Shown one piece after another: positions 1 through 64,000 of a stretch of DNA of 64,000 nt. A program made the position numbers and the translations under genes. Position 1 is the first letter of the stretch. Each line of letters starts with the position of its first letter. The notes below the pieces were generated by a model. That model had not been told where the DNA came from. It ran no database searches and worked only from the letters and a program-made list of their open reading frames with translations. Source of the DNA: Gammaproteobacteria bacterium (GTDB lineage: Bacteria > Pseudomonadota > Gammaproteobacteria > Arenicellales > Poriferihabitantaceae); the NCBI GenBank assembly GCA_009842505.1, contig VYFG01000048.1, positions 34,324 to 98,323 of the forward strand, written 5' to 3'.

Positions 1-369
1 GACATGGGTATACCCCGCCTCCAGCATCTCCAGGTAGAGCATCCTGGCGATATGGTAAATCTGGTCGGGCGTAATCCGTGCCAGCATCCCGTACATGGCC
101 TTGCGCCAAGTCCAGAAGGAGTCGTCGGCGTCGCCGGCAAGCTCCCCCAGTCCGGCCATGGCCCGCTGGTGGGCATGGGAATGGAGATTGGGAATACCGG
201 GCAGCATGACCCCGTCCAGCCGTACCGTGTCCGGGTCCGCATCCTTCAGCCGGATTCCGCTTCGCACCGTATCGAAGACGCCGCTCCCGTTCACCCGGCA
301 ATGCACGTCTTCCGCCCAGCCGTCGGCCAGCAAAACCGATGAACACCAATAGTTTCCTGGCCGGGCCAT
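1..369 (-). CDS. hutF: Formimidoylglutamate deiminase (HutF), N-terminal part, runs off the window edge
   Basis: Reverse-strand translation from ATG at 369: MARPGNYWCSSVLLADGWAEDVHCRVNG...LDGVMLPGIPNLHSHAHQRAMAGLGELAGDADDSFWTWRKAMYGMLARITPDQIYHIARMLYLEMLEAGYTHV; amidohydrolase HSHAHQRAMAG motif; divergent from hutI. Not in the ORF track because it is open-ended. Confidence 0.85.
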   Translation of the reverse strand, partial: MARPGNYWCSSVLLADGWAEDVHCRVNGSGVFDTVRSGIRLKDADPDTVRLDGVMLPGIPNLHSHAHQRAMAGLGELAGDADDSFWTWRKAMYGMLARITPDQIYHIARMLYLEMLEAGYTHV

Positions 370-415
370 TGTGCGACTTGCTTTAGCGGGAACGGCAGTA
401 TAGCATACCAAGTAC

Positions 416-1642
416 ATGTATATACAACTGCTCCAGAACGCCCTGCTGACCCGGCTGGTTGACGGGAACGACTACCACCTGTTGCCGGATGCAACCGTGG
501 TGATCGGGGACGATCGCATTGCCTGGGTCGGCCCGGACGCCGATCTTCCCGACCGCTACCGCGGAGCGGACCGTCTCGACTGCGGCGGACGGCTGCTGAC
601 ACCCGGACTGATCGACTGCCACACCCACCTGGTCTACGGCGGCAACCGCGCCGGGGAGTTCGAGCGTCGCCTCCAGGGCGAGGACTACGGGGAAATCGCC
701 CGCCAGGGAGGCGGCATCATGGCCACCGTCCGTGCGACCCGCTCCGCCACCACCGAAGACCTGGTGATGCAGTCCCGCCCGCGTCTCGGGGCGCTGGTCT
801 CGGAAGGTGTCACCACCGTGGAAATCAAGTCCGGCTACGGGCTTGAACGGGATACGGAAATCCGCATGCTCGAAGCCGCGGGGCGCCTTTGCCGGGAAGC
901 GGGCGTTCGCTGCCAGCGGACCTTCCTGGGCGCCCACGCCCTCCCCCCCGAGTTCTTCGGGCGCGCCGACGACTACATTGCCCTCGTGTGCGATGACATG
1001 CTGCCGGCAGCGGCGGCAGCGGGCGTGGTGGACGCCGTGGACGCCTTCTGCGAGCACATCGCCTTCAGTGTCGCGCAGACCGAGAGGGTCTTCGACCGGG
1101 CGCAGGGCCTGGGCCTGCCGGTGAAATGCCACGCCGAACAGCTCTCGCACATGGGCGGCGCGGTGATGAGCGCATCCCGGGGGGCACTGTCCGTCGACCA
1201 CATCGAATACCTGCCGGCCGAAAGCGTCGGCAGCCTGGCCGAAGCGAATACCGTGGCCGTGCTGCTGCCCGGCGCATTCTATATCCTGAAGGAGCGGCAG
1301 CTCCCGCCCGTGGCGGCACTGCGGGAACACGGCGTTCCGATCGCGCTCGCCACCGATGCGAACCCGGGCTCCTCCCCCGTGTTCTCGCCGCTGCTCATCA
1401 TGAACATGGGCTGCACCCTTTTCGGCCTCACCCCCCTTGAGGCCCTGGCGGGCTTCACCATCAACGCGGCCAGGGCCCTCGGCCTTGCGGACCGCATCGG
1501 CTCTATCGAGCCCGGCAAGGCGGCGGACCTGGCCCTGTGGAACTGCGGCCACCCGGCGGAACTCAGTTACCACGTCGGCCTCAACTCCTGTGCGGGAGTG
1601 GTCCAGGGCGGCCAGTGGCGGGGCGGGGGGCCGCCGGCATGA
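416..1642 (+). CDS. hutI: Imidazolonepropionase
   Basis: GLIDCHTHLVYGGNRAGEFERRLQGEDYGEIARQGGGIMATVRATR, typical HutI; hut gene context. Confidence 0.95.
   Translation: MYIQLLQNALLTRLVDGNDYHLLPDATVVIGDDRIAWVGPDADLPDRYRGADRLDCGGRLLTPGLIDCHTHLVYGGNRAGEFERRLQGEDYGEIARQGGGIMATVRATRSATTEDLVMQSRPRLGALVSEGVTTVEIKSGYGLERDTEIRMLEAAGRLCREAGVRCQRTFLGAHALPPEFFGRADDYIALVCDDMLPAAAAAGVVDAVDAFCEHIAFSVAQTERVFDRAQGLGLPVKCHAEQLSHMGGAVMSASRGALSVDHIEYLPAESVGSLAEANTVAVLLPGAFYILKERQLPPVAALREHGVPIALATDANPGSSPVFSPLLIMNMGCTLFGLTPLEALAGFTINAARALGLADRIGSIEPGKAADLALWNCGHPAELSYHVGLNSCAGVVQGGQWRGGGPPA
417..426. promoter_or_regulatory. Candidate HutC operator overlapping the hutI start codon
   Basis: Perfect palindrome TGTATATACA, matching a TGTA-N2-TACA type HutC site; hutC encoded in the same operon. 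Confidence 0.65.
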
Positions 1643-2394
1643 ACCTCGCCGAACTGCAGCACCTGGACAGGAACATCGCGTTGCCGCTGTACCAGCAGAT
1701 CAAGCGCAACATCCGCACCAGCATCCGCACAAGGCAGTGGCAGCCGGGCACCCGGCTGCCGTCGGAAAACGCGCTGGTGAACGGTCTTGGCGTCAGCCGC
1801 ATGACCGTACACCGGGCACTGCGTGAACTGACCCAGGAAGGCCTGCTCGAGAGAGTGCACGGCCTCGGCACGTTCGTCGCCAAGCCGCCGCGCCACGCCA
1901 GCCTGATCACCCTGCAGGACATCGCCGACGAGATCCGCGAGGCGGGATTCACCCACAACTGTGAAGTGCTCGAACTCGGGATCGTGAAGGCCGACGCCGC
2001 CCGGGCCGGGCTGATGGAGGTGGCCCAGGGCGACAGGCTGTACCACCTCCTTGCGGTCCACTACCAGGACCGGGAACCCATCCAGGTCGAGGACCGCCTG
2101 GTGAGCCCTTCCCTGGTGCCGGAATTCATCGATCAGGATTTCACCCGGTATACCGCCACGCAATACCTCGTCGGCCTGATAAAACCGGACGAGATGGAAC
2201 ACATTGTCCAGGCGGTGCTGCCGGACCGCCGGACCGCGGGGGCCCTGAACATGGACCCCGCCGAGCCCTGCCTGCAGCTCAACCGCCGGACCTGGAAGGA
2301 CGGCCGGGTCGTCACCGGTGTCCGCCTGACCTACCCCGGGTACCGCTACGCCCTGGCGGCCCGTTACCAGACCGACCAGTTCACCATCCGCTGA
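1639..2394 (+). CDS. hutC: Histidine utilisation repressor, GntR family (UTRA domain)
   Basis: ATG at 1639 overlaps the hutI stop (ATGA); [66 protein letters not shown] winged helix. Confidence 0.9.
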
Positions 2395-2405
2395 TCCGCC
2401 GAACC

Positions 2406-4079
2406 ATGAAAAGAACCCGCACCGATGACACCCGACGCGTCTCCGCCCCCCGGGGGTCCACCCTGCAGTGCAAGAGCTGGCTCACCGAGGCGGCCTTTCG
2501 CATGATCCAGAACAATCTCGATGCGGAGGTGGCGGAGAATCCGGCGGAACTGATCGTCTATGGCGGCATGGGCCGCGCCGCCCGGGACTGGGAAAGCTTC
2601 GACCGGATCCTGGAGTGCCTGCGGGAACTCGAGGATCACCAGACCCTGCTGGTGCAGTCCGGCAAGCCGGTGGGGGTCTTTGAAACCCACGCCGACGCGC
2701 CCCGGGTGCTGATCGCCAATTCCAACCTGGTGCCCGCCTGGGCGAACTGGGACCATTTCAACGAACTGGACCGCAAGGGCCTCATGATGTACGGCCAGAT
2801 GACGGCGGGATCCTGGATCTACATCGGCAGCCAGGGCATCGTGCAGGGAACCTATGAGACCTTCGCCGAGGCGGGCCGCCAGCACTACAGCGGCAAGACC
2901 TCCGGCAGATGGGTGCTGACATCCGGTCTCGGCGGCATGGGCGGCGCCCAGCCCCTGGCGGCCACCATGGCGGGCTTCAGCATTCTCTGTGTGGAATGCG
3001 ACGAGACTCGCATCGATTTCAGACTCCGCACCGGCTATCTCGACAAGCGCGCCGCTCATCTTGACGAGGCCCTGGCCATGATCCGCAGCGCCTGCGAGGC
3101 CGGTGAGGCGGTGTCTGTGGGATTGCTCGGCAACGGCGGGGAGATCCTGCCGGAGCTGGTGAGACGCGGCGTGACGCCGGACCTAGTCACGGACCAAACC
3201 TCGGCCCACGACCCGGTAAACGGCTACCTGCCGGCAGGCTGGACCCTTGCCCGGTGGCACTCGGAACGCCGGAAGAACCCGCAGCTCGTGGTGGAACAGG
3301 CCCGCCGATCCATGGCCGACCATGTCAATGCCATGCTCGCGTTCCACAAGCAGGGGATTCCCACGGTGGACTACGGCAACAACATACGCCAGGAGGCCAT
3401 GCATTACGGCGTGGAAAACGCCTTCGACTTCCCTGGGTTCGTGCCGGCCTACGTGCGGCCGCTGTTTTGCCGCGGCGTGGGGCCGTTCCGCTGGGTGGCG
3501 CTGTCCGGCGACCCAGAGGACATCTACCGGACCGATGCCAAGGTCAAGGAAATGGTGCCGGACGACCCCCATCTGCACCACTGGCTCGATATGGCGCAGG
3601 AACGCATCCGCTTCCAGGGCCTGCCGGCGCGCATCTGCTGGGTCGGTCTCGGCATCCGCCACCGACTGGGGCTGGCCTTCAACGAGATGGTCCGGACCGG
3701 GGAGCTGAAGGCGCCAGTCGTCATCGGCCGCGACCACCTGGATTCCGGCTCCGTGGCCAGCCCCAACCGGGAGACGGAACTGATGATCGACGGTTCCGAC
3801 GCGGTGTCCGACTGGCCTTTTCTGAATGCCATGCTGAACACCGCCAGCGGCGCCACCTGGGTGTCGCTTCACCACGGCGGCGGTGTCGGCATGGGCTACT
3901 CCCAGCACGCCGGCCTGGTGATCGTCTGCGACGGCAGCGAAGACGCCGACCGGCGGATCGCGCGGGTCCTGTGGAACGATCCCGCCAGCGGCGTCATGCG
4001 GCACGCGGATGCCGGGTACCAGGACGCACGGCGATGCGCCCGGGAGATGGGTCTCAACCTCGGCGCCATCGACCTGTGA
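2406..4079 (+). CDS. hutU: Urocanate hydratase
   Basis: 557 aa; [56 protein letters not shown] motifs. Confidence 0.97.
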
Positions 4080-5083
4080 TGTCCGGACAGATCCAGATCA
4101 CCTGGCTGAACGGCCGGGACATCGAGGCGCTGGCTTTCACGGACGACGAGATCCTGGAGGCGGTGGAAGCGGGTCTCCGGTTTGCGGGGGAAGGCGAGAC
4201 CGTGATCGAACCGAGGGTGCACCTCCGGCCTGACCCCGCCTTCAACGGCCATTTCAACGTGCTCCGGGGGTACGTCGCGCCCCTTGGCACGGCGGGGGTC
4301 AAGATCGTCGGCGACTACGTCGACAACTATCGCCGGGGCCTGCCCTCCGAAATGGCGCTGCTGAACCTGTTCGACCCGCAAACCGGTATGCCGAAGGCCA
4401 TCCTCGACGCCACCGCCATCACGGAGATGCGCACCGGGGCGCTTACCGCCATCGGCGCCAAGTACCTGGCCATGAAGAATCCCAGAGTGCTCGGCCATGT
4501 CGGGGCACGGGGCACGGCGTACTGGAACGTGCGCCTGCTGGACCGTTTGTTCGATTTCGCGGAAATCCGGGTGCATTCCCGCCGGCCCGAAAGCCGCGAG
4601 GCCTTTGCCCGGCGCCTGTCCGCGGATCTGGAAAAGGAGGTCATCGCCACCGATGACTGGGAAAGCTGCCTCGACGGCGCGGACATCCTGGTGGAGGCCT
4701 CCCGCCTGCCGGAGCCGATGCCGCTGTTCCGGACCCGCTGGATACGCCCCGGTGCCCTGGTGATACCCTACGGCACCATGAGCGCCCTGGAACTGGACAT
4801 CACGGACGACATGGACAAGATCGTGGTGGATGACCGGGGACAGATGAACGCCGGCCCCCTGGGCGCCCTCAGGCCCCATATCGACGCGGGCAAGGTGAGC
4901 CCGGAATCGGTACATGGCGAGATCGGTGAAATCGTGTGCGAACGCCTTCCGGGCCGGGAGAGCGAGGCCGAGACCATACTGTTCTGGCACCGGGGCCTTG
5001 CCACCAGCGACATCGCGCTCGGGGTCGCCATGCTGCAGAAGGCCGGACGCCTGAACATCGGCCGGACGCTCGACTACACCTGA
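4079..5083 (+). CDS. Ornithine cyclodeaminase / mu-crystallin family protein
   Basis: [42 protein letters not shown]...; ATG overlaps the hutU stop; Rossmann-like GHVGARGTAYWNVRLL. Confidence 0.8.
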   Translation: MSGQIQITWLNGRDIEALAFTDDEILEAVEAGLRFAGEGETVIEPRVHLRPDPAFNGHFNVLRGYVAPLGTAGVKIVGDYVDNYRRGLPSEMALLNLFDPQTGMPKAILDATAITEMRTGALTAIGAKYLAMKNPRVLGHVGARGTAYWNVRLLDRLFDFAEIRVHSRRPESREAFARRLSADLEKEVIATDDWESCLDGADILVEASRLPEPMPLFRTRWIRPGALVIPYGTMSALELDITDDMDKIVVDDRGQMNAGPLGALRPHIDAGKVSPESVHGEIGEIVCERLPGRESEAETILFWHRGLATSDIALGVAMLQKAGRLNIGRTLDYT

Positions 5084-5120
5084 CGCGCCGGCCGGTCCGC
5101 GAAGGTGGCATAATCGCGCC

Positions 5121-5909
5121 ATGGAAGGTGAATTCAACGCCCTGAGATCGGGCATGTTCGCGGGCATCCTGCTGCTGATGCTGGTCATTGAACGGGTCTG
5201 GCCGAAGCGGCGGCAGATCGTCCCGGCCTGGCCCAGGCTGAGCACCAACCTGGGACTCATCGTCATTGACACCCTGCTCGTGCGGCTGCTTCTGCCCCTG
5301 ACGGTGGTGGGCACGGCTGTATGGGCCGCTCAGCAGTCCTGGGGGCTTTTCAACCAGGTGCAACTTCCGCCGGCGCTGGAACTGGTCGCCGCCCTGCTGA
5401 TACTGGACCTCGCCATCTACCTGCAGCACCGCGCCGCCCATCACTTCACCTGGTTCTGGCGGATTCACCGGGTCCATCATGCCGATCCGCGGTTCGATAC
5501 CACCACCGGCATCCGCTTCCATCCCCTGGAGATCATCATTTCAACCGTCTACAAGATGCTGCTCGTCGTCCTTCTCGGACCGTCCGCCATCGCCGTGCTG
5601 ATCTTCGAGATCGTCCTGAACGGAACCTCGCTGTTCACCCATACCAACGTGGCGCTGCCGCGCAAGCTGGATGCCGTGCTGCGTCTTTTGATCGTGACGC
5701 CGGACGTGCACCGGGTGCACCACTCCCACCTGAGTCCCGAAACGAACAGCAACTTCGGTTTCAACCTCACGGTCTGGGACCGGTTGTTCCACACGTGGAA
5801 GGAGCAGCCGGACAGGGGGCATGCCGCCATGGACATCGGGCTGCCGGAGTATGCCGGCGACAGGCCCACCCATCTGGGCTGGTGCCTCTGGCTGCCGTTC
5901 ACGAAATAG
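5121..5909 (+). CDS. Sterol desaturase / fatty acid hydroxylase family membrane protein
   Basis: His clusters HRAAHH, HRVHHADPRFDTTTGIRFHP, HRVHHSHLSPETNSNFG; hydrophobic N-terminus. Confidence 0.85.
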   Translation: MEGEFNALRSGMFAGILLLMLVIERVWPKRRQIVPAWPRLSTNLGLIVIDTLLVRLLLPLTVVGTAVWAAQQSWGLFNQVQLPPALELVAALLILDLAIYLQHRAAHHFTWFWRIHRVHHADPRFDTTTGIRFHPLEIIISTVYKMLLVVLLGPSAIAVLIFEIVLNGTSLFTHTNVALPRKLDAVLRLLIVTPDVHRVHHSHLSPETNSNFGFNLTVWDRLFHTWKEQPDRGHAAMDIGLPEYAGDRPTHLGWCLWLPFTK

Positions 5910-5999
5910 CGTCCCCGTCGCATACGACGATCCGCTACTGGAGCGGGTGATGGCTGGGGTTTACACTCGGGTTCTTTCCACACCAAGCAGAATCAGACG

Positions 6000-7409
6000 A
6001 TGACCATCGCCCTGATCGGACCCTCGGGCGCAGGCAAGGGGACGCAGGCCGCCAGGCTGGTTGCAACCCGCGACCTGCTGCACATTTCAACCGGAGACCT
6101 GTTCCGCGATGCCCTGGAGAAGAGAACGGCACTGGGATTCCTGACCCGGCAGTACATGAATGCCGGCGAGCTCGTGCCCAACGAGGTGGTCGGCTCGCTG
6201 ATCGAGGAATGGATGGTCAAGGTGATGCCCGGCAAGGAAATCCTGTTCGACGGTTTTCCCCGAACCCGTCACCAGGCCAACCTGCTGGACGACCTGTCCC
6301 GGGTCCAGGACCGCCACCTCAGGGCGGCGATCTACCTGAAGGTGTCGGATGAGGAAATCACCCGGCGCCTGCCGGGGCGGATCATCTGCCGCACCTGTCA
6401 GACGCCCTACCATGTGGAGCACCGTCCGCCGGCGGTGGAGGGCCGCTGCGACCTGTGCCGGGGTGAACTGCATACCAGGGACGACGACATCCCGGCCATC
6501 GTGCGGACGCGCATCCGCACCTCCCACCGCACCCTGGAGCCCCTGCTGGATCATTACGCGGAATCGGGCAAGCTGCTGATCGTGGACGGCGAGGGAACGG
6601 TGGACGAGGTATACGAGTCCATTTCCCACGCCATGGATGCCGTTGAGCGGGGCATCGCGGCCTTCGCCACGCCCGCGGAACTGCACGAAATCCAGCCCCT
6701 CAAGGGCACCGTCACCGCCATCAGCACCAGCGAAGCCAGACGCACGCTGGATGTCGTGCTGCTGGGCGGCCCGGGTTCCGGCAAGGGCACCCAAGCCAAG
6801 CACCTGACGAGAAATCTCGGCCTGGACCACGTCGCCACCGGCGATATCTTCCGCCACCACATCCATACCGAGACCGATCTCGGGAGGCTGGCAAAAACCT
6901 ACATCGACAACGGCGAACTGGTGCCGGACGACGTCACCGAGGCCATGGTGGAGGACCGCCTGGAACAGATCGCTCAAGGCCGCGGATTCATCCTGGACGG
7001 CTTCCCCCGCACCACCCCCCAGGCGGAGGCGCTGACGGAGATCATGAACAAGCTGCAGCGGCGGCTGGCGGCGGTAATGCACATCAAGGTGGACGATGAT
7101 GCCATCGTGGAACGCCTGTCCAACCGGCTCACCTGCCGCAGTTGCCAGACACCGTTCCATCGGCGCTACAATCCCCCGGAGAAAGAGGGCATCTGCGACA
7201 AGTGCGGCGGCGAGCTGTACGTGCGGGACGATGACAATTCGGACACGGTTCGGACCAGGCTGAAGACATACCATGCCCAGACCGAGCCGTTGATCGCCTA
7301 CTACCGGGACGCCGGCCTCCTGATGGATATTGACGGCGAACTGCCGCTCAACGAGGTGACCCGGTCCATGGCCCACGAACTGGAAAACATCAGGGCGGCC
7401 CTTTCCTAG
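6000..7409 (+). CDS. Tandem-fused double adenylate kinase (two Adk domains with zinc-type LIDs)
   Basis: Two P-loops (GPSGAGKGTQ, GGPGSGKGTQ), two GFPRT motifs, two CxxC...CxxC LIDs (CRTC...CDLC, CRSC...CDKC), two RDDD..VRTR motifs in one 469-aa ORF. Confidence 0.93.
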   Translation: MTIALIGPSGAGKGTQAARLVATRDLLHISTGDLFRDALEKRTALGFLTRQYMNAGELVPNEVVGSLIEEWMVKVMPGKEILFDGFPRTRHQANLLDDLSRVQDRHLRAAIYLKVSDEEITRRLPGRIICRTCQTPYHVEHRPPAVEGRCDLCRGELHTRDDDIPAIVRTRIRTSHRTLEPLLDHYAESGKLLIVDGEGTVDEVYESISHAMDAVERGIAAFATPAELHEIQPLKGTVTAISTSEARRTLDVVLLGGPGSGKGTQAKHLTRNLGLDHVATGDIFRHHIHTETDLGRLAKTYIDNGELVPDDVTEAMVEDRLEQIAQGRGFILDGFPRTTPQAEALTEIMNKLQRRLAAVMHIKVDDDAIVERLSNRLTCRSCQTPFHRRYNPPEKEGICDKCGGELYVRDDDNSDTVRTRLKTYHAQTEPLIAYYRDAGLLMDIDGELPLNEVTRSMAHELENIRAALS

Positions 7410-7426
7410 GGCCATCCCGCCGGCCG

Positions 7427-8347
7427 TTACGGAATGCGCGGGCGGCGGTTCACCAGGTATACCCCGGCGCAGACCATGGCGAGGGCCCATAGCACGGAGG
7501 ACGTCAGGCGCTCCCCCAGGATCAGCCAGCCGAATATCACACCGAATACCGGCGCAAGAAAACTGAACGACGCCATGTCTGCGGCGGGATACACCGACAG
7601 CACCCAGAACCAGACCAGGAACCCGAGGCAGATCACCACCAGCACCTGGAAGGCCACCAGCCAGGCCGTCAGCGCGGTGAACTGCCGCACCGGGTTGCCG
7701 ACCAAGGCGGCGGCAGCCATCAGGATGATCGCCGACACCACGAGCTGGTACAGGAGCTGCATTTCCGGGCAGGCCCTGGAAAGGCTGGTGGTGCGGGCCA
7801 CGAGGATGATGCCCGCCCAGAACACGGCGGCGACGAGGCAGTAGAGATCTCCGCGCAGGGTGGGGCGCAGCGTGTCGAAATGGTCGGACATTGCAACCAC
7901 GACCCCCGCTACCGCGAGAACAAGCCCGGCCAGCCGGACCAGGGTCAGGTTTTCCCCCGGAATCATGAAGTGGGCCCCGACGGCCGCCCAGAACGGCATC
8001 GTGTAGAAGAATACCGAGGCACGGGCCACCGTCGTGTGGTCCAGCGCCGGGAAGAGCAGGAGAAATTCGCTGGCGAAGAAAACGCCGGCGAGAATCCCGG
8101 GGGCCAGGCTGCCGTCGCGCAGCATCAGCCTGCGGCGGAGGGCCATCGCCACGAGAAGGACCGGAAGGATGGCCAGGGCGGAACGCAGCCCGGCCTGGAA
8201 CACCGGCTGCAACCCGATATTGGTCACCTTCACCACCACCTGGTTGAGCCCCATCAGGGCCGAGCAGAATATCAGGAGCCCCGCGCCCAGCCCGTCAATA
8301 CGCTCGCGCCGCCGGGTAACCGGTAAACTCCTGGCCGTGTCGTTCAT
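7427..8347 (-). CDS. EamA/DMT family transporter
   Basis: Multiple TM segments, duplicated EamA fold; likely start MNDTARSLPV. Confidence 0.8.
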   Translation of the reverse strand: MNDTARSLPVTRRRERIDGLGAGLLIFCSALMGLNQVVVKVTNIGLQPVFQAGLRSALAILPVLLVAMALRRRLMLRDGSLAPGILAGVFFASEFLLLFPALDHTTVARASVFFYTMPFWAAVGAHFMIPGENLTLVRLAGLVLAVAGVVVAMSDHFDTLRPTLRGDLYCLVAAVFWAGIILVARTTSLSRACPEMQLLYQLVVSAIILMAAAALVGNPVRQFTALTAWLVAFQVLVVICLGFLVWFWVLSVYPAADMASFSFLAPVFGVIFGWLILGERLTSSVLWALAMVCAGVYLVNRRPRIP

Positions 8348-8458
8348 GGATTTCTGAATTCTCATGGGCGGATCGCGAGTGTAGCGGTTTTGAAACACAC
8401 CCGGCTATTTGAGTACACTTCGCCCGTAACCCAACCCACAACCCATCGTTCATTCATC

Positions 8459-9163
8459 ATGCAAAGATTCAGCGGCAAGAAAGCCATTGTCCTCGGCGGC
8501 ACCTCCGGTATCGGCCTCGCGGTTTGCCGCAGGCTCCGGGACGAGGGGGCGAACGTCCTCGCCGCCAGCCGCCGGGGCAGAACGGAAACCGGCGAGGAGG
8601 GCATCGAGACCGCCGCCTGCGACGTGCTGGACCGCGAGGCCCTGGACCGGCTTTTTTCCGCCCATGCATCCTTCGACTTCCTGGTTTGCGCCGCCACCGG
8701 CGGCCCCCGGGCCCGGGGGCCGTTCCTGAACATGGACCTGGACGCCTTCCAGGCATCCTTCGCCAAGCTCTGGGGCTATACCAACGCCGTCCACAGCGGC
8801 ACGCCGCATCTGGTCGAGAACGGCGCCATCGTGCTCATCAGCGGGTCACCGGCCCGCAAGTCCGGCCCGGGCATGCTCGCCATTTCCACGGTCGGTAACG
8901 CCGTGGAAGGGTTCGCCCGGGCACTCGCCCCGGAGATTCCCCCCCGGCGCATCAACGTGGTTTCGCCGGGCACCATCGACACGCCGATGTTCCCCATGGA
9001 AGGCGACGAACGGGCACGGTATTTACGGGACCAGACCGGAAGCAACGCCATTCCGCGGGCGGGAAGGCCGGAGGAAGTGGCGGAGGCGGTGCTGTTCCTG
9101 CTCGGCAACGAATTCGTGACGGGCACCACCGTGGACGTGGACGGGGGCGCGCTGCTGCCCTGA
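8459..9163 (+). CDS. SDR-family protein lacking the canonical YxxxK
   Basis: MQRFSGKKAIVLGGTSGIGLAVCRRLRDEG (TGxxxGIG variant), C-terminal PEEVAEAVLFLLGNEFVTGTTVDVDGGALLP. Confidence 0.85.
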   Translation: MQRFSGKKAIVLGGTSGIGLAVCRRLRDEGANVLAASRRGRTETGEEGIETAACDVLDREALDRLFSAHASFDFLVCAATGGPRARGPFLNMDLDAFQASFAKLWGYTNAVHSGTPHLVENGAIVLISGSPARKSGPGMLAISTVGNAVEGFARALAPEIPPRRINVVSPGTIDTPMFPMEGDERARYLRDQTGSNAIPRAGRPEEVAEAVLFLLGNEFVTGTTVDVDGGALLP

Positions 9164-9236
9164 CAGGACCGGGCAGCGGGCATTGATCTCCCCCGCCCGG
9201 ACATCCGCCGCGCAATGCCCGGCAGAAGCGGATGCC

Positions 9237-10130
9237 CTACTGCAGTATGCGCCGCCGCTCCCGGAACCAGATCACCAGCCCCGCGACAATCACCACCGCC
9301 GCGCCGAGGAGTGTCCAGCGATCCGGCGGGTGGTGGAATACCAGGTAGCTGAGAGCGGTCATCCAGATGATGAAACTGTAGCTGAACGGGGTCAGCATGC
9401 TGGCCTCGGCGAATCCGTGCGCCCGGGTGATGCATTCGTGGCCCAGCCAGCCGAAGAGCGGCGTCAGCAGCAGGATCAGCCATTCCTGGGAGGATTCCGG
9501 AATCTGCCACGACCAGACGCCGAAAGGCAGCAGTACCAGCGTCCCCACCAGCCCGGCGTAGAACTGCTGCGTCTGTATGGCGACCACGCCCGCCAGCTTG
9601 CGCGTAAGCAGGGTGTAGAACGCGAACAGGGTGACGTTGGAGAGCGAAAGCAGCACCGCCGGATGAAACTCGGCATCGAACGGCCGGATCGCGATCAGGA
9701 TCCCGAGGAATCCGGCGACGATTGCAGACCACCGCCAGACCCCCACGCGCTCTCCCAGGAACACCCCGGACAGCGCGCAGACGATGATCGGGGCGGAAAA
9801 CATGATGGTGGAAGTCAGGGTCAGGGGCAGGTACCGGAGTGCCATGAAATTCAGTACGGTGGTCAGCATCAGCAGCACGCCGCGCAGCACGACCAGGGAC
9901 ATCATGGAAGTACGGAAGCGGCTGAGGGACAATCCTCCCCGGCAGATCAGCACCGTGGAAATCAGGAAATGCCCCGCATAGCGGACGAGCGACACTTGCA
10001 GCACGGACAGCCCCGCCAGCACCAGCCATTTCGCACTGCTGTCGAGCATGGCGAACAGCAGGTAGGCGAGACACATGAGCAGGATGCCCGGCATCGGGCG
10101 GTCGCTCCTGGGGTTGGCGACAATGGACAT
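9237..10130 (-). CDS. EamA/DMT family transporter
   Basis: 297 aa, about 10 hydrophobic segments, EamA-like GVFLGERVGVWRWSAIVAGFLGILI. Confidence 0.85.
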   Translation of the reverse strand: MSIVANPRSDRPMPGILLMCLAYLLFAMLDSSAKWLVLAGLSVLQVSLVRYAGHFLISTVLICRGGLSLSRFRTSMMSLVVLRGVLLMLTTVLNFMALRYLPLTLTSTIMFSAPIIVCALSGVFLGERVGVWRWSAIVAGFLGILIAIRPFDAEFHPAVLLSLSNVTLFAFYTLLTRKLAGVVAIQTQQFYAGLVGTLVLLPFGVWSWQIPESSQEWLILLLTPLFGWLGHECITRAHGFAEASMLTPFSYSFIIWMTALSYLVFHHPPDRWTLLGAAVVIVAGLVIWFRERRRILQ

Positions 10131-10169
10131 GGACTGGGTATCCCCTGCCGGGCAGGGGCATGCTGTGGA

Positions 10170-11669
10170 TCAGAGGTCTTCGCAGATGCCTCCGGCGATC
10201 CGGTCTGACAGGGCGTCTATGGCATCACCAAGCGGCCGTTCCGCCGCCGCCGGTTCCACCACCTTCCTGACGCGGTCGTGAAGCTCCTCCAGCAACGGGG
10301 CCGAGGTCGGATCGCCCCGCAATTCCGCAGCCCGGCCCGCCACCATCATCTCCATGGCGCACAGTTTCCATCCCAGTTCGACCACGCCCTGCAGGCCCTT
10401 GACGGCGGCGGGCGCATTGGACTGGATGTCCTCCACGCCATCTGCGTTCACACTGGGCCAGACCGGCACCGGCATGGCCGCATGGCCAAGTTCCGCCACC
10501 ACCGACTCGGCAACCTTCATGAGCGGGGCGAAGCCGTTGGAATCGAGGCCGGGCGCCGCCAGGTATTGCGGCAATCCGCTGAAGCGCTCGCAGAGCAGCT
10601 TGCTCATTCGGGCAAGCTGCGCCTGGGACAGCTGCACCAGCGCCTGGGACAGGGCGTGGGCGGCGACCGTCAGGAGCGGCGTGTGAAACGCGCCGCAGGA
10701 GATGATGCGGTCCCCGGCAAGGTCGACCACGGGGTTGTCGCTGGCACTGTTGATTTCCGCGCAGGCCGCCTCCTTCGCGAAATCCAGCGCGGCGAATGCG
10801 GCGCCGTGAACCTGCGGCAGGTTCCGTATCGACAGCGGATCCTGCAGTCGACGCGCACCTCCCGGGTCGACGATCCGGCTCCCCGCCAGCAGCCGGCGCA
10901 GATCCCCGGCGGCCCGGGCCTGCCCCGGCTGCGGATGCAGGTCGTCCACCAAGGCATCGAGCGGAGTCGTGGATGCCGCGAACGCATCCATCGTCATGGC
11001 CGCCGCGCCCTGCACCGCGCCGAGCAGGCGTCCCGCGCCGTGGACCGCCAGTGCCATGGCCGCCGCGGAAAACCCGGAGTGGTTCGCCAGGGCGAGACCG
11101 TCCCTCGGTCCGGGCGACAGGGGGGCCAATCCCGCCGCGGACAGCGCCTTTGCGGCATCCATCGTCCGGCCCCGGGCGTCGGTCATCCGCCCTTCCCCGC
11201 ACAGGGCCAGACCCAGGACGGCCCCCTGGCAGAGGTCGCCGGCACCGATGGAACCGATGCTGCCGACCACCGGCGTGAGCCCCCGGTTGAGACACTCGCA
11301 GAGGATCTCCGGCACCGAGGCATCCGCTCCGGCGGCGCCTTTCATCAGCGTGTTCAGCCGCACCGCCATCGCGGCCCGGACCTGGGTCCTGGACAGGGGC
11401 GTACCGATGGCATGGGCCCGGCCCCGCAGGGTTTTCAGGGAAAAATCCGCCGCCTCGGACGCGGTCAGTGTCTCCGTTGCACGGGACCCGAGGCCGGTGG
11501 TGAGCCCGTAGACCTGTTCTCCCTTCCCGAAGGCTTGAAGCACCCGGTCCCGGGCCCGGCGCACCCGCTCAAGACCCGCCTCGTCCAGCGACACTCCGGC
11601 GCCGGGCGAGGCGGCGATCCGGGCAAGCTGGTCTAGGGTGAGGCTGCTGCCATCAACGACGACAGCCAT
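10170..11669 (-). CDS. HAL/PAL-family (aromatic amino acid lyase-like) protein without the ASG/MIO motif
   Basis: Family hallmarks YGLTTGLGSR, PVVGSIGSIGAGDL, DGLALANHSG, LQDPLSIRNLPQVHGA, NSASDNPVV; ATG at 11669 overlaps the upstream desaturase stop. Confidence 0.85.
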   Translation of the reverse strand: MAVVVDGSSLTLDQLARIAASPGAGVSLDEAGLERVRRARDRVLQAFGKGEQVYGLTTGLGSRATETLTASEAADFSLKTLRGRAHAIGTPLSRTQVRAAMAVRLNTLMKGAAGADASVPEILCECLNRGLTPVVGSIGSIGAGDLCQGAVLGLALCGEGRMTDARGRTMDAAKALSAAGLAPLSPGPRDGLALANHSGFSAAAMALAVHGAGRLLGAVQGAAAMTMDAFAASTTPLDALVDDLHPQPGQARAAGDLRRLLAGSRIVDPGGARRLQDPLSIRNLPQVHGAAFAALDFAKEAACAEINSASDNPVVDLAGDRIISCGAFHTPLLTVAAHALSQALVQLSQAQLARMSKLLCERFSGLPQYLAAPGLDSNGFAPLMKVAESVVAELGHAAMPVPVWPSVNADGVEDIQSNAPAAVKGLQGVVELGWKLCAMEMMVAGRAAELRGDPTSAPLLEELHDRVRKVVEPAAAERPLGDAIDALSDRIAGGICEDL

Positions 11670-12589
11670 CAGGGCGCGCCGGCAACCGCAGCAGCAGGTT
11701 TCCGGCCGAGCGCGCGATAGATCTCCCTGTTCACCCGGAAATAGCCGTGGCCGACATGGACCAGACGGTCGGATATCAGTCGGTTGGCCTGCGGCAGGCG
11801 GTGGAAGGGGATGCCCGCGTAGGCATGGTGCGCGGTGTGAAGATTCATGTTCCAGCAGAGCCGCTGCAGCAACGGGTTGGTCAGCGTGGTGCGGGTGTTG
11901 TCGAACATGTCGGGCACCTCGGGGCAACCGGTATGTTCCGCAAGCAGGAACATGCGCAGCGCCGGCTGCGCCACCATGACCGGCAGTATCCAGTACCACC
12001 ACAGCGCCGCGGTCTGGAAAACTACGGACAGCGTTGCCAGTGCGCCGTAGATCAGCAGGAACCGCCGGGCCTCCGCTACCACCGCGTCGCGCCGGGACGC
12101 CGGCACGAAATCATCAACCCGACCGGATGCATACCGAAGGAACATGCGGCCCTGGGCAACCCAGTAGGGCAGCCCGCTGACATGCCGGACATAACCCCAC
12201 CTGGAGCCGGGTTTCGGCACCCCGAGTTCCGGGTCGCCGGGGACCTGGGTGTGGCGATGGTGCGTCATGTGGAAGGACCGGAAGTACCGGGGCGGCAGGA
12301 ACAGGATCAGTCCGCAAAGGAACGCCACGCCCCGGTTCAGGCCGCGCGACGCAAAAGCGGTTTCGTGAATGGTTTCGTGCAGGGGACAGAACGAGAAAAC
12401 CAGCACCACCGCGTAGCCGCACCAGCAGAGCGCCGCCGGCACCGGCGGCAGCCACAGGGAGCCGGCGGCCAGCAGACCCAGCAGCAGCAGGTGCAGCGCC
12501 AAGGCTCCGAGGCCCGCCCCATCGGTCTTCATCACAAGGCCGGACAGGACATCCGGATCGATGGCCTGGGATCGTCGTGCCTGGGACAT
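11669..12589 (-). CDS. Membrane fatty acid desaturase family protein
   Basis: Three His boxes: HETIH, HMTHHRH, HTAHHAYAGIPFH; start MSQARRSQAID at 12589. Confidence 0.85.
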   Translation of the reverse strand: MSQARRSQAIDPDVLSGLVMKTDGAGLGALALHLLLLGLLAAGSLWLPPVPAALCWCGYAVVLVFSFCPLHETIHETAFASRGLNRGVAFLCGLILFLPPRYFRSFHMTHHRHTQVPGDPELGVPKPGSRWGYVRHVSGLPYWVAQGRMFLRYASGRVDDFVPASRRDAVVAEARRFLLIYGALATLSVVFQTAALWWYWILPVMVAQPALRMFLLAEHTGCPEVPDMFDNTRTTLTNPLLQRLCWNMNLHTAHHAYAGIPFHRLPQANRLISDRLVHVGHGYFRVNREIYRALGRKPAAAVAGAP

Positions 12590-12876
12590 GGATCGTTCGA
12601 AATTACAATAATACCAAGGTGAGTTTATCGGACTGCGGGAGGATGGGGAATCTTCACCGGGCGGCGGCATGGTGATTTTCATCATCATGTGCCGCGCCGG
12701 TTCCATGGTTCCGTTCCGCCCGCGGGGCCCATGCCGGGAACGGTCCCGGCCCCACATGGAATACGCTGGGCGGGAGTGCTATTCTCACTTCCGCGACATG
12801 GAAAACAGGAGACTGCGCCAGGGCAGGAGCCGCGCACCCGGTCCGGCTGCGGCTCCGATCCGGAAGAGGTACGCCA

Positions 12877-15237
12877 ATGAACAGTTCCGAAGAGACAAGA
12901 CGCGAATCCGAGAGGTCCGAGGAGCGGATGGCTGCGCTGAGCGCGGCCATCCTGCGTATCAATGCGAGTCTGGATCTCGCCACCGTGCTGCAGGAGGTCG
13001 TCGACAGCGCCTGCGCGCTCACCGGCGCGCGCCACGGTGTCATCGCCGCTGCCGACGAGGCGGGTGAGATGCGCGAACTTGTCGCCTCCGGCTTCACCGA
13101 CGAGGAGCACCGTCAGTTGGCGAAGTGGTCCGAAGAGGCGCGATTCTTCGAGCACTTCCGGGACTTTTCGGGGCCGGTGAGTCTCGACGACCTGCCGCCC
13201 GATATCCTCGCGGACGGCAGCCCGGAGCACCCGATGCCGACCAGGACCTTCCAGGTCACCCCGGTGCGCCACGGGGGCGAGCACATGGGCAGCTTCTTCC
13301 TAGCCGGCAAGGAGGGCGCCCCGGAATTCACCGGGGAGGATGAAGAGGCGCTCGTGCTCTTCGCCTCCCAGGCCGCCACCGCGATCGCAAACGCACGCGC
13401 GCGCCGCGACGAACAGCGTGCCCGGGCGGACCTCGAGGCCCTGGTCGAGACTTCGCCGGTCGGTGTCGTCGTGTTCGACGCGCGGACCGCGCGCACGATG
13501 TCGATCAACCGGGAGGCGCGGCGCATCGTCGAGGGACTGAACACCGCGAGCCGCGCTTCGGGAAATCTGCTCGAGGTGTTGACCTGCCGCTTCGCGGACG
13601 GCAGCGAGGTCGCGTTCCCGGAAATCCCCCTGATCCGCGCACTCGGCAACGCCACCACGATGCGCGCCGAGGAAATCGTGCTTTCGGTGCCGAACGGGCC
13701 CAGCGTCAGGACCCTCATCAACGTGACGCCGATCCGTTCCGACGACGAGGAGGTCGTCTCGGTGGTCGTCACCCTGCAGGACCTGGCGCCGCTTGAGGAA
13801 CTGGAACGGCAGCGGGTGGAGTTCCTGAGCATGGTGAGCCACGAACTGCGCGCCCCCCTGACCTCCATCAAGGGCTCGTCCGCCGCGGTGCTGGGTGCCG
13901 CGCCCGCGTTGCCGCGGGCCGAGATGCTGCAGTTCTTCCGCGTCATCGACGGCCAGGCCGACCACATGCTGGGCCTGATCGGCAACCTGCTCGACGCCGG
14001 CCGGATCGAGGCGGGCACGCTGTCGGTGGAACCGGAATCCTCGGAGGTGGCCGCCCTCGTGGACCGGGCGAGGAACACCTTCCTGAGCGGCGGCGCCAGG
14101 CATGCCGTTCGCATCGAGCTGCCGCCCGATCTCCCCCGGGTGATGGCGGACCGGGAACGCATTGTCCAGGTGCTGAACAACCTGCTGTCCAACGCGGCTC
14201 GGCACTCACCGGAATCCACCCCGATCCGCGTGGAGGCGGCGCACGAGGGGGTGCATGTCGAGGTCTCGGTCTGCGACTGGGGCCGGGGCATGCCGCCTGA
14301 GATGCTGGCGCAGCTCTTTCGCAAGCATGTCGCCCTCGACGGCGCCAACGCCGGGGGAGGGATCGGAACAACGGGCCTGGGGCTGGCCATATGCAAGGGG
14401 CTGGTGGAGGCTCACGGGGGCCGCATCCGCGCCGAGAGTGCGGGGCTCGGCAAGGGCGCGCGGTTCGCATTCACGCTTCCGGTGGCCGATGCCGAGGAAG
14501 TCCGGTCCTATCCCCAGCAGCCCCCGGGCCGCCCGGACCTGCCCGGCGACTCACGGGAGAAGCCACGCATCCTGATCGTGGATGACGACCCGAAGATGCT
14601 GCGCTACGCGCGTGACTCCCTCACCCAGGCGGGCTATACCGCGCTGGTGACCGGTGACCCGGAAGAGATTTCCGATCTGATCAACACAGAAAAGCCCCGG
14701 CTGGTGCTGCTCGATCTCATGCTGCCGGGGGCTGACGGCATCGAGCTGATGGCGCAGATTCCGGAACTCTCCGATCTGCCTGTCATCATCATCTCCGGTT
14801 ACGGCCACGACGAGACGCTTGCGCGCGCCTTCGACAGCGGCGCGGCGGATTACATCGTCAAGCCCTTCTCGCCGACCGAACTCACCGCAAGGGTCGGGGC
14901 GGCGTTGCGCAGTCGGGTGAGCCCGGAGCCATTCGTGCTCGGCAGGCTCGCCATCGATTACGAGCTGCGCCGGGTGACGGTGGGCTCGCGGGCGGTGATC
15001 CTCACCGCCACCGAGTACGAACTGCTGCGCATCCTCTCGGTCAACGCCGGGCGGGTAGTGACCTCCGGGTCGCTGCTGCGCCGGTTCTGGAGCACGCGGA
15101 GTCCCGACGATACCGAGCCCGTGCGCACCTTCGTGAAGAAACTCCGGGCCAAGCTCGGCGACGACGCGGGCTCTCCCACCTATATCTTCAACGAGCGCGG
15201 CGTCGGCTACCGCATGGCAAGACCGGGGGAGCAATGA
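12877..15237 (+). CDS. Soluble GAF-PAS-HisKA-HATPase-REC-winged helix (OmpR-type) one-protein two-component regulator
   Basis: H-box MVSHELRAPLTSIKGS, NNLLSNAARHSPE, GIGTTGLGLAICKGLVEAHGG, REC ILIVDDDPKM...LLDLMLPGADG...KPFSPTEL, Trans_reg_C LTATEYELLRILSVNAGRVVT...VKKLRAKLGDD...RGVGYRM. Confidence 0.93.
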   Translation: MNSSEETRRESERSEERMAALSAAILRINASLDLATVLQEVVDSACALTGARHGVIAAADEAGEMRELVASGFTDEEHRQLAKWSEEARFFEHFRDFSGPVSLDDLPPDILADGSPEHPMPTRTFQVTPVRHGGEHMGSFFLAGKEGAPEFTGEDEEALVLFASQAATAIANARARRDEQRARADLEALVETSPVGVVVFDARTARTMSINREARRIVEGLNTASRASGNLLEVLTCRFADGSEVAFPEIPLIRALGNATTMRAEEIVLSVPNGPSVRTLINVTPIRSDDEEVVSVVVTLQDLAPLEELERQRVEFLSMVSHELRAPLTSIKGSSAAVLGAAPALPRAEMLQFFRVIDGQADHMLGLIGNLLDAGRIEAGTLSVEPESSEVAALVDRARNTFLSGGARHAVRIELPPDLPRVMADRERIVQVLNNLLSNAARHSPESTPIRVEAAHEGVHVEVSVCDWGRGMPPEMLAQLFRKHVALDGANAGGGIGTTGLGLAICKGLVEAHGGRIRAESAGLGKGARFAFTLPVADAEEVRSYPQQPPGRPDLPGDSREKPRILIVDDDPKMLRYARDSLTQAGYTALVTGDPEEISDLINTEKPRLVLLDLMLPGADGIELMAQIPELSDLPVIIISGYGHDETLARAFDSGAADYIVKPFSPTELTARVGAALRSRVSPEPFVLGRLAIDYELRRVTVGSRAVILTATEYELLRILSVNAGRVVTSGSLLRRFWSTRSPDDTEPVRTFVKKLRAKLGDDAGSPTYIFNERGVGYRMARPGEQ

Positions 15238-15261
15238 CGGCCCCGCCTTCCCGCCCCGGGC

Positions 15262-16182
15262 CTATTCCCTGCGGGCTCTCCCAATCCCGGAGCCCGGGTC
15301 CCGGCCGACCGCCATCATCCGTTCCCGCTCCTCCCTGAGACCCAGAAGCGAGTTGACCATCAGGGTGGCCACGACGATGGCACCCCCGACCAGGGAATGG
15401 GCCCCGGGATTCTCTCCCAGCGCCAGCCAGACCCAGACGGGTCCCAGCACGGTTTCCAGCAGCATCATCAGGCCCACTTCCGGCGCCGGCAGGTATTTTG
15501 GTCCGAGGAACATCAGCGCATTGGCCACTGGCAGCATGATCATGCCCATGACGATGAGCCAGCCGAGGTCGGCGTTGGTGGTTTCCCCCGGAGCCACCAG
15601 CGGGGCCAGGAACAGGGCGGTGAAAATCCCGCCAAGGCCCAGCGCGGGCATGATATCGCGGTTGCGGGCGGCCCGGATGAGGGAAAACTGGGTGCCGAGA
15701 ATGAAGGCGGCGCACAGTCCGACAATGTCCCCGAGCCAGGCCCCCTCGAGGCGGACGCTGCCCCGGGTGATCACCGAGATCCCCACCATCACCATGACGA
15801 TGGCGAACCAGGTGCGCCGCGGGACGCGCTCTCGCAGGAACAGCCAGGCGATCACCGCGGCCCAGATCGGTGTGGTGCTCAACATGAACAGTGTGTTCGC
15901 CACCGAGGTATGGGTAATGGAATAGATGAAGCAGGTATTGCCAAGCCCGAAACAGATCATGATGCCGTATTCCGCGGCGGAGAACCGGCCTAGGTGTGCG
16001 AACAGCCGGCCGCGATAGCGCAGGACGGCGAACAGCGAGACGACGATCCCGTACAGCAGGCAGCGCCAGAACGTGATGGTCAGGGCTTCCGCCTGGATCA
16101 GCCGTGTCAGCAGGCCGTCGGGGCTGAGGGCGAGTACCCCGAGCATCGTGATCAGATACCCCTTGGATCGGGTCGACAGCAT
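15262..16182 (-). CDS. EamA/DMT family transporter
   Basis: MLSTRSKGYLITMLGVLALSPDGLLTRLIQAEALTITFWRCLLYG; repeated EamA modules. Confidence 0.85.
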   Translation of the reverse strand: MLSTRSKGYLITMLGVLALSPDGLLTRLIQAEALTITFWRCLLYGIVVSLFAVLRYRGRLFAHLGRFSAAEYGIMICFGLGNTCFIYSITHTSVANTLFMLSTTPIWAAVIAWLFLRERVPRRTWFAIVMVMVGISVITRGSVRLEGAWLGDIVGLCAAFILGTQFSLIRAARNRDIMPALGLGGIFTALFLAPLVAPGETTNADLGWLIVMGMIMLPVANALMFLGPKYLPAPEVGLMMLLETVLGPVWVWLALGENPGAHSLVGGAIVVATLMVNSLLGLREERERMMAVGRDPGSGIGRARRE

Positions 16183-17390
16183 CAGCAGCCAGGCAGGTGT
16201 TCTTTCACGGAGGCGGCCAGCGCCCGGGGAACCCGGCCGGACAGGTCGACGCCCTGGCAGCCGTTGAAGGCGGCGAAATCCCGCAATGCCCGGGCGAACG
16301 CCACGGCGAAGCGGTCCGTTGCCCGCAACCCGGGTTCCGGCACCAGGCACCGCACCTCCAACATACCCAGATTCCGGTGGGCCTTCAGGTCCGTGCGCGC
16401 TACCAGCCTGCCGCGCCAAAGCACCGGCAGGACGAAGTACCCGTACACCCGTTTCCCTTCGGGGACATAGCATTCCAGCTGGTAGTCGAAATCAAACAGT
16501 TCCCTGACTCGCCTGCGCTGTATGACCAGGTTGTCGAAGGGCGACAACAGGCAGGCCTTCTCCCTTTGCAGGCGATGGTTCAGCAGGTCCAGGGAATCCG
16601 GCAACACCAGCCAGGACCCGGCCCTGACCCTGACCTCGAGGATCTCGCCGGACCTGACCATGGCGCGGACGACCCGGGCAACCGGATCCCGCATCCCCTG
16701 GCGCAAGTGGACGAAGTCGGTCACCCTGCCGAGGCCGTTGGCCCTGAGGAACGAGGTCACGAGATACCGGGCGAATTCCTGGCTGCCGGGCGCGGAGGTG
16801 TCCGTTCCCTCGGGCAATACCCGCTCGGTCAGGTCGTAGACCTTGTTGAACCCCTCGCGGCGCACGGACATGATGCGCCCCTCGATGAACAGTTGCTCGA
16901 GCGCATATTTCGCCGGTTTCCAGTCCCACATCTCGCGCCTCCCGGAGCCGGTGTCCTCGAAGTCCCGCGACATCAGCGGCCCTTCCTCGCGAATCCGCGC
17001 CAGCACCCGCCGCATCAGCTTCACATCCTTGGAATGCCAGCGTCCGCCACCCCCGCGTTCCGCCAGCATGCGCGGCAGGGCGAACCGGTAGTCCTCCATC
17101 GGCAGGTAGGCGGCGGCATGGGACCAGTATTCGAAAACCCTGCCCTTCGCCACCAGCCGGTCCAGGTGTGCCTGCCGGTAGCGCGGATTGCGGTTCCAGA
17201 GGGTGTGGTGGTGTGCGCGTTCGATCACCGAGATCGTGTCGATCTGGACATAGCCGAGATGACGTATGACCCGGCGGGTTGCCTCCTCGGCCGAACCGCC
17301 GGTGACAGAACGCGGTACACCCTGGCTGGCGAGGACCAGCTTGCGTGCCTCGTCGATGGAGAGCGATTCGGGAACGACTCGGGCCAATGT
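16182..17390 (-). CDS. YcaQ-like winged-helix crosslink DNA glycosylase
   Basis: LGYVQIDTISVIERAHHHTLWNRNPRYRQAHLDRLVAKGRVFEYWSHAAAYLPMEDYRFALPRM, LLSPFDNLVIQRRRVRELFDFDYQLECYVPEGKRVYGYFVLPVLW; exact start uncertain (TTG/GTG). Confidence 0.85.
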   Translation of the reverse strand, partial: TLARVVPESLSIDEARKLVLASQGVPRSVTGGSAEEATRRVIRHLGYVQIDTISVIERAHHHTLWNRNPRYRQAHLDRLVAKGRVFEYWSHAAAYLPMEDYRFALPRMLAERGGGGRWHSKDVKLMRRVLARIREEGPLMSRDFEDTGSGRREMWDWKPAKYALEQLFIEGRIMSVRREGFNKVYDLTERVLPEGTDTSAPGSQEFARYLVTSFLRANGLGRVTDFVHLRQGMRDPVARVVRAMVRSGEILEVRVRAGSWLVLPDSLDLLNHRLQREKACLLSPFDNLVIQRRRVRELFDFDYQLECYVPEGKRVYGYFVLPVLWRGRLVARTDLKAHRNLGMLEVRCLVPEPGLRATDRFAVAFARALRDFAAFNGCQGVDLSGRVPRALAASVKEHLPGC

Positions 17391-17472
17391 CAATGCAGGA
17401 AGGGTACCGGGACCGGATTCTAACCTGCTATCGGTGTCCGGCACCCGGACCGGGCACCGGAGTCCGGTCCCT

Positions 17473-18393
17473 CTATGCGCTCCCGGGCCCGGACTTTCCC
17501 TGCTTTCTCGCTGCCTTCTTCGCGGCCCTGGCCGCACGCTCCTTGGCCACCTCGCGCAGTTCATCCTCGATCATTTCCGGCGTCTCCAGGGTGATCCCCC
17601 CCAGGTGGCCCGCACGAAAGTCGTTGAGCAGGATTCTGGCGGCCCGGTCCATGTCCACCACGCCGCCACGGCCGAGACAGCCGCGGCTCCGCCCCAGGGC
17701 CTCCAGGATCGCCTCCCCGCCGGCCAGCCCGGCATCCAGGGCATAACGATCGGCCATGGGCCCCGGGTATTGGGCAACGAGGAACCCGGCAAGGTACATG
17801 GCGATCTCGACATGGGATATCGCAGTTTCCCGGATCGCGCCGGTGACGGCGAGGCGGAAGCCGCTGTGTGCATTCTCCACGTTGGGCCAAAGGACCCCCG
17901 GCGTATCGAGCAGCACCACGCCATCGCCGACGGCTACCCTCTGCTGCCGTTTCGTGATCGCCGGCTCGTTGCCGGTTTTTGCCACCGAGCGCCCCGCCAG
18001 GATGTTGATCACGGTGGACTTGCCCACGTTGGGTATGCCGGCCACCATGGCCACAACCGGGTCCGGACGGCGTGGAAACCCGGCGCTGCACAGTCCAACG
18101 ATGCGCTTTACCTCCGCAGGCCGGCGGGCGGATACGGCGAGGGATTTGCCCTGGTGCCCCTTGCGGTACCAGTCGGTCCAGACCTCCGTGCGTGCCGGGT
18201 CCGCCAGGTCCGCCCGGGTCATCACCCGGATGACCGGCTTGTCACGGCGCAGTTCCGCCAGCATCGGATTCGCGCTCGAAAACGGCAGCCTGGCATCCAG
18301 CAGTTCCACCACCACGTCCACGCCGGCAAGCGCGGCCCGCATCTCTCGGGCCGCCTTGTGCATGTGTCCGGGATACCACTGTATCTTCACCAC
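17473..18393 (-). CDS. ylqF: Circularly permuted ribosome biogenesis GTPase YlqF/RbgA
   Basis: IQWYPGHMHKAAREM, permuted G motifs (TRAD, GIPNVGKSTVINIL, DTPGVLWP). Confidence 0.9.
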   Translation of the reverse strand: MVKIQWYPGHMHKAAREMRAALAGVDVVVELLDARLPFSSANPMLAELRRDKPVIRVMTRADLADPARTEVWTDWYRKGHQGKSLAVSARRPAEVKRIVGLCSAGFPRRPDPVVAMVAGIPNVGKSTVINILAGRSVAKTGNEPAITKRQQRVAVGDGVVLLDTPGVLWPNVENAHSGFRLAVTGAIRETAISHVEIAMYLAGFLVAQYPGPMADRYALDAGLAGGEAILEALGRSRGCLGRGGVVDMDRAARILLNDFRAGHLGGITLETPEMIEDELREVAKERAARAAKKAARKQGKSGPGSA

Positions 18394-18400
18394 GGAGACC

Positions 18401-19477
18401 CTATTGCCGTTTCCTGCCGGGTCCGGACGCGGTCCGCCGGCCCCGGCCGCGGGACTCTCCGTCGCCGCGCCCAGACCCCGCAGGTCCGGTCGCCCTGGAT
18501 TTTCCGGTCTTCCCAGCAGCGCTCCGCCGGGTCCCGCCGGCCCGGGCGCCGGGGCGCTTGCCGGGAGGCCTGTCGGGTCGGGTTCCTGCCCTGCCCGCCG
18601 GCAGTCTGTCCGAATCGCCCGGCCCGGCCAGGGTGATCTCCCGGTCCCCGATCACGATGAGGCGCTCCCGGTAGAGGCCCCCCAGGGCCTTCTTGTAGTA
18701 GCCCTTGCTGACGCCGAATACCTCCAGGATGCGCTCGGGCGGCGCATGGTCCGTCAGGTCGGATCGTCCGCCGTGGGATTCGAGGTGGTCGATGATCTCC
18801 CTGGCAAGACCCCGCCTTGTTTTCGCCCGCTCCGGGGTGAGAGCGAGGTCAATGCGCTGATCGTCGCTGCGGACCCGCTTGATGAACCCCTTGATGTTCA
18901 TGCCGGGACTGAGTCGGCGCACCGCATCCCGGTGAAAGATCATGCCGACGTGGGTATGCCCGATCACCGCCTTCCAGCCCAGGTCCGTCCGGGCTGCAAT
19001 CAACAGATCCACCGGTTGCCCCACCCGGAAACCCGTGCCCTCCTCCTGCAGCCGGCGGCCCAGGCGTGAACTTGCCGCCACCCGGTCCGTGTTCTTGTCC
19101 AGGTAGGCGGTCACCACGTAGGAATTTCCCACCTCCATGCGCACGGCCTGCTCGGCGAAGGGCGCCAGGAGATCCTTGGGCAGTCCCCAGTCCAGGAAGG
19201 CGCCCACGTTATTGACCGCGACCACCCTGAGGAACGAACACTGGCCAACCTGGATTTTCGGGGTGTGCGTGGTGGCAATGAGGCGGTCCTCGGAGTCGCG
19301 GTACACGAATACCGTCACGGCCTCCCCGGGCGCCAGCCCCTCGGGGATCTCCTTCCCGGGCAACAGGATTTCCCTGCCGTCGCCCGCATCGAGAAACATG
19401 CCGGGGCCGGACTGTCTGATCGCCGTGAGGTTGTTGAGTCTGCCGATCTGCACGGGGACGCCCCTGATTGGATGCAC
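18401..19477 (-). CDS. CvfB-like S1 RNA-binding protein with basic RG-rich C-terminal tail
   Basis: S1-like VGAFLDWGLPKDLLAPFAEQ, C-terminal winged-helix region ERILEVFGVSKGYYKKALGGLYRERLI. Confidence 0.8.
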   Translation of the reverse strand: MHPIRGVPVQIGRLNNLTAIRQSGPGMFLDAGDGREILLPGKEIPEGLAPGEAVTVFVYRDSEDRLIATTHTPKIQVGQCSFLRVVAVNNVGAFLDWGLPKDLLAPFAEQAVRMEVGNSYVVTAYLDKNTDRVAASSRLGRRLQEEGTGFRVGQPVDLLIAARTDLGWKAVIGHTHVGMIFHRDAVRRLSPGMNIKGFIKRVRSDDQRIDLALTPERAKTRRGLAREIIDHLESHGGRSDLTDHAPPERILEVFGVSKGYYKKALGGLYRERLIVIGDREITLAGPGDSDRLPAGRAGTRPDRPPGKRPGARAGGTRRSAAGKTGKSRATGPAGSGRGDGESRGRGRRTASGPGRKRQ

Positions 19478-19746
19478 GAGTGTACTGCATTTGCCGGTGC
19501 CCGGGTCGGACAGGCCCCGGCCCCGCAGTCCGCCTTGCGGGATTTACCTGCTTGTCCCACAATAGGCCAACGGTCCGTTTCGCGGCTTTGGCCGGCCGTG
19601 ATCATTCCCGATCGGAGCCTGCGGAACCGACCGGCGCGCAAGCGCACCACAGCCACGACCCGGTCAATGGATGTGGGACCGGTTTTCACCCTGTCCCGAT
19701 TCCATCAGGACAGACCGGACAACGGCGTCACCCGGATACCCGCTCA

Positions 19747-20520
19747 ATGTGCATACTGTTCGTCGCGCTGAACCAGCATCCGCGCTACCCCCTGATCATC
19801 GCCGCCAACCGGGACGAGTACCACGCCCGTCCCAGCCTCTCCATGCACTGGTGGGAGGACCGGCCCCGCATCTTCGCCGGCCGGGACTTGAGCGCCGGCG
19901 GCACCTGGCTTGGCATCAACCGCGACGGCGCATTCGCCGCGGTAACCAACTTCCGCACCGGGGAAGATCACCGCGCCGATGGCCGCAGCCGTGGAGAGCT
20001 GGCGGTCAGATACCTGGAGTCGTCCGGAACCCCGGCGGATTTCCACGGGTTTCTCCGGCAACACCACCATGAATACAATCCGTTCAACCTGGTGTACGGC
20101 GACCGGCGGGGCCTGCATACCTGGGGATACGACAATCCCGGGGCACGTGCCCTGGATTCCGGTTTCCACAGTGTCAGCAACGGCCCCATGGACACGATCT
20201 GGCCCAAGATGTCCCGCGGCGTGACCGGACTTGCCAGGCAGATCCGGGATCACCCGGACATCGGTCCGGAAACCCTACTGCCGCTGATGCTGGACACCAC
20301 CCCTGCCCCGGACGGGGATTTGCCCGGCGGGGGGCCGGATCTCGAAAGGGAACGCCAGCTGTCTCCCATCTACATCCGGGGAGAGGAATACGGCACCCGC
20401 ACCACCACGATTCTCCTGTTCCGGGAAGACGGTATCGGCATCTCCGAATACGAACACGGACCCGAACGGCCGGCTACATCCGCAAACCGGTTCCACGTCC
20501 CGGACACCGCCGCCGGCTGA
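19747..20520 (+). CDS. NRDE (TANGO2) family protein
   Basis: MCILFVALNQHPRYPLIIAANRDEYHARPSLSMHWWEDRPRIFAGRDLSAGGTWLGINRDGAFAAVTNFR. Confidence 0.9.
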   Translation: MCILFVALNQHPRYPLIIAANRDEYHARPSLSMHWWEDRPRIFAGRDLSAGGTWLGINRDGAFAAVTNFRTGEDHRADGRSRGELAVRYLESSGTPADFHGFLRQHHHEYNPFNLVYGDRRGLHTWGYDNPGARALDSGFHSVSNGPMDTIWPKMSRGVTGLARQIRDHPDIGPETLLPLMLDTTPAPDGDLPGGGPDLERERQLSPIYIRGEEYGTRTTTILLFREDGIGISEYEHGPERPATSANRFHVPDTAAG

Positions 20521-20692
20521 GCGGGAATTCCGGCGTCCCCGGCGGCGGATCACGGGACAGGCCTCCGGCGGCGGCGGCGTGGATCGGGTCGGTATTCCCG
20601 CACCGGACCGCGGAATCCGCCGAATCCGGCACAAATGCCGCGCCAGTCAAGTTAGAATCCCGCTGTCAGAAACCGAAAATCCGGCTGTCGCC

Positions 20693-21073
20693 ATGCCCTG
20701 GCCCGAAAACCAGACGAGCGTTCTTGACGAACCGCTCGCCGTCTGCTCCATCAGTCCCATGACGGGGTTCGTCCGCAACGGTTGCTGCGAAACCGGGCCC
20801 GAGGATGTGGGTTCCCACACGGTCTGTGTCGAGGTGACCGCCGAATTTCTCGAGTTCAGCAAGTCCCGGGGCAACGACCTGTCCACCCCGATACCGGCCT
20901 TTGAATTTCCCGGCCTCAAGCCAGGTGACCGCTGGTGCCTGTGCGCGGCGCGCTGGCAGGAAGCCCTGGAAGCCGGCGCCGCTCCCAAGGTGGTCATGCG
21001 GGCCACGCACCAGAGGGCACTGGAAATCATCGGGTTCGCCGACCTTTCCCGCCACGCCATCGACATTTCCTGA
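20693..21073 (+). CDS. DUF2237 family protein
   Basis: CSISPMTGFVRNGCCETGPEDVGSHTVCVEVTAEFLEFSKSRGNDLSTPIPAFEFPGLKPGDRWCLCAARW. Confidence 0.88.
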   Translation: MPWPENQTSVLDEPLAVCSISPMTGFVRNGCCETGPEDVGSHTVCVEVTAEFLEFSKSRGNDLSTPIPAFEFPGLKPGDRWCLCAARWQEALEAGAAPKVVMRATHQRALEIIGFADLSRHAIDIS

Positions 21074-22305
21074 TGTCCGGCAAGACCGCCGTTGTGATCG
21101 GCGCCGGTATTGTCGGGGTCAGTGTTGCCCTGTGGATACAGCGGCGCGGTCATCGCGTCATCCTGCTTGACCGCGGCGAGCCGGGCATGGGCACCTCCTA
21201 CGGCAATGCCTGCATCATCGCGAATTACGGCTGCATCCCGATCAACAGCCCTGCCCTGTTCACGGCGCTTCCATCGCTCCTGTGGTCCCGGGAAAGCCCG
21301 CTCAGGCTGGATCCGTTCCATGCGCTCCGCCATCCCGGCTGGATGCTGGACTTCCTCAGAAACTGCACCCCTGCCCGCGTGGACCGGACTGTCCGGGCCC
21401 TCAGCGCGCTGCTTTCACGTACCGGCGACGGTCTCGACCCGCTGGTGGGTGACGCCGGCGCGGAATCCCTGATACGCCGGGACGGCAGCATCTATGCCTA
21501 CGCGACCCGCCGGGCCTATGAGGACGCCGTCCCGTCCAACCGCAGGCGTGCGGAGGAGGGGGCGGTCTTCGACACCATCGATGGCCGGGAACTCCGGGAC
21601 CTGGAGCCGGCCATCGACATGGATTTCTACCGCGCGCTCAGGTTTACGGATGCGCAGCAGGTCGCCAACCCGAAAACCCTCGTGGACCGGTACATGGAGC
21701 ATTTCAGCGCCCGGGGAGGCGTCTTCCGGCGGGCCTGCGTCAGGATGGTGGAACCGGATCCGGGCGTGATCCTGGATGACGGGGAGCGGATTCCCGCAGA
21801 CACGGTCGTGGTATCCGCGGGGGCATATTCGAGAACCATCGCCGGTGCCGGAACAAGGCGGCTGCCGCTGAATGTCGAGCGTGGCTACCATGTCCAGTTC
21901 CCCGGCCGGCAATCACTGCTCGGCAGGCCCGTCGCCTGGGCGGAGCGCGGCTTCTACGCCACCCCTACCACTGCGGGTCTTCGATTCGCCGGCACGGTGG
22001 AAATCGCCGCGCTGGACAAGCCCCCCAGCCCCGCGCGCATCGAATACCTCACCCGCAACGCCAAGCGGATGTTCGGCCTGGAGGAGGACCCCGCGCAATC
22101 CTGGCTGGGATTCAGGCCCACGTTCCCGGACGCCCTGCCCGTGATCGGACCCAGCCCGGTTTCACCGGACATCCTGCTGGCGTTCGGCCACCACCATCTC
22201 GGCCTGACTCTGTCCGGCATCACCGGGATGCTGATTTCCGAAATCATGGAGGGCCGCAGGCCCTCGCTGGACATCACCCCCTACTCTGTCGGCCGGTTTT
22301 CCTGA
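21073..22305 (+). CDS. FAD-dependent oxidoreductase, D-amino acid dehydrogenase (DadA)-like
   Basis: AVVIGAGIVGVSVALWIQRRGHRVILLDRGEPGMGTSYGNACIIANYGCIPINSP; C-terminal GFRPTFPDALPVIGPSP. Confidence 0.88.
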   Translation: MSGKTAVVIGAGIVGVSVALWIQRRGHRVILLDRGEPGMGTSYGNACIIANYGCIPINSPALFTALPSLLWSRESPLRLDPFHALRHPGWMLDFLRNCTPARVDRTVRALSALLSRTGDGLDPLVGDAGAESLIRRDGSIYAYATRRAYEDAVPSNRRRAEEGAVFDTIDGRELRDLEPAIDMDFYRALRFTDAQQVANPKTLVDRYMEHFSARGGVFRRACVRMVEPDPGVILDDGERIPADTVVVSAGAYSRTIAGAGTRRLPLNVERGYHVQFPGRQSLLGRPVAWAERGFYATPTTAGLRFAGTVEIAALDKPPSPARIEYLTRNAKRMFGLEEDPAQSWLGFRPTFPDALPVIGPSPVSPDILLAFGHHHLGLTLSGITGMLISEIMEGRRPSLDITPYSVGRFS

Positions 22306-22320
22306 GCGATTTCCGCTCAG
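22302..22320. terminator. Candidate bidirectional hairpin overlapping both convergent stop codons
   Basis: CTGAGCG-ATTTC-CGCTCAG, perfect 7-bp stem between convergent genes; no strong T tract. Confidence 0.4.
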
Positions 22321-23078
22321 CAGGTTACCGGCTGGCTGGAATACCGGTCATGGGGAATGACCTCCGTGGTGCCTGCCGCGAGCGCGCGCACGTCGTCGAT
22401 CTCGTTTTCCAGGGCGAGGCGGAAGCCGAACCGGAAGAAGAATTCCTCGTAGAGTTCACCGCCCCTGGTGCCCACGGCATAAAAACGGTCATTCGCCCCG
22501 TCATATTCCAGGTCCACCGTGGTGAGCGGCTGCCGGGCCGGGCCGCCGATCACTTCCGCGCCCCGGGACGGGTCGTACACGCTTCGCTCCGAACAGCAGT
22601 AGATGATCTGACTGCGTTCGCTCACCTGCTCGTTACTGTCCATGTAGCGGGTCAGTTCCGGCCTGAAATTGAGAAAGCTCACCGTGCGGGTGGGATAGCT
22701 GAGCTTGTGGGCGCAGATGGCGGAAAAGGCCACCACCGAGGCGCCGGGGCCCGCCCCGCCCCGCCAGCGGTAGTGCCGGCCGTCCTCCGTGGCGAGATCA
22801 CGGCCGGTGTCCAGGCTGCGGCCGATGTCCACCAGGAAGCAGGGCGTGGTGATGTGCGGGTAATGGAAAATGAACGCATCGCCCCGGGACAGCGCGTCGC
22901 TGCCGATCGGCTCCCCCAGGTGATCCACGAGCAATACCCGGTTGTAGCTGCGCAAGGGCTCCGATCTCACCACCATGGCGGGATTCGAGGCCACGGCCGC
23001 GACTGTCGCCAGGCAGGTCTTGACGAAACCGCGCCGTGTGGACAAACTGGATTTCTGCTTCATGTTCCGGTTGCTCAA
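22317..23078 (-). CDS. TAT-exported Rieske-like protein with non-canonical cluster ligands
   Basis: STRRGFVKTCLATVAAV TAT signal; ICAHKLSYP (CxH) and IIYCCSERSVYDP in place of CxxH. Confidence 0.65.
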   Translation of the reverse strand: MSNRNMKQKSSLSTRRGFVKTCLATVAAVASNPAMVVRSEPLRSYNRVLLVDHLGEPIGSDALSRGDAFIFHYPHITTPCFLVDIGRSLDTGRDLATEDGRHYRWRGGAGPGASVVAFSAICAHKLSYPTRTVSFLNFRPELTRYMDSNEQVSERSQIIYCCSERSVYDPSRGAEVIGGPARQPLTTVDLEYDGANDRFYAVGTRGGELYEEFFFRFGFRLALENEIDDVRALAAGTTEVIPHDRYSSQPVTC

Positions 23079-23087
23079 GAACGGATT

Positions 23088-23849
23088 CTACCAGCCGAGG
23101 AAGAGCCGGGAGGACAGTTTCGTCTCCGTGCCATCCTCCCGGCGGACGATCAGTCGCCCCTCCCCGTCCACCCCGGCGCCGATACCCTGGATCGTACCGC
23201 CAGCATGCCGGATGGACACCTGGCAGTCCGCCACGTCCGCCCGTGCATTCCACGTTGCGAGCACATGACCAAAACCCCGATCATCCCACAGATTGATCCA
23301 GGAGACGAACTCCCTGGCCCATGACTCGAACAGGTCCTGGGGCGTGATGGAATCATTGCCTTCCGCCTGATGCAGGCTCATCTGCTCCGGTTCGCCGGAT
23401 TCGGGGGCGCTGGCCACATTCACGGCCAGGGTGGCGGTCAGCCACCGTCTGGCGGGGGATTCTCCCCGGTCCAGCCACACCGACGCGACGCGGTAGGAGG
23501 CGATCCGGATCTCGTTCGGCCAGCCGAACCTGAGTGCGGTCAGGGGCGAGACGTGGGCGGCGATCGCGCTGCACAGGCTGACCAGGGAGACGAACAGGAT
23601 CTCGTGGTCCCGGTCAGGCGGAAACTCGGGCTCCAGCACCAGCGCCGCATGGAGATTGCCGGGGCCGGTGTCCGGGACCCCGGCGCCGCCTTCCCCTGCC
23701 GGCGGCGACCGTACCTCATCGGCCAGGAACAGGGTGCCCTCCTCGGCACCGCCGGACGCCGCTTCCATCGCATGGTCCCGCAGGTTCCCCACCTCGGGGA
23801 GATGAACCAGGCGATAGGCTGCCGGCAGAACCGGGGGGTCTCGGTCCAT
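23088..23849 (-). CDS. Biotin/lipoate protein ligase-like protein, divergent (GRGRxG missing)
   Basis: GNLHAALVLEP...LVSLCSAIAAHVSPLTALRFGWPNEIRIASYRVASVWLD resembles the BirA catalytic domain GNLYASLLLRP...KWPNDILV. Confidence 0.6.
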   Translation of the reverse strand: MDRDPPVLPAAYRLVHLPEVGNLRDHAMEAASGGAEEGTLFLADEVRSPPAGEGGAGVPDTGPGNLHAALVLEPEFPPDRDHEILFVSLVSLCSAIAAHVSPLTALRFGWPNEIRIASYRVASVWLDRGESPARRWLTATLAVNVASAPESGEPEQMSLHQAEGNDSITPQDLFESWAREFVSWINLWDDRGFGHVLATWNARADVADCQVSIRHAGGTIQGIGAGVDGEGRLIVRREDGTETKLSSRLFLGW

Positions 23850-24605
23850 TCAGTTGAACTTCCGGTTGATGTCGCCGAGCACCTGGACCAGGGTTTCATG
23901 GCCCTGCTCCTCGGCATAGGTGATCGGCGTGCGCCCCTCCATGTCCGGCATGTCCCTGCGGGCGCCGTGCCCGAGCAGATTGACCGCCACGGCCGTATGG
24001 CCCATGGCGGCGGCATGATGCAGTGCCGTGGCGCCCTGGTCGTCCCGCGCGTTGATCTCGATGCCCGGAGATTCCAGCAGCAGGTCCACCACGCTTTCCC
24101 TGTTCTCGTAGGCCGAGCGGTGCAGGGGCGTCCACAGGAACACGTCCCGGGTATTGATATCCGCCCCCGCGCGGATCAGCTGCCGGGTCACCGCCACGCT
24201 GCCCTTTGCCGCGGCGATCATGAGCGCGCTCCAGCCGTTGGCGCCGCGGGCGTTGACATCGACGCCGGCTTCCAGGATCGGGCCGACGCAGCGAGGGTCG
24301 CCGGTGACCGCGGCGAACATCAGTGCCGTGCCGCCGTTCTCGTTGCTGGCACCCGGGTCCGCACCCATGGAAATCAGTTTTTCGACCTGGCCGCACCGGC
24401 CTGCCCGGGCCACCACCATCAGGGCAGTTCTGCCCGTCGCGGTGGACTCGTTGATATCCGCCACCGTATCGCTGAGACGGATCACCTGTTCCACATCTGC
24501 CGAGTGGATGGCGCGGCGGAAACTGTCGTCCGCTGGCGCCGGGAAGAAGGCCCCCGACAGCACCAGCAATGCAAGGAGCCTACGCGCTTGCCACATGGGT
24601 AGCAT
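23850..24605 (-). CDS. Secreted/periplasmic ankyrin repeat protein
   Basis: Signal peptide MLPMWQARRLLALLVLSGAFFPAPA; repeats TGRTALMVVARAGRCGQVEKLISMGADP, NGGTALMFAAVTGD, NGWSALMIAAAKGS, TPLHRSAYENRESVVDLLLE, GATALHHAAAMGHTAVAVNLLGHGA. Confidence 0.9.
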   Translation of the reverse strand: MLPMWQARRLLALLVLSGAFFPAPADDSFRRAIHSADVEQVIRLSDTVADINESTATGRTALMVVARAGRCGQVEKLISMGADPGASNENGGTALMFAAVTGDPRCVGPILEAGVDVNARGANGWSALMIAAAKGSVAVTRQLIRAGADINTRDVFLWTPLHRSAYENRESVVDLLLESPGIEINARDDQGATALHHAAAMGHTAVAVNLLGHGARRDMPDMEGRTPITYAEEQGHETLVQVLGDINRKFN

Positions 24606-25080
24606 AGTGGCTCGTGACCTCCCGCATGGCGGCATCGGCGTCATAGCGGCCCGTGAGCCGGATCATGGCATCATGTTTCACGGCATCGCCAAGGATGGAC
24701 CGGTAACCGTCGCGCTCGCGCTGGCCGAGCTGCAGCTGCTGGGAATGGATCACCCGGAATTTTCCGTCGGCAAAAAAGAACCGCAGGTGCTGCTGCTCGG
24801 CCAGGCTCTCCAGCGTCCTGAACTGCAGTTTGCCAAGGCCCGGGGTAAGCAGCACCTCCCCGGCCAGCGGATCTTCCGGACGGGTGGCGACCTCAAAGCG
24901 CAGCATCACCACGGCTGCGCTCCCGCATTCGATCACATCCGCCTCCAGCGCCACCGGCACCGGGGCCCGGCTCTTTCCGAGTATCCGCCGGTCCTCCCTG
25001 CACTCCGGACCGCCCAGACCGAAAAATACCGCGGTTTCCCATGTTCCGTGATCCAGGCGCACCGGCAGACAGGTGGTCAT
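24580..25080 (-). CDS. Conserved hypothetical protein, possibly DUF6505 family
   Basis: MTTCLPVRLDHGTWETAVFFGLGGPECREDRRILGKSRAPVPVALEADVIECG; same strand and contiguous with downstream genes; start uncertain (25080 or 25098). Confidence 0.5.
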   Translation of the reverse strand: MTTCLPVRLDHGTWETAVFFGLGGPECREDRRILGKSRAPVPVALEADVIECGSAAVVMLRFEVATRPEDPLAGEVLLTPGLGKLQFRTLESLAEQQHLRFFFADGKFRVIHSQQLQLGQRERDGYRSILGDAVKHDAMIRLTGRYDADAAMREVTSHYATHVASA

Positions 25081-25131
25081 CACGCCGCCTGAACGCATTC
25101 TGCTCACGATTTCAGGAGGAAACTGCTGCAA

Positions 25132-25143
25132 CGGTAATTACCG
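25132..25143. promoter_or_regulatory. Perfect palindrome, candidate operator upstream of the DUF6505-like operon
   Basis: CGGTAATTACCG (12/12), with flanking CAA ... TTG imperfect symmetry. Confidence 0.3.
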
Positions 25144-25294
25144 GTTGGATGCCTTCTGCCGGGCACAACACCCGGACAGTGCGATCGGGCCAGGGGGGAA
25201 CCTCACGGCGGCGCCCCCGGGCTTCACTGGTCCCGCGCCGCCACGGGCCGGACGGAGAACCCGCGCCTCCGGGCTGCCCGCCATGCCTGGCACA

Positions 25295-25326
25295 CTAAAA
25301 ACCCCTGCAATGCAGGGGTTTTTTAG
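25295..25326 (-). terminator. Intrinsic terminator at the end of the formate dehydrogenase operon
   Basis: CTAAAAAACCCCTGCATTGCAGGGGTTTTTAG reading the minus strand; stem ACCCCTGCA/TGCAGGGGT with A tract and T tract, just after the FdhC-like stop at 25344. Confidence 0.9.
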
Positions 25327-25343
25327 TGGTCGGCGACGTCAGG

Positions 25344-26417
25344 TCAGGTCGTCGACGCATCGGCAGCCACATCCGCATCTGCGCCGGCCTCGGCGGCCTC
25401 CGCATCGCTCTCAAGCCCTTCGTACCACAGATCGTGATGCTGCCTGGCCCATTCGACACTCACCTTGCCGGTGGTCATGCCTTCCAGCGCGCCCTCGGTA
25501 CCGATGGTGCCGATATAGACGTGTCCGAAGAACACCACGATCCAGATGATGGCCGCAATGGCGTGCACCTGGTGCGCCCACTGCATGGTGGCCCGGCTAC
25601 TGTCCATGAATCCCCATTGCGCAGCCCAGCCGATGAGCACCAGGCCGGTACCGCACACCGCCACCAGGCCAACCAGGATGACGATCCAGTACCAGACCTT
25701 CTCGCCGCCATTGGCCTTTCCGGCGCTGGGGTGGGCCTTGCCGATGATGCCGCCCCCGGCGGCGAACCACTTCATGTCCACCGCGTTGGGGATGTTGTTC
25801 TTGACCCAGAAAAGCAGCATGGCGAACACGCCGATGGTGAAAAACGGGCCTACGTAGTTATGCACGTTGATGGACAGGTTGGCCCAGGCGGCGAACCCCT
25901 GGGGTCCCATCAGCGGGATCAGCACCGCGCGCCCGAACAGTATGCTGAGCCCGGTGATGGTCAGAAGGACGAACAGGGTCGCCGTGTACCAGTGCATCAG
26001 GCGTTCCAGCGCATTCCAGCGGGCCACGGTAAGCCCCGATTTTTCCCCCTCGATGCGGATCCGCCCGCGCAGGAGGAAAAACAGGAAGATCAGGCCCAGG
26101 GAACCCAGGACGGCCCAGCCGCCGTAGTTCGCGATCAGCCCGTTGCGCAACTGGCGCCAGTTCTGGCCGCCGTTGTTGATGAACACCCCGGCCTCGGGCC
26201 CCGTGACCGAGCTGTACCCTGCCTGTCCCTCGCGCACCAGGCGCCAGAAGTTGGCCCGCTGGTTGGTGTCGTTGGCCACCTGGGCATAGGCGTCCTCGCC
26301 CCCCGTCACGAGGTAGGACGCCATCGGCAGAGCCATCGCGCTGAGCACGATGAACAGGATGGACCAGTTCATGGCGCGCCGGCGACGGCGGTTCTTGTCA
26401 GCTTTTTCTGTATTCAT
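25344..26417 (-). CDS. Formate dehydrogenase gamma subunit (cytochrome b556)
   Basis: RWNALERLMHWYTATLFVLLTITGLSILFGR, NYVGPFFTIGVFAML, QVHAIAAIIWIVVFFGHVYIGTIGTEGALEGMTTGKVSVEWARQHHD. Confidence 0.92.
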   Translation of the reverse strand: MNTEKADKNRRRRRAMNWSILFIVLSAMALPMASYLVTGGEDAYAQVANDTNQRANFWRLVREGQAGYSSVTGPEAGVFINNGGQNWRQLRNGLIANYGGWAVLGSLGLIFLFFLLRGRIRIEGEKSGLTVARWNALERLMHWYTATLFVLLTITGLSILFGRAVLIPLMGPQGFAAWANLSINVHNYVGPFFTIGVFAMLLFWVKNNIPNAVDMKWFAAGGGIIGKAHPSAGKANGGEKVWYWIVILVGLVAVCGTGLVLIGWAAQWGFMDSSRATMQWAHQVHAIAAIIWIVVFFGHVYIGTIGTEGALEGMTTGKVSVEWARQHHDLWYEGLESDAEAAEAGADADVAADASTT

Positions 26418-26437
26418 TGTTCTCCCCGATGACTGGT

Positions 26438-26617
26438 TTACCGATCCCGTTGCCCGTCCAGGCGCTCCTGCAATGCGGCGCTGTCGGCGCTGAGGTCATC
26501 CGACGGCCCGTAGTACTCGCCGGGCTGGTGAAAGGTCACGTCGGTGGATTCCCAGCAGCCGGCCAGTGCAAGGCATGCCAGCAACAGGATCAATGTATGG
26601 AGTGTTTTTCTGTGCAT
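26438..26617 (-). CDS. Small (59 aa) lipoprotein within the formate dehydrogenase operon
   Basis: MHRKTLHTLILLLACLALAGCWESTDVTFHQPGEYYGPSDDLSADSAALQERLDGQRDR*; lipobox LALAGC; missing from ORF track (below size cutoff). Confidence 0.7.
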   Translation of the reverse strand: MHRKTLHTLILLLACLALAGCWESTDVTFHQPGEYYGPSDDLSADSAALQERLDGQRDR

Positions 26618-26709
26618 GTCGACCCTCGGATTGGGAATTGCCCGGCGCCGTCACCGACGCCGGTAAACCAGGAAACCGGGGCGGGTGCGAAACCCGCCCC
26701 GACCAGGAC

Positions 26710-27294
26710 TCAACTACCGTAAGCGGTTTCCCAACCCCAAGTCTGCGGTCTTCCACCGCGGCGCAGGATCCGCTCGCGGTAGATGTCCGCGACCATGTCG
26801 CCGTCACCGGCGATGAGCGCCTTGGTGGAGCACATCTCCGCGCAGAGCGGCAACTTGCCTTCCGCAATCCGGTTGCCTCCGTACTTCTCGCGCTCGGCCA
26901 CGGAATTGTCGTCCAGGGGACCGCCGGCACAGAAAGTGCACTTGTCCATCTTGCCGCGCACGCCGAAGGCCTCCTGCTGCGGGTACTGCGGTGCGCCGAA
27001 CGGACAGGCGTAGAAACAGTAGCCGCAACCGATGCAGAGATCCTTGTCGTGCAGCACCACGCCATCGTTTGTGGTGTAGAAGCAGTCCACCGGGCACACT
27101 GCGGAGCAGGGTGCGTCGGTGCAGTGCATGCAGGCCACGGAGATGGACTTCTCACCGGCCTGGCCGTCACCGAGCGTGATGACGCGGCGCCGGTTCACGC
27201 CCCAGGGAACCTCGTTCTCGTTCTTGCAGGCGGTTACGCAGCCGTTGCATTCGATGCAGCGTTCGGCGTCACACAGGAATTTCATTCTTGCCAT
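26710..27294 (-). CDS. Formate dehydrogenase beta subunit, 4Fe-4S ferredoxin type
   Basis: CIECNGCVTACKNENEVPWG, CMHCTDAPCSAVCPVDC, CIGCGYCFYACPFGAPQYP, CTFCAGG. Confidence 0.93.
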   Translation of the reverse strand: MARMKFLCDAERCIECNGCVTACKNENEVPWGVNRRRVITLGDGQAGEKSISVACMHCTDAPCSAVCPVDCFYTTNDGVVLHDKDLCIGCGYCFYACPFGAPQYPQQEAFGVRGKMDKCTFCAGGPLDDNSVAEREKYGGNRIAEGKLPLCAEMCSTKALIAGDGDMVADIYRERILRRGGRPQTWGWETAYGS

Positions 27295-27310
27295 GTTCGT
27301 ATCCTCCAGC

Positions 27311-30175
27311 TTAAGCGAGTGTGATGCGGCAGAGAGTCACTTTGCTCTCCTGCATCTGGGTTACGGAATCGTATCCGTAGGTGAACGCGGTGTTCGCCGC
27401 CTCGCCCCGGACATATGGTGCGGTCCCCTCAGGGTACTTGTCCACGAGGTCCACGCCCTCGTAGTGACCGCCGAAGTGGAACGGGGTGAATACCACGCCC
27501 GGCCCCACGCGCTGGGTGACCATTGCCTTGACCTTGATCTTTGACCCCTCGGGGCTTTCGATCCAGATCATGTCGCCGTCCTTCACGTTGTGGTCATTGG
27601 CGTCCTTGGGATTGATCTCCGCGAACATCTCCTGCTGCAGTTCCGCCAGCCAGGGATTGGACCGGGACTCCTCACCGCCGCCCTCGTATTCCACCAGCCG
27701 TCCGCTGGTGTGAATGATCGGGAATTCCTTGGAGAAATCCTGGGCCTGGATGGAGGCGTACCTGGTGGGCAGGCGGTAGAACCGCTTGCGGTCCTCGTAG
27801 GTGGGATATTTCGCCACCAGCTCGCGGTCCGGCGCGTAGAGCGGCTCGCGATGGATCGGCACCCGGTCCGGGAAGGTCCAGACGATGGCCCGGGCCTTGG
27901 CGTTGCCGAACGGTGCGCAGCCATGCTTGATGGCCACCCGCTGGATGCCGCCGGACAGGTCGGTTTTCCAGTTCTTGCCGTCGGCCAGCGCCTTTTCCTC
28001 GGGGGTCAGGTCATCCCACCAGCCCAGGGTCTTCAGCATGTCGGCGGTGAACTCCGGATGGCCGTCCTGGATCTCGTTGCCTACCGGCCAGGAATCCTCG
28101 GCGAGGATGTTGTTGCCTTCATGCTCCACACCGAAGCGGGCGCGGAAGTTCAATCCTCCCTCGGCCACGGGCTTGCTGGGATCGTACAGCACCGGGGTTC
28201 CCGGGTGCTTCATCTCGGCCGTTCCCCAGCAGGGCCAAGGCATGCCGTAGAAGTCGCCGTCGCAGGGGCCGCCCGCTGCCTTCAGCGTCGTGGTGTCGAA
28301 GGTGTGCTTGTTCTCCATGTGAAGCTTGAGGCGTTCCGGGCTCTGGCCGGTGTAGCCGATGGTCCACATGCCCTTGTTGAACTCGCGGGTGATGTCCTCG
28401 ATCAGCGGCTCGTCGTTGTTGACCTCGATGTTCTTGCACAGCTGGTCGGCGATGCCGAGTTTCTTCGCCAGCTTGTAGAGGATCGTGTGGTCAGGCAGCG
28501 ATTCGAACAGCGGCTCGATGACCTTCTCGCGCCACTGCAGGGAGCGGTTTGACGCGGTGACCGAGCCATAGGTCTCGAACTGCGTGGTGCCCGGCAGCAG
28601 CCAGATGCCGTCGGTGCGGTCGTTCATGACCGCGGCATGGGTCGGATAGGGATCGATGATCACCATCATGTCCAGCTTGGCCATGGCCTTCTTCATTTCC
28701 GGCCCGCGGGTCTGGCTGTTCACGGCATGCCCCATGTAGACCATGCAGCGGATGTTGTCCTTCTGGCCGATGTTCTCCTCGAGCACCCCGTCGACCCAGC
28801 GGGAGACCGGGATGCCGCGGTAGTTCATCGGATGGGTGGGTTTGCCGTTGTCGCCCTCCACCTCTTCCTGGCTGAACCGGGACTTGACCCATGCCGGGTC
28901 CAGATCCCATACCCGGGACCAGTGGCCCCAGGCGCCGTTGGACAGGCCGTAGTAGCCGGGGAGGGAATGGGACAGCACGCAGAAGTCGGTGGCGCCCTGC
29001 ACGTTGTCGTGTCCCCGGAAGATATTGGCGCCGCCGCCCTCCTTGCCGATGTTGCCGAGGGCAAGCTGGAAGGCGCAGTAGGCGCGGGTGTTGTTGTTGC
29101 CGATGGTGTGCTGGGTTCCGCCCATGCACCAGACAAAGGTCGCCGGGCTGTTTTCCGCCATCATCTGCGCGGCCTTCTTGACGGTCGCTTCCGGCACGCC
29201 GGTGACGCGCTCGGTCTCTTCCGGCGTCCACTTGGCCACCTCGGCGCGGATCTCGTCCATGCCGTAGACCCGCTGGCGGATGTACTCCTTGTCCTCCCAG
29301 CCGTTCTCGAAGATATGCCACATCATGCCCCAGATGATGCCCACGTCAGATCCCGGGCGGATCCGCACGTAGTGATCGGCATGAGCCGCGGTACGCGTGT
29401 AGCGCGGGTCGATCACCACCATCTTGGAGCCGTTCTCCTTCGCCCTGAAGATATGCTGCAGGGAAACCGGGTGGGCTTCCGCCGGGTTTGAGCCGATGAA
29501 CAGCATGCACTTGGAATTGTGCATGTCGTTGTAGCTGTTGGTCATGGCTCCGTAGCCCCAGGTGTTCGCAACGCCCGCCACGGTGGTGGAATGGCAGATG
29601 CGCGCCTGGTGGTCGACGTTGTTCGTGCCCCACATTGCGGCGAACTTGCGGAACAGGAAGGCCTGCTCGTTGTTGAACTTGGCGGAGCCGAGCCAGTAGA
29701 CCGAGTCGGGACCGGATTCCTCCCGGATCTTCAGCATGCCGTCGCCGATCTCGTTGACGGCGTCATCCCAGGACTGCCGCTTCCACCGGCCGCCTTCCAG
29801 CTTCATCGGGTACTTGAGACGGCGCTCTCCATGCCCGTGCTCCCGTACGGCCGCGCCCTTGGCGCAGTGGGAACCCAGGTTGAAGGGGGAGTCGAAGTCC
29901 GGCTCCTGGCCGGTCCATACCCCGTTCTGCACCTCGGCCCGCACGCCGCAGCCCACCGAGCAGTGGGTGCAGACGCTGCGCTTGACGACGATGTCGCCGG
30001 TGGCGGCGCTGGCGGCATGGGCCTTTCTCACCCTGCCGGGCATCAGCGTGGTGGCCGCGGCGCCGGCACCCATGGCCAGCCCGGAACGCTTCAGAAAGGT
30101 TCTTCGGTCGATGGACTGTCCGATGCCCGGCTGGCCCTGGCCATCGGAGCCTGTTTGCTTGCGTATCAGTTTCAT
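27311..30175 (-). CDS. Formate dehydrogenase catalytic alpha subunit, molybdopterin type, Cys-containing, TAT signal
   Basis: SIDRRTFLKRSGLAMGAGAAA; CTHCSVGCGVRAEV 4Fe-4S; active-site region ARICHSTTVAGVANTWGYGAMTN with Cys, no in-frame UGA. Confidence 0.95.
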   Translation of the reverse strand: MKLIRKQTGSDGQGQPGIGQSIDRRTFLKRSGLAMGAGAAATTLMPGRVRKAHAASAATGDIVVKRSVCTHCSVGCGVRAEVQNGVWTGQEPDFDSPFNLGSHCAKGAAVREHGHGERRLKYPMKLEGGRWKRQSWDDAVNEIGDGMLKIREESGPDSVYWLGSAKFNNEQAFLFRKFAAMWGTNNVDHQARICHSTTVAGVANTWGYGAMTNSYNDMHNSKCMLFIGSNPAEAHPVSLQHIFRAKENGSKMVVIDPRYTRTAAHADHYVRIRPGSDVGIIWGMMWHIFENGWEDKEYIRQRVYGMDEIRAEVAKWTPEETERVTGVPEATVKKAAQMMAENSPATFVWCMGGTQHTIGNNNTRAYCAFQLALGNIGKEGGGANIFRGHDNVQGATDFCVLSHSLPGYYGLSNGAWGHWSRVWDLDPAWVKSRFSQEEVEGDNGKPTHPMNYRGIPVSRWVDGVLEENIGQKDNIRCMVYMGHAVNSQTRGPEMKKAMAKLDMMVIIDPYPTHAAVMNDRTDGIWLLPGTTQFETYGSVTASNRSLQWREKVIEPLFESLPDHTILYKLAKKLGIADQLCKNIEVNNDEPLIEDITREFNKGMWTIGYTGQSPERLKLHMENKHTFDTTTLKAAGGPCDGDFYGMPWPCWGTAEMKHPGTPVLYDPSKPVAEGGLNFRARFGVEHEGNNILAEDSWPVGNEIQDGHPEFTADMLKTLGWWDDLTPEEKALADGKNWKTDLSGGIQRVAIKHGCAPFGNAKARAIVWTFPDRVPIHREPLYAPDRELVAKYPTYEDRKRFYRLPTRYASIQAQDFSKEFPIIHTSGRLVEYEGGGEESRSNPWLAELQQEMFAEINPKDANDHNVKDGDMIWIESPEGSKIKVKAMVTQRVGPGVVFTPFHFGGHYEGVDLVDKYPEGTAPYVRGEAANTAFTYGYDSVTQMQESKVTLCRITLA

Positions 30176-30243
30176 GCTTGGTTCTCCTGAGTCGCTGTGC
30201 GAATCATCAAGTTTGTATGTATTTCGGTTGCTCCGCCTTCGGC

Positions 30244-30432
30244 CTATCTGCGGGCCAGCCGGTAATAGACACGGACATGATCGGTTTCACGGTAGCCCTG
30301 CTTGGCCACGGGTTCCGTGGTCTCCTGTGTGCCGGCAAGCACGCCGGATGCAGCAGCCCCGGTACCGATCGCCGCGGTGGTCACGGCGGCGCCTTTCAGA
30401 AATGCGCGCCTGGCTTTTTCCGGTTTCTTCAT
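30244..30432 (-). CDS. Formate dehydrogenase-region TAT target small protein
   Basis: MKKPEKARRAFLKGAAVTTAAIGTGAAASGVLAGTQETTEPVAKQGYRETDHVRVYYRLARR. Confidence 0.85.
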   Translation of the reverse strand: MKKPEKARRAFLKGAAVTTAAIGTGAAASGVLAGTQETTEPVAKQGYRETDHVRVYYRLARR

Positions 30433-30483
30433 GGTGTGTACCTCAGCTTGATCAAGGTTGGTGTATGTCATTCAGATACAGTC

Positions 30484-31128
30484 TCAGTGTTGCTGAACAT
30501 TCAGATACTGGCTTTCCAGTTGCATGAACCGTTCTCCGAGCAGCCCCACGGCCCGGTAGAAATCCGCGTTGCGCGCCGATTTCAGTTCATGGAAAAACTT
30601 CTCGCCCCAGGGAAGGAGGTGGCGCAGGAAGAACCGGCGCTGCCGGAACCCCTCGACGTCATCTGATTCGATCAGGATCGACATGGTCTCGCAGATCGCG
30701 GCGATGTGATCCTCCGGTTCCTTGTGATCCCCGTTTGCCTCGAAACCCAGCGAACGCAGGTCATCCCTGAGCTCACTGAGGGGCTTTTCCATCAGGAACC
30801 CGGTCAGGTGCCAGGATCCGTAGGGAACGATTTCGCCCCGGCCAAGGCCGATGAACAGGGCATGGAATTCATCATCCAGCCGGGCCGTGTCCGCCTCTTC
30901 GGCGGCGCGGCGCAATGCCAGCCAAGCCTCGCCGACATCCCCGGGGCTGTCGGCATCAGCCGGGTCATCGATATGGCAGAGATAGTCCAGCAGATCGCGG
31001 TCCGGGATATCGCTGAGCAGGGACGCCAGGACGGCATAGGTCGCGGCTCGCGCCTGATCCTCCTGTGCGATCAGGGCAGCCGTTTCGAGATTCCCGTTTT
31101 CAGTCGTCAAGGGCTGGACGGTTTCCAA
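30484..31128 (-). CDS. TorD/DmsD family molybdoenzyme chaperone
   Basis: All-alpha ~214 aa; DDEFHALFIGLGRGEIVPYGSWHLTGFLMEKPLSELRDDLRSLGFE, EPEDHIAAICETMSILI. Confidence 0.88.
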   Translation of the reverse strand: METVQPLTTENGNLETAALIAQEDQARAATYAVLASLLSDIPDRDLLDYLCHIDDPADADSPGDVGEAWLALRRAAEEADTARLDDEFHALFIGLGRGEIVPYGSWHLTGFLMEKPLSELRDDLRSLGFEANGDHKEPEDHIAAICETMSILIESDDVEGFRQRRFFLRHLLPWGEKFFHELKSARNADFYRAVGLLGERFMQLESQYLNVQQH

Positions 31129-31238
31129 TTAGGCGCTCCCAAGTGGTGTTCAGTACCAAGAAACCACCGGCCGTCCATTGGATGGATACGGCACGGCGCA
31201 TTCCGGCGTAAGCCGTTTTTTGTTGTTTTGGTAGCGTA

Positions 31239-31267
31239 AAGATATACCCCGGGCATGTACGGTTCAA
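31239..31267 (-). promoter_or_regulatory. Candidate sigma70-type promoter of the fdh operon
   Basis: Minus strand TTGAAC-N17-TATCTT, about 110 nt upstream of the TorD-like gene. Confidence 0.35.
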
Positions 31268-31432
31268 GCTTGCCGCCTTCACGTAAATTTCACCTGACCG
31301 GCAGGCCGCAGCAATAGCTCCGGCTTATGGTTATTGAAAACAAAGACTTATCCCGGTTTTTCAGAACAGATGCAAAATTCACCGGCGGCCGCATAGAATT
31401 CCTTGCTGCCAAACCGGAAAAAAATGAAATAA

Positions 31433-33094
31433 TTATCCGATCATGTCCTTGCGATCATAGAGGTCGGCGACCCGGCAGTCCTCGCACATCCGCAGGCGGT
31501 TCCGCTGCTCCGGCGTCTCGAACATCCAGTGGCCCGCCAGTTTCTCCATCATGCGATCGATCATCGCCACGGTTGCGAACGGCTTTCCGCAGGCAATGCA
31601 CCGGAACGGCTCCTCCTCCTTCAGTGTGCGGCTCCTGGTCGCCGCATCGTCCGGATCGAACCGCGGGTCCAGGGTCAGGGCGGCCTCCGGGCAGGCCCTG
31701 GTGCAGATTCCGCACTGGACGCAGTTGCTTTCGATGAAGCGCAGCGCCGGGGACTCCCCCCCGGCTTCGAGGGCATTGCCGGGGCAGACCGATACGCATC
31801 CCATGCAAAGCGTGCAGGCCTCGGAATCCAGGATCACCTGCCCGAACGGGCTGCCCGCCGGCAGGGGCGCCGGACCTGCCGAGGCCGCGCCCTGCACCAG
31901 GTGCCGCAGCGCATTTCGCAGCATGCTGCGCTTGCCGCCCGCGGCCGCGAAGGTGGCGACGGCGTCCCGCCCGGTTTCCTCCGGAACGGACGCCAGCACC
32001 GGGTCCAGGGATGCGGTCAGGCGGACGCTGCAGTGGTCAAGACCGGAGCCGTGCAGCACGGCCCGGATGAATTCCGCGGTCTCCTCGAGACTGCGGCGGA
32101 CCTGCTCGGGAACCTCTTCCCGGACATGGAGCCAGATGTCCCCGGCGCCATAGGCCAGCGCGCAGACCAGCAGTTCCGGGCCGACTGAGCCGATTTCCTC
32201 CACCAGCAGTGGAATGACATGCTCCGGCAGCTCTTGCGCGGCCGCTGCCACCGTCTCCCCGCCGTGTTCCCTGTCGTAGACAAGCAGTGTGATCTCCCGG
32301 GGCCCGAGACGCTCCCGCAGGTCGCGGCAGACCCGCCGCAGGAACTCCACCTGCTCCTCCACCGGCGGATAGCGGTAGGTGATCGCCCCCGACGGGCAAC
32401 GAGCGGTACAGCTTCCACCCCCCTGGCAGAGATAGGGGTTGACCTCGATCTGTTCGCCCACGGAGATGATCGCATCCGTCGGACAGGCCTCCAGGCAGCG
32501 GTTGCAGCCCTCGATGCCGCTGCGGCCATGGGCGCAGATGTCCGGGTCGTACTGGAAATAGCGGGGCTTCTCGAATTCCCCCACCAGTTCCCGCACCGCC
32601 CCGATCGCCTCGTCAAGCCTGCCGGGGTCGGCGCCGACATGGTGATAGCCCGGCGGCTTGATGGCGGCGCCGATCAGCACCTCGGCGCCCGCGTCGATCA
32701 CGTGGTCGAAAAGGCCGTTGGGGATGCCCATCATCTGTCCGAGGCCGACCCGGTCCTCTTCACCCCCGTCCGGGCCCGGAAGACTCGCGGTGAAACGGCC
32801 GAGGTATCCCTCCACCGCAAGTCCGGGGGATTTCCAGGCATTGGGGGCGGCCAGGGGGCGGTCGTCCCCGCCAGTGACCGCGATGTAGCAGAGGAACCTG
32901 TCTCCCAGTGCGGCTTCCGCTTCGCGGCCCGGCCCCTCGTCCATGACCAGCAGCACCCGGTTTGCCGCTACGTAGGCGACGCTGGTGGTCGGCGCGGGCG
33001 ACCAGGGCGCCCCGGACAGCACCTCATGGCGGATTCGCCCGGCCTGTGTCTGCGCTGAGAGGTTGAGCCCGAGGGCTTCCAGATAGCCTGTCAT
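31433..33094 (-). CDS. Multi-cluster 4Fe-4S protein (formate dehydrogenase-associated)
   Basis: 553 aa; CNRCLEACPTDA, CTLCMGCVSVCPGNA, CVQCGICTRACPEAA, C-terminal CIACGKPF...CEDC. Confidence 0.85.
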   Translation of the reverse strand: MTGYLEALGLNLSAQTQAGRIRHEVLSGAPWSPAPTTSVAYVAANRVLLVMDEGPGREAEAALGDRFLCYIAVTGGDDRPLAAPNAWKSPGLAVEGYLGRFTASLPGPDGGEEDRVGLGQMMGIPNGLFDHVIDAGAEVLIGAAIKPPGYHHVGADPGRLDEAIGAVRELVGEFEKPRYFQYDPDICAHGRSGIEGCNRCLEACPTDAIISVGEQIEVNPYLCQGGGSCTARCPSGAITYRYPPVEEQVEFLRRVCRDLRERLGPREITLLVYDREHGGETVAAAAQELPEHVIPLLVEEIGSVGPELLVCALAYGAGDIWLHVREEVPEQVRRSLEETAEFIRAVLHGSGLDHCSVRLTASLDPVLASVPEETGRDAVATFAAAGGKRSMLRNALRHLVQGAASAGPAPLPAGSPFGQVILDSEACTLCMGCVSVCPGNALEAGGESPALRFIESNCVQCGICTRACPEAALTLDPRFDPDDAATRSRTLKEEEPFRCIACGKPFATVAMIDRMMEKLAGHWMFETPEQRNRLRMCEDCRVADLYDRKDMIG

Positions 33095-33124
33095 GTCAGG
33101 ATTCTCCTCCGGGTGGGCCCATGC

Positions 33125-33793
33125 TCATGCGGGGGTGTTCGATCCGCCGTCGGCATCCTCGGGATCATCCTTTGCATCCCGGTCCGGTGCGGCGTCCGCG
33201 TTCGAGGCCACTTCCGTCGGCGCGTCCTCGGGCGCCGGTTCGGGCGATTCCCGCGGCTCTTCGGTTTCCTCCGACGCGAGTCCCTCCCGCTCCTCGGCTT
33301 CCAGACGGCGCCTTTCCGCCACCTCGGCCTGGTGCTTCATGTCGGAGGTGACCATGTCGCCCAGCCCCTCGAACTGGGTGAAATCCTCGTCGTAGTCATC
33401 CAGGCCGTCGCGCACGTTGAAAACGGCCGCGGTAAACAGCTTGCGCATCGCCAGCCTGCGCAACTTTTCGCTGACGCCAGGGGACAGGAATCCGGAATAG
33501 TCGCTGTGCTCGTCGAGCGACTCCAGGGCGGGCATGTCCGCGTCCGTCAGCACCGGCGCATCGGCCTCGGTTTCCTCCCGGGACGACTTCAGCCGGTCGG
33601 CTTCCACGGTGGTCCGCATGCGCCCGGGGCTGTCCTCGGGCACGATGGTATTGAGGGGCAGCGTCTCCTCGCCATCGGCCCGGTCGTCCCCCGGTTGCCC
33701 CCGGGTCTCCCGGTCGCCGGAGCGCTTGCGGTCCGACCACCGCCTGAGGAAGCCCTCCTCCTGGTCCGCATCCAGGTCGGGTCGCCTGCTCAT
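33125..33793 (-). CDS. DUF3306 family protein
   Basis: EEGFLRRWSDRKR...SDYSGFLSPGVSEKLRRLAMRKLFTAAVFNVRDGLDDYDEDFTQFEGLGDMVTSDMKH; acidic tail. Confidence 0.82.
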   Translation of the reverse strand: MSRRPDLDADQEEGFLRRWSDRKRSGDRETRGQPGDDRADGEETLPLNTIVPEDSPGRMRTTVEADRLKSSREETEADAPVLTDADMPALESLDEHSDYSGFLSPGVSEKLRRLAMRKLFTAAVFNVRDGLDDYDEDFTQFEGLGDMVTSDMKHQAEVAERRRLEAEEREGLASEETEEPRESPEPAPEDAPTEVASNADAAPDRDAKDDPEDADGGSNTPA

Positions 33794-34329
33794 TGCACCC
33801 CGTCCCCGGCGTCGCCGTCACGGGAGGCGGCATAGAGCGAGTCCTCCAGCCAGTCACGCCGCTTGCGCTTGCGCTTGATCTGCGGCTGGTAGTGACTGAT
33901 CACGTAGCGCTCGAGCAGTTCCGTGATCTCCTCGGGCATGGGCGCCGACAGGACCATGTCGTCGGCTTCCATGTGACCGCTTGCCTCGTCCTGGTTGGCG
34001 GTCACCAGCATCGGGCGGATTTCCCGGGCACCGTATTCGCCTTCACAGACCACGAACAGGTGGGGCTTGTCGGACAGCAGGTTGTACCAGTAGCCCTCGC
34101 CGCCGTCCTTGTAGAGGTCCAGGGTGAATCCCGTGTGGATGAACCGGCTCGTGTTCCCGTCCACCTCGACCACGCTGTCCCCGCCAAGCGCCGTGATTCC
34201 CTCCCCGGTCAGGATCCCGTGGACGCGCCAGACGGGATAGCCCCATTTTTTCTCGGGATCGATCCGGCGCTCCAGCACCACGGCCACGGGCACGGAGATT
34301 CTCGAGCCGGGCCCGGCCCGCTCCCCCAT
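33790..34329 (-). CDS. DUF3305 family protein
   Basis: RISVPVAVVLERRIDPEKKWGYPVWRVHGI...GFTLDLYKDGGEGYWYNLLSDKPHLFVVCE; start ATG at 34329. Confidence 0.82.
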   Translation of the reverse strand: MGERAGPGSRISVPVAVVLERRIDPEKKWGYPVWRVHGILTGEGITALGGDSVVEVDGNTSRFIHTGFTLDLYKDGGEGYWYNLLSDKPHLFVVCEGEYGAREIRPMLVTANQDEASGHMEADDMVLSAPMPEEITELLERYVISHYQPQIKRKRKRRDWLEDSLYAASRDGDAGDGVQ

Positions 34330-34372
34330 CCCCTGCCCGTGGACGGTTCCGGTCACGCCGCTCAGGCCCCGG

Positions 34373-34582
34373 TCATTCCTCGATCTCGAGGGTATCCACA
34401 ACGTCGACATCCAGGCCAAGCTGGCGAATGGAAAGGGACATGGTGGCTTCCAGGCGGTCCCCGTTCCGGACGGTTCCGGCACGGATGCCATCGCGGACCG
34501 CCTGTTCGATGGCACGCTGGGAGGTAATGCCGGTTTTCTTGAGGAATTTTCTGATCTGGATGTTGAGCGCGTCTTCGTTCAT
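34373..34582 (-). CDS. DUF6494 family small protein
   Basis: MNEDALNIQIRKFLKKTGITSQRAIEQAVRDGIRAGTVRNGDRLEATMSLSIRQLGLDVDVVDTLEIEE. Confidence 0.75.
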   Translation of the reverse strand: MNEDALNIQIRKFLKKTGITSQRAIEQAVRDGIRAGTVRNGDRLEATMSLSIRQLGLDVDVVDTLEIEE

Positions 34583-34838
34583 GGGTCGTCGGCCTGCCTG
34601 GTCATGCCGGAAAGCATAGATGGAATGGTCCCCGAATTACAATAGCGCACCGTTCCCCGGCCCGGCCCCGGCGGACGGGCTGGGTCCCGCCGGAAGGGGG
34701 TGCGGCATCCGGCTGCCCCGGGACGGGCCTGCCGGGAATCTTCCGCCGCCCGTCATTGTCGGATAATATCACCGCTTGAGTTTCGCCGCCGAAACACCCA
34801 CTTTCATCCCTTTCCCGACGAATTCACCCGACTCTCCC

Positions 34839-35711
34839 ATGGCCACGGCACCCGGCATCAAGAACACCTCGGCCCCGCCCCCGGCGGGCCGGCCGCGTCT
34901 CAGCGACGCCGGGCTGGAGTCGATCCACCGGGTGGCGGCGCTAGACCAGTTCGGGGCGAGCCGGGACATCAATATCGTGGGAGAGGTCCCCCTGACCATC
35001 AAGGTGGACGGCCAGGAGTTGGTGACCCTGATGACCCTCGGCGCGCGGCCGGAGATGCTGGTGCTGGGCTACCTGCGGAATCAGACCCTGTTCGGCGACC
35101 CCGCCGAGATCCGCTCGGTCATGGTGAACTGGGACCGGGAGGTTGCCGAGGTGGAAACCCGGGAGGGCAAGGGCATCACCGGCGTCGACACCAGCAAGCG
35201 CACGGTGACCACGGGCTGCGGCCAAGGAACGATCCTCAGCTGCACCCTGGACAAGCTGTACGACCATCGCCTGCCGCCGACGGAAATCCGGCAGTCGGAC
35301 ATCTACGAGATGCTGGGCAAGATCCGGGACCACAACAAGACCTACCGCGCCGCGGGCTCCGTGCACGGATGCGGGCTGTGCCGGGGCGGGGAGATCCTGA
35401 CTTTCGTCGAGGACGTGGGCCGGCACAACGCCATGGACACGATCTCGGGGGAGATGTGGCTGGACAACATCAGCGGACAGGACAAGATCTTCTACACCAC
35501 CGGGCGGCTGACATCGGAAATCGTGATGAAGGCGGCGCTGATGGGCATCCCGGTGCTGGTCTCCCGCAACGGCACCACCCACATGGGCTTCGAACTGGCG
35601 GAAGAACTGGGCGTCACCCTCATCGCCCGCGCCAAGAGCCGGCATTTCGTGGCCCTCAATTCGCACAACCTCGTCTTCGACGCCGTCCCGAAGCAGGTCC
35701 GCTTCGATTGA
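34839..35711 (+). CDS. fdhD: Formate dehydrogenase accessory sulfurtransferase FdhD
   Basis: GSVHGCGLCRGGEILTFVEDVGRHNAMDTISGEMWLDN, TTGRLTSEIVMKAALMGIPVLVSRNGTTHMGFELAEELGVTLIARAK. Confidence 0.95.
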   Translation: MATAPGIKNTSAPPPAGRPRLSDAGLESIHRVAALDQFGASRDINIVGEVPLTIKVDGQELVTLMTLGARPEMLVLGYLRNQTLFGDPAEIRSVMVNWDREVAEVETREGKGITGVDTSKRTVTTGCGQGTILSCTLDKLYDHRLPPTEIRQSDIYEMLGKIRDHNKTYRAAGSVHGCGLCRGGEILTFVEDVGRHNAMDTISGEMWLDNISGQDKIFYTTGRLTSEIVMKAALMGIPVLVSRNGTTHMGFELAEELGVTLIARAKSRHFVALNSHNLVFDAVPKQVRFD

Positions 35712-35718
35712 ATGCCCC

Positions 35719-35739
35719 GGCCGGCGCCGCCAGCCGGCC
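35719..35739. terminator. Candidate hairpin between convergent fdhD and TauE-like genes
   Basis: GGCCGGC-GCCGCCA-GCCGGCC, 7-bp perfect stem, no clear T tract. Confidence 0.35.
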
Positions 35740-35757
35740 CGGTCCATCGTCCGGCGA

Positions 35758-36465
35758 TCAGCCGTGCAGGGCACCCCGGGGCATGGCCAGCCCCGTGAAC
35801 ATGACAATGCCGAACAGCATGATCAGCGATCCCGCCACCCTGCGCACCATGGGCCGGCGCATGGGTCCCCCCTCGCCGCCCAGCAAGCCCACGGCGGCAA
35901 CCGCCGGCAGCGTGCCGAGGCCGAAGGCGCCCATGGCCACGGCGCCGGCCAGGGGCCTGCCGCTCGCCAGCACCAGCGCCAGGGCCGAATAGACCAGGCC
36001 GCAGGGCAGCCAGCCCCAGATCATGCCCGCGGCAAAGGCGCGGCCATAGCCGTCGACAGGCAGCAGGTGCCTGGTCAGCGGCGAGAGCCGCCTCCACAGC
36101 TGCATGCCGATGCGTTCCACCGGCGCCAGCGCATTCCCCCACCCCGTGAGATACAGGCCGAGGAGGATCATGAACAGACCGCTGACGACCTGCGCCAGGG
36201 CGCGGCCGGTCTCCGCACCGAGCATGGCCAGCAAGGTGACGCCCGCCAGCGCGGCAATCGCGCCGGCAACCGCGTAGCTGCCGATCCGTCCGCCGTTATA
36301 GGCGAGCGTCATCAACCAGCGCCGGCGGGGCATCTGGTTGGCGGGCACGGAAACCGTCGCGGCATGCAGCATGCCGGCGATGCCGCCGCACATGCCCACA
36401 CAGTGCAGGGATCCCAGGAGACCGAGCAGGAAGGCGCTGGCAATAATGAGGATATCCGGCGTCAC
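35758..36465 (-). CDS. Sulfite exporter TauE/SafE family membrane protein of the cco locus
   Basis: SLHCVGMCGGIAGML, GMIWGWLPCGLVYSALALVLASGRP. Confidence 0.88.
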   Translation of the reverse strand: MTPDILIIASAFLLGLLGSLHCVGMCGGIAGMLHAATVSVPANQMPRRRWLMTLAYNGGRIGSYAVAGAIAALAGVTLLAMLGAETGRALAQVVSGLFMILLGLYLTGWGNALAPVERIGMQLWRRLSPLTRHLLPVDGYGRAFAAGMIWGWLPCGLVYSALALVLASGRPLAGAVAMGAFGLGTLPAVAAVGLLGGEGGPMRRPMVRRVAGSLIMLFGIVMFTGLAMPRGALHG

Positions 36466-36965
36466 GGGCTGCCGAGTTCGACGACATCGTCACCGGGCCG
36501 TTCCAGGTACCCGGTCACCCGCCAGCGTGCGGTTTCCAGCTGGATCACCCAGCGGCCGTCGGCAGCCCCGTCGAACTGTCCGCGGTAACGGCCGTCCGGC
36601 CCCGCGGTAAGCAGGACGGACCGGTCCAGACCGGAACGGGTCCGGTGCAGCAGCCTGAGCACCAGGGTTGGCGGCACCGCCAGGCGGCCGTCGTGGCTGA
36701 GGTCGAGGACCAATTCGTCGGCCGCAACCCGCAGCCTGGCGGCAATGGCGTGCCGCACCGCCAGCTGGTCCCTTGCCAGCACCCGGTTGATCTCCTTGCC
36801 GCGCTTGTAATAGTCGTCCTCGACCAGGCCGTCGTAGTGCCGGATGGACAGGCCCAGCAGCAGAAACCCCACGAGCACCGCGGTGGCGGGGATGGCGATG
36901 ACCATCCACACCATGGGCTCGCGGTACCAGCGGCGGGCAGGCAGGTTGTCGGATTCCCGGATCAC
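36462..36965 (-). CDS. ccoH: FixH/CcoH family protein
   Basis: RWYREPMVWMVIAIPATAVLVGFLLLGLSIRHYDGLVEDDYYKRGKEINRVLARD. Confidence 0.9.
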   Translation of the reverse strand: MIRESDNLPARRWYREPMVWMVIAIPATAVLVGFLLLGLSIRHYDGLVEDDYYKRGKEINRVLARDQLAVRHAIAARLRVAADELVLDLSHDGRLAVPPTLVLRLLHRTRSGLDRSVLLTAGPDGRYRGQFDGAADGRWVIQLETARWRVTGYLERPGDDVVELGSP

Positions 36966-38341
36966 CGCGGCCTCAGGAAGCTGGCCTCATCCTCGTTGGC
37001 GATGCGCGGATCATCCTCCGCGGTCACCCGGAACAGGATGTTCGTGGACGGCCGCTCGAGATCGACCGGATCGATCCGCACGCTGGCGGTGACGTTCCCC
37101 ACGCTGCCGGACGGAATCTCGCGGTCGGCGTCCGCGTAGACCTGCATCCCCGGCAGGCCCTCCGCCTCGATCCGGAACCGGTGCGCATCCCCGTGCTTGT
37201 TGAGGATCTTCAGGGTGTAGATGTTTTCCACCAGCCCGCTGTCGGTGACACGGTACAGCACGTTGCGGTCCCGGATGATGTCGAGTTCCACCGGGGCGCG
37301 GCTGATAAGGCCGTAGATCAGTGCTCCGGTCACGGCCAGCAGCACAGCGCCGTAGATGACCACCCTGGGCCGGACCAGCCGGGTGGCCCCGGATTCCAGG
37401 GCGTTCAGCGTGGTATACCGGACCAGGCCCTTGGGATAGGACATCTTCTCCATGACCTGATCGCAGATGTCCACGCAGGCGGCACAGCCGATGCACTGGT
37501 ATTGCAGGCCTTCGCGGATGTCGATCCCCGTCGGGCAGACCTGGACACACAGCGTGCAGTCAATGCAGCTACCGAGACCCTTTTGTGCCGGGTCGTCACC
37601 GCGGCTGCGATGCCCGCGCGGCTCGCCGCGCTTCTCGTCGTAGGAGATGATCAGCGTGTTCCGGTCGAACATCGCGCTCTGGAACCGCGCGTAGGGACAC
37701 ATGTAGATGCAGACTTGCTCGCGCATCCAGCCCGCGTTGCCGTAGGTGGCGAAGCTGTAGAACAGGACCCAGAACGTCTCCCAGGGGCCGGTGGACAGGC
37801 CAATGATCTTGTCCCCCAGTTCCAGGATCGGCGTGAAGTAGCCAACGAAGGTATAGCCGGTCCAGAGGGAAAGCAGGATCCAGGCCGCGTGCTTGGTGAA
37901 CCGGAGGCGGAACTTGCGCGCGTCCATCGGCGAGTTGTCCAGCCTGATGCGCCGGTTCCGGTCGCCCTCGATGCGATGCTCGATCCACATGAACACCTCG
38001 GTCCAGACCGTCTGGGGACAGGCATAGCCGCACCACAGGCGCCCGGCGATGGCGGTGAAGAAGAACAGCGACAGGGCGGCGACGATGAGCAGTCCGGCCA
38101 GGTAGATGAAGTCCTGTGGCCACAGCACCAGGCCGAAGACGTAGAACTTGCGCGCGGGCAGGTCGAACAATACCGCCTGGCGGCCGTCCCAGGGAATCCA
38201 GGGAACGAGGTAGTACAGCCCGAGGAGCGCCAGTACGGCGGCCACGCGCAGCCGGGCGAACGTCCCCGTGACCTGCCTCGGATGGATGGCCTGGCGCTTC
38301 TCGTAAAGCTCCTGCCGCAGCGTCGGGGCCCCGCCGGCCAT
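36962..38341 (-). CDS. ccoG: Cytochrome c oxidase accessory protein CcoG (FixG)
   Basis: RLWCGYACPQTVWTEVFMWIEHRIEGDRNRR, CIDCTLCVQVCPTGIDIREGLQYQCIGCAACVDICD. Confidence 0.96.
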   Translation of the reverse strand: MAGGAPTLRQELYEKRQAIHPRQVTGTFARLRVAAVLALLGLYYLVPWIPWDGRQAVLFDLPARKFYVFGLVLWPQDFIYLAGLLIVAALSLFFFTAIAGRLWCGYACPQTVWTEVFMWIEHRIEGDRNRRIRLDNSPMDARKFRLRFTKHAAWILLSLWTGYTFVGYFTPILELGDKIIGLSTGPWETFWVLFYSFATYGNAGWMREQVCIYMCPYARFQSAMFDRNTLIISYDEKRGEPRGHRSRGDDPAQKGLGSCIDCTLCVQVCPTGIDIREGLQYQCIGCAACVDICDQVMEKMSYPKGLVRYTTLNALESGATRLVRPRVVIYGAVLLAVTGALIYGLISRAPVELDIIRDRNVLYRVTDSGLVENIYTLKILNKHGDAHRFRIEAEGLPGMQVYADADREIPSGSVGNVTASVRIDPVDLERPSTNILFRVTAEDDPRIANEDEASFLRPR

Positions 38342-38622
38342 CAGGGGTGCGGCTCCCCGGAACGGTTCCGCCCGCCGCCTGGCTCCGGCGTGCAGAGGAT
38401 GTAGATGGCGAAGAACGCGGCAACGATGCCGGCTAACCAGAAATACAGGAACGCCAGGGTGTACCCGGCGAGGCGGGTGGCGGACTCCACGCCCACCTCG
38501 TCCATCAGTACCCAGGGATCAACGAAGGCGAACAGGAGCCCCGTGAACGCGCCGGCCACGAGAAACGGCGGCCAGAGGACCGCGATCAACGCCTTGCGTC
38601 GGTTCTTGAGCGTCCATTCCAT
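38341..38622 (-). CDS. Small two-TM hypothetical membrane protein between ccoP and ccoG
   Basis: 93 aa MEWTLKNRRKALIAVLWPPFLVAGAFTGLLFAFVDPWVL...AGYTLAFLYFWLAGIVAAFFAIYIL; end overlaps ccoG start. Confidence 0.7.
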   Translation of the reverse strand: MEWTLKNRRKALIAVLWPPFLVAGAFTGLLFAFVDPWVLMDEVGVESATRLAGYTLAFLYFWLAGIVAAFFAIYILCTPEPGGGRNRSGEPHP

Positions 38623-38631
38623 GTGAACAGG

Positions 38632-39525
38632 CTACTCCCTGATGCTGTTGAGATAGGCCGTCAGCAGGTGTATCCGGCTTTCGTCAAGCAGTTCGCCGAA
38701 GGGGGGCATGACACCGATGCGCCCCTGCCCCACGGAATGACGGATGGCGCCCAGGGAGCCCCCGTAGAGCCAGACCCCGTCCGTGAGGTCGGGCGCGCCG
38801 AGTACCGGGTTGCCCTTGCCCTCGGGACCGTGGCAGGCCAGGCAAACGGTGTCGTAGTGCTGCTTGCCCGGCTCGACGAAACTCGGGTTCAACGGATCGC
38901 GGGTCATGGCATACACGTATTCCGACACCTGCTCCACGCCTTCCGGCCCGATCACGGCCGCCCATCCGGGCATCACCGCCGTGCGGCCGGCTGCAATGGT
39001 GGTCTTGATCTCGGCGTCGCCGCCGCCCCAGATCCACTCGTGGTCCCGCAGGTTGGGGAACCCGGTGGCACCCCGGGCATCGGCCCCGTGGCAGATGGCG
39101 CAGTTGGTGGAGAACAGACGCTTTGCGGTGCCCATGGCGTCGGCGTTCCCGGCAAGCTCATCGAGCGGGGTGGCCAGGTAGGCATCGTAGAGCGGCTTGA
39201 AGGACGCCTCCGCGGCCCTGACCTCGTTGTCGTACCGGTCCTTGGACGTCCAGCCGAGCAGTCCGGCGAAGCTTCCGAGCCCGGGATACAGCAGCAGGTA
39301 CACCGCACCGAAGACCAGGGTGATGTAGAACATGTTGAGCCACCACTTCGGCAGCGGATTGTTGTATTCCCTCAGGTCCTCGTCCCAGACGTGCCCCATG
39401 GTCTCGGCCTCCCCCGACTTCGGCGTCGTGGTGTTGGCAACCATCAGGACGACGCAGAATACCAGGCCGAGCACCGTCGGGACGATGATGAACCAGCTCC
39501 AGAATTCACTCACGAAATCGGACAT
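38632..39525 (-). CDS. ccoP: cbb3-type cytochrome c oxidase diheme subunit III
   Basis: Two CxxCH motifs (CAICHGADARG, CLACHGPEGKGN), MGHVWDEDLREYNNPLPKWWLNMF. Confidence 0.96.
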   Translation of the reverse strand: MSDFVSEFWSWFIIVPTVLGLVFCVVLMVANTTTPKSGEAETMGHVWDEDLREYNNPLPKWWLNMFYITLVFGAVYLLLYPGLGSFAGLLGWTSKDRYDNEVRAAEASFKPLYDAYLATPLDELAGNADAMGTAKRLFSTNCAICHGADARGATGFPNLRDHEWIWGGGDAEIKTTIAAGRTAVMPGWAAVIGPEGVEQVSEYVYAMTRDPLNPSFVEPGKQHYDTVCLACHGPEGKGNPVLGAPDLTDGVWLYGGSLGAIRHSVGQGRIGVMPPFGELLDESRIHLLTAYLNSIRE

Positions 39526-39527
39526 AG

Positions 39528-39704
39528 TCAGCCTCGCTTGAATGTGTGATCGTTATCGCCCGGGTCCGCGGGATCGTTGTCGTCATCCAGGGGCAGGTTG
39601 GCGGCCTCGGCGAAATCCTTCTTTCGCCGGCCGCTCCAGGCCCAGGCGAAGATCCCCAGGAATACCAGGAAAAGCGCGATGGTCCAGAAGATATGGAAAG
39701 TCAT
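39528..39704 (-). CDS. ccoQ: cbb3-type oxidase subunit CcoQ
   Basis: MTFHIFWTIALFLVFLGIFAWAWSGRRKKDFAEAANLPLDDDNDPADPGDNDHTFKRG* (58 aa, below ORF-track cutoff); position between ccoO and ccoP. Confidence 0.9.
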   Translation of the reverse strand: MTFHIFWTIALFLVFLGIFAWAWSGRRKKDFAEAANLPLDDDNDPADPGDNDHTFKRG

Positions 39705-39716
39705 GCCGTCACCTCC

Positions 39717-40328
39717 TTACCTGCGGTTGGGAATCAGGGTGCCCAGTCCCTGGAGATAGGCGATCATGGCGTCCATCTCGGTCTTGCCCTCCAGCGCGGC
39801 CGGCGCGGCCGCGATCTCCTCGTCCGAGTAGGGATGGCCCAGCATGCGCAGCGCCCGCATCCGGGCCTGGATGGTGGAGGCGTCCAGGGGGGTCTCCTCC
39901 AGCCAGGGATATCCCGGCATGATGGATTCCGGCACCACGTCGCGGGGGCGGATCAGGTGGATCCGGTGCCAGTCGTCGCTGTAGCGCCCGCCCACCCTGG
40001 CGAGATCGGGGCCCGTGCGCTTGGAGCCCCACAGGAACGGCCGGTCATAGACGAACTCCCCCGCCACGGAATAGTGGCCGTAGCGCTCGGTCTCCGTGCG
40101 GAAGGGCCGGATCAACTGGGAGTGGCAGGAAACGCAGGACTCCCGGATGTACAGGTCGCGCCCGGCCAGGGACAGGGCATCGTAGGGCTTCAGCCCCTCC
40201 ACCGGCTCGGTGGTGGAAACCTGGAAAAACAGCGGCACGATCTGGACCAGGCCGCCGACGCTGACCAGCAGGATGACCAGCACGATCATCAACCCGATGT
40301 TCTTTTCCGCTTTCTGCTGAATGGACAT
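39717..40328 (-). CDS. ccoO: cbb3-type cytochrome c oxidase subunit II
   Basis: [57 protein letters not shown]. Confidence 0.97.
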
Positions 40329-40349
40329 GGTTGTTTCCCGAATCGAGGA

Positions 40350-41771
40350 TTAATGCGCGGAAGCGAGCACGGGCGCGTCCTCGGCCCTGCCGCTTCTGAC
40401 GGTCATGTACACGTTGTATGCCATGACCAGCATGCCGGCGAGATAGATCAGGCCGCCCAGGAACCGCACCAGGTAGTAGGGATGCATGGCCTCGACGGTC
40501 TCGATGAAGCTGTAGATCAGGGTGCCGTCCTCGTTCACCGCGCGCCACATCAGGCCCTGCATGATCCCGGAGATCCACATGGAGGTGATGTAGAGCACGA
40601 TGCCGACGGTAGCCATCCAGAAATGCAGGTCGATCAGCCTGACGCTGTAGATCTTCTGCCCGTAGAGTCTGGGTATCAGGTAGTAGAGCGCCCCCATGGA
40701 CACCATGCCGACCCAGCCGAGAGCGCCGGAGTGGACGTGCCCGATGGTCCAGTCGGTGAAGTGGGACAGCGCATTCACCGTCTTGATGGACATCATCGGC
40801 CCCTCGAAGGTGGACATGCCGTAAAACGACACCGAGACGATGAGGAATTTCAGGATCGGGTCCGTGCGCAGCTTGTGCCAGGCACCGGAAAGGGTCATGA
40901 TGCCGTTGATCATTCCGCCCCAGGAGGGCGCCAGCAGCACCAGCGAGAACACCATGCCGAGAGATTGGGCCCAGTCCGGCAGCACGGAGTAGTGGAGGTG
41001 GTGGGGGCCGGCCCAGATGTAGGTGAAGATCAGGGACCAGAAGTGCACCACCGACAGCCGGTAGGAATACACCGGCCGGTTCGCCTGCTTGGGAATGAAG
41101 TAGTACATGATCCCGAGGAACCCGGCGGTGAGAAAGAATCCCACCGCGTTGTGGCCATACCACCACTGGACCATGGCGTCATGCACGCCGGCATAGATGG
41201 AATAGGATTTGGCGTGGGTGACCGGCACCGCCAGGCTGTTGAAGATGTGCAGGATGGCCACGGTGACGATGAAGGCCCCGAAGAACCAGTTGGCGACGTA
41301 GATGTGCTTGACCCTGCGCTTCAGGATGGTGGCGAAGAAGACCAGGGCATAGGAAACCCACACCACCGCGATCAGGATGTCGATGGGCCACTCGAGTTCG
41401 GCATACTCCTTGGTGGTGGTGATGCCGAGGGGAAGCGTGACCGCAGCCAGGACGATGACCAGGTTCCACCCCCAGAAGGTGAACGCCGCCAGCGGTCCCA
41501 GAGCCAGCCGGGTGTGGCAGGTCCGCTGCACCACGTAGTACGACGTGGCGAACAGGGCGCTGCCGCCGAAGGCGAAGATCACCGCGTTGGTGTGCAGCGG
41601 CCGGAGCCGGCCGAACGTCAGCCAGGCCGTGTCGAAATTCAGCGCCGGCCAGACCAGTTGGGCGGCGATCAACACCCCGACCAGCATGCCAACGATCCCC
41701 CATACGACGGTCATGATGGCAAACTGCCGCACCACGGTGTAGTTGTAGACGTCCGGGCTTGTTGTACTCAT
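40350..41771 (-). CDS. ccoN: cbb3-type cytochrome c oxidase subunit I
   Basis: [89 protein letters not shown]. Confidence 0.97.
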
Positions 41772-41818
41772 GCTGAAATCCTGAAGAGATTGAATGCGGG
41801 AGAAGACGGGTGTGAACC

Positions 41819-42421
41819 TCAGGTCCTGAAGTCGGGACCGGCGCCGAATCCCCAGAAACTGACCGTCACCACGATGAGCCCCACGAGGGCCACCAGTCCG
41901 AGGGCGAGGATGGCGCTGGAGAAGAGGAATCCCTGCTCCTTGTTGACCTCCATCATGATCGGCACTCCGGTATACAGGAGCGCCACGCTGTATCCCAGTG
42001 CCGGGAGGCCGAGGAAATACACGAACCAGGGCATGGGATAGAGCATTGCGAGCCCGACCAGGAACAGCGGGACCGCGGTGAACGCCGCTAGGGAGAAACA
42101 TTCCTGCAGGGACTTGTCGGAATCATAGGTCCGGGCCATCCAGTGGATCGTCCGGGCAAGGATGTAGACCACCACCAGCATGGCAAAGAACGTGAGCACA
42201 GAGATCTTCAGTGCGCTGTCGGTGGTCAGGCGCACCACATCCCCTGCCCCCACCCGCCACCCGACTGTGGAGGTGCCGACATACGACGCCACCGGCGCGA
42301 TCAGGGCCAGGGGAATGACGTAGCGGGCGTAGCATTCCTTCACCGACAGGGCTTCCGCCTTGACTGCCTCCCATCCCGCCGAGGGGTGGAGGATCAGGTT
42401 GATGATCAGGCTGATTTTCAC
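41819..42421 (-). CDS. YIP1 family membrane protein
   Basis: [44 protein letters not shown] start with GGGAGA ribosome binding site. Confidence 0.8.
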
Positions 42422-42477
42422 AGTTTTCTCCCGTAATCTGGGTATGCTAATACTCCCCCAGGCCCCCGGCGTGATTC

Positions 42478-42491
42478 TTGACCCAAATCAA
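42478..42491. promoter_or_regulatory. FNR/Anr-type box between YIP1/ccoN operon and ccoI
   Basis: TTGAC-CCAA-ATCAA against consensus TTGAT-N4-ATCAA (one mismatch); -10-like TATTAG on the minus strand at 42447-42452 suits a class II position. Confidence 0.7.
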
Positions 42492-42522
42492 GATCAGCCG
42501 GAATTACTCGGTTAGGCTTCGG

Positions 42523-45006
42523 ATGTCCACCACCGGCAGGTCCAACTTGAACATCGCCGTACCGCTCAGGGAGGATGCCGGCGATTCCCCGCCGGGCATC
42601 CCCTGTTTCCACTGCGGGCTGCCCGTGACCACGGCGGGCGAATTCCAGACCCGGACAGAAGACGGCGGCCGGGAGTTCTGCTGCGCCGGCTGCCTGGCGG
42701 TATCCGAGGTCATCAGCGCTGGGGGCATGGAGCGCTACTATGCCCTGCGGGATGCGCCCGGCAACCGTCCCGAAGCGGTGGACCGCCAGCAGTTCCTGGT
42801 CTATGACAATCCCAGGCTGCAGCAGGGCTGGCTCATCCGGAAGGACCAGTTCGCGGAAGCGGAATTCCTCGTCGACGGCATTGCCTGCGCGGCTTGCGTC
42901 TGGCTGATCGAGAGCTGGCTGGCGCGGCTGCCCGGGGTGGAGTCGGCTGACGTGAACTTCAGCACGCACCGGCTGGGGGTCCGCTGGGACCCGTCCCTGG
43001 CCGGGGTCAGCGACCTGCTGCTGGCGGTGCACCGGGTGGGCTACCGGGCCCTGCCCTACACCAGGGAGGCGCGCAGATCGCTCGAGGAGCACCGGCGCCG
43101 GGAACTGCTCAAACGCCTGGGCGTGGCAGCCGCCCTCGGGATGCAGGTGATGGTGATCAGCGTGGCGCTGTACGCCGGCGACTGGTTCGGCATCGAACCC
43201 GCCCTGGCGGACTTTCTGCGGCGCGTCAACCTGCTGCTGGTGCTGCCGATCGTCGGCTATTCCGCCCAGCCCTTCTTCCATGGCGCCTGGCGCGGCATCC
43301 GCACCCGCTCGCCGGGCATGGACCTGCCGGTCAGCCTCGGTATCGCCCTGGCCTTCGCCGGCAGCCTGTGGGCCACGGTGTCCGGCGGCGGCGACGTCTA
43401 CTACGACTCCATCGCGATGTTCGTCTTCTTCCTGCTCGGTGCGCGCTACCTGGAGCTGGGCGCGCGGCTGAACGGCGCGCGGGCCATGGACTCCCTGGCT
43501 GCCGTGGTGCCGGGAACCGCTCGACGGCGGCGCGATGACAATACCCTGGAGACCGTGCCGGCCGCGGAGACGGCGGCGGGCGAGCGGCTCCTGGTCCGCG
43601 CGGGCGAGGTGGTGCCGGCGGACGGCGTGATCGACGACGGCGCCTCCAGTTTCGACGAGTCGCTCATGACCGGGGAGGACCGGCCGGTGTCCCGCGGCGT
43701 CGGGGATCCGGTGATGGCAGGATCCGTGAACGTCTCCCAGCCGGTGACCGTCACCATCACCGCGCGTCCCGGCGCGACGGTGCTCGATTCGATCCTCAGG
43801 CTGGCGGAACGGGCCCATGCGGACAAGCCGCGCATTTCCCGGCTGGCGGAACGGGTTTCCCGCTGGTTCGTGGTGGGCGTCGTCATGCTGGCGGCGGCGG
43901 TGGCGGGCCTCGGTCTGTGGCTGGGGAATCCCGCCTGGCTGCCCACCACCATCGCGGTCCTGGTGGTGACCTGCCCCTGCGCGCTGTCCCTGGCGACGCC
44001 CCTGGCCCTCCATGCGGGCATCGGGAACCTGGTCCGGCGCGGTGTGCATGTCGTTCGCGGCCATGCGCTGGAGACGCTCAACCGGGTGGATCACGTGGTG
44101 TTCGACAAGACCGGCACGCTGACCCACGCGGAAATGGCCCTTGAAGGCATCACCACCCATGGCCATCTGGATTCCGGGGAGGCGCTGCGAATCGCCGCGG
44201 CCCTGGAACAGGGCGCAAGCCACCCCTTGGCCCGGCCCCTGCTGGAGGCCGCGGGGGACGCCCCCCTGCCCCGGGTGACGGATTTCGCCAACGTGCCGGG
44301 GCAGGGCGTCCGCGGACGGGTGGACGGGAAAGACTACCGGCTGGGAACAGCGGAATTCGTGGCCGAATCCATGGGCGGGCTGTCGCCGGACGGGGCGGCG
44401 GCGGACCGCACGGACGCCGCCGGCCTCCTGGTGACGCTGGGCGAGGCGTCGGGCCCCGTGGCGACCTTCAGTTTCCGGGATGAACTCCGTGCGGGCGCAC
44501 ACGGCCTCGTGAAACGGATGCGGTCCGAGGGCATGGGCATTTCCCTGCTGTCCGGAGACCGCCCCTGCGCGGTAGACGCCATCGCCCGGGACGTGGGCAT
44601 CGGAGATGCCCGCGGCGGATGCCTGCCCGGGCAGAAGCTTGCCGCACTGGACAACCTGATCGGGGACGGCAGGGTGGTGGCCATGGTGGGCGACGGGATC
44701 AACGACGCGCCCGCGCTGGCCAGGGCCCATCTCGGCGTCGCCATGGCGCGCAATGTCAACCTGGCCTCCGCCAGCGCCGACATGGTGATCACGGCGGATG
44801 ATCTCGAGGTGCTCGGCGACGCCCGGTACGTTGCCCGGCGTACCTTCCGCATCATCCGCCAGAACATCGCCTGGGCGCTGGCCTATAATATCCTGGCCGT
44901 GCCCGCGGCGCTGGCCGGCATGGTGCCCCCCTGGCTGGCGGGCATCGGCATGTCCCTCAGTTCCGTGGTGGTTGTACTGAACGCCGCGCGCCTGACCAGA
45001 GACTGA
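42523..45006 (+). CDS. ccoI: Copper-translocating P-type ATPase CcoI (FixI)
   Basis: CFHCGLPV, CCAGC, CAACVWLIE, TCPCALSLATPLAL, DKTGTLT, GDGINDAPAL. Confidence 0.95.
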   Translation: MSTTGRSNLNIAVPLREDAGDSPPGIPCFHCGLPVTTAGEFQTRTEDGGREFCCAGCLAVSEVISAGGMERYYALRDAPGNRPEAVDRQQFLVYDNPRLQQGWLIRKDQFAEAEFLVDGIACAACVWLIESWLARLPGVESADVNFSTHRLGVRWDPSLAGVSDLLLAVHRVGYRALPYTREARRSLEEHRRRELLKRLGVAAALGMQVMVISVALYAGDWFGIEPALADFLRRVNLLLVLPIVGYSAQPFFHGAWRGIRTRSPGMDLPVSLGIALAFAGSLWATVSGGGDVYYDSIAMFVFFLLGARYLELGARLNGARAMDSLAAVVPGTARRRRDDNTLETVPAAETAAGERLLVRAGEVVPADGVIDDGASSFDESLMTGEDRPVSRGVGDPVMAGSVNVSQPVTVTITARPGATVLDSILRLAERAHADKPRISRLAERVSRWFVVGVVMLAAAVAGLGLWLGNPAWLPTTIAVLVVTCPCALSLATPLALHAGIGNLVRRGVHVVRGHALETLNRVDHVVFDKTGTLTHAEMALEGITTHGHLDSGEALRIAAALEQGASHPLARPLLEAAGDAPLPRVTDFANVPGQGVRGRVDGKDYRLGTAEFVAESMGGLSPDGAAADRTDAAGLLVTLGEASGPVATFSFRDELRAGAHGLVKRMRSEGMGISLLSGDRPCAVDAIARDVGIGDARGGCLPGQKLAALDNLIGDGRVVAMVGDGINDAPALARAHLGVAMARNVNLASASADMVITADDLEVLGDARYVARRTFRIIRQNIAWALAYNILAVPAALAGMVPPWLAGIGMSLSSVVVVLNAARLTRD

Positions 45007-45009
45007 ACC

Positions 45010-45195
45010 ATGGAAATCATCTACCTGCTGATACCGCTGTCCATCGTACTGGTGGCGGCCATCGTCGGGGTTTTCCTGTGGTCGGTGCGCAGCGGACAGT
45101 TCGACGACCTCAAGGGACCGGCGCACCGTATCCTGATGGACGACGACGCCCCCGCCCGGAAGAACGCAAGCCAGGACCCGTCCGCCGCCGATTGA
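45010..45195 (+). CDS. ccoS: cbb3-type oxidase assembly protein CcoS
   Basis: MEIIYLLIPLSIVLVAAIVGVFLWSVRSGQFDDLKGPAHRILMDDD. Confidence 0.95.
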   Translation: MEIIYLLIPLSIVLVAAIVGVFLWSVRSGQFDDLKGPAHRILMDDDAPARKNASQDPSAAD

Positions 45196-45328
45196 GGCAT
45201 GCTCCGCCCGGACCAGCGGGCCGGGAACATGACCGCCGCCGCCCTGGTATACAATCCGGCGTGCCGCGCGCCAGGGATCACGGATTCCGGGAACGCCCGG
45301 CACCTTTCCGTTCCTACCTCACACCGCG

Positions 45329-46324
45329 ATGCACAGCAGAAAACTCGGTCCCTTCTCCGTTTCCGCCATCGGCCTCGGCTGCATGAACGTGTCTTCGGGC
45401 TACGGCCCGAGACCCGGGGAAGACCATGCCGGCCGGCTGTTCAACCTGGCCCTGGATGCCGGCTACACCTTCCTCGACACTGCCGCCATGTACGGCATGG
45501 GCCACAACGAGACGCTGATCGGGAAATACCTGTCCCACCGCCGGGACGAGTACACGCTGGCCAGCAAGTGCGGGATCTTCCGCAATGACGCGGGCGCCGT
45601 CGTGACGGACGGCAGGCCGGAGGTGCTGCTCCGGACCTGCGAGGACAGTCTCCGGCGACTGAATACGGATGTCATCGACCTCTACTACCTGCACCGGATC
45701 GACGCCAGGGTGCCGGTGGAGGAAAGCGTGGGCGCCCTCGCGCGCATGGTGGAGGCGGGCAAGGTCCGCACCATCGGCCTGTCGGAAATCTCTTCCGACA
45801 GTCTCCGCCGCGCCCATGCCGTGCATCCCGTCACCGCGGTACAGTCGGAGTACTCGCTCTGGACCAGGACGCCGGAGCGGAAAATTCTCGCGGCCTGCGG
45901 GGAACTGGGCATCGCCTTCGTCCCGTTCTCGCCCCTGGCCCGGCAGTTCCTCACCGGCAAATGCGGCGACGTGACCACGGTCCCCGAGGACGACATCCGG
46001 ACCTCCATCGCCCGGCCCCGGTTCGAACCCGGGGCATTCGCCCGCAACAGCAGGCTCCTGGTGCCCTATGCCGCCATCGCCGGGCGCGTCGGCTGTTCCA
46101 TGGCGCAGCTGGCGCTTGCCTGGCTGCTCGCCCGCGGGGAGAACATCATCCCCATTCCCGGCACCAAGCACATCGACTACATGGTCGAAAACGCGGGCGC
46201 CGGCGACCTGCGCCTCGACCCCGAAACGGTTGACGAACTCGACGCCCTGATCAACGAGGACACGGTGGAGGGAAGGCGCTACACGGATGCGGTGATGGCA
46301 AAGGTGGATTCGGAGCGGGACTGA
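45329..46324 (+). CDS. Aldo/keto reductase
   Basis: GLGCMNVSSGYGPRP...DAGYTFLDTAAMYGMGHNETLIGKYL...IDLYYLHRID; C-terminal IPIPGTKHIDYMVENAGA. Confidence 0.9.
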   Translation: MHSRKLGPFSVSAIGLGCMNVSSGYGPRPGEDHAGRLFNLALDAGYTFLDTAAMYGMGHNETLIGKYLSHRRDEYTLASKCGIFRNDAGAVVTDGRPEVLLRTCEDSLRRLNTDVIDLYYLHRIDARVPVEESVGALARMVEAGKVRTIGLSEISSDSLRRAHAVHPVTAVQSEYSLWTRTPERKILAACGELGIAFVPFSPLARQFLTGKCGDVTTVPEDDIRTSIARPRFEPGAFARNSRLLVPYAAIAGRVGCSMAQLALAWLLARGENIIPIPGTKHIDYMVENAGAGDLRLDPETVDELDALINEDTVEGRRYTDAVMAKVDSERD

Positions 46325-46343
46325 GCCCCGGGGAGGCGCCCGG

Positions 46344-49300
46344 TCAGGCGTACTCCACGGCGCGCGGCTGCCTTTCCCTGACGTTGGCGCTTCTCAGCGC
46401 ATCCGCGTCGTAACGGAAACGCAGGTCCGGCGGGGAAATGCCCCGCAGCCCGGCAAACAGCCCGGGGTCCGGCCTGACCCGCCGCCCGTCCCCCAGGCGA
46501 AGGTCGCCGGTCTCCCCGCTGCGTTTCCTGTAGTGCAGGGTGACCCCGACGTCGCCGCCCGCATACCGTCCCAGTAACGCCTCCATATCGGCGACATGGC
46601 CTTCATCCACGAATTCCTCGGACAGGCAGATGCCCACCTCCCGCAGGAATTCACGCCGCAGCTGGTCTATGGAATACAGGGCGCCTGCCCGCATCTGCGG
46701 GTTGCCGGTGTAATCGTCGGTACTGAGCTCACCCTGGACGATGATGATCGCGTCCTTGCGAACCACGTCCGAATACGCGGCGAATTTCTCGGCGAACAGG
46801 CTGACCTCGATCCTTGAGACCCCATCATCGAGCGTGGCCACCGCCATTTTCCCGCGCCGGGTGTTGAGCACCCTGAGGCCCGTCACCAGGCCGGCGATCA
46901 CCCCGTCCCGCGGAGTTCCGAGGTCCAGTGCATGCGGAGCCCGGACCACCAGCCCTGCCAGTTCCTCGCGATAGCGGTCGAAGGGATGTCCGGTGAGGTA
47001 GATCCCCAGCGTCTCCCGTTCCCCGGCGAGGCGCTCGTCCTCGGTCCAGGGCGCAACCTCCGGCGTGCTGACTTCCGCCAAGGGCACCGCGGTCACACCG
47101 AACATGTCCGACTGTCCCGCGTCCCGGTCCGTCTGCTGCTGGTCCGCCGCGTGCATGGCCCTGCCGACATCGGCCATCAACTGCGCCCGGTTGCCGTGCA
47201 GCCCGTCCATGGCGCCGCTCTTGATCAGTGCCTCCAGGACCCGCCTGTTGACCTTCTTCCCGTCCACGCGACGGCAGAAATCGAACAGGTCCGGGAACGC
47301 ACCGCCGGCATTGCGCTCGTCGACGATGGCGTCGATCACACCGCGGCCGATACCCTTCAAGGCCCCGACACCGTACTGTATCCGCCGGTCGTCGACGGGC
47401 CGGAAGCCGTAACTGCAGGCATTGATGTCCGGGGGCAGCACCTCGAGCCCCATGTCCAGGGCGTCCGCCCTCAGGAAAACCACCTTGTCGGTGTTGTCGA
47501 TGTCCGCGGTCATGGCCGCGGCCATGAACGCCGCGGGATAGCGGGCCTTCAACCAGGCGGTGTGGTAGGACACCAGGGCATAGGCCGCAGAATGCGACTT
47601 GTTGAATCCGTATCCCGCGAATTTTTCCATCAGGTCGAAGATGGATTCCGCAATGCCCCTTTTCACACCGCGTTCCGCGGCGCCGTCGGCGAACATCTGG
47701 CGATGCTTGGCCATTTCCGCCGGCTTTTTCTTGCCCATGGCACGGCGCAGCAGGTCGGCTCCGCCGAGGGTGAACCCGGCCAGTTCCTGGGCGATCTGCA
47801 TCACTTGCTCCTGGTAGAGGATCACGCCGTAGGTGGACTGCAGTATCGGGCTGATGTCCGGATGCGGGGAGCGGACCGGCTCGCGGCCGTGCTTGCGGTT
47901 GATGAAGTCGTCCACCATGCCCGACTGCAGCGGCCCCGGGCGAAACAGGGCAACCAGGGCGACCAGGTCCTCGAAGCTGTCCGGCTGCAGGCGGAGGATC
48001 AGTTCCTTCATGCCCCGGGATTCCAGCTGGAAGATCGCTGTGGTCCTGCCCTGGCGGATCAGTTCGTACGTCTTCGCGTCATTAAGCGGCAGGGTGTCGT
48101 CCAGGACCAGCGGCGGATCGCCCGCGGCCTGTCTCTGGTCATTTGCCATACGCACCGCGTTGTCGATGATCGTGAGGGTCTTGAGGCCGAGAAAATCGAA
48201 TTTCACGAGGCCGATGCTTTCCAGGTCGTCCTTGTCGAACTGGGTGATGGCCTGGCTGAGGTGCCGGTCCGCGTACAGCGGCGTGAACTCGGTCAGGGGC
48301 CTCGGCGCGATGACCACGCCGCCGGCATGCTTGCCCACGTTACGGGCAATGCCTTCGAGCTGCAGGGCCATGTCGATCAGTTCCTGGATCTCGGGTTCCT
48401 CCCGGTAGCGCGCCGCCAACATCTCTTCCTGGCGGAGCGCCTTGTCCAGGGTCATCCCGAGTTCGAAGGGGATCAGCTTGGCGACCTGGTCGACGAAGCC
48501 GTAGGGCTGTCCCATGACCCGGCCGACATCCCGCACCACCGCCTTGGCCGCCATGGTGCCGAACGTGATGATCTGGGCAACCTGTTCCCTGCCGTAACGG
48601 TCCGCGACATATTCGATGACCCGGTCGCGGCCGTCAACGCAGAAGTCCACGTCGAAATCCGGCAGGGAAACCCGCTCGGGGTTGAGAAAGCGCTCGAACA
48701 GGAGTCCGTACCTGAGCGGGTCGAGATCGGTGATTCCCGTGGACCACGCCACCAGCGAGCCCGCGCCGGACCCGCGTCCGGGCCCTACCGGGATCCCGTT
48801 TTCCCGCGACCAGCGGATGAAGTCCGCCACGATCAGGAAATAACCGGAGAATCCCATCTGGTCGATCACCGACAGCTCCATCTCCATGCGGTCCAGGTAG
48901 GTCGGCTTCACAGCGGCCTGGCCATCGGCGCCCCGGATGGCCCCGACGCCGAGGCGCCGGGCCAGTCCCTTCTCGGTCGCCTGCCTGAGCAGGTCGGAGA
49001 CGGATTCGTCCCGTGCACCGGGGTAGTCCGGCAGGTAATTCTCGTCAAAGCAGAGAAAGAGGTTGCAGCGCTTGGCCACTTCCGCGGTGTTCGCGACCGC
49101 CTCGGGATGGTCCCGGAACAGCATCACCATCTCCTCGCTGCTGCGGAGGTATTGCCGGTCGGTGAATCTCCTGGGGCGGCGGCTGTCGCGGAGCACCCGG
49201 CCGTCATTGATGCACACCCGGATCTCGTGGGCCTCGTATTCGTCCGGGGTGAGATAGACCACGCGGTTGGTGGCTACCAGCGGGATTCCGCGGCTGCGGG

Positions 49301-49874
49301 CCAGGTCCGCGGCCAGGGCAATGAAACCCTCTTCCCCGGTCCGCCCCACACGGCTGACCTCCTGGTACAGGCGGTCGCCGGTCAGGTCATGGAGCCCCGC
49401 GAGCACCGCGCCGGGATCATCGTGGTTGTGTTCCCACGCCCAGGCCAGCGGGCCTTCCTGGTCGTCCAGGATCACGATCAGCCCCCCGTGCAGCGTCTGG
49501 AAATCCGCCCAGGTGATCACCACCCGCTGGTTGGTCTGGCCACGCAGGTACGCGGCCGTGAGCAGGCGGCTCAGGTTGCGGTAGCCCGCCTGGTTCTGGC
49601 TCAGCAGTTTGAGCCTGTGGAACGCGGGCCAGTCTCCGGCTTCCTGCCCCGCCGGCAGCTCCAGCCAGACATCGGCGCCGATGATGGGCTTGATTCCGGC
49701 GCCGAGACAGGCCTGGTAGAACTTCACCGCCCCGTAGAGATTGGACAGGTCCGTGACCGCCACCGCCGGCTGGCCGATTTCCGCCACCCGTTCAGCCAGG
49801 GGGCCGATCCTCACGATCCCGTCCGCCAGGGAATATTCGGTATGCAGGTTGAGGTGGACGAAGACCTGTTCCAT
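46344..49874 (-). CDS. dnaE: DNA polymerase III alpha subunit
   Basis: 1176 aa; FVHLNLHTEYSLADGIVRI PHP domain, GPGRGSGAGSLVAWSTGITDLDPL, PDFDVDFC. Confidence 0.98.
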   Translation of the reverse strand: MEQVFVHLNLHTEYSLADGIVRIGPLAERVAEIGQPAVAVTDLSNLYGAVKFYQACLGAGIKPIIGADVWLELPAGQEAGDWPAFHRLKLLSQNQAGYRNLSRLLTAAYLRGQTNQRVVITWADFQTLHGGLIVILDDQEGPLAWAWEHNHDDPGAVLAGLHDLTGDRLYQEVSRVGRTGEEGFIALAADLARSRGIPLVATNRVVYLTPDEYEAHEIRVCINDGRVLRDSRRPRRFTDRQYLRSSEEMVMLFRDHPEAVANTAEVAKRCNLFLCFDENYLPDYPGARDESVSDLLRQATEKGLARRLGVGAIRGADGQAAVKPTYLDRMEMELSVIDQMGFSGYFLIVADFIRWSRENGIPVGPGRGSGAGSLVAWSTGITDLDPLRYGLLFERFLNPERVSLPDFDVDFCVDGRDRVIEYVADRYGREQVAQIITFGTMAAKAVVRDVGRVMGQPYGFVDQVAKLIPFELGMTLDKALRQEEMLAARYREEPEIQELIDMALQLEGIARNVGKHAGGVVIAPRPLTEFTPLYADRHLSQAITQFDKDDLESIGLVKFDFLGLKTLTIIDNAVRMANDQRQAAGDPPLVLDDTLPLNDAKTYELIRQGRTTAIFQLESRGMKELILRLQPDSFEDLVALVALFRPGPLQSGMVDDFINRKHGREPVRSPHPDISPILQSTYGVILYQEQVMQIAQELAGFTLGGADLLRRAMGKKKPAEMAKHRQMFADGAAERGVKRGIAESIFDLMEKFAGYGFNKSHSAAYALVSYHTAWLKARYPAAFMAAAMTADIDNTDKVVFLRADALDMGLEVLPPDINACSYGFRPVDDRRIQYGVGALKGIGRGVIDAIVDERNAGGAFPDLFDFCRRVDGKKVNRRVLEALIKSGAMDGLHGNRAQLMADVGRAMHAADQQQTDRDAGQSDMFGVTAVPLAEVSTPEVAPWTEDERLAGERETLGIYLTGHPFDRYREELAGLVVRAPHALDLGTPRDGVIAGLVTGLRVLNTRRGKMAVATLDDGVSRIEVSLFAEKFAAYSDVVRKDAIIIVQGELSTDDYTGNPQMRAGALYSIDQLRREFLREVGICLSEEFVDEGHVADMEALLGRYAGGDVGVTLHYRKRSGETGDLRLGDGRRVRPDPGLFAGLRGISPPDLRFRYDADALRSANVRERQPRAVEYA

Positions 49875-49877
49875 GGA

Positions 49878-50474
49878 CTATCGCGGCCCCCCGACCACGG
49901 AACCCAGGACCCGCTGCACCGGGGAGAAGCTCCGCCTGTGGTGCGCGCAGGGACCATGCCTTTCCAGGGCGTCCAGGTGCGCCCGGGTGGGGTATCCCTT
50001 GTGGCGCTCGAAGCCGTATTCCGGGTGGTCCCCCGCCAGTCGGCGCATCATCCGGTCCCGGCACTCCTTCGCCAGGATGGAGGCGGCCGAGATTTCCGCA
50101 TGCAGCCGGTCGCCCCCCACGACCATGCGTGTGGGCAGGCCAAGCCCGGGGTCCCGGTTGCCGTCCACCAGGACCAGGGCGGGCGGTACCCCGAGCCCCT
50201 CCACCGCCCGGCGCATGGCGAGCAGCGAGGCCTTGAGGATGTTCAGGCGGTCGATTTCGGCCACCGTCGCGAATGCGACATGCCAGCGAAGCGCCCGCTC
50301 CTTGATCACCGGTTCCAGGCGCCGGCGCCGCAGCGGGGACAGCCTCTTGGAATCGTCCAGGCCGTCGATGGGCCGGCCCCGGGGCAGGATGACAGCGGCC
50401 GCCACCACCGGGCCCGCCAGCGGCCCCCTGCCGGCTTCATCCACACCGGCGACCATGGCTCCGGCGCTGTCCAT
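49878..50474 (-). CDS. rnhB: Ribonuclease HII
   Basis: [74 protein letters not shown]. Confidence 0.96.
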
Positions 50475-51619
50475 CAGGGTCGCTTCATCAGCCCGGACAC
50501 CACCTCCGCCGCCATTCGGTCCGCATCCCGGTGAAGGGCAGTCTGAATGTCGGCAAAGGCAGCTTTGATATCCCGCATACGATCGGGATTCTGCAGGTAA
50601 GCGCAGACGCTTTCAACAATGTTCCGCGGATTGGCATCATGCTGGATCAGTTCCGGGACGAGGGGCGTGGGCAGCAGGTGGTTGGGCATGGCGAAATGGT
50701 CCACCAGCCGCATCCGCCGCATCAGCCAGTAACTGAACGGCGACAGCCGGTATACCACCACATGGGGCACCTGCAGGAGCGCCGCCTCCAGCGAGGCGGT
50801 GCCCGAGGCCAGCACCGCCACATCGGCGGCTTCCAGCGCAAGGCGCGACCGGCCGTCCAGCAGCAGTATCGGCAGGTCGCCTGTGTCCCCCGCCTCCCGC
50901 TCGAACGCCTCCCTGGCCTCTGGTCCGGCAAACGGGAGAACGAAGCGGGCCTCCGGGTGCTGCCGCGCCAGCCGCCTGGCCGCCAGGAGTATCGGTTCCG
51001 CCAGGCGGCACACCTCGCTTCTCCGGCTGCCGGGAAGCAGCGCCAGCACCAGCCCCCCGTCCGGCAGTCCCAGGGCGCGGCGCGCGGACGCCGGATCGGG
51101 CGCCCTGATCTCATCCGCCATCGGATGCCCGACGCAGGTCACCGGTATGCCGCAACGACGGTAGTACTCGGCCTCAAACGGAAACAGCGCCAGCATGTGG
51201 TCCACCGCCCGGCGGATCCGGCGGATCCGATATCCCCGCCACGCCCAGACTGTGGGACTGACGTAGTGGACGCACGGGATACCGCCCGACCGGAGCTTCG
51301 CCTCCAGTCCCAGGTTGAAGTCCGGTACGTCCACGCCCACGAACGCCGCCGGCGGATTCCGGCGCCACCGCCTGGCGAGGTCCCTGCGGATGGCAAGAAT
51401 ATCCCGCAGCTTGCCCCACAGGCCGTCCAGCCCGATCACGCCGATGCGTTCCATGGGATACAGCAGGCGGCAGCCCGCGGCGTCCATGTCGGGCCCGCCG
51501 ATTCCGGAAAATTCCAGGTCCGGGTGCCGTCGGCGCAGCGCCCGGATCAGCCCGGCACCGAGCCGGTCACCGGACGGCTCCCCGGCCACGATGGCGATCC
51601 GTTGATTGCCCTTTGCCAC
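50474..51619 (-). CDS. lpxB: Lipid-A-disaccharide synthase
   Basis: [62 protein letters not shown]. Confidence 0.97.
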
Positions 51620-51629
51620 GACCGGCTGC

Positions 51630-52412
51630 TCAATGGCGGATCACGCCGCGTTCGGAGCGCCGTAGGAATTCACAGAATGTGGACAGGGCGGGGTCACCGG
51701 GGGCCAGGCGATCGATTTCCCGAATGGCGGTTTTCAGGTCGAGATTGCACCGGTAGAGCAGGCGGTAGGCGCGCTTCAGCAGGGTAATGGTTTCCTCGGG
51801 AAAGCTGCGTCGGTGGAGCCCCTTGGCGTTGATGCCGTAGGGCCGCGCCGAATTCCCGGCAGCCACGATGAACGGAGGGACGTCCTGGAAGCACACGGCG
51901 CCGATCCCGGTGATGCAGTGCGCCCCCACCTGGCAGAACTGGTGCACCAGTGTAAAACCGCCCAGGATGGCGTAGTCCCCCACGTTCACGTGTCCCGCAA
52001 GACTGGCGCCGTTGGCGAAGGTGACGTGATTTCCCAGGGTGCAGTCATGGGCGATGTGCGCATAGGCCATGATGAAGTTGTCGTCGCCGATCCGCGTCTG
52101 CCCCAGGTGGCCGGCGGTGCCGCGGTTGAAGGTGCAGTATTCCCGGATGATGTTCCGGTCTCCGATCACCAGCCTCGTGGGCTCGCCGGCATAACCATGG
52201 TGCTGCGGGGACTCGCCGATGGAACTGAACTGGTAGAGCCTGTTGTGCCGGCCAATGGTCGTATGGTTCCGGATCACCACATGGGGACCGATCCAGGTAC
52301 CGTCACCGACGACAACGTCGTCCTCGATGATGCTGTACGGCCCGACCTGCACGCCTTCACCGAGTTCCGCCCCGGGGTCCACAATCGCGGTGGGGTGAAT
52401 CTCCGCCATCAA
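51630..52412 (-). CDS. lpxA: UDP-GlcNAc acyltransferase
   Basis: IHPTAIVDPGAELGEGVQVGPYSIIEDDVVVGDGTWIGPHVVI hexapeptide repeats; HDCTLGNHVTFANGASLAGHV. Confidence 0.97.
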   Translation of the reverse strand: MMAEIHPTAIVDPGAELGEGVQVGPYSIIEDDVVVGDGTWIGPHVVIRNHTTIGRHNRLYQFSSIGESPQHHGYAGEPTRLVIGDRNIIREYCTFNRGTAGHLGQTRIGDDNFIMAYAHIAHDCTLGNHVTFANGASLAGHVNVGDYAILGGFTLVHQFCQVGAHCITGIGAVCFQDVPPFIVAAGNSARPYGINAKGLHRRSFPEETITLLKRAYRLLYRCNLDLKTAIREIDRLAPGDPALSTFCEFLRRSERGVIRH

Positions 52413-52861
52413 TAGTTGCGGTAGGTGAACGTGATGTTGGCTTCGGCCGCCAGGCTGTCATTCACCGATGCGGTTCCCCGGTATTTCCAGATTCTTGACC
52501 GGTAGTTCGTCTGGCTCACTTCCAGGATCAGCTGATCCCCCGGCCCGACCGGTCTCTTGAAACGGGCGTTGTCGATGCCCGCGAACAGGAAGATAATGTT
52601 CTCCCCCGGGTCCTCCTCCAGGCCGCGGCTTGCCAGGATGGCGGATGCCTGGGCAATGGCCTCGATGATCAGTACCCCGGGGAACACCGGGCGCCCCGGG
52701 AAGTGGCCCTGGAAAAACGGTTCATTGACCGTGACATTCTTGACCGCCCGCAGCGATTCACCCACGGTGTAGTCGATCACCCGGTCGATCAGGAGAAAGG
52801 GATACCGGTGGGGCAGGATGCCCATCACCCGGTGAATGTCAAGTGTCTCGTTGCTGCTCAT
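52409..52861 (-). CDS. fabZ: 3-hydroxyacyl-ACP dehydratase FabZ
   Basis: ILPHRYPFLLIDRVIDY, NEPFFQGHFPGRPVFPGVLIIEAIAQASAIL. Confidence 0.97.
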   Translation of the reverse strand: MSSNETLDIHRVMGILPHRYPFLLIDRVIDYTVGESLRAVKNVTVNEPFFQGHFPGRPVFPGVLIIEAIAQASAILASRGLEEDPGENIIFLFAGIDNARFKRPVGPGDQLILEVSQTNYRSRIWKYRGTASVNDSLAAEANITFTYRNY

Positions 52862-53022
52862 GTCGGTTCCGTTTGTGCGGGGTGGGACAATAGTGGTTAT
52901 GCGGTCGAAGTGTCTGTTGATGTGGTGATCCCGAAATCGGTCGCATCCCCTGGGTGCTGGTTGCCGGCCGCACGTTCCTCCTCTTAGCGGTCCGGACGGC
53001 GCCCGTGCCGTCCGCGACATGG

Positions 53023-54048
53023 TCAATCCCCGTCACCGCGGGACCTGTTCCGCATGCTCTCCAGGCGATTGAGCATGGCCACGATCCGACGCCACCGCGA
53101 TGCCGGCTGCGCCGGAATCATGGAAGCCCATGTCCCAGCCTCCGGAATCGAACTGGCCACGAACGCGCCAGCGTTCAGCACCACATCATCCGCGATGACC
53201 AGGTGGTCGAGAATGGAAACCCGCCCGCCGATACGGCAGCGACGGCCGATCCGCGTGCTGCCCGCCACGGCAGTGCACCCGGCAATGATTGTATCATCCC
53301 CGATCCGGACGTTATGGGCAATCTGGATCTGATTGTCCAGCTTCACCCGGTCACCGATCACGGTATCGTCAATGGCGCCGCGGTCTATGGTGGTGTTCGC
53401 GCCGATATCCACCTCATCGCCGATGTCCACCCCGCCCAACTGGTGAATCTTTGTCCACCGCCCCCCTTCCGGGGCGTATCCGAAACCGCTGGCGCCGACG
53501 ACGACGCCCGGCGAGAGCACGCAGTCGCGTCCGATCCTGGAGCGCCGGCACAGTGTCACGGAGGACTCGATCCGGGTCCCGTCACCCACCTCGCAGCCAT
53601 CCTCCAGGACGGCGTTATGGCCGATGACGACACGGTCGCCGATGCGGCAGTCACGGCCGACGACCGCGCCCGCGCCGATGATCGCGCGATGGCCGATGAC
53701 CGATCCCGGCCCGACCACCGCGTTCGGATGCACCCGGGAATCCTCCCTCCCCTGCCCTTCGGCGAACAGTGCACTGACCTGGGCGTAGGCAAGGTAGGGG
53801 TCGGCCACCAGTATGCGGTTGCCGGTGAAGGCGGCGGCATGGGTCTCCGTGACGAGCAGGCAGCCCGGGGGGACAGTGAACCGGTCGGGAAGGTGCCGCG
53901 GGGAAGCCAGGAAGGAAAGCCTGTCGGCAGCCGGCCGGTCGATACTCGCCAGTCCGCTGATGATCGCGTCCGGGTCGCCTTCCAGGCGCCCCCCGCACAA
54001 TGCCGCGATATCGGCCAGGCGGATGGATGGACTTTCCTGTCGGCTCAT
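53023..54048 (-). CDS. lpxD: UDP-3-O-acylglucosamine N-acyltransferase
   Basis: Hexapeptide repeats; [45 protein letters not shown]. Confidence 0.97.
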
Positions 54049-54063
54049 GGGGCCCCTGCCGGC

Positions 54064-54561
54064 CTATTGCTCCGCGCGCCTGACCAGCTCCTTGAGCACT
54101 TCCTCGGTTATGTCGATGCGATTGCTGACAAACACCGCCTGCTGGACGATCAGGTCGAAGTCGTCACGCCTGGCGACGTGAATCACCGCATCGGATATGA
54201 TCTTCTGGAGTCCCGCCAGGCTACGGTTCCTGCTGTCGTTGTATTCCTCGTTGTAGTCGCGCTGGTCGCGGCGAATGATCCGCTGCATCTCCTGGAGTTC
54301 CTCGGATACCCGCGCCACCTCCTCCTCGGCCATCAGCACCGCGTTCTTCTCCAGTTCCTGCCGCCTGGATTCGAACAGGTCCACCCGGCCCTTGAGTTCG
54401 CGGTTGCGTTCCGCGAAGGCGTCCTCCAGCTTCTTGACTTCCACGATCCCCTGGGGCGACTCGTCGATCAGGCGCCTTACCTCGACATAGCCGATCTTCT
54501 CGGCCAGCGCATATCCGGGCATGGCCAGGAGGAGGAGGATCACATACAGGTATCGCATCAT
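54064..54561 (-). CDS. skp: OmpH/Skp family periplasmic chaperone
   Basis: MMRYLYVILLLLAMPGYALAEKIGYVEVRRLIDESPQG; coiled-coil; located between bamA and lpxD. Confidence 0.88.
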   Translation of the reverse strand: MMRYLYVILLLLAMPGYALAEKIGYVEVRRLIDESPQGIVEVKKLEDAFAERNRELKGRVDLFESRRQELEKNAVLMAEEEVARVSEELQEMQRIIRRDQRDYNEEYNDSRNRSLAGLQKIISDAVIHVARRDDFDLIVQQAVFVSNRIDITEEVLKELVRRAEQ

Positions 54562-54657
54562 TGAAACGGACTCCGGTGTGGAATGCATATTGAACTTACT
54601 GTTGCGCTGTTCCCGGCGCGCGGGAACGCTGCCGGCCCCATGCCGCGGCAACCCCGA

Positions 54658-56940
54658 TCAGCGGAACAGGGTGCCAAATGAAATCTGGAAATTCTCGATT
54701 TCGTCACCTGCCTTGTCGTTGAGCGGCTCACCGTAACTCAGGCTGAACGGCCCGATGGGAGAGAACCAGTTGAAGGACAGGCCGACGGAATAGCGCATCT
54801 CGTCGAGATCCACGTCCTCGCCCTGACCGTAGATCATGCCGCCGTCGAAAAAGAGTCCGAACCGCTTGTCCTTGTTCACGCCGTCGCCGAAAGGCGGCAG
54901 CAGCAATTCCATATTGACCAGGATACGGCGGTCGCCACCGAGCGGCTGCGGTGTCGCGCCCGAGTCCCTCGGGCCGAGTGACCGACCGTCAAAGCCCCTG
55001 ACGGACCGGGAGCCGCCGGCATAGTAGTTCTTGAAGAACGGCAGGCCGATGTCGGCGCTGTCGCCGAATCCGTCGCCATACCCGATGCCGCCGCCGACCT
55101 TGTAGGTGAGGCTCTCGCCAATCGGCAGGTAGTAGGACCCGTTCAGGTTGACCTTGTAATACTCGAAATCACTGCCCGGCACCGTGATCTCCGTGCTGAG
55201 AGCCGCCACGCCGCCCTTGGTGGGAAAGAAGAAATCGTTCCGGGTGTCCCTGGACACGCCGAGGGTCAGCACGACATCGTCCGCTTCCGGATTCTCCTCG
55301 ATGATCGGCAGGAACTCCGGCGGCGTTTCACTGGTGGACGCCAGGTCCAGGCGCTCCAGGGCGACGCCGAGATTGAGGGAGTTGGTTTCCGCAATCGGAA
55401 TCCGGTAAGTGACCTCCGCGGTCGTGGTATCGAGAATGTACTCGGCGGTATTGACATCGGCGGAGTTGACTTCCTGCTGGCTGAGCGTGATGCCCCGGCT
55501 GATGCCGTCCGGGGTGTAATAGGGATTGTTGTACGTGACGGAAGCCTCGCGCGCGGCATCCGAATTGTTCACGTCCACGCGCAGTTCACGCCCGGTTCCA
55601 AGCACGTTCCGCTGCTGGAAGTTGACGCCCACAAGCGCCCCGTCCGCATCGGAATATCCCGCGGACAGCTGGATGCTGCCGGTTTCCCGCTCGACCACCA
55701 CCACGCGCATGTCCACCTGATCCGCGGTGCCCGGAACCGACGGTGTTTCGATGGTCACGCTGGCGAAGAATCCGAGGCGGTTCAGCCTTTCCCTGGAGCG
55801 CCGGACCGCGCTGGCGGAATACCACGCCCCCTCGAACTGCCGCAGTTCGCGCCGGATCACCTCGTCGCGGGTGTGGGTATTGCCGGTGATCTCGATGCGC
55901 CGGACATAGACCCGCTGCTTGGGGTCGACGGTCAGCACCGTGGTCACCTGCAGGGTTTCACGGTCAGTGTCATAGACCGGACGGACCTCGACGAACGCGT
56001 AGCCGTCGTCGGCATAGCGGTCCGCGATCGCCGCCCGGGTTTCATTGACCTCCTTGCGGGAAAACGGTTCCCCCGGCTGGATGGTGATCAGTTCCTCCAG
56101 GCCCTCGATTGCCTCCGCCGACTCGATCACCGTGTCGCCGAAAGTGTACACCTCGCCCTCTTCGACCGAGATGCTGATGAAGATGTTCTGCTTGTTGGGG
56201 CTGATGTCCACGTTGGTGGACAACACCTTGAAATCATGGAAGCCCCGGTCGAGATAGTAGGACCGGATCCGCTCCACGTCCGCCTCGAGCTTCTGCTTGG
56301 AGTACTGGTTGCGCGTGGTGAACAGGCGCCAGCCCCTGCGCTCGATGAGGTTCATTTCATCCTTGAGGTCCTCCTCGGAAACCTGCCGGGCGCCGACGAT
56401 GTTGATTTTCCGGATCCGCGCCACCCGCCCCTCGCTGATGTTGATGGTGACACCCACCCGGTTGCGCTCGAGGTCCTCGACCTCGGTTTCCACGGTCGTG
56501 GAATACCTGCCCATGGCCAGGTAGGCCTGCTGGATTTCCCGTTCCATGGCTTCCAGGCTGGCGCGGTTGAAGATCCGGCCTTCCACCAGTTCCGCCCGGC
56601 GAAGCCCCTGCTCCAGGTTCTCCGTGCTGATTTCATCGTTGCCGAGAATCGTGATGCTGGCAATGGAGGGGCGCTCCACCACGCGCACCACCAGTACGGT
56701 ACCGTCCTGTTCCAGCTTGACATCGCGGAAGAAGCCGGTTTCGAACAGGGCCCGGATTCCCAGCCGGCCCTCTTCATCATTCATTTCATCCCCGACCTTG
56801 AGCGGCAGGTAGTTGAACACCGTGCCGGCATCCAGCCGCTCCAGCCCCTCCACCCGGATATCCGATATGGTGAACGGCTCCACGGCATGCGCGCAGACGC
56901 TGACAAGGAGCGCGAGAAGAACCAGGACAGATTTCTTCAT
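54658..56940 (-). CDS. bamA: Outer membrane protein assembly factor BamA
   Basis: Five POTRA domains, FTISDIRVEGLERLDAGTVFNYLPLKVGD, VRGFDGRSLGPR, C-terminal FQISFGTLF. Confidence 0.98.
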   Translation of the reverse strand: MKKSVLVLLALLVSVCAHAVEPFTISDIRVEGLERLDAGTVFNYLPLKVGDEMNDEEGRLGIRALFETGFFRDVKLEQDGTVLVVRVVERPSIASITILGNDEISTENLEQGLRRAELVEGRIFNRASLEAMEREIQQAYLAMGRYSTTVETEVEDLERNRVGVTINISEGRVARIRKINIVGARQVSEEDLKDEMNLIERRGWRLFTTRNQYSKQKLEADVERIRSYYLDRGFHDFKVLSTNVDISPNKQNIFISISVEEGEVYTFGDTVIESAEAIEGLEELITIQPGEPFSRKEVNETRAAIADRYADDGYAFVEVRPVYDTDRETLQVTTVLTVDPKQRVYVRRIEITGNTHTRDEVIRRELRQFEGAWYSASAVRRSRERLNRLGFFASVTIETPSVPGTADQVDMRVVVVERETGSIQLSAGYSDADGALVGVNFQQRNVLGTGRELRVDVNNSDAAREASVTYNNPYYTPDGISRGITLSQQEVNSADVNTAEYILDTTTAEVTYRIPIAETNSLNLGVALERLDLASTSETPPEFLPIIEENPEADDVVLTLGVSRDTRNDFFFPTKGGVAALSTEITVPGSDFEYYKVNLNGSYYLPIGESLTYKVGGGIGYGDGFGDSADIGLPFFKNYYAGGSRSVRGFDGRSLGPRDSGATPQPLGGDRRILVNMELLLPPFGDGVNKDKRFGLFFDGGMIYGQGEDVDLDEMRYSVGLSFNWFSPIGPFSLSYGEPLNDKAGDEIENFQISFGTLFR

Positions 56941-57146
56941 AGGGTTTCAGGCTTGTTTTTTGTGCGTAACCCGGGCAATGGGCCGGTCCGTCTTGCCGGC
57001 ACTGTCCGATCGGGCCCGGTACGGCTCCGGCGGAATCCTCCATCCGGCCCCGCACCGGCCAGCAGACCTGATCTTACCCCAAACCGCCATGATCTCCCAA
57101 CGCGCCCAGGATGACGATCATGTAATCCTGCGGGAAATTCCGGCGC

Positions 57147-58496
57147 TCAGATCAGCCCAAAGAGGCGCATGATGTCGTTGTAGAAAGCCAGCCCCATCAG
57201 CAGCACCAGCAGGACGATGCCGATCTGCTGGCCCCGGAACATCACCCCTTCGGAGGGCTCCCGGCCGGTGATCGCCTCCACCAGGAAATACATCAGATGG
57301 CCGCCGTCCAGCATCGGAATGGGGAGCAGGTTCAGCAACCCGAGACTGACGCTGATGATGGCCAGGAACCGGAGAAAATCCACCAGCCCGGATTCCACCG
57401 TGTCCCCGGCGATGCGCGCGATGGTGATGGGACCGGACAGATTCTCCGAGGACATCTCCCGGGTCAGCATCCGGCCGAGGGAGCGCACCGTGATGTCGAT
57501 CATCCGCCAGTTGTAGTCGATGGCCTCCCAAACCGCCTCCAGGGGACCGTACCGGAGGCGGGTATTCTCGTAGGGGGGCATGTAAAGGCCGATGCGGCCG
57601 CGGGTTTCGCCGCCCACCTCGGTGGGCGCCGGCACCAGGGTGGTTGCGTGCCGGACTCCGTCCCGCACGAACGTGATTTCCGTTTCCATGCCCGGCCGGC
57701 CGGAGACGGCGGCGACCATGTCGAGCCAGTTGGCGATCTCCGTGCCGTCCACCTCGGTGATCCGGTCGCCGGGGCGGAGCCCGGAGAGCTCAGCCGGTGC
57801 CCCGGGCAGCAGACGGTGCACCGCCGCCGGTGGCGGTTCGGGGTACAGGCCGATCTGTGAGGTGATCGGCTGGCCGCTGATTTCGCGCTGGTCCAGGCGG
57901 GAGAAGTCCAGTGCCAGTCGGCGCACCGCCCCGTCCACCCCCCGGACCTCGATCTCCAGGGGATTGCCCTTCATGGCCTGCTGGAGCATGTAGAACTGCC
58001 GTTCGCTCCAGGTCCGCACCTCGCGGCCGTCCACGGTGAGCAGCGTGTCGCCGGGACGGAAACCGGCATCCTCGGCCTGTGAGTTTCCGGCCACCTGGCC
58101 CACCACCGGCCGGATGTCCGGGCTGCCGATCTGGAATACCAGCCAGATCGCGAAAATCGCGAACAGGAAATTGAACAGGGGGCCGGCGAACACCACCGCC
58201 GTACGCACCCCCAGGGACTTGTTGTTGAATGCGAGATGACGGTCCTCGGGACGTACGTTCCCTTCCCGTTCGTCCAGCATCTTGACATATCCGCCGAGGG
58301 GGATCATCGCCACCGAGTATTCCGTCGGCTCAATCCTGCCCCGCCACGAGATCAGGGTCCTGCCGAAGCCGATGGAGAACTTGAGTACCCGGATGCCGAG
58401 CTTCCGGGCCACCCAGAAGTGGCCGAACTCGTGCACTGCGACGAGGATGGCGATGGCCAGCAGGAACCCGACCAGGCTGTAGCCGAATCCGCTCAT
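57147..58496 (-). CDS. rseP: RIP metalloprotease RseP
   Basis: AVHEFGHFWVARKLGIRVLKFSIGFG (HExxH), PDZ repeats, LLPIPMLDGGHLMYFLVEAITG. Confidence 0.97.
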   Translation of the reverse strand: MSGFGYSLVGFLLAIAILVAVHEFGHFWVARKLGIRVLKFSIGFGRTLISWRGRIEPTEYSVAMIPLGGYVKMLDEREGNVRPEDRHLAFNNKSLGVRTAVVFAGPLFNFLFAIFAIWLVFQIGSPDIRPVVGQVAGNSQAEDAGFRPGDTLLTVDGREVRTWSERQFYMLQQAMKGNPLEIEVRGVDGAVRRLALDFSRLDQREISGQPITSQIGLYPEPPPAAVHRLLPGAPAELSGLRPGDRITEVDGTEIANWLDMVAAVSGRPGMETEITFVRDGVRHATTLVPAPTEVGGETRGRIGLYMPPYENTRLRYGPLEAVWEAIDYNWRMIDITVRSLGRMLTREMSSENLSGPITIARIAGDTVESGLVDFLRFLAIISVSLGLLNLLPIPMLDGGHLMYFLVEAITGREPSEGVMFRGQQIGIVLLVLLMGLAFYNDIMRLFGLI

Positions 58497-59716
58497 TCTG
58501 GGCCGGTGTCCGCCACCGGCACGGGCCGGATTTCGCGTATCCGCAGGGTGCAGGATGCCCTGGCGGCCCTGTCCGCCTCCAGCACCGTCTCGAGTTCCAG
58601 CGTGTTCTCCACAGGCAATTGGTCCAAAGTGCCGGCCACAAGTTCCGTGATGCGGTCGAATCCGATTTCGCCGGCGAGGAATGCATCTACCGCCACTTCG
58701 TTGGCCGCGTTGAGCATGGCCGGGGCGGTGCCGCCGGTCCTGGCCACCTCCCTGGCGAGGCCGAGGGAGGGAAACCGGGCATGGTCCGGCGACTCGAAGT
58801 CGAACCGCGCGCAATCCGGCAGATCGAGCCAGGCGGCGCCGGACTCGATCCGGTCCGGCCAGGCGAGCGCGTTGGCGATTGGCACCTTCATGTCCGGATT
58901 GGCCATCTGCGCCAGCACCGACCCGTCGACGAACTCGACCATGGAATGGACCACACTCTGGGGATGCACCACGATTTCGATGCTGGACTCATCCATGGAA
59001 AACAGGGAGCAGGCCTCGATCAGTTCCAGCCCCTTGTTCATCATCGTGGCGGAGTCCACCGATATCTTGCGTCCCATGTCCCAGTTCGGATGCGCGCAGG
59101 CCTCATCCGGGGTGACCGACGCGAGGGTCGCCGGGTCCCGCTGCCGGAAGGGGCCGCCGGACCCGGTCAGCAGCAGGCGCCGGATGCCGTACCGTCCGTC
59201 CATGCCGGATTCCCCGAGAACCTGCTGCATTGCGGACGGCAGGCACTGGAAGATGGCGTTGTGTTCGCTGTCCAGGGGCAGGATCACCGCCCCGTGCCGC
59301 CGGGCGAGCCGCATGATGGCGGGGCCCAGCATCACCAGCGGCTCCTTGTTGGCGATCAGCACCTTGGCCCCGGCCCTGACCGCCGCCATTGTGGAAGCCA
59401 GGCCGACGGCCCCCACGATGGCGCAGACCACGCAGTCCGCATCCCTCACGACCCGCTCCAGGCTTTCCCCGCCGCTCAGCACCTCGATGTCGGAGTCATG
59501 CTCGGCCAGCATCGTCCGCAGGGCAAGCGCCGCCTCGGTGTCCACCATGACCACCTGCTCGGGGCAGAATTCCAGGCACTGTTCCAGCATGCGCGCGGTA
59601 CTGCTGCGGGCGGTCAGCGCCATGACCCGGAAGCGTCCGGGATGGCGCCGCACCACCTCCAGGGTGTTGAGACCCACGGAACCGGTGGAACCCAGCAGGG
59701 CGACACGCTCGGTCAT
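58493..59716 (-). CDS. dxr: 1-deoxy-D-xylulose 5-phosphate reductoisomerase
   Basis: VALLGSTGSVGLNTLEVVRRHPGRF, IANKEPLVMLG, DSEHNAIFQCL, HPNWDMGRKISVDSATMMNKGLE. Confidence 0.98.
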   Translation of the reverse strand: MTERVALLGSTGSVGLNTLEVVRRHPGRFRVMALTARSSTARMLEQCLEFCPEQVVMVDTEAALALRTMLAEHDSDIEVLSGGESLERVVRDADCVVCAIVGAVGLASTMAAVRAGAKVLIANKEPLVMLGPAIMRLARRHGAVILPLDSEHNAIFQCLPSAMQQVLGESGMDGRYGIRRLLLTGSGGPFRQRDPATLASVTPDEACAHPNWDMGRKISVDSATMMNKGLELIEACSLFSMDESSIEIVVHPQSVVHSMVEFVDGSVLAQMANPDMKVPIANALAWPDRIESGAAWLDLPDCARFDFESPDHARFPSLGLAREVARTGGTAPAMLNAANEVAVDAFLAGEIGFDRITELVAGTLDQLPVENTLELETVLEADRAARASCTLRIREIRPVPVADTGPE

Positions 59717-59723
59717 GGGCGGT

Positions 59724-60554
59724 TCACCTGAGCAGCCACCACAGCGACCCGAACACGGGCATGGCGGCGAGCAGACCGTCGAACCGGTCCAGGAGGCCGC
59801 CGTGTCCGGGCAGCAGCCTGCCGCTGTCCTTCACCCCGGCCTGCCGTTTCAGCCGGCTCACGGACAGGTCGCCGATGACGCTCGCCAGGGCCGCCGCGGC
59901 AGCGGCCAGCAGCCAGGGCAACATCTGGCCGGGCGCCAATGGCACCAGAATCCAGGCCCCCGCCCAGGCGGTGGCGAGGGCGCCTGCCAGTCCGCCGATC
60001 ACCCCCTCGATAGTCTTGCCCGGGGAGATTTCGGGGGCCAGCTTGTGGCGGCCGGCCAGATTTCCGGCCAGGTAGGCGAACACATCCGCCGCCCACACGA
60101 CCATCACCGCAACCAGTACCACCTCCGGTCCGTTCACGTCCGATCCCCGCAGCCACACAAGGCCCGCCCAGGCGCAGTACATCGCCCCGGCGCCAACCGC
60201 CATTTCCAGCCCGGGACTTCTGCGCAGCGACAGTCCCCGGACCAGGACCCGCCATTGCCACAGCCACAGCAGGCAGCCGGCAAGGCAGACTCCGAGCAGC
60301 AATGACGACGGATTCGCCGGGACCGCGGCGGCATTGCCAAGGAGGTGGACGGCCACACCCAGAAGCAGCATCCCGAGGACGGTCAGCGAGAACGCAGCGG
60401 TCGAGCGGGTCGTCAGGTTGTTCCACTCGTACAGCGCCACCGCCATCAGCAGCATGCCCACCGCCGCGAACAGCGGCCCCGGCAGCCACAGGATCAGCGC
60501 CACCGCCACCGGTGCGGCGACCAGGGCGGTCATGATGCGGGCTCTGAGGGCCAT
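59724..60554 (-). CDS. cdsA: Phosphatidate cytidylyltransferase
   Basis: VVWAADVFAYLAGNLAGRHKLAPEISPGKTIEGVIGGL, SVIGDLSVSRLKRQAGVKDSGRLLPGHGGLLDRFDGLLAAMPVF. Confidence 0.97.
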   Translation of the reverse strand: MALRARIMTALVAAPVAVALILWLPGPLFAAVGMLLMAVALYEWNNLTTRSTAAFSLTVLGMLLLGVAVHLLGNAAAVPANPSSLLLGVCLAGCLLWLWQWRVLVRGLSLRRSPGLEMAVGAGAMYCAWAGLVWLRGSDVNGPEVVLVAVMVVWAADVFAYLAGNLAGRHKLAPEISPGKTIEGVIGGLAGALATAWAGAWILVPLAPGQMLPWLLAAAAAALASVIGDLSVSRLKRQAGVKDSGRLLPGHGGLLDRFDGLLAAMPVFGSLWWLLR

Positions 60555-60577
60555 GGGACGGTTCTCGGACGGGGGCT

Positions 60578-61342
60578 TCAGAATTTCTCTTCGTCCACCT
60601 GTTCCCCGGTCTTGCCGAAACGGCGCTGGCGACCGGCGTAATGGGCCAGGGCGTCGTTGATGCACGCCTCGTCGAAATCCGGCCAGTAGGTATCACAGAA
60701 ATACAGTTCGGTGTAGGCAAGCTGCCACAACAGGAAATTGCTGATCCGCTGCTCGCCGCCCGTGCGAATGAACAGATCCGGCGGCGGCAGCGCGCTGGTA
60801 CACAGCTGCGATTCTAACAGCGTCTGGGTGATGGCTTCCGGATCCAGTTCCGCCGCAGCCGCCCGCCTCGCCAGCATCCGGCAGGCCTGGGTGATGTCCC
60901 ATTGGCCGCCGTAGTTGACGGCGATGGTGAGATTGAGATCCCGGTTGGCGCGGGTGAGTTCCTGGGCCTCGGCGATCTTCCGCTGCAGCTTCTTCGAGAA
61001 GCGGGACAGGTCGCCGATCATGCGCAACCGCACCCGGTTCTCGTGCAGGTAGCGCACCTCGGACTCCAGGGTCGAGTACATCAGTTCGATCAGCAGCTTG
61101 ACTTCGGCGCTGGGCCGGTTCCAGTTCTCGCTGCTGAACGCGAACAGTGTCAGGTAGGGAATGCCGCGCTGGTAGCAGGCGGACACCATGTTCTTGACGG
61201 TTTCCACGCCGCGGCGGTGGCCCTCCACCCGGGGCAGCCCCCGCTGACGCGCCCAACGTCCGTTGCCGTCCATGATGATCGCTATGTGGCGGGGCTTGTT
61301 GCCGGTCGCCAACTCCATGACCGCCGCCGGTTGCACGCCCAT
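60578..61342 (-). CDS. uppS: Undecaprenyl diphosphate synthase
   Basis: HIAIIMDGNGRWARQRGLPRVEGHRRGVE, TLFAFSSENWNRP, DLFIRTGGEQRISNFLLWQLAYTELYF. Confidence 0.98.
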   Translation of the reverse strand: MGVQPAAVMELATGNKPRHIAIIMDGNGRWARQRGLPRVEGHRRGVETVKNMVSACYQRGIPYLTLFAFSSENWNRPSAEVKLLIELMYSTLESEVRYLHENRVRLRMIGDLSRFSKKLQRKIAEAQELTRANRDLNLTIAVNYGGQWDITQACRMLARRAAAAELDPEAITQTLLESQLCTSALPPPDLFIRTGGEQRISNFLLWQLAYTELYFCDTYWPDFDEACINDALAHYAGRQRRFGKTGEQVDEEKF

Positions 61343-61357
61343 CAGGCGCCCGGGCGG

Positions 61358-61915
61358 TCAGACTTCCATGACTTCGCGTTCCTTCTCACTCACCACCTCG
61401 TCGATCTGGGCCACGTATCTGTCGGTCAGTTGCTGCAGTTCCCCCTCCGTCTGCTTTTCCTCGTCCTGGGTGATTTCCTTTTCCTTGAGCAGGTCCCGTA
61501 CCGTCCCGATGGCATCGCGGCGGATGTTGCGGATGGCAATCTTGCCCTCTTCGCCCTCGCTCTTCACCACCTTCACCATGCTGACGCGCCTCTCTTCCGT
61601 CATGGGCGGCAGGGGGATGCGCATGGTTTCCCCCGCGGTGACGGGATTGAGGCCGAGGTCGGACTCCAGGATGGCCCGTTCGATGGGTGCGAGCATGCTG
61701 CGCTCCCAGGGCTGGACGGTCAGGGTGCGGGCGTCCGCGGCCGAGACCGTGGCCACCTGGTTGATGGGCGTGGCCACTCCGTAATAATCCACCGTCAGGT
61801 GTTCCAGCAATGCCGGGGACGCCCGCCCGGTCCGGATGCGCGTCAGGGCCTCCCGGACATTCGACACGGATTTCTTCATCCGCGACTCTGCATCTAGCTT
61901 GATATCGTCGATCAT
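61358..61915 (-). CDS. frr: Ribosome recycling factor
   Basis: RIRTGRASPALLEHLTVDYYGVATPINQVATVSAADARTLTVQPWER. Confidence 0.98.
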   Translation of the reverse strand: MIDDIKLDAESRMKKSVSNVREALTRIRTGRASPALLEHLTVDYYGVATPINQVATVSAADARTLTVQPWERSMLAPIERAILESDLGLNPVTAGETMRIPLPPMTEERRVSMVKVVKSEGEEGKIAIRNIRRDAIGTVRDLLKEKEITQDEEKQTEGELQQLTDRYVAQIDEVVSEKEREVMEV

Positions 61916-62016
61916 TGCCTGGCTGTGGAATATACGGGAATCCGCAGATTATAGTGATCGGCGGCGTCAAGTACCATGGACGGCGATCTGCCGCGCCGGG
62001 CAGACCGGCACCGGCC

Positions 62017-62757
62017 TCAGTCTTCCCCGGGGCGATCCATGATGAGGGTGCCGACAGGCTCTCCCCTGGCCATTTTAACCAGGCTGTCGGGCTCATGCAG
62101 GTTCAGCACCTGAATCGGCAACTGGTGTTCCTGGCAGAGCGTGATCGCGGTCATGTCCATGACCCGGAGCCCCCTGGACAGCACTTCGGTGAACTGCAGC
62201 CGCTCGTAGCGCATGGCGTGGGTATTCTTTTCGGGATCATCGTCGTAGACGCCATCGACCCGGGTGGCCTTCACCATGATTTCGGCGTCAATCTCCAGGG
62301 CCCTCAGGCTCGCGGCGGTGTCGGTGGTGAACATCGGATTCCCCGTGCCCCCGGCAAACACCATCACCCGGCCCAGTTCCAGGTGCTTCAGTGCCCGGCC
62401 GCGGACGTAGGGCTCCGTCACGCCGGAAACCTCGATGGCGGACTGCACCCTGGCGGAAACGCCCAGGCCGCCCAGGGCCTGCTGGAGGGCCAGGGCGTTC
62501 ATGACCGTGGCCAGCATGCCGATGTAGTCGGAGCCGACCCGGTCCATTCCCTGGGCGGCGGCGCTCATGCCCCGGAAGAAATTGCCGCCCCCGATGACGA
62601 TGCCGATCTGGACCCCGAGATCGACCAGGGTCCCGACTTCCCGCGCGGTGGAGGCCAGCATCTCACCGTCGATGCCGAACTTCTGCTCCCCGGCCAGGGC
62701 CTCGCCGCTCAGCTTGAGCAGGACCCGTTGCCACACCGCCGAAGCAGGTTCCGTCAT
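62017..62757 (-). CDS. pyrH: UMP kinase
   Basis: RVLLKLSGEALAGEQKFGID, IGIVIGGGNFFRG, FAGGTGNPMFTTDTAASLRA, KATRVDGVYDDDP. Confidence 0.98.
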   Translation of the reverse strand: MTEPASAVWQRVLLKLSGEALAGEQKFGIDGEMLASTAREVGTLVDLGVQIGIVIGGGNFFRGMSAAAQGMDRVGSDYIGMLATVMNALALQQALGGLGVSARVQSAIEVSGVTEPYVRGRALKHLELGRVMVFAGGTGNPMFTTDTAASLRALEIDAEIMVKATRVDGVYDDDPEKNTHAMRYERLQFTEVLSRGLRVMDMTAITLCQEHQLPIQVLNLHEPDSLVKMARGEPVGTLIMDRPGED

Positions 62758-62785
62758 TGTCTGTACCGGATTGCCACCCTGGGCC

Positions 62786-63658
62786 TCAGGCACCCGCCTG
62801 CGCCATGACCTCGGCGACGAAATCATCCTGCTTCTTCTCGATGCCCTCGCCCACCTCGAAACGGACCATCCGCCTGACGCTGGCGCCCCTGGATGCGAGC
62901 AGGGCGCCGACACTCTGGTCAGGGTCCTTCACGAAGGGCTGGCCGAGCAGCGTGTTCTCCTTGAGGAACTTCCTGATCCGGCCTCCGATCATCTTTTCGA
63001 TGATGTCGTCCGGCTTGCCACTCTCGCGGGCCTGGGCGGTCAGGATCTCCCTTTCCCTGTCCACCACGCCAGGGTCCATGTCTTCCTCAGCAATGCACAG
63101 GGGACGGCTTGCGGCGATGTGCATGGCGATGTCCCGGCCGAGGGCGTCATCGCCCCCGTCCAGCACCAGCATGACGCCGATCCGGTTGCCGTGCAGGTAG
63201 GAGCTGACGACCCCGCCATCGGCATCGAAGCGGGCAAACCTGCGCACGGTGACATTCTCGCCGATCTTGGCGACCAGCTCCCGGCGCGCGGCCTCCACCG
63301 TGGTGCCGACGGCCGCCGCACTGTCCGCCAGGGCGGCCGCGTCCCGCGGGTTCGCGGCGAGCACGGCATCCGCCACGGCGGCGCTGAATGCCCGGAAGGA
63401 GTCATCCTTGGCGACAAAATCGGTTTCACAGTTGATTTCCGCCAGGGCGCAGGCCATCCCGTCCGTCGCCGAAACGATCACGCCCTCGGCGGCCGTCCGA
63501 CCGGCCCGCTTCTCCGCCGCCGCCGCACCCTTGATGCGCAGCTCCTCGATAGCGGCGGCCATGTCTCCGCCGGTCTGGGTCAGGACCTTCTTACAGTCCA
63601 TCATGCCCGCGCCGGTCCTTTCGCGCAGTTCCTTCACCATTGCCGCAGTAATCGTCAT
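62786..63658 (-). CDS. tsf: Elongation factor Ts
   Basis: MVKELRERTGAGMMDCKKVL, INCETDFVAKDDSF, MHIAASRPLCI. Confidence 0.98.
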   Translation of the reverse strand: MTITAAMVKELRERTGAGMMDCKKVLTQTGGDMAAAIEELRIKGAAAAEKRAGRTAAEGVIVSATDGMACALAEINCETDFVAKDDSFRAFSAAVADAVLAANPRDAAALADSAAAVGTTVEAARRELVAKIGENVTVRRFARFDADGGVVSSYLHGNRIGVMLVLDGGDDALGRDIAMHIAASRPLCIAEEDMDPGVVDREREILTAQARESGKPDDIIEKMIGGRIRKFLKENTLLGQPFVKDPDQSVGALLASRGASVRRMVRFEVGEGIEKKQDDFVAEVMAQAGA

Positions 63659-63752
63659 GTTTGCAAGTTTCCAGGATATTGTCGATTGATTCAGGGGCGC
63701 GCAGGGCGCTGGCGGGGGCCGCATTGCCGGGCTCGCCGCGAAGCGCCGCCGG

Positions 63753-64000
63753 TCATTCCGTCTCGGCGACCTTCTTCTTCCGCACCACCTTCTTCCGGGT
63801 GACCTTTTTCTTGGTCACCTTGGTCTTCTTTACCGGTTCCTTCTTTTCGGCTTCGCCGTCGGCGGCGGAGTCCGCGGCCGCGGCCGCATCCTCAGCCTCA
63901 ACCTCAGCCCCAGCCGCAGCCTCAGCACCAGCCGCCGCCGCCGCCCCCGCCGCCGCCCCCGCCCAGGGGGTTATACACATCGCCGAGCCCACGCGGCCGG
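63753..64000 (-). CDS. rpsB: C-terminal part of a CDS, most likely 30S ribosomal protein S2, with long Ala/Glu then Lys-rich tail
   Basis: Position upstream of tsf; open to the window edge; ...AGAEAAAGAEVEAEDAAAAADSAADGEAEKKEPVKKTKVTKKKVTRKKVVRKKKVAETE*. The S2 core is not in the window. Confidence 0.5.
   Translation of the reverse strand, partial: GRVGSAMCITPWAGAAAGAAAAAGAEAAAGAEVEAEDAAAAADSAADGEAEKKEPVKKTKVTKKKVTRKKVVRKKKVAETE

Follow-up and report, generated by a model that had tools for sequence, protein, structure and literature searches.

A stretch of 64,000 nucleotides from a gammaproteobacterial genome of the order Arenicellales (hereafter the window) encodes a histidine ammonia-lyase (HAL)-like protein that is MIO-free and is not an ordinary HutH. 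Its best-conserved partner is an OCD-family (ornithine cyclodeaminase-like) gene, neither the desaturase gene nor the EamA transporter gene that flank it. Probably, the protein is a MIO-free betaine lyase, acting together with the OCD-family protein in the catabolism of an imported quaternary amine.

Organization of the locus

The genes considered below are located as follows, in window coordinates except for the last.

416..1642, plus strand: hutI, imidazolonepropionase (TIGR01224, 451 bits, cut-off 298)
1615..2394, plus strand: hutC, histidine-utilisation GntR repressor (TIGR02018, 280 bits, cut-off 220)
2406..4079, plus strand: hutU, urocanate hydratase (TIGR01228, 934 bits, cut-off 375)
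4079..5083, plus strand: OCD/mu-crystallin family protein (P0005; PF02423, nearly full-length match)
10130-9237, minus strand: EamA transporter of the earlier note (297 aa, PF00892, E 1.7e-22)
11669-10170, minus strand: MIO-less HAL-like lyase, putatively of the ergothionase type (P0001; 499 aa, PF00221, E 7.3e-114, end-to-end match)
11232..11252, minus strand: degenerate MIO loop of this lyase, residues 140-146, SIGAGDL (from the alignment with HutH and ergothionase)
12589-11669, minus strand: FA_desaturase-family membrane di-iron enzyme (P0002; 306 aa, PF00487, E 2.5e-39)
12877-15237: fused sensor kinase, between the second EamA gene and the desaturase gene in the window
15262..16182, minus strand: second EamA transporter, conserved upstream of the desaturase/HAL genes, with homologues in relatives
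16182..17387, minus strand: AlkZ-like gene adjoining the second EamA gene and kept in the same genomes (PF06224)
G000:C138:31805-33274: true HutH encoded by this genome, just beyond the window (GSVGASGDL; 666 bits, hutH cut-off 539)

The three minus-strand reading frames that the earlier note had read as one transcript (desaturase, HAL-like protein and EamA transporter) were confirmed by their Pfam matches, with corrections at both junctions. The desaturase and HAL-like genes meet at TGATG, where stop and start share one A, and not in the ATGA overlap that had been described. The gap between the HAL-like stop and the ATG of the first EamA gene is as short as claimed, though 39 nt rather than 40 nt. 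A GC-rich palindrome, CCCCTGCCCGGCAGGGG, lies in this 39-nt gap, in which no terminator-like site was found; the palindrome has no T tract, and read-through into the EamA gene is therefore uncertain. On the plus strand, the start of the OCD gene overlaps the hutU stop (TGATG), forming a hutC-hutU-OCD run. An Rfam scan of window positions 1-22000 and a tRNA scan of the window gave no matches. Gene boundaries beyond the annotated records derive from a codon-usage gene caller combined with similarity, so that minor genes may be missed, and several of the relatives compared are MAGs.

Loss of the MIO triad in the HAL-like protein

The MIO cofactor is made from an Ala-Ser-Gly triad, without which it does not form. 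Alignment of the HAL-like protein reveals a one-residue deletion in this triad, GSIGAGDL replacing the histidase motif GSVGASGDL; the claim of a MIO-less protein thus holds, and the separate true HutH of the same genome retains the intact motif. The shortening is found in 32 of 32 clade members compared, including the window protein, and is consequently not due to chance. Every sequence of the close clade (n=15) has a loop shortened by one residue, with a serine that is not conserved (GASDL, GAGDL, GVADL, GPSDL), and hence an Ala-Ser-Gly MIO cannot form. The same deletion is common to a large family spanning Gammaproteobacteria, Rhodobacterales, rhizobia and Streptomyces, and is also present in the ergothionase of T. 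denticola.

The catalytic residues Tyr54, Gln276, Arg282 and Glu413 are retained. Compared with HutH of P. putida (1b8f), with which it shares the fold, the carboxylate Arg and the counterparts of Tyr53 and Glu414, the HAL-like protein differs not only in the missing MIO but also in the replacements of His83 by Arg84, Tyr280 by Leu279 and Val386 by Lys385. The rewired active site proposed previously is thereby substantiated. Lys385 occurs in 32 of the 34 non-MIO rows of the alignment, the other two being of the GSVGYL type, and in 0 of 19 MIO rows, and Arg at position 84 is present in 29 of the 34 non-MIO rows, the window protein among them. Identity to HutH-type sequences is 28-35%, and the hutH score of 307.5 bits lies below the cut-off of 539.15.

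MIO-less HALs are already known, ergothionase being one, and the enzyme has been reported from Burkholderia sp. HME13 as well. The structures of T. denticola ergothionase (PDB 6s7j/6s7q) display a HAL fold without MIO, the same one-residue deletion (SSIGEGDI in 6s7j), QDPL where HAL has QDPY, Leu279, a lysine at 385 and Tyr54/Arg282/Glu413, all as in the HAL-like protein, whereas position 84 is His there and Arg in the window clade. The betaine elimination known for ergothionase is also the reaction proposed here. PMC13405746 describes ergothionase as devoid of MIO, citing Maurer et al. 2019, and names it trimethylamine lyase.

A tree of 53 sequences, computed with the MIO loop and five signature columns removed, separated the MIO-less group, with all of its 32 rows, from the MIO group by a single branch with 100/100 support. 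The ergothionase row sits on a very long branch, and its alternative grouping with the MIO enzymes was not firmly rejected (p-AU 0.06). Three OCD-linked lyases with the motif GHGMAAD (G034, G039, G052) share Arg84 and Lys385, yet lie across that branch with the MIO enzymes; a fourth, in G057, is cut off by the end of its contig. A single origin for all OCD-linked lyases, GHGMAAD included, was not rejected (p-AU 0.376). The AlphaFold model of the HAL-like protein (pLDDT 83.5, with <50 for segment 409-413 including Glu413) matches both ergothionase 6s7j (TM 0.92) and P. putida HAL 1b8f (TM 0.94), and the fold alone consequently cannot choose between them; identity to ergothionase is 25% on the structural alignment. 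Judged from its sequence, the HAL-like protein is placed with the ergothionase-type MIO-less lyases.

Genes conserved near the lyase

Across 60 genomes of the order, the OCD and lyase genes occur together in 12, the lyase alone in 2, the OCD gene alone in 2 and neither in 44 (Fisher p 5e-9, a statistic that ignores the relatedness of the genomes). Outside the window's family the corresponding counts are 5, 0, 1 and 30. Relatives of the OCD protein found near these lyases have 63-70% identity to it (64-70% in the comparison across phyla), and the gene stands beside a MIO-less lyase, directly or in the same gene run, in Rhodobacteraceae (L037, L039, L079, L080). The same holds for a further Arenicellales locus (L047), Streptomyces chartreusis (L081), rhizobia including Martelella (L082-L087) and others (L071, L073-L075, L077). 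In a syntenic genome of the same genus, G004, the OCD and lyase genes are both missing while hutU, the desaturase, both EamA genes, AlkZ and an SDR are kept, and this absence is not MAG incompleteness, since the gap sits inside a continuous contig. Some lyases with Arg84 occur without an OCD gene (G018, G020, G417).

The OCD protein shares PF02423 with imine reductases and dehydrogenases of its family (alanine dehydrogenase 1omo, BhcD, pyrroline-2-carboxylate reductase), but differs in scoring far below every curated equivalog cut-off (best 181.6 bits against 409, for archaeal alanine dehydrogenase) and in its own invariant motifs HFNVLRG, GAR and WHRG. A literature search found no report of an OCD-HAL gene pair, and the OCD gene, the strongest partner, was missed in the earlier note. 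The FA_hydroxylase gene at 5121, which adjoins the OCD gene, was considered as a pathway member and assigned to the background because G004 keeps a similar gene behind hutU without OCD.

The desaturase carries the histidine boxes H71-x3-H75, H107-x2-HH and H251-x2-HH, plus H219, all kept in a 39%-identical relative, and matches the FA_desaturase Pfam model with 136 bits (cut-off 29.7). It is a frequent yet separable neighbour of the lyase. The two genes are adjacent in seven family members (the window, G001, G003, G008, G009, G018 and G020), but each is also found alone: G002 has lyase and OCD without the desaturase, and G004 the desaturase without lyase or OCD. Counted as above, its co-occurrence with the lyase (10/4/9/37, p 6e-4) is weaker than that of OCD, and outside the window's family it is 3/2/7/24 (p 0.12). 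The desaturase was also considered as a possible lipid enzyme. Its best NCBIfam match, to the membrane L-arginine hydroxylase GntB, is a family-level hint with 35.9 bits where the cut-off is 380, that to CrtR is also weak, and a PDB sequence search found no relative.

Likewise, the EamA gene at 9237 was rejected as a member of the unit on neighbourhood conservation, contrary to its earlier reading as an operon partner. No homologue stands beside a HAL-like gene in the 28 related loci searched, and the single relative found (L105, 82% identity) comes from G004, where it adjoins the desaturase and the HAL-like gene is lacking. Nor does any other locus examined have all three families together. 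The EamA gene at 15262 has homologues of 52-78% identity in G001, G002, G003, G008 and G004. A second FA_desaturase gene near L071/L077 is on the opposite strand and apparently belongs to another operon.

Operons from G659, G713 and rhizobia encode OpuAC-type betaine ABC transporters; no such transporter was found beside the window genes. The rhizobial operons combine this transporter with OCD and a MIO-less 'hutH', most of them also carrying a Phosphonate-bd/SsuA-type binding protein, and contain either HutC (279 bits, cut-off 220) or a pair of flavin monooxygenases of the NtaA/DmoA type; one member of the pair scores 225.6 bits, below its cut-off of 279.7. HutC scores above cut-off in both R. 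johnstonii and the window, and the R. johnstonii operon adds a CoA-transferase, an SDR, MaoC and a YeiH-type exporter. In the window's family, a CoA ligase and an enoyl-CoA hydratase are found near the lyase in some genomes. Oxygenases of different families recur in the vicinity of the lyase.

Proposed function and competing explanations

The HAL-like protein would be an ergothionase-type C-N lyase that works without MIO, releasing trimethylamine from an N-alpha-trimethylated amino acid. The MIO electrophile would be unneeded because the amine removed is already a good leaving group. Catalysis would involve Tyr54, Glu413, Arg282 and the clade-specific Lys385, each in a putative role, and would yield an alpha,beta-unsaturated acid. 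Such a product fits the CoA ligase or transferase and the enoyl-CoA hydratase or MaoC encoded near relatives. The OCD oxidoreductase would then act on the unsaturated product or on a neighbouring imine-like intermediate, reducing or otherwise processing it, and the route may be completed by an oxygenase that differs between lineages, possibly the desaturase in the window. A simple elimination of trimethylamine offers no evident place for the OCD protein, which speaks against the betaine-lyase model.

A histidine-derived betaine is the most likely substrate, since the OCD gene stands in the hutC-hutU run and a link to hut or HutC is also seen in several relatives; such linkage suggests a urocanate-like product and hence a histidine betaine. 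The locus is associated with hut but separate from the degradation of histidine, as had been surmised. Arg84, which is invariant and takes the place of HAL His83, suggests an additional anionic group, e.g. a 2-sulfonate as in ergothioneine sulfonate, which is a candidate on account of this arginine and of sulfonate-type genes near the lyase in a few relatives. Arg84, the NtaA/DmoA monooxygenases, the Phosphonate-bd/SsuA-type protein and the YeiH-type exporter would all be accounted for by a sulfonate. A bacterial ergothioneine sulfonate catabolic pathway was reportedly described by Yan, Huang and Zhang in 2022. For this pathway, Agrobacterium radiobacter is listed in PMC13405746, and the resemblance would lie in an ergothionase-type trimethylamine lyase in a rhizobia-related bacterium. 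That the substrate is a sulfonated histidine betaine in particular is nevertheless rather unlikely. Three further routes were considered and set aside: a phosphonate route via a PhnZ/TmpB-like oxygenase (L034, TIGR03276, 219.7 bits against 214.6; like gene in L035), seen in only these two related genomes; a proline-betaine/hydroxyproline route via a cis-3-hydroxyproline-dehydratase-like enolase (L046, similar in L048), below cut-off and in two genomes; and conversion of aspartate betaine to fumarate, prompted by Arg84, which leaves the CoA enzymes and HutC unexplained.

Elimination of a beta-substituent instead of the alpha-amine is an unlikely alternative, but the strongest of those weighed. 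The lyase, again MIO-free, would dehydrate a beta-substituted amino acid or eliminate its beta-substituent, with a beta-hydroxyl installed by the desaturase, TauD or LLM enzymes and the resulting imine reduced by OCD. The OCD family indeed includes imine reductases (iminosuccinate reductase BhcD, pyrroline-2-carboxylate reductases), oxygenases of differing families recur near the lyase, and G009 has a cis-3-hydroxyproline-dehydratase-like gene. However, neither betaine importers nor HutC regulators are predicted by such a scheme, and Arg282, Tyr54 and Glu413, all kept as in HAL, are in line with elimination of an alpha-amine, which is also the reaction of the sole characterised MIO-less HAL known to us.

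Less credible still is the earlier proposal that desaturase, HAL-like protein and EamA form one operon making and exporting a small lipid or aryl metabolite. Gene order, short spacing and the desaturase-HAL pair kept in seven family members speak for it, but this EamA gene is not conserved by the lyase, desaturase and lyase each occur alone within the same genus, and the importers, CoA-activating enzymes and hutC-hutU-OCD run indicate that a compound is taken up and catabolised, leaving production and efflux unsupported. About equally improbable, if not slightly more so, is a degenerate HutH paralogue that is inactive or moonlights and has stayed near hut by chance: the MIO is lost, identity to HutH-type sequences is low and the gene lies close to hut in the window genus, but it is kept across phyla, encodes invariant residues specific to its clade, is full-length and unbroken, and has OCD as a recurrent operon partner. 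An ordinary histidase with a merely different-looking MIO motif can be given hardly any weight. Despite the PF00221 match and the hutH annotation of rhizobial homologues, the genome has a true HutH with intact ASG, and the short loop with its unconserved Ser, the changes of His83 to Arg and Tyr280 to Leu and the sub-cut-off score all argue against it.

Extending the betaine-lyase reading, a widespread pathway can be put forward tentatively, at somewhat less than even confidence, in which an Arg84-type MIO-free betaine lyase, often annotated hutH, and a dedicated OCD protein degrade a quaternary amine, with oxygenases that replace one another between lineages (membrane desaturase, HD di-iron, TauD/PhyH, LLM). 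Two lyase subfamilies, GSIGA-DL and GHGMAAD, may each have acquired this coupling. Genes annotated as rhizobial 'histidine ammonia-lyase' and marine 'aromatic amino acid lyase' lack the cofactor-forming residues, and these genes travel with OCD and, in some lineages, with betaine importers. They can be told apart from histidases by a simple sequence test, the combination of GSIGA-DL, Arg84 and Lys385, and together with OCD the lyase constitutes a two-gene system open to direct assay. Should these genes prove to encode betaine lyases, they would represent hitherto unrecognised trimethylamine sources in soil and sea, and renaming would be needed.

HAL-like proteins without the usual MIO triad

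Further HAL-like types were found in other loci:

L090 4953-6485 (Klebsiella plasmid), GSVGYL-type HAL-like gene, within a hut cluster
L074 13478-15037, GSVGYL-type HAL-like gene, within a hut cluster
L098 455-1954, third type of lyase without MIO (GHGMAAD or GHGFAAD)
L099 7278-8786, third type
L100 1910-3457, third type
L101 1-463, third type

In the L090 and L074 proteins GSVGYL replaces GSVGASGDL, leaving no recognisable MIO triad, and the position of the clade-specific Lys385 is occupied by Tyr. The third type adjoins an ornithine-cyclodeaminase-like gene in all four loci, and the three lyases placed in the tree, of four found, fall on its MIO side.

Recurrent neighbours

A GTP cyclohydrolase II-like gene is a repeated neighbour of the desaturase-lyase pair, and BenE-family benzoate-type transporter genes lie close to MIO-less lyases in two lineages:

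L045 15933-16772, GTP cyclohydrolase II-like gene
L046 14092-14634, GTP cyclohydrolase II-like gene
L048 8060-8887, GTP cyclohydrolase II-like gene
L049 10081-10965, GTP cyclohydrolase II-like gene (PF00925)
L034 10832-11986, BenE-family transporter
L100 4617-5807, BenE-family transporter

PF00925 was checked on the L049 copy, in which no DHBP synthase domain was found.

Other features of the window

12877-15237 (+), multidomain sensor protein
6000-7406 (+), double adenylate kinase ORF

A GC-rich palindrome, CCCCTGCCCGGCAGGGG, lies between the HAL-like stop and the EamA start (10131-10169). The sensor protein is a single chain with GAF, HisKA, HATPase and receiver domains and an OmpR-type DNA-binding domain. 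Its gene has the desaturase on one side and the conserved EamA gene on the other, and is not at the corresponding place in the other genus members examined. The adenylate kinase ORF encodes two complete domains in tandem; the syntenic same-genus genome G004 has a similar gene at L105 2444-3868.
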